Shown here piece after piece: positions 1 to 64,000 of a DNA stretch of 64,000 nucleotides. A program made the position numbers and the translations under genes. The first letter of the stretch is position 1. Every line of letters starts with the position of its first letter. Source of the stretch: Sipunculus nudus (lineage: Eukaryota > Annelida > Sipuncula > Golfingiida > Sipunculidae); contig CM049317.1 in NCBI GenBank assembly GCA_026874595.1, forward strand, positions 38,588,401 through 38,652,400. Reading direction: 5' to 3'. The notes under the pieces were generated by a model. The model searched no databases. It was not told where the DNA came from and worked only from the letters and a program-made list of their open reading frames with translations.

Positions 1-1444
1 ATAATCTGAGGGGACCCCCCCCCCCCTTGGCCAAGACAGTCAACAGTCGCACTATGATCTATATACACAACCCCACCCCCCGTTGGATGTTAAATTGTTC
101 CAAATTACAAAGCCACAGTTTCTACTGGTTTTTGCCTATGCATAGAGTTAGGCCTACTTTGCACAAGGAATGACAGTCACTGATGATTGGAAATGTGTCT
201 ATTTGGTCAAATTATTATTAAGATTAATTAAAACTCAGTGTGGTTTGAGCAGACAGAATATATTTCTTTGTTTTTTTTGTATATTATGTAAACGCACTGA
301 ATGAGATTTAGCAGGGCCTCAGAGAGCAATATTTCGAGGCGGTACAAAAGGTTTCCGCCCCCCTCCTTTTTTCTTCATTATAATAACCATTCAGTTTTAC
401 GAATGTGATAAACACTTTATTTTGATTTAAATCCAAGGCTATACTTATTGAAGCAGTTTACTAAAGAATGGACTGTAACAGAGGAATGCACAGTTTTCTC
501 CATTTAATGCTACTTATATAATATCATATATATACTTTATCCACATGCTAAACTGAATTAAAAATCATAAGGAGGTCTTTACAGGCATCCCCATAACCTC
601 AGGCTCCAGGAAAGCAACCTACTGTACAAGAGGTTACCCACACTGCAGCATGTGCTTCTCATGCTCTGTGTACTATCAACAACAATTCTATCATAATAGA
701 GACAAAACCTATTGAAAATATTTACAGGGACATAATAAGGGGTTTAATAGTTTTATATATATTATTACGTGCAGCCAATTGGAGTGCATACGCATCAGCT
801 TGTTAAATACTTTGACAGGTGTTAGATCAGCAGTGGAAGCTGTATCGATGACTACTGTGATTCTGCATCTATACCTGGTCTTTCACAATATTAGGAAGCT
901 ATATGGGTTCCTGTTAAGTTGATAATCGACAAGGTATATATAGCATGCATACAAAGGAAGCCTGGGATTTATTAACAAAATGAAAGTGACCCCCCACCCA
1001 CACACACACAAAGAAAAGCACCCTGATTAATTAAAAAAAATGTAAGGGGCCTCTCCACTGAATCGTTTTATATTCTGCGTGAATCAGTAAATAAATTTGG
1101 TTCCTTGAATAATTTTATTTACTAACACTAAACAAAAGCAACTAACCTACATTTTATATCTCTACAGACTTAAAACAGAGTAAACAAGTAAAATGAAAAC
1201 AAATAGCATTACTTCCCGAAGAAAAGTTAACACTTTTTTATAGCACTCTGGACCATATGGAATGATTGCAAATAAATATTAATTTTGGTTAATTTCTTCC
1301 ATGTATGGATCTGTTGTACTTATTATTAAATTTTTCATTATTTTAAAAATAATGATCAAGCACTAAGGCATTATACCTGGTGTGTATCCCACTGCACAGG
1401 TTCACATGAGGCCTGTAGGCCTTTTTTTTAATTTTTACACATTT
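1..1444. other. AT-rich non-coding DNA, no gene seen
   Basis: No exon or recognisable gene is visible. The stretch holds a C-tract near position 17-26, a CA-rich tract near 1000, and at about 1366-1428 the end of a family N element (GGCCTGTAGGCC-like palindrome), also seen at 14915, 26035, 29140 and, inverted, 46203. It may be intronic to TATDN1 if the missing 5' exons lie further left. Confidence 0.5.
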
Positions 1445-1930
1445 TTAGCTCAGCTGACTATAAGTCAACTGAGCTATAGTCTTGGTCCATTGTTTTTTGT
1501 CCGTCTGTCATGCCATCTGTCCGTCTGTCAATCCAACCGATAGACTGGCACATTTTTAAACCCTTGGACTTACAAATCCTGGCATACTATTAGATGTCCC
1601 CAAGATCTCCCACTAAACCGAAAACTTGGTCACTGGGACTTTGTTCCTTTGAGAAATAAAAGAAAAACCTCAATTTTCCATTGCAAACCTATTACCACAC
1701 TTTAGGACTACCTAATATCAAAACCACTTATCTGACTTTCTTCATATTTAGCATAAGTATTCCCCTATTCAGTTTCTATGTACATGCCAGAAATTAAGTC
1801 AAAATTATATAATTTGTAGAAGTTATGGGCCCAAATATAATCCACTTTGTAAAAAAACAGGAAAGATATTTACTCACTTAACATGATGAGTGTTGAAGCT
1901 AGAGACTTTTTTTCCAGGTGTATATATTTA
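1445..1930 (+). mobile_element. Family A element, 5' part, truncated
   Basis: It starts with TTTTAGCTCAGCTGACTATA, followed by the pyrimidine-rich GTCCGTCTGTC segment and the family A body (a module around 'gcacatttt...aaaccc' and 'gatgtccccaagatctcc'). The body matches the copies at 18458, 43471 and 60663 (inverted). The copy stops at about 1930, where a family G element begins, and the matching 3' part is not found on the far side. No coding capacity is seen. Confidence 0.65.
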
Positions 1931-1932
1931 TT

Positions 1933-3141
1933 GTATCCCCAGACAAAGTTGGGATACTATGTTAAAGGCATGGTCGTGCCACCCCTGCCGTTTGCCACAG
2001 AGATTTCTTTCAGGCTAGATAACATGAAAATTATTTCACGGATCTTTAGGAAATTTGACATGTGCATAGATATGAGTGAAAGGACAAAGCCTTTTATAAA
2101 TGGGGTCATGACCTTTACTAGGAGAGTGACCTTTACCATGAATAAGGCAAGTTTGAAGGGAAAATCGCCCAAATTCTTTATTATCTCAAGAAATCTTGCA
2201 TGGATTGATCCAAAAAAATTAAGGTGACTGAAACTCTTAGATAGTGTTGTCATTTACCAGAAACTGGTGGTGCCACCTATTATCCTTTTCTTGCTTTTGT
2301 GCCGTTTAATAATCGTCATTGCCTCTTGACAGTACTGTGAGCATTATAAATCAAAAACTAATGGACAGATTTCTTTTATATTGTGCATATACACAAATAT
2401 GGGTTATGGGATGATGCATGTTAAAATTAGGGTCATGACCTTTCTTATGAGAGTGGCCTTGACCTTGAATATTTCCATATATGGTGAAAATCACACAATC
2501 ATAATTATCTCAATAAGTGATGCATGGATTGGTCCAGAAATCAAGTTGATCAAAGATCTTGGATATTGTTGTCTTCTGCGGAAGACAGGTGGCATCACCT
2601 GTACTTTTTTGTTTTCATGCTGTTTAATACTCAATTATTGTCACATGACAGTACCGTGAGCATTATAAGTAAAAAACAAATGGACAGATTTGGCTCATAT
2701 TGTGCATGTCCATGATCTTTGATACCTCCATCTTGTATTCAAGACTGGTGGCGCAATCTTCAACCGTTTTTGTGTGGTGTCCATCCGTACGTTTGCTTAA
2801 GATGGAAATTGCTCAAATCTCAGGAGTTGTTCAATGTGTTGGTCTCCAGTTTGGCATGTACATCCATCTTGGAGAGTTTCCTCGTCAACCAGACAGGTAG
2901 CACCACCTACCTCACCATTTTTATAGTATAAATTAATCCCCCTTTCTCAAGAGTGATTTATCGTATTGGCCCCCATATTTGGTAAAAATATTGTTTCTCA
3001 AGTTGATTGATGGAAGAAACCATAGTCACTTGCCAAGTGTCAGTATATGCTGCTGAAGAGGGGTGGCCTATTCTAAAAGGGGGGGGGGGGGGGTTATTGT
3101 CTGGGGATACTATGGCACTTGCAGTGCCAAGAAATATCTAG
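1933..3141 (+). mobile_element. Family G Helitron-like non-autonomous element
   Basis: The left end holds GTATCCCCAGAC (1933-1944), which also folds as a 7-bp stem with GGGATAC at 1951-1957. Near the right end the reverse complement GTCTGGGGATAC occurs at 3099-3110. It is followed by a perfect 7-bp-stem hairpin, TGGCACTTGCAGTGCCA (3113-3129), eight bases, and CTAG (3138-3141) next to T. A hairpin a few bases before CTAG with a T flank is the classic 3' end of Helitrons, which also lack target duplications. No helicase or replication-initiator coding sequence is present, so the copy would depend on enzymes made elsewhere. A poly-G run (about 3079-3093) lies inside. The exact 5' end is uncertain. 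Confidence 0.6.
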
Positions 3142-3691
3142 TTTTTGTGCATATCTGAGACCGTCAATGATGTCAGTTTCACAGCTGTACTTTCATCAAA
3201 CGTCTTGAAACTTTGCTTTTTGATCATTACTGGTTTCATTGGTTGCTGAATAATGGTGGTGCCACCTGTATTTTTAGTACTTTTTTTGCAAATTAGTACC
3301 TCTATTTTCGAGACTGTCAATTGACAGCAATCACATCACCTTTTAATGTTCTTTGTTCTAGTGTCCTGCAACCTGGTGTGCTTATATATAATCCGTGCTT
3401 TTACCAGTTGCTGAATACTGGTGGTGCCATCTGTATTTTTAGCTCAGCTGACTATAAGTCATCTGGGCTATAGTTGTGGTCAATTTTCTTCGTCCGTCTG
3501 TCCATCCAACCTTCAGACTGGCACGTTTTGAAAATGTTAGACCTATGAATAAAAATTCAGCATACAGTTAGATGTCCCCAAAATCTCCTACCATACTTAA
3601 AATTGGGTCAGTATGACTTCTTTCCTTTGAGATATTAAGGAAAAACCTCAAATTTCCATTAAAACCTGTTATCACACTTCAGGACTGCCTA

Positions 3692-4775
3692 CCCGTATTT
3701 ATTCTAATTTGGCGACCACTTAAAAATAATTAATTTTCTCAGAGGTCGAGATAATGGAGGATATTTGCAAATAATCTTCATGCAGAATTTGCGGTGGTCG
3801 AGATATTAGAGGCATGCGGTTTGATAACCTTCCGTAGAGACGCAGAGCCGCTCTGACACTCGAGCGGTCATATGAATTGAGTGATAATTTGGTCGTATAT
3901 AAGTTAGTTTTGTTAGCTTAACAGTATTATCTTCAAACGGGCTTCCAACCGTCACATGAATTATACGCAGTCCGCAAATGATTAATCAAACTGAGCTCAA
4001 TCACTTTACAAAATGATCACTACTTCGCGTATAGGTACGATCACTTGACATAGACGGCAACTCATGTAACCACCAGTTGTTTCAAGTTAACCCGCCAGGC
4101 GGCGATATCGGCGGGCCGAAAAGGGACAAGCAGCTGCATCAAGTTCGAAGAAGACTTTATAAAAAATAACTGCCTATTATCAGATAACTTTTATTTGCAT
4201 AATACGGAATAAATATAGGAAAGTAAAGGCGCGTTAAAATATACACGACCGGAAATGGTCCTAGCTCGAGTGCCCTCGATCGGGCCCCGTTTGGTACGCG
4301 CGGTCACCCATCCAAAAACTAACCGGGGTCGTTTAAACTTAACTAAGATGACGGTTCCACCTATATTACAGTTGCTCCACCACGCGTGCTTTGCAGTATT
4401 TTATAAATATTATAGCTGAAGATGCCACGTGAATTGCACACGAGGCACGTGCGTACCAGGAATGGTACACGAGTTTGCTTCGTCACGGACACCCATTTGG
4501 TTCTTGAACGCTTTATCATGTTTATATATTATGAAAAACGCATCTTTGTATCTTCATAAATTTTATTGGAAGCAAGTTTGATGTGGATGCCCAGTGTAAT
4601 AAGAATCTAGTCAGATACTGCGGTGCCCGTGAGAGACGGAGGCATTTCACCTTAACATCGTCGACAGAAAACATCGTCGGCAGTCGAGAAATTAGAGTCA
4701 TTTTAGAAATTATGCTTTCAAAATATTTTTTGGGGTCGAGAAATAAGAGGGATCGCCAAACTGGAATAAATACGG
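3692..4775. mobile_element. TA-flanked DNA transposon (Tc1/mariner-like MITE)
   Basis: Terminal inverted repeats of 23 bp lie at 3693-3715 and 4753-4775, both beginning CCGTATTTATTC when read inward and matching at 21 of 23 positions. Each end is flanked by TA (3690-3691 and 4776-4777). The uninterrupted target is visible in the related family A copy near 10470, where the corresponding sequence has a single TA. A TA duplication with inverted repeats is the signature of the Tc1/mariner superfamily. At 1,084 bp, with no transposase frame, this is a non-autonomous copy. One extra C (3692) lies outside the left repeat. The core contains a 5S rRNA-like stretch at about 4300-4342. Confidence 0.8.
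4300..4342 (-). other. 5S rRNA-derived fragment inside the TA-flanked transposon
   Basis: On the - strand the sequence includes GGTTAGT, then TTTTTGGATGGGTGACCGC. This closely follows the eukaryotic 5S rRNA stretch that contains the box C part of the internal RNA polymerase III control region (TACTTGGATGGGTGACCGCC in many invertebrates). Only the central and 3' part of a 5S gene is recognisable; the 5' third and the terminal stem are not. It is therefore a relic or captured piece, not a 5S gene. The assignment rests on recalled 5S sequence and needs an alignment. Confidence 0.5.
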
Positions 4776-6315
4776 TAATATCAAAACCATACATCTGTTT
4801 TTCTTAATATTTACCAGAAGTAATTTCCTATATATTTCCTATATACCTGCAAGAAATTAAGTCTGTTAAGTGAAATTTCTTTAAGTTATGGGCCTGAACA
4901 TAATGGACTTTGTAAAAAATTAGGAAAATAATTTTCCCAATTAACAAGAAAAATTTTGAAACTCAAGCTTGAAAATTAAAGCTTGAAAATTTGGCTAGTT
5001 ATTGATTTTCTTTCTTGAGGCTCTATTGCAGTCATTTGCTTTGTCCAGATGCTGGCAGCCCACTCCTGGTCACTGGAAGTCAGCTATGCCAGGGATTCTG
5101 ATTTGTTACAGTCACTTGGGGAGATCCCCTGCTGTGACAGGCATACAGTTATTCTCATATCACCACCCCAATTCCCAAAAATGAGGATCTAATACAAACA
5201 TTTGTTAGTTATTTTCCTGCCTCAGCAGAATTGGAGATAAGGTTTTGTTTGCTCTGTATACATGTATATGCAGAAATGTTGTTAATCCCACAATCCCCTT
5301 CCCCCTCCCCAGGCTGTCATTGATTCCTTTGCACTTGTTCACTGGATCATTAGTTTATTGCAAATGTGTACAATTTATTTAATTTAAAAAATAATTGGAT
5401 TAAAAAAATTAAGATCTAATTGAAACATATTCTTGCCTCAGGAGAATGGAACATAAAAAGGTCAGCTCTCGTCATCACTCAATTATCATTAAATATATAT
5501 ATTAATTATGACATTTTTCCTTTAAGCATTGTTGAAATAACTTTCATATGCTGTATTTGTATGGATTTAAGCTATCAAAGTCTGAAATTTGAAAGCAACT
5601 TATATATTCAGATGTGTATTATAATATTGCAGATGTTAAACATAAAAAAAATTGATATAATAAATAAAAAAATAATTGAAACTTCATATATTATCAGCTT
5701 TGTTTGTCTACCAGTCTGTCTTTCCTTTTTTAAATATTATGTAACTATAAATTAACTTTTTTATCCTGTTAGCATTGTTGAATTTAGTGAAAATCCTATG
5801 TATATACACAATAATAATACAGATATGTTGTAACTCCCATCATTCCACACCCCGACCGCCCACCCCCCCCCCCCCCCCCCACCACCACCACCACCAAGTC
5901 CTTCGAACTGTTGACTGAGGACATTAGTTATATTTCAGCTATATATATTTAATAAAATAAAAAATACATATATTTAATAATATATATTATAAAAAATAGA
6001 TTAAATTTAACAAATGTGTAAACTACTGAAATGTCAACAGTTAATCGAAAAGACTACAAATTATCATGGTAATATAACAGGTCATTTGTTTACAAACTGC
6101 TCACATGCTTCGGTTTCAACATAAGGAAACACATGGTCAAGTCACAAAATATTATTTGCAACAATTTCTTGTTCATCAGTACAAACCAGTCATATATACC
6201 AACCATGGCCTATATTACCTCTTCCTCCTACACTTTATCACCATTTGATATTAATTTAGATTTTTACCCACAAGGTCAACTTCAGCTGAGCACAGTGACC
6301 CTTGGGTCCCTTGTT

Positions 6316-6911
6316 TTTCTATTCTATCACATTATTACATCAATTTTTGAAATGATCAAATGACCATAATCTTATCATGTCCACACATATATTAGCAACT
6401 CATCAGTCAGCTGGACTTCATGACCCCTGGGTCACTTGTGGACACATTTAAAGCTAAACCATTTGACCAAAACCTTTCACCTTTCACATATGACTCTCCT
6501 ACCAATAGGACAAGAACCCTGTCAATTCAAAGGTCCCAAGATCTAAGGTCAAGGTCACTGCACTCACTTCTTTGCATAGCTTGTGAACACATTGTAAGCT
6601 CAAGTTTTCATCCCAATTCTGTCATCTTTACATATGGCTTCTATGTCAATAGGAGAAGAAAACACAAGGTTAAAGAGGCTACAAGGTTAAAGGTCAAGGG
6701 CACACAACCCACTTCTTGAAAAAGCCAGATTTTCTTGCCAAACCTTCCTTCTTTCACTTATGACTCGCCTAACAATAGGGGAAGAACACGTTGATTTCTA
6801 CATCATAGTTTCAAAGGTAAGGGCACTCTGACTGACTTTCTGGTTTACATGCTGTTTTTGTGTAGCTGCTTATTGCTAAAATAGTGGCATTAATCTTTGT
6901 AGGTTTGAATT
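6316..6911. repeat. Diverged repeat with AGGTCA-like direct repeats
   Basis: The stretch contains phrases such as 'aaggttaaaggtcaagg' and 'ctttcacatatgactc' that also occur at 24490-24900 and in the 284-bp tandem array at 13080-13990. No coding potential consistent with a real gene is seen. Confidence 0.4.
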
Positions 6912-7310
6912 TTTAGCTCAGCTCACCATAAGTTATCTAAGCTATAGTGTTGGTTCTCTGTCTGTCTGGCCATCTGTTAACAGGGTACATTTTGAAACCA
7001 CTTGACTTATGGATCCAAAATTTGACATATAGTTAGAAGTCCCAAAGTTAATTTTCCTGTCAAACTCAAAACTGGGTCACTGTGAATGCATTCCTTTGAG
7101 GAAGTAAGGAAAAAACTTTTCCATCGAAAACCTATTGTTACATTCTAGGACTGCCTGTTGGCTGTTTTTGTGCAAATTCAGCAAAAATATTCCTTGATAT
7201 ATTTTCTTTGTACATGTCAGAAATTAGGTCAATATTGCATAATCTGTACAAGTTGGGGCCTGAAAATAATGTTTATTGTCAAAATATCAAGAAAGATATT
7301 TACGCTTTTT
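6912..7310 (+). mobile_element. Family A element fragment
   Basis: It begins TTTTTAGCTCAGCTCACCATA and follows the family A body through the 'cagaaattaggtcaatatt' module. It then breaks off at a C-tract (about 7315-7326), where another repeat with a CCGTCTGTCCGTCAGG motif starts; that second repeat recurs around 9240-9640. Confidence 0.55.
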
Positions 7311-9981
7311 TTGGCCCCCCCCCCCCTTCGGCAGAAAGGAGGTCATTAATTTGAGTTGTTTGATCTGTCCGTCTGTCCGTCAGGTTATCTTCTCCATGTG
7401 ATAATTTTCTTGATATTAACCTTTTTATTCAAATTTTGGTCAGCGATTGCTCTCATGCATACCTTGGTTGGGTTTTGGAATATCTCTCTGAAAAATTATT
7501 ATCACCAGCTCCAAAACAAAATTTTCCTCTTTCCCAATTCACAAAAAAAATGATGACATGTGGAGACATCTTCCGGGGACAATGAAAACTAACACAGAGG
7601 CACTATGACATGTGGAGACATCTCCAGGGGAAAATAAAAACTGAAGCATATTGAGAAAGCAAAAGGGGAAAACGAGGTGTAAGCAGAGGACATAAATTCC
7701 ACGAAAAAATGGTAAATGGGGAAGCTAGAGAGCCTTTTTCAGTGTAATATGTAACTGTATTTAATTGAGATTTATTTTGATACCAGGAATTAGGTCAAAA
7801 CTTTGGGGTTTTTTTTAAGTTATCAGCATAAATTTAAAATCATTACCTTAAATTTGCCCAACTTTGACAATGGTACATTTTTTCCTGTACACACTGTTGA
7901 CTTATTTTCACATCATGCCAACATAATGATTATGTTATAATCTTTTATCATCTGAAATTTGAAAGCATTTGATAAAAAAAACATGTCACTGTCAGGCAAT
8001 CCTGAGATTATGTAGCTGCCCCCTCAACCTCCTGAGTGCCTGTGCTGGCCTGAGGTCTGACTGATTTGTCATGGGGTGGTCTGAGCCAGAGACAACTTCC
8101 ATGTGACCCCAGTACAGGTTAACTGTTACATAATTCAGCTGGTGGGATGGCCACTTAAGCGAAATCTCAAGGTAATACATCATGACACAGTGTGTGTTAG
8201 TAAGATGGAACCTGTTTCACATTTCAGTTACAATCACACATGAAATTATATAATCTCTAGGCCAAAAAAAATTAAAGGTATGGTTCTCAGGCACCGCCAG
8301 CATCAATTTTAACCCCCTGCATCATAAATTTTTATTTTGGTTTTCCACAGAAACTTACCAATTTTGAGCTGCAGCCACTTGCATATTTCTTCCAAGTAGA
8401 TAGAATCATACAATTTCCTTTGTTATGTAGTGCTTTAGCTTGTTTAGCAAAATAAATCTGTTATTATCATGCTTTTCCATTATCATTTGACATTTTTTAT
8501 CAAAACATACTAAAAAAATAAAAATAAAAAAACGCCCACCCACATTGATTTCTGAATAAAAGTCCCTGAGAACCATTCTCTTTTTATTTTGGCCTTAATC
8601 CTCTCATGTTTATTAGACTTTTGGACTAAGGAACTGACTGACTGGCTTGGTCCACTGCGAAGGGAGAGAGTGCAGGGTTATGACTTTTTGAGCTCCCCCC
8701 CCCCCCTTGCACACATACACACATAACAAAAACAATCATTTGTCTTCATATGTTAAGGTTTATGTTTTGCTTCTATCCAAAAATCTCATCAGATATGTTC
8801 TCTACAAATGAGTTTAAAACAGACACTGTTACAGTTATTTTTCAATCAAGAATGGTTTCTGTATTGAATTAAAGACATAATTTTTTTAATATGGAATACC
8901 ACAAAAATGCAGTACAAAATTGTAAAGCCTAATTACAGTCCCTGTGGTAATTCATAATTAATGGTAAACACCCAAAAATAGTTCAGGATTTCATAAATTG
9001 GATAATGTTAATAAAACATGCTAAGGATCATGTCCTAGTTTTCCTTATTGCATGATTAAATGGATTCATGCCTCAATTTCATTTGAGCAATGTTTACTTT
9101 ATTTAACATACTTATCAAATTTGGTTTATTCTAATTTGAAAATGGAAAATTTTAAATTTATTTTACACCCTCTTATTTAAGTTAATAAATTAAATATGTA
9201 TTATTATCTCCACTTTCTTCTTTTTTTTTTGCCATGCTCCGCGGATGCTGGGGACATTAATTTGGGTTTGTCTGGCTCTCTGTCTCTCTGTCAGTCCGTC
9301 AGGTTTTTTTGTTTCTGTGCAATAACTTTCCTAAATATTATCCAATTTCATTCAAATTTGGGTCAGTGATTGCTCTCATGAATACCTTGGTTGGGATTGG
9401 TTTTGGAGTGTCTGGCTTCTGTCTGTCTGTCTGTCACTCTGTCTGTCTCTCCATCTGGTGTTTATTTCCAGGCGATAATTTACCTAAATATCATCTGATT
9501 TCATTCAAATGTTGGTTAGTGATTGCTCTCATGGTCAACTTGTTTGGGATCGGTTTTGGAGTGTCTGGCATTCTGTCTGTCTGTCTGTCTGTCACTCTTG
9601 TCTGTCCGTGCATTATCAAGCATGTAAAACAACAAGAGCCCAAAGCAGGGGACATTTATTCCACAAATTTGGTTGTTAATATTTACATGCATATTACAGT
9701 CACTTAGTTTAGATACCAGTACTACTACAAATGTGTTATCATGAGAGGCTCCTGCATGTTTGATATAGCCAGTAAAAGTACACAGGCAAGTCCAAATATG
9801 AGTATTGTGTTCATTTCTCAAATAATGATATAAAAAATGAACTGTTGCTGTATTTCAATATGTTAGATTTTAATAAAAAATAATCTCATAATCAGTTTCA
9901 GCTGTGCACCCTGACCCACAGGTCCATTGTTAATGAAATTTATTAGGCTTGGAGTAAGTTAACTGTTTCTCTCTCACGCAG
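7311..9981. other. Non-coding DNA before the first recognised TATDN1 exon
   Basis: No exon is recognised here. About 7325-7740 and 9215-9660 are copies of one repeat with GTCTGTCTGTC tracts; the latter has two internal tandem modules of about 170 bp, each with 'cctaaatatyatc'. A homopolymer C run lies at 8695-8706. The exon that should precede 9982, carrying the GE(C/F)GLD motif of TatD proteins, was looked for and not found. Confidence 0.4.
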
Positions 9982-10024
9982 ATTATGACAGACTTCACTT
10001 CTGTCCAAAAGATATCCAACTCAA
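9982..10024 (+). CDS. TATDN1: TATDN1 exon (YDRLHFCPKDIQL), internal
   Basis: The acceptor is a pyrimidine-rich run ending ACGCAG (9976-9981) and the donor is GTAAGT (10025-10030). The exon is 43 bp: two bases finishing an Asp codon, 13 codons reading YDRLHFCPKDIQL, and two bases (AA) of a Lys codon completed by the G at 16695. In TATDN1 this segment directly follows the GE(C/F)GLD metal-ligand loop and leads into the helix before the LHCRN motif. The preceding exon must end in phase 1; it is not visible in the 9.9 kb to the left. The exon is too short for ordinary ORF scanning and was found by motif. Confidence 0.88.
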
Positions 10025-10234
10025 GTAAGTATACGCAATCAGTATCACTACATATACCAATATACAAATATGTACATACAATGAGAACATTGTTCAAATT
10101 CACATAGCAAACCTGTTAGCTTATGCGATGGCGCAGTGTCGTCCTTCATATGTACGTTACCCCTTACTACCTCAAAAAAGGCTGGAGCTAGCAAATTTTG
10201 TGAAAAATTAGTCATCTAAAAAACTTTGTTGGAT

Positions 10235-12225
10235 TTTTCTTATAGTCTCATAGTTGTTTTCCATTGTCCATCTGTCTGTCAGTCTGTCCGTCCATTAGAC
10301 TGGCACATTTTGAAACTATTAGACCTACAAATCCAAAATTGGGCATACTGTTAGATGTCCCCAAAATCTCCTATCATACCGAAAATTGGGTCAATATGAC
10401 TTAGTTCCTTCAAGATATTTAGGAAAAACCTCAAATTTCCATTGAAAACCTATTATCACACTTGAGGTATACCTAATATCAAAACCACCTATCTGTTTTT
10501 CTTAATATTTACCAGAAGGAATGTCCTATATATTTCCTATATACCTGCCAGAAATTAAGTCTGTTAAGTATAATTTCTTTAAATTATGGGCCGGAACATA
10601 ATGGACTTTGTAAAAATTCCAGAAAATATTTACTCATTTAACATTAAAAATATTGAAACTAGAGACTATTTTCCCAAGTATATAACTTTGTTTAATTAAG
10701 ATTCAACTGTTTACCCAATAGTAGATCTGAATTTTGTAAATTTTTAAGTTATTAGCATAAAAATAAAATCAGTACCTTGAAAATTAGGCAATTTATTGAT
10801 TTCTTTCCAGAGGCTCTATTATAGTCAGTTGCTTTGTCCAGATGCAGGGTCCCACTACAGGTCACTGGAAGTGAGCTATGCCAGGGTTTCTGATTTGATA
10901 CAGTCACTAGGGAAGATCCCCTGCTGTGACAGGTGTACAGTTATTCTCATATCACCACCCCAATCCCCCCCCCCCCCCCTCAGAATTGTGAAATCCGAAT
11001 CAAGTATTATTTTTAGATATATATTGTTTTGCAAATTTAAAGGATATATTTTTGAGGTAAAAATAAATATACATTTGTATGCATGATGTGGTGTTATCTG
11101 ACAAGATTGAGATTTATGATGATGCAATTTAGAATTATGAATCAACTTTTATATTCAGAAATATATGTAATATTGGAAATGTATAGAAATTTAAACTTAG
11201 AATAAAAAAAATTGATGTGATAAAAAAATGAGGATCTAATACAAACATTTGTTCATTATTGATTCCTGTGCACTGGGACATTAGTTTTTATTGCAAATCT
11301 GTAAAGTTTATTTAATTTAAAAAATTATAGGATTAGAAAAAATTAAGATCTTATTGAAACATATTCTTGCCTTAGGAGAATGGTACATAATGTGATCAGC
11401 TCTGTCATTCATCTTTCCGTTATCATTAAATATATATTAATTATGAAATTTTTCCTATAAGCACTGTTTAAATAACTTTCATTAGCTGTATGTGTTTGGA
11501 AATAAGCTATTTAAGTCTGAAATTTGAAAGTAAATTATATATTCATTTGTGTATTATTGCAAATGTTAAACTTAAAAAAAATTTGATATTATAAAAGAAA
11601 TTAAGAAATAATTGAAAAGTCATATATTATCAGCTTTGATTGCCTAACAGTCCTTTTTTAAATATTATGTAATTGTGAATGAACTAGTTTATCCTGTATG
11701 CATTGTTGAATTAAGTGAAAATCCTATATGTATATACACTATATTAATACAGATATGTTGTAACTCCCATTATTCTAGCCCCCCCCCCCCCCCCCCCCCC
11801 CACCACCACCACAAGTCCTTGCATCTGCGGACTGGGGACATCAGTTATATTTCAACTGTATACATTTTGTAAAATAAAAAAATACATATATTTAATAATA
11901 TATATTATATAAAAATAGATCCAATTGAACAAATGAGTAAACTACTGAACTGTCAACAATTTATGAAAAAGCCAGCCAATGTTCATGGAAATAATATACA
12001 TCTTATGTTCACAAACTGCTCACATGCTTCAATTGTGACATTAGAAAATGCATGGTTTTGTCACAAAATATTATTTGCAAAATTTCTTACTCATCAATAC
12101 AAACCAATCATGTCAACCAGCCATGGCCATTATTGCCTTTTCCACTTAGACTTTATATCTGTCCGATATTATTTTAGATTTTTAACTTCAAGGTCAACTA
12201 CAGCTGAGCACAGTGACCCATATTT
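10235..12225 (+). mobile_element. Family A element, nearly full length
   Basis: It starts within a degraded hairpin ('cttatagtctcatag') followed by GTCTGTCAGTCTGTCCGTCC and carries the complete body. It ends in the AGCTGAGCACAGTGACCC block near 12195-12225, where the palindrome is degraded. It is the closest relative of the 3437-6315 copy. A run of about 22 C residues (11780-11801) before CACCACCACCAC occupies the same place as the C-tract in that copy. The inverted copy at 59720-60640 has a G-rich tract at the equivalent position (about 60078-60100). Confidence 0.6.
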
Positions 12226-12529
12226 TAAGCACCATGTCTTGATTGTTTACATCAAGTCAGAGGTTAACAGTGTGCCAGGCTGTTACATAACACCTTCAGT
12301 CCTTGCCTAGCTACTGCTTCTGTGAGTGTCTGGGTCAGGCTGGCTCAGGCAGTAAGTACCAGAGAGCAGAGTTGGTTCCTTGAGTGAGTACTTTAAGTAC
12401 TTGAGTATGAGTACTGAGTACTTTAAAAGTACTTGAGTACAAGTATGAGGACTTTAGCACTTTTTTCAAAAGTACCGCCGCCGCAGAAAAACCTTGTGAG
12501 CGGGATAACTCAAAAAATATTTCACTGAT

Positions 12530-14106
12530 CTTTTTCAAACTTTACATTTGTATAGATATAGGTAAGGGGACGAAGCCTATTTAAAATGGGGTCATGACCT
12601 ATGCTAGGAGAGTGACCTTGACCTTGAATAGGTCCATTTTTGCTGAAAATAACACAAATTCTTAAATATCTCAAGTAAGCTTGCATGGACTGGCCCAAAA
12701 ATCAAGGTGACCAAAGGTCTTGGATAGCCTTATGATATACCGGAAACTGGTGGCGCCACCTATTATCCTTTTCTTGTTTTTAAGCCTTTTAATACCCCCA
12801 TAATTGCCACTTGACAGTACTGTAAGCATTATAAGTCAAAAACTAATGGACAGATTTCTTTCATATTATGCACATGTAGAGAGATGGGTTATAGGATAAG
12901 GTCTATTTACATTTGGGTCATGATCTTTACCATGAGAGTGGCCTTGACCTTTAATGTGTCCATATTTGGTGAAAATCACACACATTTTATGATATCTCCA
13001 GTGTTGATAGCCATATGGATTTCAAACGTGACTTATATATGGCCCACCACTAAAGTAAGAACCCTATAGCTTCTAGGGACATGAGGTCAAAGGTCAAGGT
13101 CACAGGACACTTCTTTAAAAAGATTGTGGATGCATTTTCAGCCAAACATTTCATCTCAGGCCTTTCATCTTGCACATATAGTTCATCTGCCAAAAGAGGA
13201 AGACCCCTATCAATTTTGAGGTCACAAGGTTAAAGGTGAAGGTCACAGGAGCCATCTGTCCAAAAATTAGTTTCTGGATGATAATTCCTGCTTTTATTGA
13301 TGTATGGATTTCAAACTTGACTTGTATATGACCCATTGGAAAAGCAAGACCTGAATTGATTTTGTGGTCATGAGGTCAAAGGTCACAGGACACATCTTTA
13401 AAAAGATTTTGGATGCATTTTCAGATTAACATTTCATCTCAGATCTTTCATCTTGCACATATAGTTCACCTGCCAAGGTGGAAGACCCCTATCAATTTTG
13501 AGGTCACAAGGTCAAAGGTGAAGGTCACAGGAGCCATCTGTCCAAAAATTAGTTTCTGGATGATAATTCCTGCTTTTATTGATGTATGGATTTCAAACTT
13601 GACTTGTATATGTCCCATTGGAAAAACAAGACCCGAATTGATTTTGGGGTCATGAGGTCAAAGGTCACAGGACACATCTTTAAAAAGATGTGGATGCATT
13701 TTCAGCCAAACATTTCATCTCAGATCTTTCATCTTGCACGTATAGTTCACCTGCCTAGAGAGGAAGACGTCTGTCAGTTGTGAGGTCACAAGGTCAAAGG
13801 TGAAGGTCACAGGAGCCATCTGTCCAAAAATTAGTTCCCGAGATGATAATTCAAGCTTGGATTAATATATGGATTTCAAACCTGACATATATGGCCCATC
13901 AATAAATCTAGACTATTGATTTATATATAAATGTGTATAATGTGATGTGCCAAAAGGTCAAGGTCACAGGACCAACATCTTCAAAAAGATTGTGGATTGA
14001 TAGATGGAGAAAAAAATAATTTTTTACCAAGTGTCAGTATATGTTGCTAAAAATGGGGGCCTATTCTTAAAGGGGGGGAGCGTACTATGTCTGGGGATAC
14101 GTCTAG
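12530..14106 (+). mobile_element. Family G element with internal 284-bp tandem array
   Basis: The left portion matches the family G copy at 1933-3141 ('atgacct..gctaggagagtgacc'). The right end has GTCTGGGGATAC (14089-14100), then GTCTAG (14101-14106) next to TTTT, so the hairpin block seen at 3113-3129 has been deleted. The 5' hairpin is also missing. No transposition proteins are encoded. Confidence 0.5.
13080..13990 (+). repeat. 284-bp tandem repeat, about three units, with AGGTCA direct repeats
   Basis: The phrase AGGTCAAAGGTCA recurs at about 13085, 13373 and 13657 (284-bp spacing in the last two), followed each time by 'cacaggacac.tcttt'. Each unit also contains the related phrase AGGTCAAAGGTGAAGGTCAC. 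AGGTCA-A-AGGTCA is a perfect direct repeat with one-base spacing, the DR1 arrangement bound by nuclear receptors such as RXR heterodimers and HNF4. Whether it is bound in this organism is unknown. Some open frames cross the units but differ between units and are not genes. Confidence 0.7.
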
Positions 14107-14134
14107 TTTTAATTTAAAATTTTTTTTTTTAAAT

Positions 14135-14515
14135 CTTGGATTTTTTTTCTCTTCTGCAGAATACAGGTGGCGCCACCTTGTGACGTTTTCTTGCTTTAGC
14201 ACCTTGTAAAACCCACCACTGCCATTGCTGCTTCACAGCACTGTGAGCATGATAAATTGAAAACTAATTGACAGATTTTTTTCATATCATGTATATAGAT
14301 ATGGGTAACGGAATGAGATATATTTCAATTTGGATCATGACCTCTCCTATGAGAGTGACCTTTACCTTAAATATGCTCATACTTATAAGAAACCATGGTG
14401 GCTTGCAAAGTGTCAGTCTCTGCATCTGAATTCAAGATGGGATCCTATTCTTCGAGGCTGGGGGGAGGGGGGGTTAATTGTCTGGGGATACTATGCGGTG
14501 CCAAGAAATATCTAG
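14135..14515 (+). mobile_element. Family G element, short 3' copy
   Basis: The right end has GTCTGGGGATAC (14480-14491), a degraded hairpin half GGTGCCAAGAAATAT and CTAG (14512-14515) next to TT. It contains GGTGGCGCCACC near 14167 and the 'atgacctctcctatgagagtgacc' phrase shared with other G copies. The 5' end is truncated. Confidence 0.5.
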
Positions 14516-15069
14516 TTCAGCATGTAATCAAGGAGGGAAACCATTTCAGCCGGTGGCTCGAATCATATCAAAGGCTATTTAGAAGAAAGAGTGATCAGTG
14601 GTCCATGAGGTAACCCTTCAAAGCTGTCGGGCGAGCAATATCAAAGGCTAATTAGCACACCAGGCGGTCAGTAGTCCGTGAGAGTGTTGTCGCACATGAA
14701 TATCCGGGATTGTCATGCATGATGGATGGATTTTACTATACAATTACCCTATATTTACATTTATCAGATATTCAAATAAACAGAGAATTTTATTGAGAAG
14801 ACAAAGGAAAAGGTTTTGGTTTTTAGTATTTTATATAATTAAATGAGATATACAATTATACGATAAACAATTAAGCAGGACCAACTGTACTTGAAAAGAG
14901 TATAGGTGCAGCATTGAAGCATTATACCTGATGTATATTCCATTGCACAGGTTCACATTATGCTTGTAGGCCTTGTTTAATTTAAGGTCTATTTGCAAAT
15001 TTGTAATTTAAAAAAAGGATAATGTTCAGAAATTTTTGTGTGGAATTCAGGGGTTTCAGGTAAACTTAT

Positions 15070-16694
15070 CCAGGTACTTTGAGCGTCAGTTTGAGGTAGA
15101 TAATGACCGAGTACAACTCTTGTCCTTTTTCAGGTACTTTGAGCAACAGTTCGAGGTAGCTAATGCCCCAGTACAACTCTTGTTCTTTTTCAGGTACTTT
15201 GAGCATCAGTTTTAGGTAGCTAATGCCTCAGTACAACTCTTGTTCTTTTCAGGTACTTTGAGCATCAGTTTTAGGTAGCTAATGACCCAACACAACTCTC
15301 ATTCTTTATTAGGTACTTTGAGCATCAGTTTTAGGTAGCTATTGCCTCAGTACAACTCTCATTCTTTATTAGGTACTTTGAGCATCAGTTTAAGGTAGCT
15401 AATGCCTCAGTACAAATCTTGTTCCTTTTCAGGTACTTTGAGCATCAGTTTCAGGTAGCTAATGCCTCAGTACAACTCTTGTTTTTTTTCAGGTACTTTG
15501 AGCATCGGTTTTAGGTAGCTAATGACCCAGTACAACTCTCATTCTTTAATAGGTACTTTGAGCATCAATTTTATGTATCTAATGCCTCAGTACAACTCTT
15601 GTTCTTTTTAGGTACTTTGAGCATCAGTTTTCAGTAGCTAATGCCTCAGTACAACTCTTGTTCTTTTTCAGGTACTTTGAGCATCAGTTTGAGGTAGCTA
15701 ATGCCTTAGTACAACTCTTGTTCTTTTTCAGGTACTTTGAGCATCAGTTTTCAGTAGCTAATGCCTCAGTACAACTCTCATTCTTTATTAGGTACTTTGA
15801 GCATCAGTGTTAGGTAGCTAATGCCTCAATACAACTCTTGTTCCTTTTCAGGTACTTTGAGCATCAGTTTCAGGTAGCTAATGCCTCAGTACAACTCTTG
15901 TTCTTTTTCAGGTACTTTGTGCATCAGTTTTAGGTAGCTAATGACCCAGTACAACTCTCATTCTTTAATAGGTACTTTGAGCTTCAGTTTTCAGTAGTAA
16001 ATGCCTCAGTACAACTCTTGTTCTTTTTCAGGTACTTTGAGCATCAGTTTTCAGTAGCTAATGCCTCAGTACAACTCTTGTTCTTTTTCAGGTACTTTGA
16101 GCTTCAGTTTTCAGTAGTTAATGCCTCAGTACAACTCTTGTTCTTTTTCAGGTACTTTGAGCTTCAGTTTTCAGTAGTTAATGCCTAAGTACAACTCTTG
16201 TTCTTTTTCAGGTACTTTGAGCTTCAGTTTTCAGTAGCTAATGCCTTAGTACAACTCTTGTTCTTTTTCAGGTACTTTGAGCTTCAGTTTTCAGTAGTTA
16301 ATGCCTCAGTACAACTCTTGTTCTTTTTCAGGTACTTTGAGCTTCAGTTTTCAGTAGCTAATGCCTCAGTACAACTCTTGTTCTTTTTCAGGTACTTTGA
16401 GCTTCAGTTTTCAGTAGTTTTTGCCTCAGTACAACTCTTGTTCTTTTTCAGGAATTTTGAGCATCAGTTTTCAGTAGCTAATGCCTCAGTACAACTCTTG
16501 TTCTTTTTCAGGTACTTTGAGCATCAGTTTGAGGTAGATAATGACCCGGCAGTACAACTCTTGTTCTTTTTCAGGTACTTTGAGCTTCAGTTTTCAGTAG
16601 TTAATGCCTCAGTACAACTCTAGTTCTTTTTCAGGTATTAAGAGCGTCAGTTTTAGGTAGATAATGACCCAGTACAACTCTTGTTCTTTTTCAG
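15070..16694 (+). repeat. 60-bp minisatellite made of the TATDN1 3' splice site, about 27 units
   Basis: Each unit carries the intron end and first bases of the next exon: a T-rich tract, CAG, then GTACTTTGAGC.TCAGTTT and about 20 further bases ending 'cagtacaactc'. The last unit is continuous with the real exon at 16695, whose start is the same sequence. Units are mostly exactly 60 bp, so the reading frame of TATDN1 runs through them unchanged. Many left units contain an in-frame TAG, while 16186-16620 is open. The units nearest the exon carry stops at 16621-16623 and 16639-16641. The first unit and the last ones have GAGCGTCAG or GTTTGAGG as in the exon, while central units have GAGCATCAG or GAGCTTCAG. 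Confidence 0.95.
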
Positions 16695-16821
16695 GTACTT
16701 TGAGCGTCAGTTTGAGATAGCTAAATCCACTGGACTACCCATGTTCTTGCACTGTCGGAATGCAGCAGAAGATTTTGCAGACTTGGTCCGAAAACATTTT
16801 GATGACTTTAGCAGTGGAGTG
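16695..16821 (+). CDS. TATDN1: TATDN1 exon with LHCRN metal-ligand motif
   Basis: The 127-bp exon begins with one base completing Lys, then 42 codons starting YFERQFEIA, through PMFLHCRN, and ending DDFSSGV. The His of LHCRN (codon 16750-16752) corresponds to a conserved metal ligand of TatD enzymes. The donor is GTAAGT at 16822. Its acceptor is the last of about 28 nearly identical sites in tandem. The exact acceptor is fixed by the match to the family and by in-frame stops just upstream, which would truncate the protein if the next-nearest site were used. Confidence 0.93.
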
Positions 16822-17345
16822 GTAAGTGGTGGTAATTGTATTTTTCCCTTGTCTCCATGGCCTGCAGATGTCACTATATACCCAAAGATTATGAAGTTAA
16901 TTGTATGATGATAAATGTTATATTGTTTTTAAGCTTTTAGGTTTCAGGTTATATTTATGGTTGTTGATGGGTATTTGTGTATACTAACCTGAATTATGTG
17001 GTCCACCTTTTGTTCTTGTTTATTGGGTCTTGTCCTTATGTAGTAGTTCACAAAAAAACACATGGTATAATATGAATTCTGTGTGAGGTTTAAAAGCTTT
17101 ATTTATTATAAAAATTATACATTGCCTATTATATTATTTATCTTTAACCCCTGATATCTACCCTCAGTCTGTAAACTGGATTGTTAATTGGATCACAGGA
17201 GCTTGATTAATTGCAGGATGTGATTTTATACTTAATACATGACAGACTTTAACCTGCACTGTAATTCTACAAACATGGAGGTGACAACTTTAAGACTTAC
17301 AATAGTAGATCATTTGATTCACTGTGGTCTTACTGTTTGTTTTAG

Positions 17346-17422
17346 GTTCACTCCTTCGATGGCAGTAGAGAGGATGTCTCCACTTTTGTAGATCTAGGAT
17401 TATACATTGGCATCAATGGCTG
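17346..17422 (+). CDS. TATDN1: TATDN1 exon with VHSFDG motif
   Basis: The acceptor is 'ttgttttag' ending at 17345 and the donor GTGAGG starts at 17423. The 77-bp exon reads VHSFDGSREDV...LYIGING, with TG left over to start a Cys codon. The His of VHSFDG (17349-17351) is a conserved metal ligand, and the LYIGING(C) strand is typical of the family. The intron before it is only 524 bp and is the one complete intron here without obvious transposon sequence. Confidence 0.92.
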
Positions 17423-18457
17423 GTGAGGAAATGCACATCTCTCACTTGTTCAAGGATAACTCTTCTGTATGGTCCTGAAGCTTAATGCAGTGCAACATGT
17501 GCAATTTAAGTTTATCCTCAGCCACTTTCATGGTTCCAATAACATCCTATTCATAAAATTATTTCTTGATAAACGTACATCAAAATAATCATCGTACTGG
17601 AGAAATGATTACAACATGTGCCATTTCAATGGGAATAATTTTAAATATCTTCAAAACGGGAGGAGCTAGCATCACTAAATTTTTTGCAAAAAATTAAGTC
17701 ATCTAAAAACACGCCGATTGACTTTATTTTTTTGCTATCTGAAGCGAACTTGTGAGCATATGGGATGGCTCCTGCCACTGTCTGTACATGGCCCAAAGCC
17801 AGTCTCACAAAACGTAGGAGCTAGCACTGTCAAATTTTATGGATGAATCAGTCACCTGTCAAATGTAATCAGATTGAGCTTATTTTGGCGTCATCTGCAT
17901 TGATATGTATTTTACATTAAAAAAAGGTTAAAAAGCTTTTTATAAATCTTCTTCTCCAAATCTGTCCAGCCAAATCGTTCAGTATTTCACAGAATAATCC
18001 CAGTATAATCTCTCTCAAGTTTGTTTGAATAGTTCCAGTTTGGTAATATTTGGCCAAGTTACAGGAATCTGAACTTAGTCATTTGGTCAAAAAGCATTCT
18101 AAAATTACTATTTCAGAAAATGCTGGCACTATCATCACCAAATTCTGCGAGCTGTGAAATAACATGTTCTTAGTGCCCTTTAAGTCAGATGGACACATCA
18201 GCTGGATGTTGAACTTTCTAGCCAGGGAGTTCCTGGTAAAACCTTCCTGGCAACCTTTACATAAGTCGCTTTGGACTATGGGCAAAAAGCATGATTTTTA
18301 GCACCCCGGAAGTCATTCTACCCATTCTTCATGGTTCCTTCACAAATATTTTTCACCAGATCATAACCTCATTAATAATACATGAGTTACCTGTATGTCA
18401 AATTTAGCTAAGCTTCATGGCCCATTTGCCATTTGTTTAAAAGATACAGTGAGCAGT

Positions 18458-21070
18458 AATTTTTAGCTCAGCTGACTATAAGTCATCTGAGCTATAGTCG
18501 TGGTCCATTGTCCGTCGTCCGTCCGTCCGTCTGTCCGTCCGTCCGTCCGTCCGTAGATGTGGCACGTTTTGAAACCGTAAGACCTAGGAATCCAAAATTC
18601 GGCATAATGTTAGATGTCCCCAAGATCTCCTACCAAGCCGAAAACTGGGTCTTTGCAACTTCGTTCCTTTGAGAAATTAAGGAAAAACCTCAATTTTTTA
18701 TTAAAAACCTATTTTCACACTTTAGGACTGCCTAATATCAAAACCACTCATCTGTTTTTCCTCATATTTACCATAAATATTCCTCTATATAGTTCCTATG
18801 TACATGCCAGAAATTATGTCTGTATTATTTAATTTAAAAAAGTTCTGGGCCCAAACATAATGCATTTTGAAAAAAATAAGGAAAGATATTTGATCACTTA
18901 ACACAAAAAATGTTAAAGCTGTGGACCTTTTTTCCAGTAATATAACTTTATTTAATCAAAATTAAATTGTATACCCAAAATTAGATGAAAATCTTTTAAA
19001 TTTTTTAAAATATTAATAAAAATAAAAAATTGGTACCTTAAATTTTGCCCAACTTTGAGCATGGCACGTTTTTTTCCTGTAAGTACTGTGGATTTAATTT
19101 TCACAGCATGTTTTTGTCAGCATTTCAACTGTTAACACCAAAAATTTGAACCCAGTTGATCAAAAACTGTAGATTTTAATCAAGTTTTCAAGCACCTTGT
19201 AACATATTGTTTACATCAAGCTAGTGTTATGCAGTTTGCAAAAGCTCAGCTCCCCAGCTTCAGCTCTAAGTTCCTTAAATTCAGCATACAGTTAGATGTC
19301 TCCAAAATCCCCTGCCATGCCAAGAATTTGGTCACTAGGACTTAATACCTTCAAGATATTAATGAAAAACTTCATTTTTCCATTAAAAACCCATTGTTAC
19401 ACTTCAAGACTGCCTAATATCAAAACCACTGATCTGACTTTAATCATAAACAATATACATATTTTTCATTCTCTATGCACATCCCAGAATGATGTCAGTA
19501 TTGCGTAATTGTTTTAAGTTATGGGCCCAAACATAATGCACTTGGTAAAAAATCAAGAAATATATTTACTCCCTTAACAAGGGCATTGCTAGAGATTTTT
19601 TGTCAGGGATGTAACATTATTTAATCAAGATTCAATTGAATACCCAAAATTAGTTCTGAATTTTTCAAATTTTATAAGTTATTAGTATAAATATAAAATT
19701 AGTACCTTAAATTTTGCCCAACTGTGACCATGGCATGTTTGTTTCCCGTGAGCACTGTTGATATAATTTTCATATCATGCACACATAAGGATTTCAGCTT
19801 TTTAGTTTAGAAAGCTGAAAGAAAGGCCAAAAATTGTAGCTTTTATTAATGTTTTTTATGAGACCCTGTCAGACTTTGGCTCTCTCCAGCCCCTCTTGAG
19901 TCACCTGTATGTTGACCTTGTTGACCTTTCATCAAATTATGCACGCTTGAGGCGAGAATCCAGGCAGCTTATGGCCAGCCACAGTTGATCCAGGTGTCCA
20001 ACCCAACTCATCTAGTAGTTTTAACCAACAACATAACAATAAACAACAAATTAATAAAATTTTATTGGTTTTTAATAACAAATTAAAGAAAAATAGAAAA
20101 GGAATTTGTTAGTTTATAATAACAGGAAATTAACTTGCAGTTACTGATGATATAAGAATCTTGTATCGATGGGTAGAATGTCACATATTCCAAATAACAC
20201 CATGCAGTCACCTATGGCATTTTTCAGTTCAATTTTAATGATAAAGAAGTAAATCATATTATTCATTACTAATCATTAGGGATCATATGAAGGAAATTAA
20301 TGATAGACAAAGATGCAGTTGATAATATTAATCTAGATTCCTACTGTGTCTAGTGTGTACATTGATGTGAAATTAGTCCAAAATGAATTTTTTACAGTTA
20401 TTTTTTAATATAAATAAAAGCCATAAAACCAGGTACTTATGATCATTATTTAAATGTGTGAATTTTGTATATTCTGGATTCTCAACATCATTGTTTGGTG
20501 AAAATTGAATAAATACCAGACATGGTGCAAATACTTTGTAATTGTATTTAAATACGAATATGATTATGTACTCCATTATAAAATTTCTTGCATAAAGAAT
20601 GGGAATACAGGTAAAAATGAAAGTATATGAATACTCGTGCAAATACTTTCAAAATGTATTCATGAATGCATTCATGAATATATTCTTTAATATTATTTTA
20701 ATAATCATATCAGTTATATTTCATTTTAAAAAATCATATGATTCATTTATTATTTTTAATAAAAATTATATTGGGACAATATTTTTTTTAATAAATAGTT
20801 AAACTCTTATATTATATGTTCTGCTTATAAGTTATATGGCCAAGTCAAAATCTGTGTGACAATAGTACTCCAATTGTTAATAAAATAAAGGAAATCAATC
20901 CTCTTCCCTGTCTCCAAAGGTACTATCAAAATCATACATAAGCTAAACAACAACAACTCATAATACAGCTTATATATATTACCACACAAAACCAGCATGT
21001 GCCTCATTTCTAAATAATATTTTTTTATCATAAATAACAGCTGAGCGTCGTGACCCATAGGTCCCTTGTT
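18458..21070 (+). mobile_element. Family A element, full length (2.6 kb)
   Basis: It starts at the TTTTAGCTCAGCTGA hairpin, carries a (GTCC)n tract at 18515-18553, and ends CAGCTGAGCGTCGTGACCC then ATAGGTCCCTTGTT at 21039-21070. The body has two related modules (about 18560-19080 and 19260-19740) and an AT-rich 3' third. Near-identical copies are at 43471-46108 (direct) and 60663-63281 (inverted). An internally deleted one is at 30268-31968. Short frames in it are repeated among copies but carry different disruptions and show no protein similarity I recognise. Confidence 0.85.
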
Positions 21071-21093
21071 TGTGAAGTGTATTCTGAATATAA

Positions 21094-22258
21094 TTGTATC
21101 CGCCATAACAGTTTTGCGGATACTATGTTTTCAGTGGAACGCCGCCGCCGCTTAGGTTTCCAGATAACTCTTCCGTAACCACTGGGCAGAATTTTTTTTA
21201 AATTAGGAATTATGATTGGGTCACATGTGACCTGCTGCGCCCTCATTTTTGGTTGACCTCTAACCTTTCCTCTCTGCCCAGCCTCCATTTGTGCATCTGT
21301 TTCCACACATAAACCCACAGGAACCCTTGACCGATCAAGCTAAAAATTTGCACAAATGTAGCCCTTTGATAGCTTTATAACATACACTAAAAATGGTGGT
21401 GCCACCTGCAACCATTTTTGCACAGTGTCCATCTGTTCATCTGCCTTGGGATAAAATCACTCATATCTCTGCATGGTTTGGACTTATTCACCTGGAATTT
21501 TGCATGTGGATACATCCTGGACAGCTTTCTTGATTTTATGACAGGTGGCGCCACCTACATTCACCTTTACGCTGCAGACATCCAAGCACATATCTCGTGG
21601 ACCGTTTGACCGATTGGGCCAAAATTTTGCATGTGTATAGATCTCACATAGCTCTTTGTCAAACACAAAACTGGTGGGGCCTTCTGCAACCATTTTTGCA
21701 CAGTGTCCGTCTGTTTGTATGCAGTGGGATAAAATCACTTGTATCTTGGCAGTGGTTTGACATATCTGCCTAAAATTTTGCATGTTAATACATCTTGGAT
21801 AGCTTTCTCGATTTTATGGCAGGTGGCACCACCTACATTTATGTTTAAGCTGCAGACATTCAGGCTTATATCTCAGGACTGGTTTGACACACCCTCCTAA
21901 AATTTTGCATATATATAGATCTCACATAGCTCTTAATCATACACAAAATTGGTGGCGCCACCTGCCACCATTTTGCACAGCGTCCTTCTGTTTTTTCTGC
22001 TGTGGGATAAAATCACTCGTATACAAGTAGTGGTTTGACTTATCTGCCTATAATTTTGCATATGTTTACAACTTGGACAGCTTTCTAGATTTTGTGGTAG
22101 TTGGCGCAACCTACCTACACATTTCAGCTGCAGACATCCATGCTAATATGCAACACACCTCACTCTATTTCCCCTAGCCACTCAATCATTGCCTCACTTC
22201 ACCCGTCCCACTCTGATTTTGGTGGATACACGTCGCTTGTCCACTACCCATATTCTAG
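21094..22258 (+). mobile_element. Family F Helitron-like element
   Basis: The 5' end has an inverted-repeat hairpin, GTATCCGC (21096-21103) with GCGGATAC (21116-21123). The 3' end is 'cactacccatattCTAG' (CTAG 22255-22258) next to TTTT. The interior consists of modules of about 140-300 bp with 'cacctgaaattttgcatgtg' and the palindrome GGTGGCGCCACC. Full-length relatives are at 34752-35924 (+) and 48933-50105 (-), and a 3' piece is at 28520-28996. The CTAG-T end suggests rolling-circle transposition. No enzyme is encoded. Confidence 0.6.
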
Positions 22259-22317
22259 TTTATAAATTGCAACACTGAAGCCTTCTAAGTTTTCACAAAT
22301 TGAAATTTTTTTTGTAG

Positions 22318-22388
22318 CTCTCTGAAAACAGCTGAAAATCTGGAAGTCCTGAAGTGCATACCCAGTGATAGACTTCTTATTGAGACAG
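22318..22388 (+). CDS. TATDN1: TATDN1 exon ending at the catalytic Asp codon (LLIET|D)
   Basis: The acceptor is TTTTTTTTGTAG (ends 22317) and the donor GTAATT starts at 22389. The 71-bp exon finishes the Cys codon, then reads 23 codons SLKTAENLEVLKC...LLIET, and its last base (22388) opens the Asp codon completed at 26154-26155. That Asp (ETDAPW) is the conserved metal ligand and catalytic residue. If the donor is skipped, the frame meets TAA at 22424-22426, in the first downstream repeat unit. Confidence 0.92.
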
Positions 22389-23092
22389 GTAATTCAGACT
22401 TGCATATCTCAGTGATAGACATCTAACTGAGATAGGTAATACAGACTTACATATCTCAGTGATAGACATCTCACTGAGACAGGTAATACAGACTTACATA
22501 TCTCAGTGATAGACATCTAACTGAGACAGGTAATACAGACTTACATATCTCAGTGATAGACATCTAACTGAGACAGGTAATACAGACTAACATATCTCAG
22601 TGATAGACTTCTAACTGAGACAAGTAATACAGACTTACATATCTCAGTGATAGACTTCTTACTGAGACAGGTAATACAGAGATAGACATCTTACTGAGAC
22701 AGGTAATACAGACTAACATATCTCAGAGATAGACATCTTACTGAGACAGGTAATACAGACTAACATATCTCAGTGATAGACATCTTACTTAGACAGGTAA
22801 TACAGACTTACATATCTAAGTGATAGACTTCTAACTGAGACAGGTAATACAGACTTACATATCTCAGTGATAGACTTCTAACTGAGACAGGTAATACAGA
22901 CTTACATATCTCAGTGATAGACATCTCACTGAGACAGGTAATACAGACTTACATATCTCAGTGATAGACATCTCACTGAGACAGGTAATACAGACTTACA
23001 TATCTCAGTGATAGACATCTTACTGAGATAGGTAATACAGACTTACATATCTCAGTGATAGACTTCTAACTGAGACAGGTAATATAGACTAT
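22389..23092 (+). repeat. 47-bp minisatellite made of the TATDN1 5' splice site, about 15 units
   Basis: Each unit reads roughly 'catatctcagtgatagac', a variable 'atctaactgagacag', then GTAATACAGACTTA. The exon's last 28 bases and its donor have the same order (cagtgatagacttcttattgagacag, then GTAATTCAGACTTG), so the unit is a copy of the exon end plus intron start. Every unit therefore carries GAGACAG|GTAATA, a donor-like site as good as the real one. One unit near 22677 is shortened. Units are 47 bp, so the frame shifts from unit to unit. Confidence 0.95.
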
Positions 23093-23527
23093 CTCAGGTA
23101 TATGAGTGTTTGTAGGGGTGCTGTGATCGATTTGTAACCTATGTTACAGCCAATACCTGGGTCTATGCCAGAGAAGCCCCTAGCAAACCCTCTGATTTTC
23201 AAATGCTTCAATTAAGATGTATTTTCACTGAGATCCCCTTACCATGTGATTAGTTTGGCCAATCAATTTTTCTGCGTACCTTTTGTGTCAGTTGATTTTT
23301 ACTGGCAAACCAGCAGCCATGCCACCCTCCTGGTTCTGTCATTCTTATGACCATATAAACATTGAATGTTAAACAGATTTACACATAAAACCACATGTAA
23401 ATATATTGTGGTACTTTTGATAAATTTGTAGTTTTACCTTAAAATTACAAACTGCTGCCCACAGACCAGTTATTATATTCTGAAAATTAATATTAGTCTA
23501 TACTCTCTAGTGTATGAAAACTTAAGA

Positions 23528-23976
23528 TTTTTAGCTCAGCTTTAGCTTTCAGTCATCCTCAGCTATAGCGATGGGTCATTGCCCATCGTCCTTCCGTCTG
23601 GCAATCCGGACGTTCGCAGGGCACAATTTATAACCGTAAGGGATAGGATCATAAACCCTGTGCAGTCTTAGAGGTATATGAAATATCTCCTTGGAAACCT
23701 GAAATTAGGTCTCTGTTACCATTATCCTCTGAGCTATGGGGCTGAGAAGTACCCCCCAGAATAATTAAATTTTGATACAAAACCTCAAGTTTCTGAAGAA
23801 CTCATGCATTCACCACAGGGCACAAATTGATACCATTGCACATAGAATCTTCCTACTTGACATATGCTTCAGTTGAATTGGGATACCACCTACAAAATTT
23901 GGCATTCAGATGATAAAATTCCTTTTGTGAATGTCTTCCTACTCTGCTGAGCATAATAACATCTGGGTCACTTGTT
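23528..23976 (+). mobile_element. Family B element, short deletion derivative
   Basis: It starts TTTTTAGCTCAGC and ends GCTGAGCATAATAACATCTG then GGTCACTTGTT, the same ends as the 3-kb family B copies at 33053-36108 and 48749-51473. Only one internal module (with 'ggaaacctgaaattaggtctc' and 'accccccagaata') remains, giving a miniature element of about 450 bp. Confidence 0.65.
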
Positions 23977-25289
23977 TTATTTTGTGTTCATCAAATTTTC
24001 CATGTAGACTTACACAGCAATACATTTTACTGATCAGATGGATGGCTCCCAATGGTATCTTGTTCAGATTTTTTGCAATTTAGAAAACCTGAGCATAAAT
24101 GAATGCCTGCTGGATAGTTATAAAGTTTAATGATTGATTTCTTTATATTTTTAAAGAGTTTGATATCTGATAACTAAAGATAATCCCTTGAACTCTTTAT
24201 AAATTTAAGCCAGAAAACTCCCATCCCACCTCACTCCTGTTGTTTGCTTTGTTTTTATATCCATGTGTTTATAACATGTGGGGGTACAGTAAAAGCAATC
24301 CTAACACATTTAACAAGGACATCTGGTGTCAAGTCAGATGAAGCAGAGTTTTGCAAAGGTTGTTTTGCAGCTAGTGACTTTCAACTTCTGCATATATCCA
24401 ACAAACCATCTTAGGTTTCATGTTTTATTATTCCCTTGCAGCTTCGGAGGGGATAGAGTAAAGCCTCCATTTGTGGGTCCTTCCACCCATCTAAGCTAAG
24501 CCCTTTGACCAAAACATTTTATCCTTAACATATGGCTCACCCACCCAACTGTTAACAACAGATGAAGAACCCTATTGATTTTGAGGTCATGGGGTCATAG
24601 GTCAAGGACGGAGGACCTACTTCTTTGTAAAGCTTGTGGACCATTATAAGCCAAACCCGTTGACCAAAACCTATCATCTTTTACTTATGGCTCACCCAAC
24701 CACAGATGAAGACCCTATTAATTTTTTAGGTAAAAGGTCAAGGCCACAGGATCCAATTCTTGAAAAGGCTTATGGACCCATTATAAGCAAGACTGTTTGG
24801 CCAAAATCTTTCACATATGACTCACCCACTGACAGATGAAGACCCTTTTCGATTTTGAGGTCACTCAGACAAAGGTCAAGGTCACAGAACTGCCCTCCTG
24901 ATTTTCACACTGTGTAACACACCCTATGCTCCCGTGCGAGAGGATGTTCCACTTTGCAGTGCCCTTGGTCTGTTTGTCAAAATTCATACAAGCTCAGACA
25001 TCCATCACAAAGTGAAATAAAAACTTTTCTTAAAATGAATTGCCCACAGTTCATGAATATGTATGCAGATTACACCAGAAATCACAGAACTTCTACAGAA
25101 AAGGCAGGTGAATAGTAAAAAGTAAATCTATTTCAAAATGAGGACTGCAATAGTCTTCTTATGCAAAACTGTTGTTTCAACTTCTGTAATATTGCACAAA
25201 AATAATTATTAGGAGGCCTTTGTTCAGATTTACTTAAATGGCTGTCGGCAGAATTATTGTACCCATAACAAATGAAATGACTACATCTT

Positions 25290-26100
25290 TTATTAGCCTT
25301 TCTCACCTAAGCCTGGTCTGTTTTGCCTCACATTTTGCATCTTCAATGACTTTTTCGTACACAATTAAGACTGGTGTTGCCCCCTTACAGTAATTTTTGC
25401 ACAGTGTATGTACCAGCTTATTTCTCAGGAGGGATTTTATATATATCAGCCTGAAATTGTGCATATTTATACATATCAGATAGCTTTGTTGTAGACAAGA
25501 CTGGTGGCACCACCTACAATAATTTTTGCACAGTGTATGTCCCTGCTAAATTTTCAGGAGGGATTTGATATATTAGCCTGAAATTGGGCATATCATCTCA
25601 GATAGCATTGTTGTATGCTTGACAGGTGGCACCATCTACAGTGATTTTTGCAGTGAAGCTCCTGCATTTTCCTAAGGAGAGATTTGACATCTCATTATCA
25701 GCCTGAAATTATACATAGTGATATGTCTCTAATGGTTTGTTGCATACAAGACTTTTGGCACCACCTTCAATTGTTTCAAGCCTCTGTGCACATAGCCGAA
25801 TATTGGATTGAGGTATCTGCCTGAAATTTTGCATTTCATCCATGCATCTTTGATGGCTTTCTCTCACAAAAGACTGGTGATGCTACCTACAATAATTTTT
25901 TTGTTGTTTGCAACTATTGCCAGTATTTCAGCATTGACATTTGTGTAATTGGTGCATGTACCTGGGTTCAAAATGATCAGTTCTTGCATTGTACATATAC
26001 ATTTCACACATGTACATGAAAAGTAACGGTCCAGCATGGAAGCATTATACCTGATGTATATCCCATTGCACAGGTTTGCATTAGGCCTGTAGGCCTTGTT
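25290..26100 (+). mobile_element. Family N element with tandem GGTGGCACCACC modules
   Basis: Four diverged modules of about 120 bp repeat the order 'gcacagtgtatg', 'ctcaggagggattt', 'gcctgaaat', then a GGTGGCACCACC-like motif. The 3' end is a 'gcattatacctgatgtat...gcacaggt' segment closing with GGCCTGTAGGCCTTGTT at 26085-26100. An inverted relative is at 46203-46760, and more complete copies lie at 27850-29171 and, inverted, 46203-47540. Confidence 0.55.
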
Positions 26101-26153
26101 ATGAATTTTTATTTTTCAGATTTTTTCAGCTGTTTCTACACTGTGTTTTTCAG

Positions 26154-26286
26154 ATGCTCCTTGGTGTGAAATAAGGCCAACTCATGCAGGATCTAAGTTC
26201 ATTAAGACCACATTTCCCACAAAAAAGAAAGAGAAATGGGAGACTGGCATGTGTGTGAAAGGCAGGAATGAACCAGCATTGATCAG
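26154..26286 (+). CDS. TATDN1: TATDN1 exon starting with Asp-Ala-Pro-Trp
   Basis: The acceptor is 'gtgtttttcag' (ends 26153) and the donor is GTAGCT at 26287. The 133-bp exon finishes the Asp codon, then [18 protein letters not shown], a Lys-rich KKKEKWETG segment, and ends GRNEPALI plus AG of an Arg codon. The DAPWC..R..HAGSK pattern and the NEP motif are hallmarks of TATDN1-type proteins. There is no repeat array at either edge of this exon. Confidence 0.93.
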
Positions 26287-26451
26287 GTAGCTTGTGGTAT
26301 TGGTGAACATAAATGTTGCTTAAGCCTATTATTGTAATGTTCACAGCAGCACTACCTTTGCTTAAACATGAGTTTACCAAATCATGTAAACATCTTAAAA
26401 TTCTTCATATGTTTTAAATCTTTGCAGATCTGCAGGAACTTCAGGAAATAT

Positions 26452-27840
26452 TTTTAGCGAACCTGTGAGCTTATGCGATGGTGCGGCGTCGTGCGTGGTA
26501 CGTCGTGCGTCATCTGTACATTAACCATAGCTATCTCGAAAATGGCAGGAGCTAGCATCACCAATTTTTTTTGCAAATAATCAGTTATTCCAAAAACTAT
26601 ATCGGATTTTGTTTATTTTTTTTCTAACTGCATTTTCTTAGATTTTATAGGGAAAAAGCTAAAAAAGCTTTAAAAATCTTCTTCTCCGAAACTGCCCAGC
26701 CATATTGTCTAATATTGTACAGAAATGATCCCTGGAACAATCTTTCTCAAGTTTGTTTGAATGGTTCCAGTTCGGAGATTTTTGGCCAAGTTACAGGAGG
26801 TTGAACTTTGTTAACTGTGCAAAAAAGCATATTAAAATTTATATCTCAAAAACTGCTGTAGCTATCATCACCAAATTTTATGCCAATGTTGGTCACATAG
26901 GTCATATCTGAAATTGAGGTATTGGTGGCGCCACCTGCATTGGCCTTTTTTGTACAGGGTCATCGGTGCCTGTATCACACTGAGAGCTACAAAAAACTTC
27001 CTCTCTGAAACCCATTGGCCAAAAGTGTTTAATATTGCACAGAAATGATCATAGGGTAGTGCTTTCTGAAGTTTGTTTAAATGGTCTCTTTTCATTGACT
27101 TTTGGCTAAGTTATGGGAAGCTAAATTTAGTCATATGCCATAACAGCCCATTTTAGCTCAGTGGATACAAAGATCTTCTCAAAAACCACTGGGCCAAATT
27201 CTTAAATCTCACAAATTAATTATCCTCAGATATTGATAATTCAACTTTGTTCAAATGGTTTTGGTTCAGTGCTTTTTGGCTGATTTATGGGAAGCTGAAC
27301 TTAGCCAATTTGCTGTATCTTCCTATACGAGTTATAAACCTGCGAAACGTTTTTCAACTGATGCCACTGAAGCCAGTTTGTTAAATATTTTACAAGAATA
27401 ATCCCTACAATAATTCTTATAATAATTGTCATAAATGGTTCCACATGAATGATTTTTGGCTGAATTATGGAGATTGAATTGAGTCATTTTACCATACATG
27501 TTAGCAGCTGTGTGATGCTGTTACATCAAGCCTAGCACCAGTTTATCTATTACATCATGCCACTAGGCATTTAGATTTCAGGTTATCTTTGGTTAATATT
27601 GACAAGAAAGTTTTTTTAAAAGCTTTTAAAAAATTTAGATTTATGATTAAAGTTATTTATCATACCAGACAATGTTACAATCATGGGTATTCAGCTCTCT
27701 GTGGCTATATAAAGACAAATGTACGTGGATTATAAATTTTTGGTATCCCTACTCAACTTAATTCAAGAATTTGCCATCAATTAGATATATCTGTATTTTA
27801 ATTTTGCATTCAGTATGCATCCATAATAATTTTACATATA
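26452..27840 (+). mobile_element. Family C element
   Basis: It starts TTTTTAGCGAACCTGTGAGC with a degenerate CGTCGTGCGTGGTACG tract. The body is built of imperfect modules of about 230 bp, each with 'aatatt.cacagaaatgat' and 'tttgtt.gaatggttc.'. An inverted full-length relative is at 52338-53690, and the two also share their AT-rich 3' third ('ccatcaattagatatatctg'). At about 26545-26590 this copy preserves the empty target that is occupied by a family B element in the copy at 32856-36500. No coding frame. Confidence 0.65.
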
Positions 27841-27849
27841 TTCCTGATT

Positions 27850-29171
27850 TTTTTTATAAAAAGTCAGCTGAAAAGCATTTTGTATTGGGAAAATAAATTT
27901 CAAAGTTATTTCAAGTAGGGACCACTTTAATGTACAGATGGCAGCACTTGGTTTACCATTGGCAGATTGCCAGTGCCTTGATGTTGGCCATTAGCCAAGA
28001 TGTCAGCTCTATAAATAGTTTTGGCACAGTGCCAGGATTGGAAGAAGTGCAGCAAGGTATAGGTCAAGAGTTCAATCAGTGCAGTAGCTGCATTCTATTT
28101 ATAGCTTTGGCAGACTGCTTACAGCATCATATTTGGCACCAAAGTTCAGCCTGAATCTATTTATAGCTTTGGCAGACTGCCAGCTATGTCAGATTATGCA
28201 GCAGGTCAAGAGTTCACTCAGTGCAGCCAGGTGCAGGTCAAGAGTTCACTCAGTGCAGTAGCTTGAGGCAGCACTTTGTCACAGGTCACTCAGGGCAACT
28301 GCCTTACTCACCTGAGCCTTGTCAGCCCAGTGCATCAAACTGTGGGGAAGTTTGATGTATTGGACTGATATTTGACCTGCCTATGCATCTTTGATAGTAT
28401 TCTCATTTACAAGACAGGTGGTGCCAGCTACATTTACTTTTGCAGTGTGTGCGCCTGCTTATTTCTACAGAGGAATTTGATACGTCAGCCTAAAATTTGG
28501 CATGTTTATACATATCGGGTAGCCCTCTTTTTTGGTTGACCTCTGACCTTTCTTCTCTACCCAGCGTCCATTTGTGCGTCTGTTTCCACGCATAAACCCA
28601 CATATCTCGGCAACGGTTTGACCGATAAGGCTAAAGATTTTGCACAAATGTAGCCCTTGGAAAGCTTTATAACATACACTAAAGATGGTGGCAGCACCTG
28701 CAACCATTTTTGCACAGCGTGCCTCTGTTCATCTGCCTTGGGATAAAATCACTCATATCTCAGCAGTGGTTTGACTTATTCACCTGAAATTTTGCAGGTT
28801 CATACATCCTGGACAATTTTCTCGATTTTATGACAGGTGGCACCACCTGCATTTACGTTTACGCTGCAGACATCCATGCTAATATTCAACACACCTCACT
28901 CTATTCCCCTTGCCACTTAAACCATGCCTCACTTCACCCGTGCCACTCTGATTTCTGCGGATACACATAGTCGCTTGTCGACTACCCATATTCTAGTTTT
29001 AAAATGTCCAAGTCTGAAACTTGCAGGTCCTAAACGTCCATTTTGCTGAAATCATAATGACTAAGGTAGATATGCAGGACTTAAGAGGATCAATATTAAA
29101 TTTTAAAAATTAAAACCTTCATTCATACCCCTAAACTTTGCACAGGTTCGCATTAGGCCTGTAGGCCTTGT
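27850..29171 (+). mobile_element. Family N element with nested family F copy
   Basis: The left half shares 'agctgaaaagcattttg', 'ggcagcacttggtttacc' and 'aggtcaagagttcactcagtg' with 31969-32250 and, inverted, 46760-47540. The right half is the GGTGGTGCCAGC-type module and the GGCCTGTAGGCCTTGTT end. A family F fragment (28520-28996, CTAG at 28993-28996) interrupts it. Confidence 0.5.
28520..28996 (+). mobile_element. Family F element, 5'-truncated
   Basis: Matches the family F copies from 'ttggttgacctctgacc' through the GCTGCAGACATCCATGC segment to the 'cgactacccatattCTAG' end next to TTTT. It lacks the 5' hairpin. Confidence 0.55.
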
Positions 29172-29179
29172 TCTTTTTA

Positions 29180-29934
29180 CAGATGACGATATGTCATGAA
29201 TCTCCTGACAGGTGGACCATTCATGAACTGTCATGAATCTCCTGACAGGTGGACCATTCATGTACTGTCGTGAATCTCCTGACAGGTGGACCATTCATGT
29301 ACTGTAATGAATCTCCTGACAGGTGGACCATTCGTGTACTGTAATGAATCTCCTGACAATTGGACCATTTGTGTACTGTAATGAATCTCCTGACAGGTGG
29401 ACCATTCATGTACTGACATGAATCTCCTGACAGGTGGACCATTCATGTACTGAAGTGAATCTCCTGATGGTTGGACCATTCATGTACTGTCATGAATCTC
29501 CTGACAGGTGGACCATTCATGTACTGTCGTTAATCTCCTGACAGGTGGACCATTCATGTACTGTCATGAATCTCCTGACAGGTGGATCATTCATGTACTG
29601 TCGTGAATCTCCTGACAGGTGGACCATTCATGTACTGTCATGAATCTCCTGACAGGTGGATCATTCATGTACTGTCGTGAATCTCCTGATGGGTGGACCA
29701 TTCATGTACTGTCATGAATCTCCTGACAGGTGGACCATTCATGTACTGAAGTGAATCTCCTGATGGGTGGACCATTCATGTACTGTCATGAATCTCCTGA
29801 CAATTGGACCATTCATGTACTGTTATGAATCTCCTGACAGGTGGACCATTCATGTACTGTAATGAATCTCCTGACAGGTGGACCATTCATGTCCTGTTGT
29901 GAATCTTTTGACAGGTGGAACATTTGTGTACTTT
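29180..29934 (+). repeat. 37-bp minisatellite abutting the last TATDN1 acceptor, about 20 units
   Basis: The unit reads roughly 'tgtactgtcatgaatc', CTCCTGACAG, GTGGACCATTCA. The array runs to within a few bases of the real acceptor: the last unit ends 'gtgtac' and is followed by TTTCAG and the exon. Each unit contains CTGAC, which fits the metazoan branch-point consensus, then a CAG. Unlike the other two arrays it is not an obvious copy of the exon edge; only CAGGT and the GTAC before the acceptor are shared. Minus-strand frames through it come from the repeat. Confidence 0.93.
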
Positions 29935-29937
29935 CAG

Positions 29938-30037
29938 GCAGGTCCTGGAAGTGATGGCTGGAGCTAGAGGAGAAGACCCAATTGAGCTGGCTGAGTGCAT
30001 GTACAACAACACTCTAAAGCTATTCTTTAAACAATAA
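29938..30037 (+). CDS. TATDN1: TATDN1 terminal coding exon
   Basis: The acceptor TTTCAG ends at 29937. The 100-bp exon completes an Arg codon, then reads [32 protein letters not shown] and stop TAA (30035-30037). The pattern of acidic EDP and YNNT..FF is the conserved C-terminal helix of TATDN1. The final Phe-Phe-Lys-Gln is a little different from, but the same length class as, the vertebrate end. Confidence 0.94.
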
Positions 30038-30038
30038 A
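30033..30038 (+). terminator. Poly(A) signal AATAAA overlapping the TATDN1 stop codon
   Basis: AATAAA occupies 30033-30038 and includes the stop TAA (30035-30037). A T/GT-rich stretch (30050-30075, 'tttgttgaaatgtctttgttttt') follows at a suitable distance. If used, the 3' untranslated region would be only some 15-30 bases long. Alternative signals further on cannot be excluded. Confidence 0.5.
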
Positions 30039-30267
30039 TCATTAACTTTGTTGAAATGTCTTTGTTTTTCTGTCTGCTGACTGCAAATGTGATCTCAGTA
30101 CTTGAATTGCAGATTTATCATGTTTCTTTTTCTCTTTGGTTTTGAGCACAGCTGACTGAAAGTCTCTTCTGAGGAGTCGTTTAATGTGTTGGTCTGAAAT
30201 TTGGCATGTAAATTCATCTTGGAGAGTTTTCTGGTCAACCGGACGGGTGGCGCTACATACCTTACCG

Positions 30268-31968
30268 TTTTTAGCTCAGCTGACTATAAGTCATCTGAGC
30301 TATAGTCTTGGTCCATTGTCTGTCGTCCGTCCGTCCGTCTGTAAGACTGGCACGTTTCGACACCATTGGACCTACGAATCTGAAATTAAGTTATGGGCCC
30401 AAACATAATGCACTTTTTAAAAAATCAAGAAATATATTTACTCCCTTAACAAGAGGATTGCTGAAGCTAGAGATTTTTTGTCAGGGATGTAACATTATTT
30501 AATCAAGATTCAATTGAATAACAAAAATTAGTTCTGAATTTTCAAATTTTATAAGTTATTATTATAAATGTAAAATTAGTAACTTAAATTTTGCCCAACT
30601 TTGACCATGGCACGTTTGTTTCCTGTCAGCACTGTTGATATAATTTTCATATCATGCACACATAAGGATTTCAGCTTTTAAGTTTAGAAAGCTGAAAGAA
30701 ATTGGCCAAAAATTGTAGCTTTCATTAATGTTTTTATGAGACCCTGTCAGACTTTGGCTCTCTCCAGCCCCTCTCGAGTCACCTGTATGTTGACCTTGTT
30801 GAACTTTCAGCAAATTATGCATGCTTGAGGCGAGGCATACACAGGAATCCAGGCAGCTTATGGCCAGCCACAGTTGATCCAGGTGTCCAACCAAACTCAT
30901 CTAGAAGTTTTAACCAACTACATAACAATAAACAATAAATTAATAAATTTTTATTGGTTTTTAATAAAAAATTAAAGAAAATTAGAAAAGGAATTTGTTA
31001 GTTTATAATAACAGGAAATTAACTTGCAGTTACTGATGATATAAGAATCTTGTAGCGATGGATAGAATGTCATGTATTCCAAATCACACCGTGCATTCAC
31101 CTATGGTATTTTTCAGTTCAGTTTTAATGATAAAGAAGTAAATCATATCATTCATTACTAATCATAAGGGATCATATGATGGAAATTAATGATAGACAAA
31201 GAAACAGTTGATAATATTAATCTAGATTCCTACTGTGTCAAGTGTGTACATTGATGTGAAATTAGTCCAAAATGAATATATTACAGTTATTTTTTAATAT
31301 AAATAAAAGCCATAAAACAAGGTACTTATGATCATTATTTAAATGTGTGAATTTTGTATATTCTGGGTTCTCAACATCATTGTTTGGTGAAAACTTAATA
31401 AATACCAGACATGGTGCGAATACTTTGTAATTGTATTTAAATACAAATATGATTATGTACTCCATTATAAAATTTCTTGCATAAAGAATGGGAATTCAGG
31501 TAAAAATGAAAGTATATGAATACCAGTGAAAATACTTTCAAAATGTATTCATGAATGCATTCATGAATATATTCTTTAATATTATTTTAATAATCATTTC
31601 AGTTATATTTCATTTTAAGAAATCATATGATTCTCTTATTATTTTGAATAAAAATTATATTTGGGACAATATTTGTAATTTTTTTTAATTAATAGTTAAA
31701 CCCTTAAATTATATATTCTGCTTATAAGTTATATGGCCATGTCAAAATCTGTGTGACAATAGTACTCCATTTGTTAATAAAATAAATGAAATCAATCCTC
31801 TTCCCTGTCGCCAAAGGTACTATCAAAATCATACATAAGCTAAACAACAACAACTCATAATACAGCTTATATTTATTACCGCACAAAACCAGCATGTGCC
31901 TCATTTCTAAAAAATATTTTTTTATCATATATAACAGCTGAGCGTCGTGACCCATAGGTCCCTTGTTT
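30268..31968 (+). mobile_element. Family A element, internally deleted (1.7 kb)
   Basis: Both ends are present: hairpin start at 30268, (GTCC)n at 30325-30340, and GAGCGTCGTGACCC then ATAGGTCCCTTGTT at 31939-31968. Compared with 18458-21070 the sequence jumps at about 30385 from the first module to the end of the second, removing some 0.9 kb. The AT-rich 3' part (30900-31960) matches 20030-21070 closely. Confidence 0.8.
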
Positions 31969-32250
31969 TAAATAAAAAGTTGGCTGAAAAGCATTTTGTT
32001 TCGGGAAAATTTATTTCAAAGTTATTTAGCAGGGACCACTTTTGTGTACAGAAGGCAGCACTTGGTTTACCATTGGCAGATTGCCAAGATTGACCAGTGC
32101 CTTGATGTTGGCCAAGACGATGTCAGCTCTATAAATAGCTTTGGCACAGTGCCAGGATTGGAAGAGGCCTATGTGCTGCAGTCTGACTACTATAACAGCT
32201 TGGTGTTGTGTTTTCATGGCAAGTTCATTGTATTATTTTAAACAAGTCAA
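31969..32250 (+). mobile_element. Family N 5' fragment
   Basis: Shares 'ggctgaaaagcattttg', 'ggcagcacttggtttaccat' and 'cttggcacagtgccaggattgg'-type phrases with 27860-28060. It lies directly beside the family A copy. The small frames here are not gene-like. Confidence 0.45.
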
Positions 32251-32615
32251 TGCAAGTCTGTTTAATTCAAAGTTATCTCAACTAGGGACCTTGAAATTTG
32301 AAATCTCTGAGATTTGGCATGTTTATCCATCTTGGAAAGTTGCTCGTAAACCAGACAGGTGGTGCCACCTACCTTTGTTTTTGTAAAATAAATAAATGCC
32401 CTTTTCTCAGGAATGATTTGCAGTATTGGCCTAAAATTGTGCATATCCATAGATCTTGGATACCTCCATCATGCATTCAAGACTGGTTGCTCCATATGCA
32501 AATGAATTTGTATGGGGTCCATTCGTATGGGTGCTTTAGGTGAAAATTGCTCATATCTTCGGAGTGGTTTAAATGAATTGGTCTGAAATTTGGCATGTAC
32601 ATCCATCTTGGAGAG

Positions 32616-32855
32616 TTTTTTAGCTCAGCTGACTATAAGTCATCTGAGCTGTAATCATGGTCCGTTGTCAGTCCGTCTGTCAAGCCGGCCGTCCGTCCGG
32701 ATGTCCGTCCGTAAGACTGGCACGTTTTGACACCATTGGACCTTAGAATCTGAAATTCAGCATACAGTTAGATGTCCTCAAAATCTCCTACCATGGCAAA
32801 AATTGGGTCAGTAGGACTCTATTCCCTCGAGATATTAAGGTAAAACCTCAATTTT
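32616..32855 (+). mobile_element. Family A element, 5' fragment
   Basis: Starts TTTTTTAGCTCAGCTGACTA, has GTCCGTCCGGATGTCCGTCC, and follows the family A first module until it meets a family C start (TTTTTAGCGAACCTGTGAG) at 32856. Confidence 0.6.
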
Positions 32856-33052
32856 TAGCGAACCTGTGAGTTTATGCGATGGTGTGGCGTCATCTGGCGT
32901 CCGTCGTCTGTACGTTAACCTATACTATCTTGAAAACGGCAAGAGTAAGCATGAGTATGCAAGAAATTAGTCATCGTGCGTGGTACGTCGTGCATCATCT
33001 GTACATTAACCATAGCTATCTCGAAAATGGCAGGAGCTAGCATCACCAATTT

Positions 33053-36000
33053 TTTTAGCTCAGCTGACTGAAAGTCATCTGAGCTATAGCGATCACTCTT
33101 TGTCCGTCGTCCGTCCGTTAACCAGGCACAAATCGTAACCGCTGGACCTAGAACCTTGTAACTTGGGATTCTGAGAGGTCCATAAAAAATCTCCTTGGAA
33201 ACCAGAAATTAGGTCTCTGTTACCCATATCCTTCGAGCTATGTGGCCCCAAAGTACCCCCCAGAAAAGTCAAAAATTTCATACAAAAACTTCAATATCTC
33301 ATTAACTACTTGACTGATGGTCATGATTTTTGGCATACATATTGATCATGAGATGTTACATCACTTCCTGCAGACTGGTGGCGCCACCTGTATTTTTTTA
33401 TTTTTTACGAATTTTTTTCTCTATTTTTGAGACCTTTAAAAATGTGAACATCTGTTAACAAGGCACAAATCATAAAGACTGGACTTAGAATCTTAATTCT
33501 TGACACATTGAGAGGTCCATGAAAAATCTCCATGGAAACCAGAAATTAGGTCTCTGTTACCCATATCCTATGAGCTATGGGGCCCCAAAGTACCCCCCAG
33601 AATAGTAAAAAATTTCATACAAAAACTTCAATATCTCAATAACTACATCACTGATGGTCTTCATTTTTGGCATATATATTGATCATGAGATGTTCGATCA
33701 GTTCCTGCAGACTGGTGGCGCCACCTGTACTGTTTGATTTTTTACGATTTTTTCCTCTATTTTTGAGACCTTTGAGGATGCTGTCATCTGTTAGCGTGGC
33801 ACAAATCGTAACGACTGGACCTAGAATCTTCATTTTCGACACACTGAGAGACCTATGAAAAGTCTCCATGGAAACCAGAAATTAGGTCTCTGTTACCCAT
33901 ATCCTTCGAGCTATGGGGCCCAAAATTACCCCCCAGAATAGTCAAAAATTTCATACAAAAACTTCAATATCTTATTAACTACATCACTGATGGTCATGAT
34001 TTTCGACATACATATTGATCATGAGATGTTTCATCAGTTTGTGCAGACTGGTGGCGCCACCTGTATTTTTCAATGTTCACGAATTGTTTTCTCCATTTTT
34101 GAGACCTTTAAGGATGTAGTTATCTGTCAACAGGGTACAAATCGTAACGACTGGACCTAGAATCTTCGTTCTTGACACACAGGGAGACCCATGATAAGTC
34201 TCCATGGAAACCTGAAATTTGGTCTCTGTTACCCATATCCTTTGAGCTATGGCACTCCAAAGTACAGATCAGAATAATGGAAAATTTGATACAAAAGCTA
34301 AAGTATCTGAACAACTAATGCAGAGATAACCATAATTGTTTGCATGGATATTGATCATGGAGTGTTTCATAAGTTTCTGCAGACTGGTGGCACCACCTGT
34401 ATTTGTTCGTTTTTTTTTACGAAATTTTTCTGTATTTTTGAGACCTTTAAAGATATGAACATCTGTTAACAGGGCACAAATCATAAAAACTGGACCAAGA
34501 ATCTTTATTCTTGACACACAGGGAGACCCATGAAAAGTCTCCATGGAAACTTGAAATTAGGTCTCTGTTACCCATATTCTTTAAGCTGTATGGGTCCAAA
34601 ATACCCTCCCCCCCCCCAGAATAATGGAAAATTTGATACAAAAACTGCAGTATTTCAATAACTACAACACTGATGGTCATGATTTTCGGCATACATATTG
34701 ATCATGAGCTGTTCCATCAGTTTCTGCAGACTGGGTGTGCCACCTGTATTTTTGTATCCGCCAAAACGAAGTTTTGCGGATACTATGTTTTTGACCGAGT
34801 TCCTCCGCCGCGGCGGCGTTCGTTTCCAGAGAGCTCCTCGGAGACTAATGGACCGATTTTTCCCAAACTTACACCTATTATCGGGTCACATGTGAACTGG
34901 TGCCTAACCAATTTGCATTGACCTCTGACCTTTCCTCTCTATCCAGTGTCCATTTGTGGGTCTGTTTCCACTCATAAACCCTCATATCTCGGGAACCGTT
35001 TGACCGATCAGGAAATAAAATTGATACAAATGTAGCCCTTGGATTGCTTTATAACATACACAAAAAATGGTGGCGCCACCTGTAACCATGTTTGCACAGT
35101 GTCCATCTGTTCATCTGCCTTGGGTTAAAATCACTCATATCTCTGCAGTGAATTGACTAATTCACCTGAAATTCGTCATGTGTATACATCCAGGATAGCT
35201 TTCTTGATTTTATGACAGGTGGCGCCACCTACGTTCACGTTCACGCTGATGACATCCAAGCTTATATCTCGGGAACCGTTTGACCGATCAGGAAATAAAA
35301 TTTATACAAATGTAGCCCTTTGATAGCTCTGTAACATACACAAAAATTGGTGGCGCCACCTGTAACAATGTTTGCACAGCGTCTGTCTGTTAGTCTGCCG
35401 TGGCCTAAAATTACTCATTTCTCTGTATTGGTTCGACATAACTGCCTAAAATTTTGCTGGTTTATACATCGTGGACAGCTTTCTTGATTTTATGACAGGT
35501 GGCGCCACCTACATTCTAGTTAACGCTGCACACATCCAAGCTCATATCTCAGGAACCATTTGACTGATTGGGCCAAAATTGTGCATGTGTTTAGATCTCA
35601 CATAGGTCTTTATCATACACAAAACTGGAGGGGTTACCTGCAAAGATTTTTGCACAGTGTTTGTCTGTTTGTCTGCCATGGGCAAAAATCGCTCATATAC
35701 ATGTAGTGGTTTGACTTTTCTGCCTAAAATTTTGCAGGTGTATACAACTTGGACAGCTTTCTGGATTTGTGGTAGGTGGCACAACCTACATACACATTTA
35801 GGCTGCAGACATCCATGCTAATATGCAACATACCTCACTCTATTTCCCCTTGCCACTCAATCCATGCCTCACTATCCGATTTTGGCAGATACATGTAGTC
35901 ACTTGTCGGTTACCCGTATTCTAGTTTTAAAAGTTTACACATTTTTCTCTATTTTTGAGATATATAAATACAGACTAAATCTTGGCCTGTTGGTTAATCT

Positions 36001-36108
36001 GTTTGATGCTTCAGTTGAATGGGTATATACTACCATTCTGGTGATAAAATTTCCTTTTGCGAATCTCTTCCCAGTCAGCTGAGCGTCATGACCCATGGGT
36101 CACTTGTT
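33053..36108 (+). mobile_element. Family B composite element (3.06 kb) with nested family F
   Basis: It starts TTTTTAGCTCAGCTGACTGA and ends CAGCTGAGCGTCATGACCC then ATGGGTCACTTGTT; TGACCCATGGGTCA is a perfect 14-bp palindrome. The left half consists of five tandem modules of about 330 bp (beginning near 33120, 33430, 33780, 34110 and 34440), most with GCAGACTGGTGGCGCCACCT or a variant. A family F element (34752-35924) sits inside. An inverted copy at 48749-51473 has four modules and the same nested F at the same place. No open frame spans more than a fraction of a module. Confidence 0.85.
34752..35924 (+). mobile_element. Family F element nested in family B
   Basis: The 5' hairpin is strong here: GTATCCGCCAAAAC (34754-34767) pairs with GTTTTGCGGATAC (34771-34783). 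The 3' end is 'ttacccgtattCTAG' (35921-35924) next to TTTT. It carries three copies of GGTGGCGCCACC-type motifs about 130-150 bp apart and a GC-rich CCGCCGCGGCGGC segment near 34806. Confidence 0.65.
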
Positions 36109-38599
36109 GCAAATAATCAGTTATTCAAAAAACTCTATCGGATTTTGCTTATTTTTTGGCTAATTGCATTTTCTTAGATTTTATAGGGGAAAAGCAAAAA
36201 AAGCTTTAAAAATCTTCCTCTCCGAAATTGTTCAGCCAAATTGTCCAATATTTCACAGAAATGATTCCTGCAACAATCTCTCTCAATTTTGTTCGAATGG
36301 TTTAAATTTGGTGATTTTTGGCCGAGTTACAGGAAGTTGAACTTAGTCATCTGTCCAAAAAAGCATACTAAAATTACAATCTCAGAAATTGCTGGAGTTA
36401 TCATCACCAAATTTTATGCCAATGTTGGTCACGAGTCATATCTGAAATTGAGGTATTGGTGGCGCTACCTGCAAAGGCCATTTTTGTACGGGGGTTTTAT
36501 ATATATAATGTACGGTATCCTTCCAGCTCAGGTTTGGTATATTTGCTTGTCAAAGTCTCATTTTATTGATAGGTTCTTCGACCTTTGAAGTTTGTAATTT
36601 ACCATACACATTTTTAAAACCAATCATCTCAATATTTATATTACAAGTCCCTATAGGTATCTCCATTTCCTTACAGATGTATATATTTTCTGATACTTGT
36701 TTATCGCTTTTAATCAAATCATTCCAATTGTAAGGAATCGCCTCCTGCAGGCCCCTTAATAGGACATAACATATATTGTACTTTTTACAACAGGGGTCTA
36801 TTATTTGTGAGATTGGCTTTTTAAAAGCATCCTCTTGAAGTATATGGTAGACTTATTTTATTCCTAAATACTGATGCTTTATAACTTATCTTTTCTGAAG
36901 AAACGAACACAGAAAGAAGATCAACATAGGTAGCACCACCTCAAACTTAAATCACAAAGAACTCCTACGCAAAATGTCTGTGTCAAATCTGGTGCTGAAG
37001 GATGCAGCCATTCTATATATAATTATCAAATTGTCTAAGTTTGGAAAGTTCCGTAATGATGCTATCTTGATCCCATATTGACAAAAAATTCACTGAATTT
37101 AAACTCATTTTAATACCATTCCTAAGAGGAATTACTCGCACCGCACAGAATCCAACTCAAAAAGAGTACCTGACCCCCACTGGCTTCTGATACACATATG
37201 GCATAGGTATAAATGTAGTCTGCTCTAATATGTCAAATAAGTAGTCCTGTCCATCCCATAGTGTCTATCAAGATGAGATTCATTCTGAGTAGAAACCACA
37301 TCTGTGGGAAGGCCGGGAATGACTGAATAGGATATTGAAATCAAGATATTACTTTTATATGATTCATCTTGGAAAAAGCAGAAAAGACCATTTCAGCTGC
37401 ATAAATATCAGACAACTTGTTTTTAAAGCTTATTTTGCATATTTACCACCAATAAGTCTGCAATGTTTCATGATGATAGCAGCAGCCGCTGTTGAGATGT
37501 TTGGTAATAGACAATGGATGGTGGATACTGCTTCACATGATGGTTGTCTGTATTTACAGAATCACTAAAGGTTATTGTATGGATACAACAACATTTTAGG
37601 AAGACACAATTAAACTTTTAGTTATTGTGCAGAACTGAATCTGGACAGGGAAAGTAAATATGATTCACACTTAAAATTTGTAAATTTCACAATTCATATT
37701 TATAAGCTGCCAGTGTAAAAAGGGCATTTACAGTACCTGCACATGCAAGTTGGACTTAAGTAAACCTCTAATAATTTACTTGCTGTATCAGATACTGTGT
37801 AAGTGGTTTTGTTAGCAGGGTTTTAAATTTTGCACTTAATTAAGAATACACATTATTTCGATGCTATTGTTTGCCACTACGAAGACTGCAGTGTTCTTGC
37901 CTGACACATGCACAGTCTCATGGGTCTGGTAATCCCTCTGTGCGGGTTTGCTTGGTTTGAGGCTCCTTCATGCTCAACCAAGATAGAGTGTAAAACAAGT
38001 AGCCTTTGAAGACGTTTTGTTGTCAGCTTTGTTTGTTGTTCACACATAGCTGGCTGCTTCCAGTTCAAAATCACAGTTGATGTTGTTGAGTAATTCTGCA
38101 ACTTACTGAGATATCAAACAGCATGGCTGGGTGTAATCCCATTGCACCATCAAACATGATTAATCCTGGTTAATTGTGTATTCAACAGTTTACACTTTGT
38201 GGTCACAATACTCAGTCGCCCTTAGCAAGTTCGCACTACCAACCTGTCTTTTATGAAAGCATTTAAATATAAAAATAATTTGATACAAAATGAATTACCT
38301 ATATACACTGTTTGCACGGAAATTCAAACTGGGCAGATGCTGTAAAATGAAACTATAATATCAGCAAAAGCTGACAAAAGCCCTCAGCCAAAAGAGCAGT
38401 GTTTATGGGTGGTAACAGTAACAAATATTCATGTAATATTTGTTCTCACATGGATGTATATCTGTACATGTGTTTCTTGTCAAGTTGTGAATTGGAACTA
38501 CAGAGATATGAAGTAAATTTGCACTTACAAGATTATCAAGGCCAATGACTATTCCACATTCCAAAACAATCCCTCCAGTGGTTCCTGAGAAATTAGCTC

Positions 38600-39220
38600 C
38601 TAAAATTTTTCTATTATAAACTCTGTGACCTTGAGAAGTAGGTCAAGGTCATCCATCTTCGAACTTGTCCGAGATTTTGTTGATATGTATCAGCACCAAA
38701 GAAATGAAATTCCTGTGTTGAATACTTTTAGAGTTCCGCTCTCAAGGCCAAAATTCTTATAAAAATTCTTTTGAAATCAGAAATTGGAGGTGGCACCCCC
38801 AAACATTGTGCAGCAGTTACAGACTTAGTGCAAATAATCATAGCATGTTTTATAAAAATTCACATAGTGGTTCCTGAGAAATAAGCTTCTAAGTTTTTTT
38901 CTATAATTCGCTCTAAAACGTAGAAAAATAAGTCAAGGTGACCCATCTTCAAACTTGACCAAGGTTTTGTTAATATACATCAGCAAAGAAATAAAAAAAT
39001 TCCTACGGTAATTCCTTTTTGAGATACCCTGCTCACAAGGTAAATGTTAACACATGCTGTTTTTTCCATTATTAACTCTAAAATGTCGAAAAATAAGTCA
39101 AGGTCACCCATCTTCAAACTTGACCGAGATTTTGTTAATATACATCAGCACTGAAGAAATAAAATTCCTACGGTAATTCCTTTTCGAGATATCCTGCTCA
39201 CAAGGTAAATGTTAACATAC
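38600..39220 (+). repeat. Diverged tandem repeat with 'aaggtcacccatcttcaaac' units
   Basis: Units beginning 'aaaataagtcaaggt.acccatctt' occur near 38630, 38930 and 39090, each followed by 'gttaatat.catcagca', 'gaaataaaattcct' and a 'cctgctcacaaggtaaatgtta' tail in the last two. The spacing is about 300 then 160 bp. The nature of the family is unknown; a distant relative occurs at 59630-59700. Confidence 0.6.
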
Positions 39221-39652
39221 ACCTGACTGATGGATGGACGGCTTGGGTGACGACAAAAAGCACAAAAATTCAGACATGGCAAATTACCTGGTAACCACTT
39301 CCACAGTATACTACCTGAACAGTAAGAATGCCAGGAGTGTTGACTCCTTGATTTATGGCTAATCAACAATCAGCTTCACATGATAAGGCACTGAACTCTC
39401 TGTTTGAAGGTATCATTTATCATGTGTTACTGTAAATGTGTGAATACTGTTTGACTGACACAACAGTGTTATCAACACCACCCTTGATGAACCAAGGAAA
39501 AATAGGAGTGGCTGATGCTTGTTCATCACACAATGACAGTCAGGCTTCATATCCCACGGCCTGTGTTTTACTGAATAAGGATGAAGATAACCTAAGACTC
39601 ACAGACAGTTGTAAGAAATAAATTATATTTTCAAGCCTTCTGGATGTAGTAT

Positions 39653-39658
39653 TTTATT
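39653..39658 (-). terminator. Poly(A) signal for LIG4
   Basis: On the - strand AATAAA lies 104 bases after the LIG4 stop codon, followed by AATAAATTT-like sequence further on. The spacing is reasonable for a short 3' untranslated region. Inferred from sequence only. Confidence 0.45.
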
Positions 39659-39761
39659 TTTATACACCTGAGGTGAAGAAACCTGCTGTTAGGACTGAGG
39701 CAAACTCTCTGTGTTCTGTGGAGTATTTCATCTTGTTTGCCTCGGCAGTTCTAACCAGGTT

Positions 39762-39909
39762 TTAACAGCTAAGTTTCGGGTAGAAGAGTCTTTCCTTCTT
39801 TAAGAATGAGTCCTGTATGCTCTCTATTACCCAGGAGTCTGTCACAATGTGGAACTTCTTTGTCCTTTGTCGATTAACATCCTGTAACAGTGATAATCGG
39901 CTCAGGTCC
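39762..39909 (-). CDS. LIG4: LIG4 terminal exon, end of second BRCT domain
   Basis: Reading the - strand, the acceptor TTTGGTTTCAG ends at 39910 and the exon starts with G completing an Arg codon. It then reads DLSRLSLLQDVNRQRTKKFH, IVTDSWVIESIQDSFLKKE, RLFYPKLSC and TAA (39764-39762). The basic segment followed by IVTDSWV and ESI aligns with the C-terminus of DNA ligase IV (KFKILKESWVTDSI in the human protein). The Trp is the conserved BRCT tryptophan in the last helix. A second AG (at 'ctgttacag') 31 bases into the exon would break the frame, which fixes the start. The second BRCT of LIG4 helps hold XRCC4. Confidence 0.9.
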
Positions 39910-40164
39910 CTGAAACCAAAGGAACAATATTCCACTGATACAAAATGTAATTACTTGTACATCTCTACACAAAACATTTGCAATGAGTAAATGCAGGTTT
40001 GACATTTCATTCACTGGTATGAATCCCTGCATAATGAGTAACCTTGACTTATTCATCAAAGTCAAATAACCCAAAATAAAACAAGTTGTGACCCTAACAA
40101 TTTTGAAATATTGCATATGTTTACCTCATTTTTGACATTTTCAACCAAGTTCTCACAGTATTTC

Positions 40165-41675
40165 AACAAAGGAACCCATGGGTCACGGAGCTCAGCTGAT
40201 CTTTGTAAAATTTTAGCAAGTGCAAAATGTACTTATTTTTTTTACATAATAGCATTTTAAAAGCTAAGAGGAAATGGCCTTGCTACTTGGTGATAATCAA
40301 ATACCAAATATATGAATGCACAACAAATAATCTAATATATATATTGTACTCTGTTACATATAGCTCAAACTTAAATAAATTTAGTTATGCAATAAGGGAA
40401 AACAGGTTATGGGCCTAAGAGTTCTATCAAAGAATATACTTGATAAACAAAAAATGTGAAAATGTAATTAATAATTCTAAAAACAATTTAAAGATATGGA
40501 AAAATGAGCTAAAATTTAATTCCAGGAAAGTTTGCCCAAATTCCTGACTGAGTGTACCAATGGTATTCATGGCATGGGATATTATTGGAATGCTCCAAAC
40601 ACTTTCATACAAATACATCACTTTGTGGGCACAATTAAATATGTACTTTAATCATAATGACCCTTGTGATACAATAAATATCCATAATGTAGCAAAAGTA
40701 AAGAATAATAATGAATTAAATAGGAATAATTATAACATATTCATCTAGTTTATGCATCCTGTCTGAGTGTGTGTGTGGGAGGTGGTGGGGAGGGGTGCAG
40801 TGAGGAAGCCAAGCTATGCTGGACCACCTTGAAGCCTAGCTATGCTAAGCTGCCTGGATTGCTGCAGGAGTGATTACATAACATCACCCACTACACGCCA
40901 CTGTTTAACAAGGTTGGCCTGATGTAAATAATACTTGACATAGTGTCTATAAACTTGAATAAAATCTACATTTTTTAATCAATTGGTTTCAAATTTCAGA
41001 TTTTAACAGATGAAATGCTTATGTAAACATGCTGTGAAAATGAAACCAACAGCAGTTACAGGTAAAAAGAAGAAAAAAAGAAGCAATGGTCAAATTTGGG
41101 GAAAATTTAAGGTACTCATTTTATATTTATGCTAATAACTTAAAAAAATTGTTAAATTCTGATCTAATTTTCAGTATACAATTGAATCTTGGTTAAATGA
41201 AAGTTATATCACTAAAAAAAGTCTCTACCTTCAGCAATTCTCATATATAATGAGTAAATATATTTCCTGATTTTTTACAAAGTGCATTATGTTCGCGCCC
41301 ATTACTTCAAGAAATTATGCAATATGAACCTAATTTCTATTATAAACACAGCAAATGTATAGAGGAATATGTATACTAAATCTGATAAAAAACAAATCAG
41401 TGGTTTTGTTATTAAGCAGTCTTTAAGTGTAAAATGGATTTTTAATGGAAAATTCAGGTTTTTTCTTAATATCTCAAAGGAACAAAGCCCAAGTGACCCA
41501 ATTTTCAGAATGGTAGGATATTTTGGGGACATCTAACTGTATGCCAAATTTTGGATTTGTAGGTCTAAGGTCTTATGGTTTCAAATCTTGCCCTGTTAAT
41601 GGACGGACGCCAAGACGGACGGACAAAGGACCATGTCTATAGCTCATATGACTTATAGTCAGCCGAGTTAAAAAC
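40165..41675 (-). mobile_element. Family A element, shortened, in the last LIG4 intron
   Basis: Reading the - strand it starts TTTTTAACTCGGCTGACTATA (41675 downward), with a GTCCGTCCGTCTTGGCGTCC tract, and ends CAGCTGAGCTCCGTGACCC then ATGGGTTCCTTTG near 40165. The body matches the first modules of 18458-21070, but the AT-rich 3' third differs. It lies between the last two LIG4 exons. Confidence 0.65.
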
Positions 41676-42519
41676 TGGTGACCTTGGCCTGGATGTTCAA
41701 TGTCAAATTTGCAAAACTGTAGCTATTTGTTTCTTGCATTTCTTGTGAAAAAGACAACTTTGAAGCACTGCATACTCTTTCGTCAATATGTTTCAACTAA
41801 GTTCTCTAATAAGTTGGAAAACTGATTACCTCGACCTTGATCTTAAAGGTCAAATCAGCCAAAACAGATTTTAACTTTGTGAACACTTTAACCATTGAAC
41901 CAATCCATATCTTCAAGGTCATGTAAGCGTAAATAAAATTTCTAAGATTTCATGTTAATATGATAAATGTTGAAGCATAGCATATTTTTTATATGCAAAT
42001 TGTTTCTGTCAAGATCTCAGATGAGTTTAAAAACTTGTGACCAATTTGTTAACCCAGTAACTTCTTATTAAGTACTGCATATTTTCTCCTCAAGCTCTAT
42101 ACAACAAGGTCTCCAGTAAATTTGAAAACTGCTTACCTTGACCATTATTATGTTTTCAGATCTTCAGAAATCTAGGACCCCATAACTATAGAAGTACCAT
42201 GTTTTTTTTTTATTTATTCATTAATTTTTTTTTTTTTTTTGGGGGGGGGGGGGGACTTTAATCTGCTTTTACAACTGCAAAACATAGTACTTCTAGCTGA
42301 TATTTAAAGTGGAGAAATACTTAGCATGTTATACACACATTCAATGAAAAAATGTTTATTTTATAATTTATACAATAAATTGAACCAAAATATCATAATT
42401 TTATTGTTTATTGGATTTCCTTAAGTTAGTTTAAGTGTCTTTAAATGCTCTTTCACAGTGTAGCACAAGAAGATGACAAGGGAGCAAAAGCAACATGTTT
42501 TTTTTTTGTGATGTCTTAC

Positions 42520-42672
42520 CTGTGGTCCATCACCACATGAGTGACTCTGTGGTCCAGTTTTTCTGTAAGTGTTGCTCCATGGAGTCTTGACTCAAGTGCC
42601 ACTAGCTCCAGGCTTCCTCCTTTTATGTGGGTATTTGTATCCCCTAGTATCAAGTTACTATCCAGATACAGC
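42520..42672 (-). CDS. LIG4: LIG4 exon, start of second BRCT domain
   Basis: On the - strand the acceptor TTTATCTGCAG ends at 42673 and the donor GTAAGA starts at 42519. The 153-bp exon completes an Arg codon and reads LYLDSNLILGDTNTHIKGGS, LELVALESRLHGATLTEKL, DHRVTHVVMDH plus AG. It aligns with human VYLDSYAVI...LAIKALELRFHGAKVV...GVSHVII: the first strand, first helix (LE.R.HGA) and third strand (VTHVV) of a BRCT domain. Family-level recognition is firm. XRCC4 might be an alternative by BRCT alone, but the whole order of motifs fits LIG4. Confidence 0.9.
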
Positions 42673-42915
42673 CTGCAGATAAAGTCAGTTTATACTGGTA
42701 GTTGCCTCAAAGAATGTAGATGTTTTTTTTATTTTTTTTTTTAGAGATACATTTAACACATTGATTACTTCAGAATTGTATTGCAGAAACACTATACAAG
42801 CACAACTGTTAAAATACATATAATAACACCGATTATTTCATAATATTGCTACTCAGAAACCATGAACGTGTTTAATTTTTAACATTTTCTATATCTCAAC
42901 AGCACTGTATTGACA

Positions 42916-43470
42916 TGAACTAGCAGCCCATGGGCCATGACGCTCAGCTAATTTTGACTGGATGCTCACGTTTTTTTACTAATGTTATATATTGTCTGTG
43001 AGAATAGCCTATGGCTAAAGTTAGTGTTGAAAAAATGGACAGAAAATAAAAATTTCAGGATTCATAGTAGGCCTGCCCAGGACCTCCCTGGATTTCACAA
43101 TAGAGGGTTCCGAGGAAAATAGATACAATTTGTACCCTGTCTGTCTGGGTGCTCAAAAACATGTATCTGGTCCATTGCAGGGCAGAGGGGAAGCCTGCTA
43201 GTAGTGGCAAAGCTGAGCCAAGGCAAGCTTCCTGGGGTGGGTTACATAACACAAGTAAAGGCTGTACTACTAGGTGCGCTAGATGTAAACAACACTTGAC
43301 ATGGTGTAGAAAAACTTGAATAAAAACTACTCTTTTCAATCAATTCCTTTGAAATTTCAGATTTTAAAAGATTAAATTCTTATGTATATATGCTGTGAAA
43401 ATTAAATCAACAGTGCTTACAGGGAAAAAACGTGCCATTGCCAAAGTTGGACAAAATTTAAGGTATTGAT
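42916..43470 (-). mobile_element. Family A-related element, 3' part
   Basis: The left edge 'cccatgggccatgacgctcagct' is the inverted 3' end of the A/B families. The next 220 bp ('gcctatggctaaagttag', 'cctggatttcacaatagagggttcc') match 63785-64000 closely, so these are two copies of one subfamily. The matching 5' end is missing: a complete family A copy in the opposite direction begins at 43471. Confidence 0.6.
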
Positions 43471-46108
43471 TTTTTAGCTCAGCTGACTATAAGTCATCTG
43501 AGCTATAGTCGTGGTCCATTGTCCGTCGTCCGTCCGTCTGTCCGTCTGTCCGTCCGTCCGTCCGTCCGTAGATGTGGCACGTTTTGAAACCGTAAGACCT
43601 AGGAATCCAAAATTCAGAATAATGTTAGATGTCCCCAAGATCTCCTACCAAGCCGAAAACTGGGTCTTTGCAACTTCGTTCCTTTGAGAAATTAAGGAAA
43701 AACCTCAATTTTTTATTAAAAACCTATTTTCACACTTCAGGACTGCCTTATATCAAAACCACTCATCTGTTTTTCCTCATATTTACCATAAATATTCCTC
43801 TATATAGTTCCTATGTACATGCCAGAAATTATGTCTGTATTATTCAATTTAAAAAAATTATGGGCCAAAACATAATGCTTTTTGTAAAAAATCAGGAAAG
43901 ATATTTGATCACTTAACACAAAAATTGTTAAAGCTATGGACTTTTTTTCCAGTAATATAACTTTAATTAATCAAAATTAAATTGTATACCCAAAATTAGA
44001 TGAAAATCTTTTAAATTTTTTAAAATATTAATAAAAATAAAAAATTGGTACCTTAAATTTTGCCCAACTTTGACCATGGCACGTTTTTTTCCTGTAAGTA
44101 CTGTGGGTTTAATTTTCACAGCATGTTTTTGTTAGCATTTCAACTGTTAACACCAAAACTTTGAAACCAGTTGATCAAAAACTGTAGATTTTAATCAAGT
44201 TTTCAAGCACCATGTAACATATTGTTTACATCAAGCTAGTGTTATGCAGTTTGCAAGAGCTCAGCTCCCCAGCTTCAGCTCTAAGTTCCTTAAATTCGGC
44301 ATACAGTTAGATGTCTCCAAAATCCCCTACCTTGCCAAGAATTTGGTCACTAGGACTTAATACCTTTGAGGTATTAATGAAAAACTTCATTTTTCCATTA
44401 AAAACCCATTGTTACACTTCAAGACTGCCTAATATCAAAACCACTGATCTGACTTTAATCATAAATAATATACATATTTTTCATTCTCTATGCACATGCC
44501 AGAATGATGTCAGTATTGCGTAATTGTTTTAAGTTATGGGCCCAAACATAATGCACTTTGTAAAAAATCAAGAAATATATTTACTCCCTTAACAAAGGCA
44601 TTGCTGAAGCTAGAGATTTTTTTGTCAGGGTTGTAACATTATTTAATCAAGATTCAATTGAATACCCAAAATTAGTTCTGAATTTTTCAAATTTTATAAG
44701 TTATTAGTATAAATATAAAATTAGTACCTTAAAGTTTGCCCAACTGTGACCATGGCACGTTTGTTTCCTGTGAGCACTGTTGATATAATTTTCATATCAT
44801 GCACACATAAGGATTTCAGCTTTTTAGTTTAGAAAGCTGAAAGAAATTGGCCAAAAATTGTAGCTTTTATTAATGTTTTTTATGAGACCCTGTCAGACTT
44901 TGGCTCTCTCCAGCCCCTCTTGAGTCACCTGTATTTTGACCTTGTTGACCTTTCATCAAATTATGCACGCTTGAGGAGAGGCATACAGGAATCCAGGCAG
45001 CTTATGGCCAGCCACAGTTGATCCAGGTGTCCAACCCAACTCATCTAGTAGTTTAAACCAACAACATAACAATAAACAATAAATTAATAAATTTTTATTG
45101 GTTTTTAATAACAAATTAAAGAAAAATAGAAAAGGAATTTGTTAGTTTATAATAACAGGAGATTAACTTGCAGTTACTGATGATATAAGAATCTTGTATC
45201 GATGGGTAGAATGTCACATATTCCAAATAACACCATGCAGTCACCTATGGCATTTTCCAGTTCAATTTTAATGATAAAGAAGTAAATCATATTATTCATT
45301 ACTAATCATTAGGGGTCATATGAAGGAAATTTATGATAGACAAAGATGCAGTTGATAATATTAATCTAGATTCCTACTGTGTCTAATGTGTACATTGATG
45401 TGAAATTAGTCCAAAATGAATTTTTTACAGTTATTTTTTAATATAAATAAAAGCCATAAAACCAGGTACTTATGATCATTATTTAAATGTGTGAATTTTG
45501 TATATTCTGGATTCTCATCATCATTGTTTGGTGAAAACTGAATAAATCCAGACATGTTGCGAATACTTTGTAATTGTATTTAAATAAGAATATGATTATG
45601 TGCTCCATTTTAAAATTTCTTGCATAAAGAATGGGAATTCAGGTAAAAATGAAAGTATATGAATACTCGTGCAAATAATTTCAAAATGTATTCATGAATG
45701 CATTCATGAATATATTCTTTAATATAATTTTAATAATCATATCAGTTATATTTCATTTAAAAAAAATCATATGATTCTCTTATTTTTAATAAAAATTATA
45801 TTTGGGACAATATTTGTAATTTTTTTTATAAATAGTTAAACTCTTATATTATATGTTCTGCCTATAAGTTATATGGCCAAGTCAAAATCTGTGTGACAAT
45901 AGTACTCCATTTGTTAATAAAATAAATGAAATCAATCCTCTTCCCTGTCTCCAAAGGTACTATCAAAATCATACATAAGCTAAACAACAACAACTCATAA
46001 TACAGCTTATACTTATAACCACACAAAACCAGCATGTGCCTCATTTCTAAATAATATTTTTTTTATCATATATAACAGCTGAGCGTCGTGACCCATAGGT
46101 CCCTTGTT
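43471..46108 (+). mobile_element. Family A element, full length (2.6 kb)
   Basis: It is a near copy of 18458-21070: same hairpin start, (GTCC)n tract (43528-43569), two-module body and GAGCGTCGTGACCC then ATAGGTCCCTTGTT end. Differences are scattered substitutions and small indels. It lies antisense within the LIG4 intron and is inverted relative to 60663-63281. Confidence 0.85.
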
Positions 46109-46202
46109 ATTTATGCTTATAACTTCAAAAATTTGCAAAATTCAGAACTAATTTTGGGTAAACAATTGAATCTTTATTAAATAAAGTTATATTCCTGAAA
46201 AC

Positions 46203-47540
46203 AAGGCCTACAGACCTAATGTGAACCTGTGCATTTGGAAATACACCAGGTATAATGCTTCAATGCTGGACCATTACTTCTCATGTATATGAACAATGCA
46301 AGTACTAAACATTTTGAATAAGAAACAATTACACAAACATCACAGCTGAAATTCTGGCATGGGTGCACACAACACAAAAATGACTGTAGCTGGCACCACC
46401 AGTCTTGTATACAACAAAGCTATCACAGATATATACATAAGCCCAATTTCAGACTGATATATCAAACCCCTCCTGAAAATAAGTAGGGACACACACTGTG
46501 CAAAAATTTTTGTAAGTGGCACCATCAGTCTTGTATACAACAAAGCTATTCGATATGTATATATATGCTCAATTTCTGGCTGATATATCAAATTCCTCTT
46601 TAGAAATAAGCAGGCACATACACTGTGCAAAAATCACTGTAGGTGGCGACACCTGTCTTGTGAACAAAAAGCCATCAAAGACACATAGACAGGTCAAAAT
46701 ATCAGGCCAATACATCAAAATTACCTTGAGTCTGATGCATGGGGCTGACCAGGCTTAGGTGAGAAAGGCAGTTGCCCCGAGTGAACTGTGACAAATTTCC
46801 TGGCTCAGGCTACTGCACTGAGTGAACTCATGACCTGCACCTGGCTAGACTGAGTGAGCTCTTGACCTGTTGCATAATCTGACACAGTTGACAGTCTGCC
46901 AAAACTATAAATAGATCAAGGCTGAACTCTGGTGCCAAATCTGATGCAGTGGGCAGTCTGCTAACAGTATAAATAGAATGCAGCTACTGCATTGAGTAAA
47001 CTCCTGACCCATACCTGGCTTACTGAGTGAACTCTTGACCTGTTGCCTAATCTGATACAGTTGGCAGTCTGTCAAAGCTATAAATAGATCGTGACTGACC
47101 TCTAGCCTGTTGGCAAGTCTGAAATAGTAGCCACACCATTGCATAAGCTCATGCAGGGGCTTTGCCCTGAGGGGCATGACACCCATGAGGTGATCACATT
47201 GTGCCCATGAAGTGTTCACATGTTGCCCATGAGGTGATCACATGTCACCCATGAGGTGATCACATGGCTTGTGCTTGGCTGCACTGATTGAACTCTTGAC
47301 CTAAATCTGGCTGCACTGAATGAACTCTTGATCTGTTGCAAATCTGAAACAGTTGGCAGTTTCTCAACCTATTTAAAGATACAGACACAATCTTGGAGTG
47401 TTGGTGAATCTGTTTACACATACTGAAAGACTTTGGCTAAAATGCTTTTTTTTCAAGCTGACATATTCATAAACTTTTTATCAAAATATCTAGAATAATA
47501 AAAATATGCAGTTCTTTCATTGTTAAAGGTCCAATAATTC
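46203..47540 (-). mobile_element. Family N element, inverted
   Basis: The left edge 'aaggcctacagacctaatgtg' is the inverted family N 3' end. Three inverted modules with GGTGGC.CCACC-like motifs follow, then the 'ctgcactgagtgaactc' segment repeated several times. At 47160-47275 there is a local tandem of a 24-bp unit with CCCATGAGGTGATCACAT, four copies. Confidence 0.55.
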
Positions 47541-48464
47541 TGCCAAAAATCATTCAAGTAAACTTGAACAAAGGCCACCTAAGAATAATTTTTGTGCAAT
47601 GTTACAGAAGTTATAATTGAAACAATAATTTTGTAGAAGAACAGTTTTGCAGTCCTCGGTTTGAAATAGACATAATAATGGCCATAAGACCAAAAAAAAG
47701 CTTTTCTGATATGATTGAAAGAACCATGTCCTAGGATAATTCTTTTGAAAAATTGAACAATTCAACTTGACATTTTCATCATAAACATTTTAAGCTGAAA
47801 CTGGCTAAAATTATGAGGTTTTTGCCAAAAAAACCTGTCAATGTAGGTGGCCCACAAAATCTGCAACTTAAAATATGAGTCATGAGACCAATATTTGCAC
47901 AATACTTGGTAATGCTAGCTTCTGTCATTTCTGAGATTACTATTTCAGTATGCTTACTTGGCCAAATGACTGTTCAAAATTCATGTAACTCCACTAAAAT
48001 TCATCAAATGCAAACCATTTGAACAAACTTGAGAGGGCTTGCCCCTGAGATCATTTTTGCAAAATATTGAACAATTTGGCTGGACTGTTTACAAGAAGAA
48101 GACTTTTAAAGGTTTTTCAGCTTTTTCCCTATAAAATCTAAGTAAACGCATATAACAAAAAAATAAGCTGAATTCCACAACATTTGATATGTGAAAGATT
48201 ATTGCATAAAATCTGGAGATGGTAGCTCCTGCAAAAAAAGGTCAATGCAGGTGGTGCCACCAATACCTGAATTTCATATATGACTCATGTAACCAACACT
48301 GGCATAAAATTTGGTGAGCATTCACCGAACTTGAACCATTCAAACAAACTTGAGAGAGATGGTATAAAAGATTATTTCTGTGAAATACTGCACAATTTGG
48401 CTTTACCATTTCAGAGGAGAAGATTTTTAAAGGTTTTTTACCTTTTTCTCTACAAAATCTAAGA
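47540..48464 (-). repeat. Family C-like modules, interrupted by family D
   Basis: Inverted imperfect modules with 'gaacaatttggctggactg', 'gaagaagacttttaaaggttttt' and 'cccataaaatctaag'-type phrases, as in 26640-27480. A GGTGGTGCCACC motif lies near 48251. It ends where the family D element starts (CTAG at 48465). Confidence 0.5.
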
Positions 48465-48748
48465 CTAGATGTGTCGGAACGACACGAATGCCCCTGCCTG
48501 GGGCAAATTAGAAACATTTGTTAAATTTTGTAAAATTTTTTTAAGTTCAGGAGGTGTCGTATGGTCAAAAGTAGGTTAACAAGGGCAAAATGCAAACTTG
48601 ATCTGTAACGGGTCATTATCAAGCAACACACCAAAAATCAGACCAGTATCTAAAGGCATTGTGAAAAAAAGTCCATACATGTGCATTTTTCATAAAAATT
48701 TCTGTCTTTCATGAAATTTTCTATGTTCAGGATCTCTGTCATATGGTC

Positions 48749-51473
48749 AACAAGTGACCCATGGGTCATGACGCTCAGCTGACTGGGAAGAGATTCGCAA
48801 AAGGAAATTTTATCATCAGAATGGTAGTATATACCCATTCAACTGAAGCATCAAACAGATTAACCAACAGGCCAAGATTTAGTCTGTATTTATATATCTC
48901 AAAAATAGAGAAAAATGTGTAAACTTTTAAAACTAGAATACGGATAACCGACAAGTGACTACATGTATCTGCCAAAATCGGATAGTGAGGCATGGATTGA
49001 GTGGCAAGGGGAAATAGAGTGAGGTATGTTGCATATTAGCATGGATGTCTGCAGCCTAAATGTGTATGTAGGTTGTGCCACCTACCACAAATCCAGAAAG
49101 CTGTCCAAGTTGTATACACCTGCAAAATTTTAGGCAGAAAAGTCAAACCACTACATGTATATGAGCGATTTTTGCCCATGGCAGACAAACAGACAAACAC
49201 TGTGCAAAAATCTTTGCAGGTAACCCCTCCAGTTTTGTGTATGATAAAGACCTATGTGAGATCTAAACACATGCACAATTTTGGCCCAATCGGTCAAATG
49301 GTTCCTGAGATATGAGCTTGGATGTGTGCAGCGTTAACTAGAATGTAGGTGGCGCCACCTGTCATAAAATCAAGAAAGCTGTCCACGATGTATAAACCTG
49401 CAAAATTTTAGGCAGTTATGTCTAACCACTACAGAGAAATGAGTAATTTTAGGCCACGGCAGACTAACAGACAGACGCTGTGCAAACATTGTTACAGGTG
49501 GCGCCACCATTTTTTGTGTATGTTACAGAGCTATCAAAGGGCTACATTTGTATAAATTTTATTTCCTGATCGGTCAAACAGTTCCCTAGATATAAGCTTG
49601 GATGTCATCAGCGTGAACGTGAACGTAGGTGGCGCCACCTGTCATAAAATCAAGAAAGCTATCCTGGATGTATACACATGACGAATTTCAGGTGAATTAG
49701 TCAATTCACTGCAGAGATATGAGTGATTTTAACCCAAGGCAGATTAACAGATGGACACTGTGCAAACATGGTAACAGGTGGCGCCACCATTTTTTGTGTA
49801 TGTTATAAAGCAATCCAAGGGCTACATTTATATCAATTTTATTTCCTGATCGGTCAAACGGTTCCCGAGATATGAGGGTTTATGAGTGGAAACAGACCAA
49901 CAAATGGACACTGGATAGAGAGGAAAGGTCAGAGGTCAATGCAAATTGGTTAGGCACCAGTTCACATGTGACCCAATAATAGGTGTAAGTTTGGGAAAAA
50001 TCGGTCCATTAGTCTCCGAGGAGCTCTCTGGAAACGAACGCTGCCGCGGCGGAGGAACTCGGTCAAAAACATAGTATTCGCAAAACTTCGTATTGGCGGA
50101 TACAAAAATACAGGTGGCTCCACCAGTCTGCAGAAACTAATAAAAACACTTAATGGTCAATATCCATGCAAAAAATCATGGTGATCTCTGCATTAGTTGT
50201 TCAGATACTTCAGTTTTTGTATCAAATTGTCCATTATTCTGAGGGATACTTCGGAGTCCTATAGCTTGAAGGATATGGGTAACAGAGACCTAATTTCAAG
50301 TTTCCACTGGCACCTTTCATGGGCCTCCTTGCATGACAAGAATGAAGATTCTAGGTCCAGTTGTTACCCTGTTGACAGATAACCACATCTTTAAAATCTC
50401 AAAAAAAAGAAAAAAATTCGTAAAAATTTGAAAAAAAAATAGAGGTGGCACACCCAGTCTGCAGAAACTGATGGAACAGCTCATGATCAATATGTATGCC
50501 GAAAATCATGACCATCAGTGTTGCATTAGTTGTTCAGATACTTTAGCTTTTGTATCAAATTTTCCATTATTCTGAGCTGTACTTTGGAGTGCCATAGCTC
50601 AAAGGATATGGGTAACAGAGACCAAATTTCAGGTTTCCATGGAGACTTATCATGGGTCTCCCTGTGTGTCAAGAACAAAGATTCTAGGTCCAGTCGTTAC
50701 GATTTGTACCCTGTTGACAGATAACTACATCCTTAAAGGTCTCAAAAATAGAGGAAAAAATCGTAAAAAATCAAACAGTACAGGTGGCGCCACCAGTCTG
50801 CAGGAAGTGATCGAACATCTCATGATCAATATGTATGCCAAAAATGAAGACCATCAGTGATGTAGTTATTGAGATATTGAAGTTTTTGTATGAAATTTTT
50901 TACTATTCTGGGGGGTACTTTGGGGCCCCATAGCTCAAAGGATATGGGTAACAGAGACCTAATTTCTGGTTTCCAAGGAGATTTTTCATGGACCTCTCAG
51001 TGTGTCAAGAATTAAGATTCTAAGTCCAGTCTTTATGATTTGTGCCTTGTTAACAGATGTTCACATTTTTAAAGGTCTCAAAAATAGAGAAAAAAATTCG
51101 TAAAAAATCGAAAAATACAGGTGGCGCCACCAGTCTGCAGGAAGTGATGTAACATCTCATGATCAATATGTATGCCAAAAATCATGACCATCAGTCAAGT
51201 AGTTAATGAGATATTGAAGTTTTTGTATGAAATTTTTGACTTTTCTGGGGGGTACTTTGGGGCCACATAGCTCGAAGGATATGGGTAACAGAGACCTAAT
51301 TTCTGGTTTCCAAGGAGATTTTTTATGGACCTCTCAGAATCCCAAGTTACAAGGTTCTAGGTCCAGCGGTTACGATTTGTGCCTGGTTAACGGATGGACA
51401 GACGGACAGACGGACGACGGACAAAGAGTGATCGCTATAGCTCAGATGACTTTCAGTCAGCTGAGCTAAAAAT
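48749..51473 (-). mobile_element. Family B composite element, inverted, with nested F
   Basis: It is the inverted counterpart of 33053-36108. The left edge AACAAGTGACCCATGGGTCA and the right edge TCAGCTGAGCTAAAAA are the element ends in reverse. It has four 330-bp modules rather than five, and the nested family F (48933-50105) is at the same position. Flanks are family D sequence on both sides ('atatggtca' left, 'taggtcaactggga' right); the intact D phrase 'ggtcaaaagtaggtcaac' shows the site before insertion. Confidence 0.85.
48933..50105 (-). mobile_element. Family F element nested in inverted family B
   Basis: On the - strand it runs from the GTATCCGCCAATAC-type hairpin (near 50103) to CTAG at 48936-48933. 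It is highly similar to 34752-35924, including the CCGCCGCGGCAGC segment. Shared placement in both B copies shows that it was acquired before the B element was copied. Confidence 0.65.
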
Positions 51474-52187
51474 AGGTCAACTGGGATGAAACGCGAACTC
51501 GATCTGTAACTAGTCATTATCTGCCCACACATCCAAAATCAGGCCAATATCTGCAGGCATTGCGAAAAAAAGTCTGTACATGTGTATTTGTTATGAAAAT
51601 TTCTATTTTTCATGAAATTTTCTAAGTTTAGGAGCCGTAAAACGGTCAAAAGTAGGTCAACCGGGAAAAACGCGAACTAGATCTGTAACTGGTCATTATC
51701 TGCCCACACACCAAAAATCAGACCAATATCTGCAGGCATTGCGAAATAAAGTCCGTACATGTGTACTTGTCATGAACATTTATATTTTTCATGAAATTTT
51801 CTATGTTCAAGAGCCGTTAAACGGTCAAAAGTACGTCAACTGGGACGAAACGCGAAATCGATCTGTAACTGGTCAATATCTGCCCACACACCAAAAATCA
51901 GGCCAATATCTGCAGGCATTACGAAAAAAAGTCCGTACATGTGTATTTGTCATGAAAATTTCTATTTTTCATGAAATTTTCAAAGTTAAGGAGCTGTAAA
52001 ACAGTCAAAAGTAGGTCAATCGGGATGAAACGCGAACTCGATCTGTAACTGGTCATTATCTGCTTACACACCAAAAATCAGGCCAATATCTGCAGGCATT
52101 GCAAAAAAAAGTCTGTACAACTGTTTGATTTCGGAATGACGGACATGGGTAAAACTATATGTCCTGGCCACTCTGTGACGGGGGCAT

Positions 52188-52337
52188 AAAAATGCAGAGT
52201 TTTTCAGGTGGCTAATTTTTATACATTAAATTTCATGATGCTAGCTCCAGTCATTTTTGAAATAGTATGGGTTAATTAACGTACAGACGGCAGATGCCGC
52301 CACACCATCGCATTAGCTCACAGGTTCGCTAAAAATT
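52188..52337 (-). mobile_element. Family C element, 5' end
   Basis: On the - strand it reads 'tttttagcgaacctgtgagctaatgcg' from 52335, with the CGTCTGTACGTTAATTAACC tract, and stops at the family D end. With the modules left of 48465 it may be one family C copy split by the D insertion. Confidence 0.5.
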
Positions 52338-53690
52338 ACTACAGATGCATATTGAATGCAAAATTATAATACAGATACATCTCACTGATGGCAAAATCTT
52401 GAATTAAGATGAGTATGGATACCTATTATTTATAATCCATGTACAGCCTTCTTTATATGCCCACAGAGAGCTGTATACCTGTGATTGTAAACATTGCCTG
52501 GCATGAGGAATATCTAAAATCATAAATCTACATTTTTTAAAAGCTTTTAAAAAACATTCTTGTCAATATTAACCATAGATAACCAGAAATCAAAATGTCT
52601 AGAGGCATGATGTAACGGATGCTGATATACTGGTGCCAGGCTAGATGTACCTGCTTCACACAGCAAACATATATGGTAAAATGGCTCAATTCAATCTTTA
52701 TTATTTAGCCAAAATTCATTCTTTGGAACCATAAAAGACAATTATTATAAGAATTATTCAGGGGATTATTCTTGTAAAATATTAAACAAATTTGCCTCAG
52801 TGGCCTCAGTCAAAAAACATTTTACAGGTTTATAACTCATATGGGAAAATACAGCAAAATGGCTAAGTTAAGCTTCTCATAACTCAGCCAAAAATCACTC
52901 AACCAAAACCATTTGAACAAACGTGAATTATCAACATCTAAGGATAATTAATGTGTGAGATTTAAGAATTTGGCCCAGTGGTTTTTGAGAAGAAGATCTT
53001 TGTAGCCACTTAGCTAAAATTGGATGTTATGGCATATGACTAAACTCAGCCAAAAGTCACTGAACTGAGACCATTTGAACAAATTTCAGAAAGCACTACC
53101 CTAGGAATATTTCTGTGCGATATTAAACAATTTGGCCTTATGGTTTCAGAGAAGAAGATTTTTGTAGCCGTCAGTATGATACGGGCACTGATAACCCCCG
53201 TCCAAAAAGGCTGATGCAGGTGGCGCCATCAATACCTCAATTTCAGATATGACACATGTGACCAACATTGGCATAAAATTTGGTGATGATAGCTCCAGCC
53301 ATTTCTGAGATTGTAATTTTACTATGCTTTTTTGGACAGATGACTAAGTTCAACTTCCTGTAACACGGCCAAAAATCACCGAACTTAAGCAATTCGAATA
53401 ACTTGAGAAAGATTGTTCCAAGGAATCATTTCTGTGAAATATTGGACAACTTGGCTGAACAATTTCGGAGAAGAAGATTTTTAAAGCTTTTTTAGCTTTT
53501 TCCCAATAAAATCTAAGAAAATGTAGCCAAAAAATAAGCAAAATCTGATAGTTTTTTAGATGACTAATTTTTTTGCATAAAATTTCGTGATGCTTACTCT
53601 TGCCTTTTTCAAGATAGTATGGGTTAACGTACAGACGACGGGCGACGGACGCCGCCACACCATCGCACAAGCTCACAGGTTCGCTAAAAA
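52338..53690 (-). mobile_element. Family C element, inverted full copy
   Basis: It is the inverted relative of 26452-27840 over its whole length: TTTTTTAGCGAACCTGTGAGC start (53690 downward), GTCCGTCGCCCGTCGTCTG tract, 230-bp modules, the 'acatcatgcctctagacatt' segment and the AT-rich end with 'gcatccat'-type sequence. A GGTGGCGCCA motif is at 53218. Confidence 0.65.
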
Positions 53691-54138
53691 AAGTCTCCAG
53701 CTTCAGCAATTCTTATGTTAAGTGGGTAAATATATTTCCAGTTTTTTAAAAATTGCATTATATTTGGGTCAATAAGACAATACAACATACTGACCTAAGT
53801 TTTGGTATGTTCATAGAAAATGTATGGAAGAATAAGAATACTAAATATGATCAAAAACAGATAAGTGGTTTTGATATTAGGCAGCCTTGAAGTGTAATAA
53901 TGGCTTTTTTTGGGAAACGGTGGTTTTTCCTTAATATCTCAAAGGAACAAAGTCCTAGTGACCCAATATTCGGTATGGTAGGAGATTTTGGGGACATCTA
54001 ACAGTATGCAAAATCTTGGATTCATAGGTCCAACAATTTCAAAACGTGCTGTGTTAAGGGCTGGATGGCCGGACGGACAGACGACCGACAAAGGACCACG
54101 ACTATAGCTCAGATGACTTATAGTCAGCTGAGTAAAAA
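53690..54138 (-). mobile_element. Family A element, 5' fragment, inverted
   Basis: On the - strand it starts TTTTTTACTCAGCTGACTATA at 54138, with a CGGTCGTCTGTCCGTCCGG tract, and stops at the family C start at 53690. The C element may have inserted here: the flank 'ctgaagctggagact' runs straight into TTTTTTAGCGAAC. Confidence 0.55.
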
Positions 54139-55262
54139 ATCATTAAGTAAACTTGAACAAAGGCCTCCCAAGAATAATTTTTGTGCAATATTACAGAAGT
54201 TAAAACAACAGTTTTGCAAAAGAAGACTATTGCCGCCCTCAGATTGAAATAGGCTTACCAAAAGCCACAAGACCCAACTTCAGCTTTCTATGACCCTATC
54301 AAAAATCAATGAACCCAATCTTTTCTTATACTGTGACAATTGAAAGAATCCTACCCTAGGATAATTCTTGTGAAAAATTAAATGATTCAGCTTTACAGTT
54401 TCATCATAAAACATATTTAAGCTGAAAGAGGCTAAAAGTATGAGGTTTTGCCTGTTAAAAACAGGTCGATGTAGCTGGTGCCACAATATCTGCAATTTCA
54501 AACGAGTCATGTGACCAACATTTTCACAAAAATTGGTGTTGCTAGGTCCAGTCTTCTAACCTGAGATTTTCATGTTAGTATGCTACCTTGGTCAAATGAC
54601 TGAGTTAAAATTCCTGTAACTCGGCCAAAATTGATCAAACCCAAACCATTTGAATAAACTTGAGAGAGCTCGTCTCTGGCACCAATTCTGTGAAATATTG
54701 AACAATTTGGCTGAAAAATTTCAGAGAAGAAGATTTTCAAAGGTTTTTTGGCTTTTCCCCAATAAAATGTAAGTTAATGCAGGTGGCACCACAAAAAGCT
54801 CAATAAACAACATTTGATATCAGACAGATTTTTGGATAAATTTGAGGATGATAGCTCCAGCTGTTTCTGATATTGTAAGTTGTAAGCCATTCCTGAGAAA
54901 TTATGGGTTAATGTACTGATGACCAATGACCCTTGTACAAAAAACTTTGATGCAAATGACACAACCATTACCTCAATTTCATATATGAGTCATGTGACCA
55001 ACATTTGCATAAAATTTAGTGATGATAGCTTCAGCCATTTCTGATATTGTGAGTTAAGTATCCTTTTTTGGCCAAATGACCAAGTTCAGCTTCTTATAAC
55101 ATGGCTAAAATTCACCGAACTGGAAGCATTCATTCTAAATTGAGAGAGACTGTTTTCTGTGAAATATTAAACAATTTGGCTGGACATTTTTTGGAGAAGA
55201 AGGTTTTTTTAGCTTTATCCTATAAAACTAAGTGAATGCAGAAAGCAAAAAAGAAAGCAAAA
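54139..55262 (-). repeat. Family C-like modules, inverted
   Basis: Repeated phrases 'gtgaaatattgaacaatttggctg', 'agaagaagattttcaaagg' and 'gatgatagctccagc' mark diverged C-type modules. The run ends at the family D element starting with CTAG at 55263. Confidence 0.45.
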
Positions 55263-56620
55263 CTAGATGTGTCGGAACAACACAAATGCCCCTGCCTGGA
55301 ACAAATTAGAAATATTTGTTAAAGTTTGTAAAATTTTCTATGTTCAGGAGCTGTTATACAGTCAATAGTAGGATAACCAGGACAAAATGAGAACTTGATC
55401 TGTAAGTGGTCATTATGCACCCATACACCAAATATTAGGCCATTATCCTCAAGCATTGCATAAAGAAGACCGTACATGTGCAATTATCATGAAAATTTCT
55501 ATTTTTCATGAATTTTCTATGTTCAGGAGCCATCATATGGTCAAAAGTAAGTCAACCGGAATGAAACGAAAACTTGATCTGTAACTGGTCATAATCTGCC
55601 CACACATAAAAAATCAGGTTAGTATCTGCAGGCATTGTGAAAAAAAGTCTGTACATGTGCAATTATCATAAAAATTTCTATTTTTCATGAATTTTCTATG
55701 TTCAGGAGTCATCATACGGTCAAAAGTATGTCAACCGGGATGAAATGCATACTCGATCTGTAACTGATCATAATCTGCCCACACATAAAAAATCAGGTTA
55801 ATATCTGCAAGCATTGCGAAAAAAAAAACGTGCATTTATCATGAAAATTTCAATTTTTCATGAAATTTTCTGTGTGAAGGACACATCATACAGTCAAAAG
55901 TAGGTCAACCAGGACAAAACACAAACTCAATCTTAGGTGGTCATTATGCACCTATACACACCAAAATTAGGCCAATATCTGCAAGCTTTGCGAAAAAAAT
56001 GCCATACTCGTGCATTTATCATGAAAATTTCAATTTTTCATGAAATTTTCTATGTGCAGGAGCCGTCATACTGTCAAAAGTAGGTCATCTGGGACAAACA
56101 CGAACTCAACCTGTAAGTGGTCATTTTGTTGCCACACACCAAAAACTAGGTCAATATTTGAGGGCACTGCGAAAAAAATTCCTTACATGTGCATACTGTC
56201 TGGAAAATTTCTATTTTTTCATAAATTTTTCTATGTTCAGGAGCAGTCATACGGTCAAAAGTAGGTCAACTGGGACGAAACGCAAACTTGATCTTTAACT
56301 GGTCATAATCTGCCTACACACAAAAAATCAGGCTAATATCAGCAGGCATTGTGAAAAAAAGTCTGCACATGTGCATTTATCATGAAAATTCCAATTTTCA
56401 TGAATTTATCAATGTTTCAGGAGCTGTCATATGGTCAAAAGTAGGTCAACTGGGACAAAACACAAACTCGATCTGTAAGTGGTCATTATGCACCCACACA
56501 CCAAAAATTAGGCCAATATCTGCAAGCATTGCGAAGAAAGGTTGTACAACTTTTCAGAAGGACAGAATGAAGGACATGGGTAAAACTATATGCCCCAGCC
56601 ACTTTGTGGCGGGGCCATAA
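55263..56620 (-). mobile_element. Family D Helitron-like element, uninterrupted
   Basis: The 3' end (in reverse) is CTAG (55263-55266), then GTGTCGGAACAACAC (55269-55283), a hairpin with one mismatch. The 5' end lies near 56620 ('ccccgccacaaagtggc', itself partly palindromic). Seven to eight tandem units of about 165-180 bp fill the core. As with the other copy, it is flanked by family C sequence on both sides, but at a different position in C. Confidence 0.7.
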
Positions 56621-56804
56621 TAAAATTTGGTGATGCTAGCTCCTGCCGTTTTTGAGATAGTATGGGTCAATGTACAGACAACGGTACGACAGATGAAGCC
56701 ACATCATTGCATAAGCCCACAGGTTCGCTAAAACTGACTGAGTGTTCAGGGAGACTGTACCGGTAATTGTACAACACAAGTATTAACTTGATATATTTAT
56801 AACC

Positions 56805-58370
56805 ATGCAATTATCAATGCCATGCATGGACACCTGTACCAGTCATGTCAATTATCAATGCCATGCATGGACACTGGTACCAGTCAAGTCAGTTATCAAT
56901 GCCATGCATGGATGTGGGTACCAGTCAAGTCAGTTATCAATGCCATGCATGGACACCAGTACCAGTCATGTCAATGATCAATGCCATGCATGGACACTGG
57001 TACCAGTCAAGTAAGTTATCAATGCCATGCATGGATACCAGTACCAGTCAAGTCAGTTATCAATGCCATGCATGGACACCGGTACCAGTCATGTCAATGA
57101 TCAATGCCATGCATGGACACCGGTACCAGTCAAGTAAATGATCAATGCCATGCATGGACACCGGTACCAGTCAAGTCAATTATCAATGCCATGTATGGAC
57201 ACCAGTACCAGTCATGTCGATTATCAATGTCATGTATGGACACCAGTACCAGTCATGTCGATTATCAATGCCATGCATGGACACTGGTACCAGTCAAGTC
57301 AATGATCAATGCCATGTATGGACACCAGTACCAGTCATGTGAATTATCAATGCCATGCATGGACACTGGTACCAGTCATGTCAGTTATCAATGCCATGCA
57401 TGGACACTGGTACCAGTCAAGTAAATGATCAATGCCATGCATGGACACCGGTACCAGTCAAGTCAATTATCAATGCCATGTATGGACACCAGTACCAGTC
57501 ATGTCAATTATCAATGCCATGCATGAACACCGGTACCAGTCAAGTAAATGATCAATGCCATGCATGGACACCGGTACCAGTCAAGTCAGTTATCAATGCC
57601 ATGCATGGACACGGGTACCAGTCAAGTCAGTTATCAATGCCATGCATGGACACAGGTACCAGTCAAGTCAATTATCAATGCCATGCATGGACACCGGTAC
57701 CAGTCAAGTAAATGATCAATGCCATGCATGGACACCAGTACCAGTCAAGTCAATTATCAATGCCATGCATGGAAACCGGTACCAGTAAAGTCAATTATCA
57801 ATGCCATGCATGATCACCGGTACCAGTCATGTAAATTATCAATCCCATGCATGGACACCAGTGCCAGTCAAGTCAATTATCAATGCCATGCATGGACACC
57901 GGTACCAGTCATGTCAATGATCAATGCCAGGCATGGACCCCGGTACCAGTCAAGGAAATGATCAATGCCATGCATGGACACTGGTATCAGTCATGTCAAT
58001 GATCAATGCTATGCATGGACACCGGTACCAGTCAAGTCAATTTTCAATGCCATGCATGGACACCGGTACCAGTCAAGTCAATTATCAATGCCATGCATGG
58101 ACACCGGTACCAGTCATGTCAAATTATCAATGCCATGCATGGACACCAGTACCAGTTATGACAATTATCAATGCCATGCATGGACACCGGTACCAGTCAT
58201 GTCAATTATTATTGCCATGCATGGACACCGGTACCAGTCATGTCAATGATCAATGCCATGCATGGACACCAGAACCAGTTATGACAATTATCAATGCCTT
58301 GTATGAACACCGGTACCATTCATGTCAATTATCAATGCCATGCATGGACACTGGTACCGGTCAAGTCAAT
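56805..58370. repeat. 41-bp minisatellite with two palindromes per unit, about 38 units
   Basis: The unit reads 'tatcaatg', CCATGCATGG, ACACCGGTACCAGT, 'caagtcaat'. CCATGCATGG is a perfect 10-bp palindrome. In units with ACTGGTACCAGT there is a second, 12-bp, perfect palindrome, while ACCGGTACC units keep GGTACC. Two slow variants alternate: AAGT or ATGT after AGTC, and TTATC or TGATC before the next unit. Units are 41 bp without stops, so long frames run through it in all three phases; they are not genes. It sits 180 bp inside the LIG4 intron, near the donor at 58550, but is not derived from the exon. Confidence 0.95.
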
Positions 58371-58550
58371 ATAATACATGTTTTATGTAACAGCTGATCC
58401 CTTTATGTGAACCAGGTACATGTTAATCCAGCAAGGTCACTGACATCAGTCCTTGAGGTCACCCAGTACATGTACTGAAGAATACATACAATAATTGATA
58501 TATAGATTTTCAATGTGTATTTTAATGAAATGGGGATATTTACAACTTAC

Positions 58551-58636
58551 CTGCATATTCGGAAAATGCCATACGGTGAGTCATCAGGCATGTGTTCCAT
58601 TTCAGTTTCTGCAATAAAGTCTGTATCCACTGCTTC
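58551..58636 (-). CDS. LIG4: LIG4 exon, linker before second BRCT (SPYGIFR)
   Basis: On the - strand the acceptor GTCTTCCAG ends at 58637 and the donor GTAAGT begins at 58550. The 86-bp exon reads EAVDTDFIAETEMEHMPDDS, PYGIFRIC plus AG. The last residues align with the LIG4 segment just before the second BRCT (human SPLSMFRRHTVYLDS), and the acidic part corresponds to the less conserved inter-BRCT linker that contacts XRCC4. Exon phase (0 in, 2 out) fits the next exon at 42672. Recognition depends on the join to that exon. Confidence 0.82.
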
Positions 58637-60662
58637 CTGGAAGACATCACACAAATGATCACTGCAACCATTTGAACAAACTTGAGAAAGATCATCTTTT
58701 GTATAATTTCTTTGATATATTAAAAAATTTGGCTGCATGATTTCAGAAAAGATTTCAAAGGTTTTCCAGCTTTCCCAAAAATGTAAGTCAATGCAGGTGG
58801 CTCAATCCCACAACATTTGACGTGCGACTGATTTTTGTTTGACATATGATGATGCTAGTTCCTCCTGTGACTGAGAAGAGTGATGACCCCACAAAGAAAA
58901 GATCACTGCAGGCGGTGTCTCCAGAAACCTCAATTTCAATAAAAAGTCATGTGACCAACATCTACATATAATTTGGTGATGATAACTCTGGCTGTTTCTG
59001 AGATTGTAATTTTAGTATGCTTATTTGGCCAAACCACAAAGTTCAGCTTCCTGTAACTCTGAACTGGAAATATTCAAATAAACTTGAGAGAGATTGTTCC
59101 TGGAATGATTTCTGTGAAATAAAAAACTATTTTGCTTGACAATTTCAGCGAAGAATGTTTTTGAAGATTTTCCACGTAAAATGCAGCTCAATGCAGATGG
59201 CGCCAAAATAAGCTCATCATGTAAGATTTGGCATGATAACTTGTATATTCTTGTTAATGCATATCACACTAAATGAGTCCAATAAGCTTCTCTCTCATTT
59301 ACAGCTTATCTCAATAGCATGAATATTTTAATTGTTATTACAATTTTACTGATTTTATATATTTACTCTTTCCTACATTCAAAGCCTGTCAAACAAATAG
59401 ATAAAGAAGTGTTTAACAGTACAATCCTTTTGGCAGCTCTGCTGATACTACTGTCAAGCTCTGCAGCAGGGAGGGACTATATTTGATAAAACGCATGCCA
59501 GGTGGCGGCTTACTATAACTAGAATGGCAAAAACAGATATATGTCTCCCCCTATGGGCCATCCCAAAAAATAGGGGTAAAAATATGCCCTATCTCAAAAC
59601 AATGAATCTTTATTACAGCAGATTTGATCATGAAGATCAAGGTCGAGGTCACCCCTTTTCAAACTCCTCTGAGATTTTGGCAGAAAGAACTGGTGTGTTA
59701 AATTTGCAGAAACAAGGGACCCATAAGTCACTTTACTCAGCTGAAGCTGACCTTGTAGAAATTTAAAATAATATCAAATTGAGATAAAGTTTGAGAGGAA
59801 GAGGTAATATGGGCCATGGTGGATATGATTGGTTTGTACTGATGAGTAAGAAATTGTTGCAAATAATATTCTATGATCTGAACATGTGTTTCCTTATGTT
59901 GAAACTGAAGAAAGTAAGCAGTTCATGAACAAATGATTTGTACTATTACCATGATCATTGGTTGGCTTTTTGATAAACTGTTGACAGTTCAGCAGTTTAC
60001 ACATTTGTTTAATTGAATCTATTTTTTATAATATATCATTGAATAATATAACGAGCAATGAGTTGATGGTGTGTTTGGGGAGGGAGGGATGTTGGGAGAC
60101 GGAATGGTGGGAGTTACAACATCTCTGTATATAAATACAGGATAATCACTAAATTCAACAGTGCTTACAGGATAAAAACAGTTCATTACAAATGACTGAA
60201 TATTTAAAACTTGATAGACATACTGGTAGACAAAAAAAACTGATCACTTTATCTCCCATTCTGCTGAGGCAAAAAATAATGAAGAAATGTTTGCATTAGA
60301 TCCTCATTTTTATTACATTGTTTTTTTCTAGTTTGTAATTTTTATAAATTCCAAGTATAACATATATGTATGAATATAAAATTTTATTTATCATTATAAT
60401 TGCATTATCATATATCTCAATTTTGTTAGATAACAACACATTATGGATATAAATGTATTTATTTTTTGCCATAAAAAATATATCTTTTAATTTGCATAAC
60501 AATATATATCTGGAAATAATACTTGATTCAGAATTCACAATTTTAAATTGTGCTTTTATTTATACATAATTTGGCTTATATATTATCAATTTATGCATAC
60601 TGATGGGTTTAGATATATTTTAATTTGCTAAAACTGTCTAACATAAAATTGATTTCTTTAAT
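58637..60662. other. Non-coding DNA left of a family A copy; LIG4 intron by inference
   Basis: Diverged family C modules (about 58640-59220, with 'gatgatgctagttcc' and 'gatgataactctggc' phrases), a stretch without recognised content (59221-59720), and the inverted 3' part of a family A copy (59720-60640) that has a G-rich tract at about 60078-60100. The upstream LIG4 exon was looked for and not found. Confidence 0.5.
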
Positions 60663-63600
60663 CAAGGGACCTATGGGTCACGACGCTCAGCTGTTATATA
60701 TGATAAAAAAATATTATTTAGAAATGAGGCACATGCTGGTTTTGTGTGGTAATAAATATAAGCTGTATTATGAGTTGTTGTTGTTTAGCTTATGTATGAT
60801 TTTGATAGTACCTTTGGACACAGGGAAGAGGATTGATTTCATTTATTTTATTAACAAATGGAGTACTACTGTCACACAGATTTTGACTTGGCCATATAAC
60901 TTATAAGCAGAACATATAATATAAGAGTTTAACTATTTATTAAAAAAATTACAAATATTGTCCCAAATATAATTTTTATTAAAAATAATAAGAGAATCAT
61001 ATGATTTTTTAAAATGAAATATAACTGATATGATTATTAAAATAATATTAAAGAATATATTCATGAATGCATTCATGAATACATTTTGAAAGTATTTGCA
61101 CGAGTATTCATATACTTTCATTTTTACCTGCATTCCCATTCTTTATGCAAGAAATTTTATAATGGAGTACATAATCATATTCGTATTTAAATACAATTAC
61201 AAAGTATTCGCACCATGTCTGGTATTTATTCAGTTTTCACCAAACAATGATGTTGAGAATCCAGAATATACAAAATTCACACATTTAAATAATGATCATA
61301 AGTACCTGGTTTTATGGCTTTTATTTATATTAAAAAATAACTGTAAAAAATTCATTTTGGACTAATTTCACATCAATGTACACACTAGACACAGTAGGAA
61401 TCTAGATTAATATTATCAACTGCATCTTTGTCTATCATTAATTTCCTTCATATAATCCTTAATGATTAGTAATGAATAATATGATTTACTTCTTTGTCAT
61501 TAAAAATGAACTGAAAAATGCCATAGGTGACTGCATGGTGTTATTTGGAATATGTGACATTCTACCCATCGATACAAGATTCTTATATCATCAGTAACTG
61601 CAAGTTAATTTCCTGTTATTATAAACTAACAAATTCCTTTTCTATTTTTCTTTAATTTGTTATTAAAAACCAATAAAAATTTATTAATTTATTGTTTATT
61701 GTTATGTTGTTGGTTAAAACTTCTAGATGAGTTGGGTTGAACACCTGGATCAACTGTGGCTGGCCATAAGCTGCCTGGATTCTCCCCTCAAGCGTGCATA
61801 ATTTGATGAAAGGTCAACAAGGTCAACATACAGGTGACTCAAGAGGGGCTGGAGAGAGCCAAAGTCTGACAGGGTCTCATAAAAAACATTAATAAAAGCT
61901 ACAATATTTGGCAAATTTCTTTCAGCTTTCTAAACTAAAAAGTTGAAATCCTTATGTGTGCATGATATGAAAATTATATCAACAGTGCTCACGGGAAACA
62001 AACGTGCCATGGTCACAGTTGGGCAAAATTTAAGGTACTAATTTTATATTTATACTTATAACTTATAAAATTTGAAAAATTCAGAACTAATTTTGGGTAT
62101 TCAATTGAATCTTGATTAAATAATGTTACATCCCTGACAAAAAAGATCTCTAGCTTCAGCAATGCCCTTGTTAAGGGAGTAAATATATTTCTTGATTTTT
62201 TACAAAGTGCATTATGTTTGGGCCCATAACTTAAAAAAAATACACAATACTGACATCATTTCTGGCATGTGCATAGTGAATGTATAGAAAAATATGTATA
62301 TTATATATGATCAAAGTCAGATCAGTGGTTTTGATATTAGGCAGTCTTAAAGTGTAACATTGGGTTTTTAATGGAAAAATGAAGTTTTTCATTGATATCT
62401 CGAAGGAATTAAGTCCTAGTGACCAAATTCTTGGCATGGTAGGGGATTTTGGAGAAATCTAACTGTATGCCAAATTTAAGGAACTTAGAGCTGAAGCTCG
62501 GGAGCTGAGCTCTAGCAAACTGCATAACACTAGCAATATGTGACATGGTGCTTGAAAACTTGAATAAAATCTACAGTTTTTGATCAACTGGTTTCAAATT
62601 TTTGGTGTTAACAGTTGAAATGCTAACAAAAACATACTGTGAAAATTAAATCCACAGCAGTTACAGCAAAAAAACGTGCCATGGTCAAAGTTGGGCAAAA
62701 TTTAAGGTACCAATTTTTTATTTTTGCTAATATTTTTAAAAATTTTAAAGATTTTGATCTAATTTTGGGTATACAATTTAATTTTGATTAATAAAAGTAA
62801 TATTACTGGAAAAAAAGTGCTTAGCTTTAACAAGTTTTGTGTTAAGTGATAAAATTTCTTTCCTGATTATTTACAAAATGCATTATGTTTGGGCCCATAA
62901 CTTTTTTAAATTAAATAATACAGACCTAATTTCTGGCATGTACATAGGAATTATATAGAGGATTATTTATAGGAAATATGAGGAAAAACAGATGAGTGGT
63001 TTTGATATTAGGCAGTCCTAAAGTGTGAAAATAGGTTTTTAATAAAAAATTGAGGTTTTTCCTCAATTTCTCAAAGGAATGAAGGCGCAAAGACCCAGTT
63101 TTCGGCTTGGTAGGAGATCTTGGGGACATCTAAGATTATGCTGAATTTTGGATTCCTAGGTCTTACGGTTTCAAAACGTGCCACATCTACGGACGGACGG
63201 ACGGACGGACAGACGGACGGACGACGGACAATGGACCACGACTATAGCTCAGATGACTTATAGTCAGCTGAGCTAAAAATGCTATACTACCACAACATTG
63301 CATTCTCTGGATTACTCCTTGAATTACTATTTCAAGAAAAAAATTGTATTGGAAATTGGAGTAAACAGCATTACAATTGAGGAAATACAGTGTAAACAAA
63401 AAAATTACTGCAGAACACTTCATGGGGAAGGGAGGGGAGAGGGGTTTGCTTGATATGAGAATAACTGTACACCTGTCAGAGCAGGTGGTTTCTCCCCCAG
63501 TGACCTGTGACAAATCAGCCACCCTGACCCAGCTGATCTCCAGTGACCAGAAGAGGCCTGCCTGCAGCTGGACATTATGCAAGTGAATTACAATAGAGCC

Positions 63601-63785
63601 TCTGAAAAACTTCAATAACTAGCCTAATTTTTTAGCTTTTATTTTCAAATTTCAGAATTCAACAGATTCATTTCTTATGTGTGAAATTTAAATAAAATAT
63701 ACTTACAGGAAAAAAAGTGCCATGGTCAGAGTTGTGCAAAATTTAAGGTACTGATTTTATATTAATGCTTATATTTATAACTTTA
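59720..63785 (-). mobile_element. Family A element (long subfamily), inverted, split by another family A copy
   Basis: The part at 59720-60640 matches, in reverse, 11000-12225 and 5190-6315 ('caagggacccataagtcac' end, G-rich tract, 'aacatctctgtatataaatacag'). After the inserted copy at 60663-63281 the match resumes: 63420-63610 is the inverted 'gaggctctattgtaattcac...gtcactgg' segment of 5010-5160 and 10800-10970. So one family A element has inserted inside another. Confidence 0.6.
60663..63281 (-). mobile_element. Family A element, full length (2.6 kb), inverted
   Basis: The left edge CAAGGGACCTATGGGTCACG then ACGCTCAGCTG and the right edge TCAGCTGAGCTAAAAA are the family A ends in reverse, with a (GGAC)n tract at 63190-63230. 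It is highly similar over its length to 18458-21070 and 43471-46108. It interrupts a second, older family A element. Confidence 0.85.
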
Positions 63786-64000
63786 AACAAGTGGCCGATG
63801 GGCCATGACGCTCAGTGAAATTTGACTGGGTGCTCATTTTTTTAATAATGTTATATATTGTCTGTGAGAATAGCCTATGGCTAATGTTACTATGTTCAAA
63901 ATAGCCAGAAAATGAAATTTTCAGGATTCATAGGAGACCTACCGAGGACCCTCCTGGATTTCACAATAGAGGGTTCCAAGAAAATGGATACAATTTGTAC
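63785..64000 (-). mobile_element. Family A-related element, 3' end, cut by window edge
   Basis: It starts 'acaagtggccgatgggccatgacgctcagtg', the inverted 3' end of the A/B families, and matches 42916-43140 closely to the window end. The rest lies outside. Confidence 0.6.

What the first reader, a model, noticed from the sequence alone, without database searches (positions are those of the whole stretch)
15070..30037. Three TATDN1 splice junctions each carry their own minisatellite
Of the ten splice sites of the five complete TATDN1 introns, three are joined to tandem arrays of different units: 60 bp at the acceptor of exon 16695, 47 bp at the donor of exon 22388, and 37 bp at the acceptor of exon 29938. 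The first two are clearly amplified exon-intron borders. Finding this once could be chance; three independent arrays at the splice edges of one gene, while the many transposons around them are placed without regard to exons, suggests a process that acts at splice junctions (for example RNA-templated or replication-slippage duplication) or selection on splicing. I know of no described system of this kind.
Basis: partly seen in the sequence, partly recalled or inferred. Interest (0 to 1): 0.9.

Follow-up and report, generated by a model that had tools for sequence, protein, structure and literature searches.

The report
Mirage minisatellites at a gene's splice junctions
In this animal genome, short stretches covering the border between an exon and an intron have been copied many times in a row, in TATDN1 and in a number of other genes; such 'mirage' repeats were already known from amphioxus, so the kind is not new, but its spread through ordinary genes here is striking.

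Summary
In TATDN1 a 60-bp array spans the acceptor of the exon at 16695 and a 47-bp array spans the donor of the exon ending 22388; both units contain the real exon-intron border. The third array (37 bp) only abuts the acceptor at 29938 and shows no exon homology. Upstream of the window the same gene has another spanning array (46 bp x 26, donor of exon 5).

It is not peculiar to TATDN1. I sampled 249 exon hits of chaperonin, myosin and kinesin genes (267 kb). By hand, 12 of 29 distinct arrays carry the junction, in 12 of 67 gene clusters. By an automatic rule, 10 of 31 array rows overlap an exon hit, against 3.8 expected from random placement (P about 0.002). A junction bias is supported.

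'No described system' is wrong: tandem repeats of exon-intron borders are published in amphioxus as 'mirages' (PMC3087553, PMC3902484). My searches found no mirages reported outside cephalochordates. The likeliest origin is local tandem duplication across the border, then expansion, tolerated because splicing uses the outermost true site. Why borders are favoured is unresolved.

The parts
9982..10024 (+). TATDN1 exon 6 (exon numbers are mine; the first coding exon was not located)
   Evidence: acgcag|ATTATG..ACTCAA|gtaagt
15071..16724 (+). 60-bp array, 27.5 copies; units carry the acceptor TTTTTCAG|GTACTTTGAGC of exon 7
   Evidence: TRF; units; exon-side match 54 nt, 27 positions with score 8 or more; acceptor AG intact in 54 of 54 bases scored; genome search matches only this array
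16695..16821 (+). TATDN1 exon 7
17346..17422 (+). TATDN1 exon 8
22318..22388 (+). TATDN1 exon 9
22363..23090 (+). 47-bp array; units carry the donor GAGACAG|GTAAT of exon 9
   Evidence: TRF; exon-side match 26 nt, 15 positions with score 8 or more; genome search matches only this array
26154..26286 (+). TATDN1 exon 10; no TRF array at its edges
29192..29936 (+). 37-bp array, 20.1 copies, ending at the acceptor of exon 11; unit has CTGACAGGTGG but no exon 11 homology
   Evidence: TRF; best exon match score 5.0; a distant relative (68-69% identity) on C17
29938..30037 (+). TATDN1 exon 11 with the stop codon

Best explanation
These are mirage-type minisatellites. A short segment that crossed an exon-intron border was duplicated in tandem, probably between short direct repeats on either side of it, and the duplicate then grew by slippage or unequal exchange into an array on the intron side. 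The spliceosome keeps using the true outermost site (the last acceptor or the first donor), so the array stays inside the intron and the protein is unchanged. That tolerance lets such arrays build up in this genome. Shown: the arrays, their units, that the three searched ones match only their own place, and the intact reading frame. Inferred: the slippage origin, correct splicing, and near neutrality. The excess at borders over neighbouring intron is shown for the sample; its cause is not.
For: Units carry exon plus intron sequence in 3 TATDN1 arrays and, by hand, 12 sampled arrays in 12 gene clusters. In each of these 15 the exon-side match exceeds the best of 20 shuffles, narrowly in L006, L084 and L149. 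DNA searches with the 60-, 47- and 46-bp arrays match only their own locus (the tool skips very common words). The TATDN1 frame is intact when the outermost sites are used, and the array copy next to exon 7 (16635-16694) holds in-frame stops, so only the acceptor before 16695 fits the protein. Direct repeats near the unit length: TGTTCTT at 16682 (intron) and 16742 (exon 7), 60 bp apart; TGCATA at 22355 and 22401, 46 bp apart for a 47-bp unit (read). In amphioxus such structures are reported not to disturb splicing (PMC3087553, PMC3902484, passages).
Against: Plain neutrality predicts no excess at borders over neighbouring intron, yet there is one. Array 3 and, by eye, sampled arrays close to exons such as L093, L137 and L138 (16-60 bp from the exon hit) show no exon homology, so border crossing is not the whole story. 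In TATDN1 a 51-bp array (about 110 bp before exon 4) and a 32-bp array (about 85 bp before exon 3) are not spanning either. No RNA evidence was available.
Confidence: 0.7

Rival explanations
1. A process acts at exon-intron borders: transcription- or splicing-coupled breakage or template switching duplicates DNA there more often than elsewhere.
For: Automatic count: 10 of 31 array rows overlap an exon hit against 3.8 expected. At 5 or more copies it is 6 of 16 against 2.2 (P 0.01), and under 2.5 copies 3 of 15 against 1.3 (P 0.12, not significant), a similar fold. Both acceptors (8) and donors (4) are hit by hand count.
Against: Arrays just outside exons also occur: 5 of 31 rows lie 1-60 bp from an exon hit, two of which (L139, L149) I count by hand as spanning. 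A general excess of old, transposon-free DNA near exons would give both. No fixed distance from the splice site was seen: exon-side matches run from 8 to 54 nt.
Confidence: 0.2
2. Selection keeps spare splice sites: extra copies of a donor or acceptor strengthen exon recognition in transposon-rich introns.
For: Splice dinucleotides are intact in 295 of 308 bases of array copies, 13 changes against about 23 expected from the rest of the units by a hand calculation.
Against: Per-array test not significant (P 0.16, n 16; wider motif P 0.09), and I chose arrays whose consensus shows the site. Extra sites inside the intron would give frameshifts or stops in many cases if used.
Confidence: 0.08
3. 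Intron birth: tandem duplication of an AGGT-containing exon segment makes a new intron (Rogers model), and the arrays are its remains.
For: CAGGT is present in the TRF units of the three arrays; a related case in potato is in print (PMC4974935, abstract).
Against: The TATDN1 introns with arrays are kilobases long and their two ends are not alike by inspection (junctions listed): exon 6 ends ACTCAA|gtaagt while the array at the other end repeats CAG|GTACTTTGAGC.
Confidence: 0.05
4. Chance plus the reader's eye: arrays lie anywhere and TATDN1 was picked because it looked odd.
For: Other minisatellites in the window (47175-47266, 56808-58370) are not at TATDN1 exons, and TATDN1 was not a random pick.
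Against: The independent sample shows the excess; 3 spanning arrays on 19 predicted TATDN1 splice sites compare with 12 on 498 sampled exon-hit edges (hand count).
Confidence: 0.05

Closest known systems
Mirage minisatellites of amphioxus (Adh3, globins BflGb6 and BflGb9, troponin C, PGBD5)
   Same: Tandem repeats that span an exon-intron boundary, at 5' or 3' boundaries, with AG/GT signals in many copies, in several genes of one genome (PMC3087553, PMC3902484, passages).
   Different: A different animal; arrays of up to about 27 copies in TATDN1; found here in 12 of 67 sampled gene clusters by one search, against gene-by-gene reports.
Human IFI6 (6-16) minisatellite with multiple splice donor sites
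   Same: Minisatellite that provides donor sites.
   Different: There downstream repeat units are used as donors in mRNA (PMC4526556, passages; the original paper, Turri 1995, was not held). Use here is untested, and at exon 7 the nearest extra copy would bring stops.
Internal tandem repeats at exon-intron boundaries of human segmental-duplication genes
   Same: Minisatellites at boundaries that can change the intron.
   Different: 27 intron modifications in recently duplicated human genes (PMC2812944, passages); here conserved genes such as TATDN1, chaperonins, myosins and kinesins.
Intron gain by tandem duplication across an intron-exon boundary (potato RdRp)
   Same: Duplicated segment crosses the boundary and carries splice signals.
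   Different: One duplication that made a new intron (PMC4974935, abstract); here many copies at one end of long introns.

Membership tests
Mirage minisatellites | Repeat unit spans an exon-intron boundary | tested here: met
   3 TATDN1 arrays and 12 sampled arrays with exon-side match above all 20 shuffles. For array 3 at 29192-29936: not met.
Mirage minisatellites | Minisatellite-like tandem array | tested here: met
   TRF periods 30-82 bp in the 15 spanning arrays; the period-34 array L149 can also be read as 17 bp.
Mirage minisatellites | Many copies keep AG/GT splice signals | tested here: met
   295 of 308 dinucleotide bases intact over 16 arrays (the 15 plus L102); only 2 of 4 in the short array L003.
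Mirage minisatellites | Both 5' and 3' exon boundaries affected, in several genes | tested here: met
   8 acceptors and 4 donors in 12 gene clusters by hand, plus 1 acceptor and 2 donors in TATDN1.
Mirage minisatellites | Regular splicing is not disturbed | not testable with these tools
   No transcript data; only the intact joined frame of TATDN1.
Mirage minisatellites | Copy number varies between alleles and in somatic tissue | not testable with these tools
   One assembly, no reads.
AGGT tandem-duplication intron gain | Donor and acceptor of the intron come from copies of the same segment | tested here: not met
   By inspection, the two ends of the TATDN1 introns that carry arrays differ (junction list). 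Not examined for the sampled genes.
IFI6-type minisatellite | Array copies used as alternative donors in mRNA | not testable with these tools
   No transcript data.

The most novel reading that the evidence does not exclude
In this lineage a mutational process tied to transcription or splicing repeatedly duplicates and expands DNA exactly at exon-intron borders, so that a few percent of the splice sites of conserved genes sit at the edge of an array of their own copies, independently of the amphioxus mirages.
Probability: 0.2. Interest if true: 0.85.

Novelty: new member of a known kind. Interest (0 to 1): 0.52.

Why it matters
In the papers seen, mirages are an amphioxus observation with an unclear mechanism. 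A second genome in which about 2.4% of sampled exon-hit edges (12 of 498 by hand count) carry one makes the question testable: is the border favoured by mutation, by selection, or only tolerated? It also bears on intron gain, since border-spanning arrays are ready-made stocks of spare splice sites, and on gene prediction, where many good decoy splice sites stand beside the real one.

Tried and rejected
Splice-site conservation in array copies as a sign of selection: not significant. Frame bias of unit lengths: 6 of 15 periods are multiples of three by hand; no clear bias. Copy number as a function of distance to the exon: dropped, because arrays far from the exon are cut by the ends of the fetched regions. 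L015 (49-bp array with SINKSLMALS-like exon sequence) looks like the start of an upstream exon, but the frame is unclear, so it is not counted as spanning, although my notebook lists it with a question mark and gives 13 of 30. The 51-bp array upstream of exon 4 (up 7065-7755) looked exon-derived at first; the real exon 4 is at up 7867-7930, about 110 bp away, so it is not spanning, and my notebook entry that calls it exon-derived is wrong. Array 3 as an amplified border: rejected. L102 (2.4 copies, 7-nt exon match), L080 and L115 (about 2 copies) fall under the 2.5-copy cut and are not counted among the 12. The copy and period criterion was written down after batch 1 had been seen and before TRF was run on batches 2 and 3. 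The hand count merges two row pairs that I take as one array each (L079; the 48-bp rows of L137 and L138), hence 29 and not 31. In one search the exons are named by an older numbering (ex4, ex6, ex8 = exons 5, 7, 9 here). The earthworm metallothionein paper PMC12783039 (passages) describes minisatellites inside an intron; the passages seen report none across a border.

Full report
What is there. The window is C12:38588401-38652400 of a 1.43-Gb assembly. The gene is TATDN1. Short exon translations match human TATDN1, and ten exons placed by homology and splice signals join into an open frame of 291 aa, of which residues 1-289 align with human TATDN1 (8efg_A, E 1.8e-125). Four of these exons lie in the 18 kb upstream that I fetched, six in the window: 9982-10024, 16695-16821, 17346-17422, 22318-22388, 26154-26286 and 29938-30037. 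The first coding exon was not found.

The arrays. TRF gives 60 bp x 27.5 at 15071-16724, 47 bp at 22363-23090, and 37 bp x 20.1 at 29192-29936. The first repeats the acceptor of exon 7 (TTTTTCAG|GTACTTTGAGC). Its exon side matches the true exon over 54 nt with score 26.5, while 20 shuffles reach at most 8.0. The second repeats the donor of exon 9 (GAGACAG|GTAAT), with a 26-nt exon match, score 23.5 against 9. The third ends at the acceptor of exon 11 but has no homology to it (score 5.0). A fourth array, outside the window from L001 8405 (46 bp x 26.1, 97% match), repeats the donor of exon 5 (GTGGTTTAG|GTATGT), with a 39-nt exon match. In that array most of the downstream copies printed read GTAGGTGAGT, an extra donor-like site, where the true exon reads GTAGGCGAGT. 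So TATDN1 has three spanning arrays on 19 predicted splice sites, and one that abuts. Two further minisatellites of the gene are not spanning: a 51-bp array ending about 110 bp before exon 4, and a 32-bp array of 2.9 copies ending about 85 bp before exon 3. Genome searches with the 60-, 47- and 46-bp arrays match only their own places; the 37-bp array has a weak relative on C17 at 68-69% identity.

Is it chance? I listed exon hits of the Cpn60_TCP1, myosin-head and kinesin families in the same genome (63, 75 and 126 matches). These are best-scoring hits: the tool scored 85 of 85, 65 of 198 and 122 of 225 candidates. I left out 15 of the 264: eleven Cpn60 hits on small contigs of bacterial type, three on two retrocopy-like genes, and one kinesin hit that ran through 15 stops. 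I fetched the remaining 249 with 500 bp on each side: 179 regions, 267,369 bases, 67 gene clusters. TRF arrays of period 20-100 and 2.5 copies or more make 31 rows. Ten overlap an exon hit. Random placement within the same region, allowed to enter an exon hit by at most one period, gives 3.8 (P 0.0014; repeat 0.0020). For 5 copies or more it is 6 of 16 against 2.2 (P 0.01); for fewer than 2.5 copies, 3 of 15 against 1.3 (P 0.12). By hand, 12 of 29 distinct arrays carry the junction inside the unit: L003, L006, L078, L084, L096, L097, L100, L103, L133, L139, L149 and L155, in 12 different gene clusters, 8 acceptors and 4 donors. All 12 exceed every shuffle on the exon side, although L006, L084 and L149 do so narrowly (9.5 against 8.0, 11 against 9.5, 8 against 6), and in L003 the copies have lost half of the splice dinucleotide bases (2 of 4). 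The hand judgement was made with the sequences in view, so the automatic count is the safer figure. The sample covers three gene families only.

What it most likely is. A tandem duplication crossed the border and then expanded on the intron side. At exon 7 the heptamer TGTTCTT lies at 16682 in the intron and at 16742 in the exon, 60 bp apart, which is the unit; at exon 9, TGCATA lies at 22355 and 22401, 46 bp apart for a 47-bp unit (read). Short direct repeats of this sort are recalled, not looked up here, as common seeds of minisatellites. With the outermost true sites the protein is intact; the array copy next to exon 7 (16635-16694) holds stops in frame, so it could not serve. Whether the RNA really ignores the copies is not testable here. 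Splice dinucleotides in the copies are kept in 295 of 308 bases, but this does not differ significantly from the rest of the units (P 0.16; wider motif P 0.09), so I do not claim selection.

Why borders? The excess is 2.6-fold by the automatic count. Arrays also lie just outside exons: 5 of 31 rows at 1-60 bp, 7 at 61-200 and 9 beyond, two of the five (L139, L149) being spanning by hand. Introns whose interior is mostly young transposon sequence, leaving only the exon-near DNA old enough to grow arrays, would give such a gradient; this is inference. A border-directed mutational process is not excluded, and I give it 0.2.

What is known. Tandem repeats that span exon-intron boundaries are published in amphioxus as 'mirages': Adh3 and the globin genes BflGb6 and BflGb9 (PMC3087553, passages), and troponin C, with similar repeats in PGBD5 (PMC3902484, passages). 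Those passages say that the mechanism is unclear, that splicing is apparently not disturbed, and that length and somatic instability occur. Human IFI6 uses repeat units as donors (PMC4526556, passages), and human segmental-duplication genes have tandem repeats at exon-intron boundaries (PMC2812944, passages). My ten literature searches found no report of mirages by that name outside cephalochordates; the library holds open-licence papers only, so this is weak evidence of absence. The finding is therefore a new member of a known kind, in a different animal, with a first rough rate (12 of 498 exon-hit edges by hand).

Noticed in passing
L001 8405 to L002 600 (C12:38578805-38580000): 46-bp x 26 array at the TATDN1 exon 5 donor; most copies printed hold a second donor-like GTAG|GTGAGT that the true exon lacks (GTAGGCGAG).
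   Followed up: partly
C9:48047479-48063382 (L137, L138, L139): A myosin gene with arrays beside all three of its sampled exons: one donor spanned by a 30-bp array (L139), the others with arrays 16-40 bp from the exon hit.
   Followed up: partly
56808-58370: 41-bp x 38 minisatellite; no gene was looked for beside it.
   Followed up: no
1405, 14956, 26079, 29151 (+) and 46200 (-): A repeated transposon-end-like motif CATTAGGCCTGTAGGCCTTGTT (up to 3 mismatches) lies shortly upstream of arrays 1 and 3 and of exon 10.
   Followed up: partly
G000 contigs C61, C62, C66, C72, C73, C75, C89, C99: Nine equal-scoring intronless 547-aa Cpn60 genes on eight small contigs look like bacterial contaminant or symbiont DNA in the assembly.
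   Followed up: no
C17:35333546-35333803: A stretch 68-69% identical to the 37-bp TATDN1 array, so array 3 may not be purely local.
   Followed up: no
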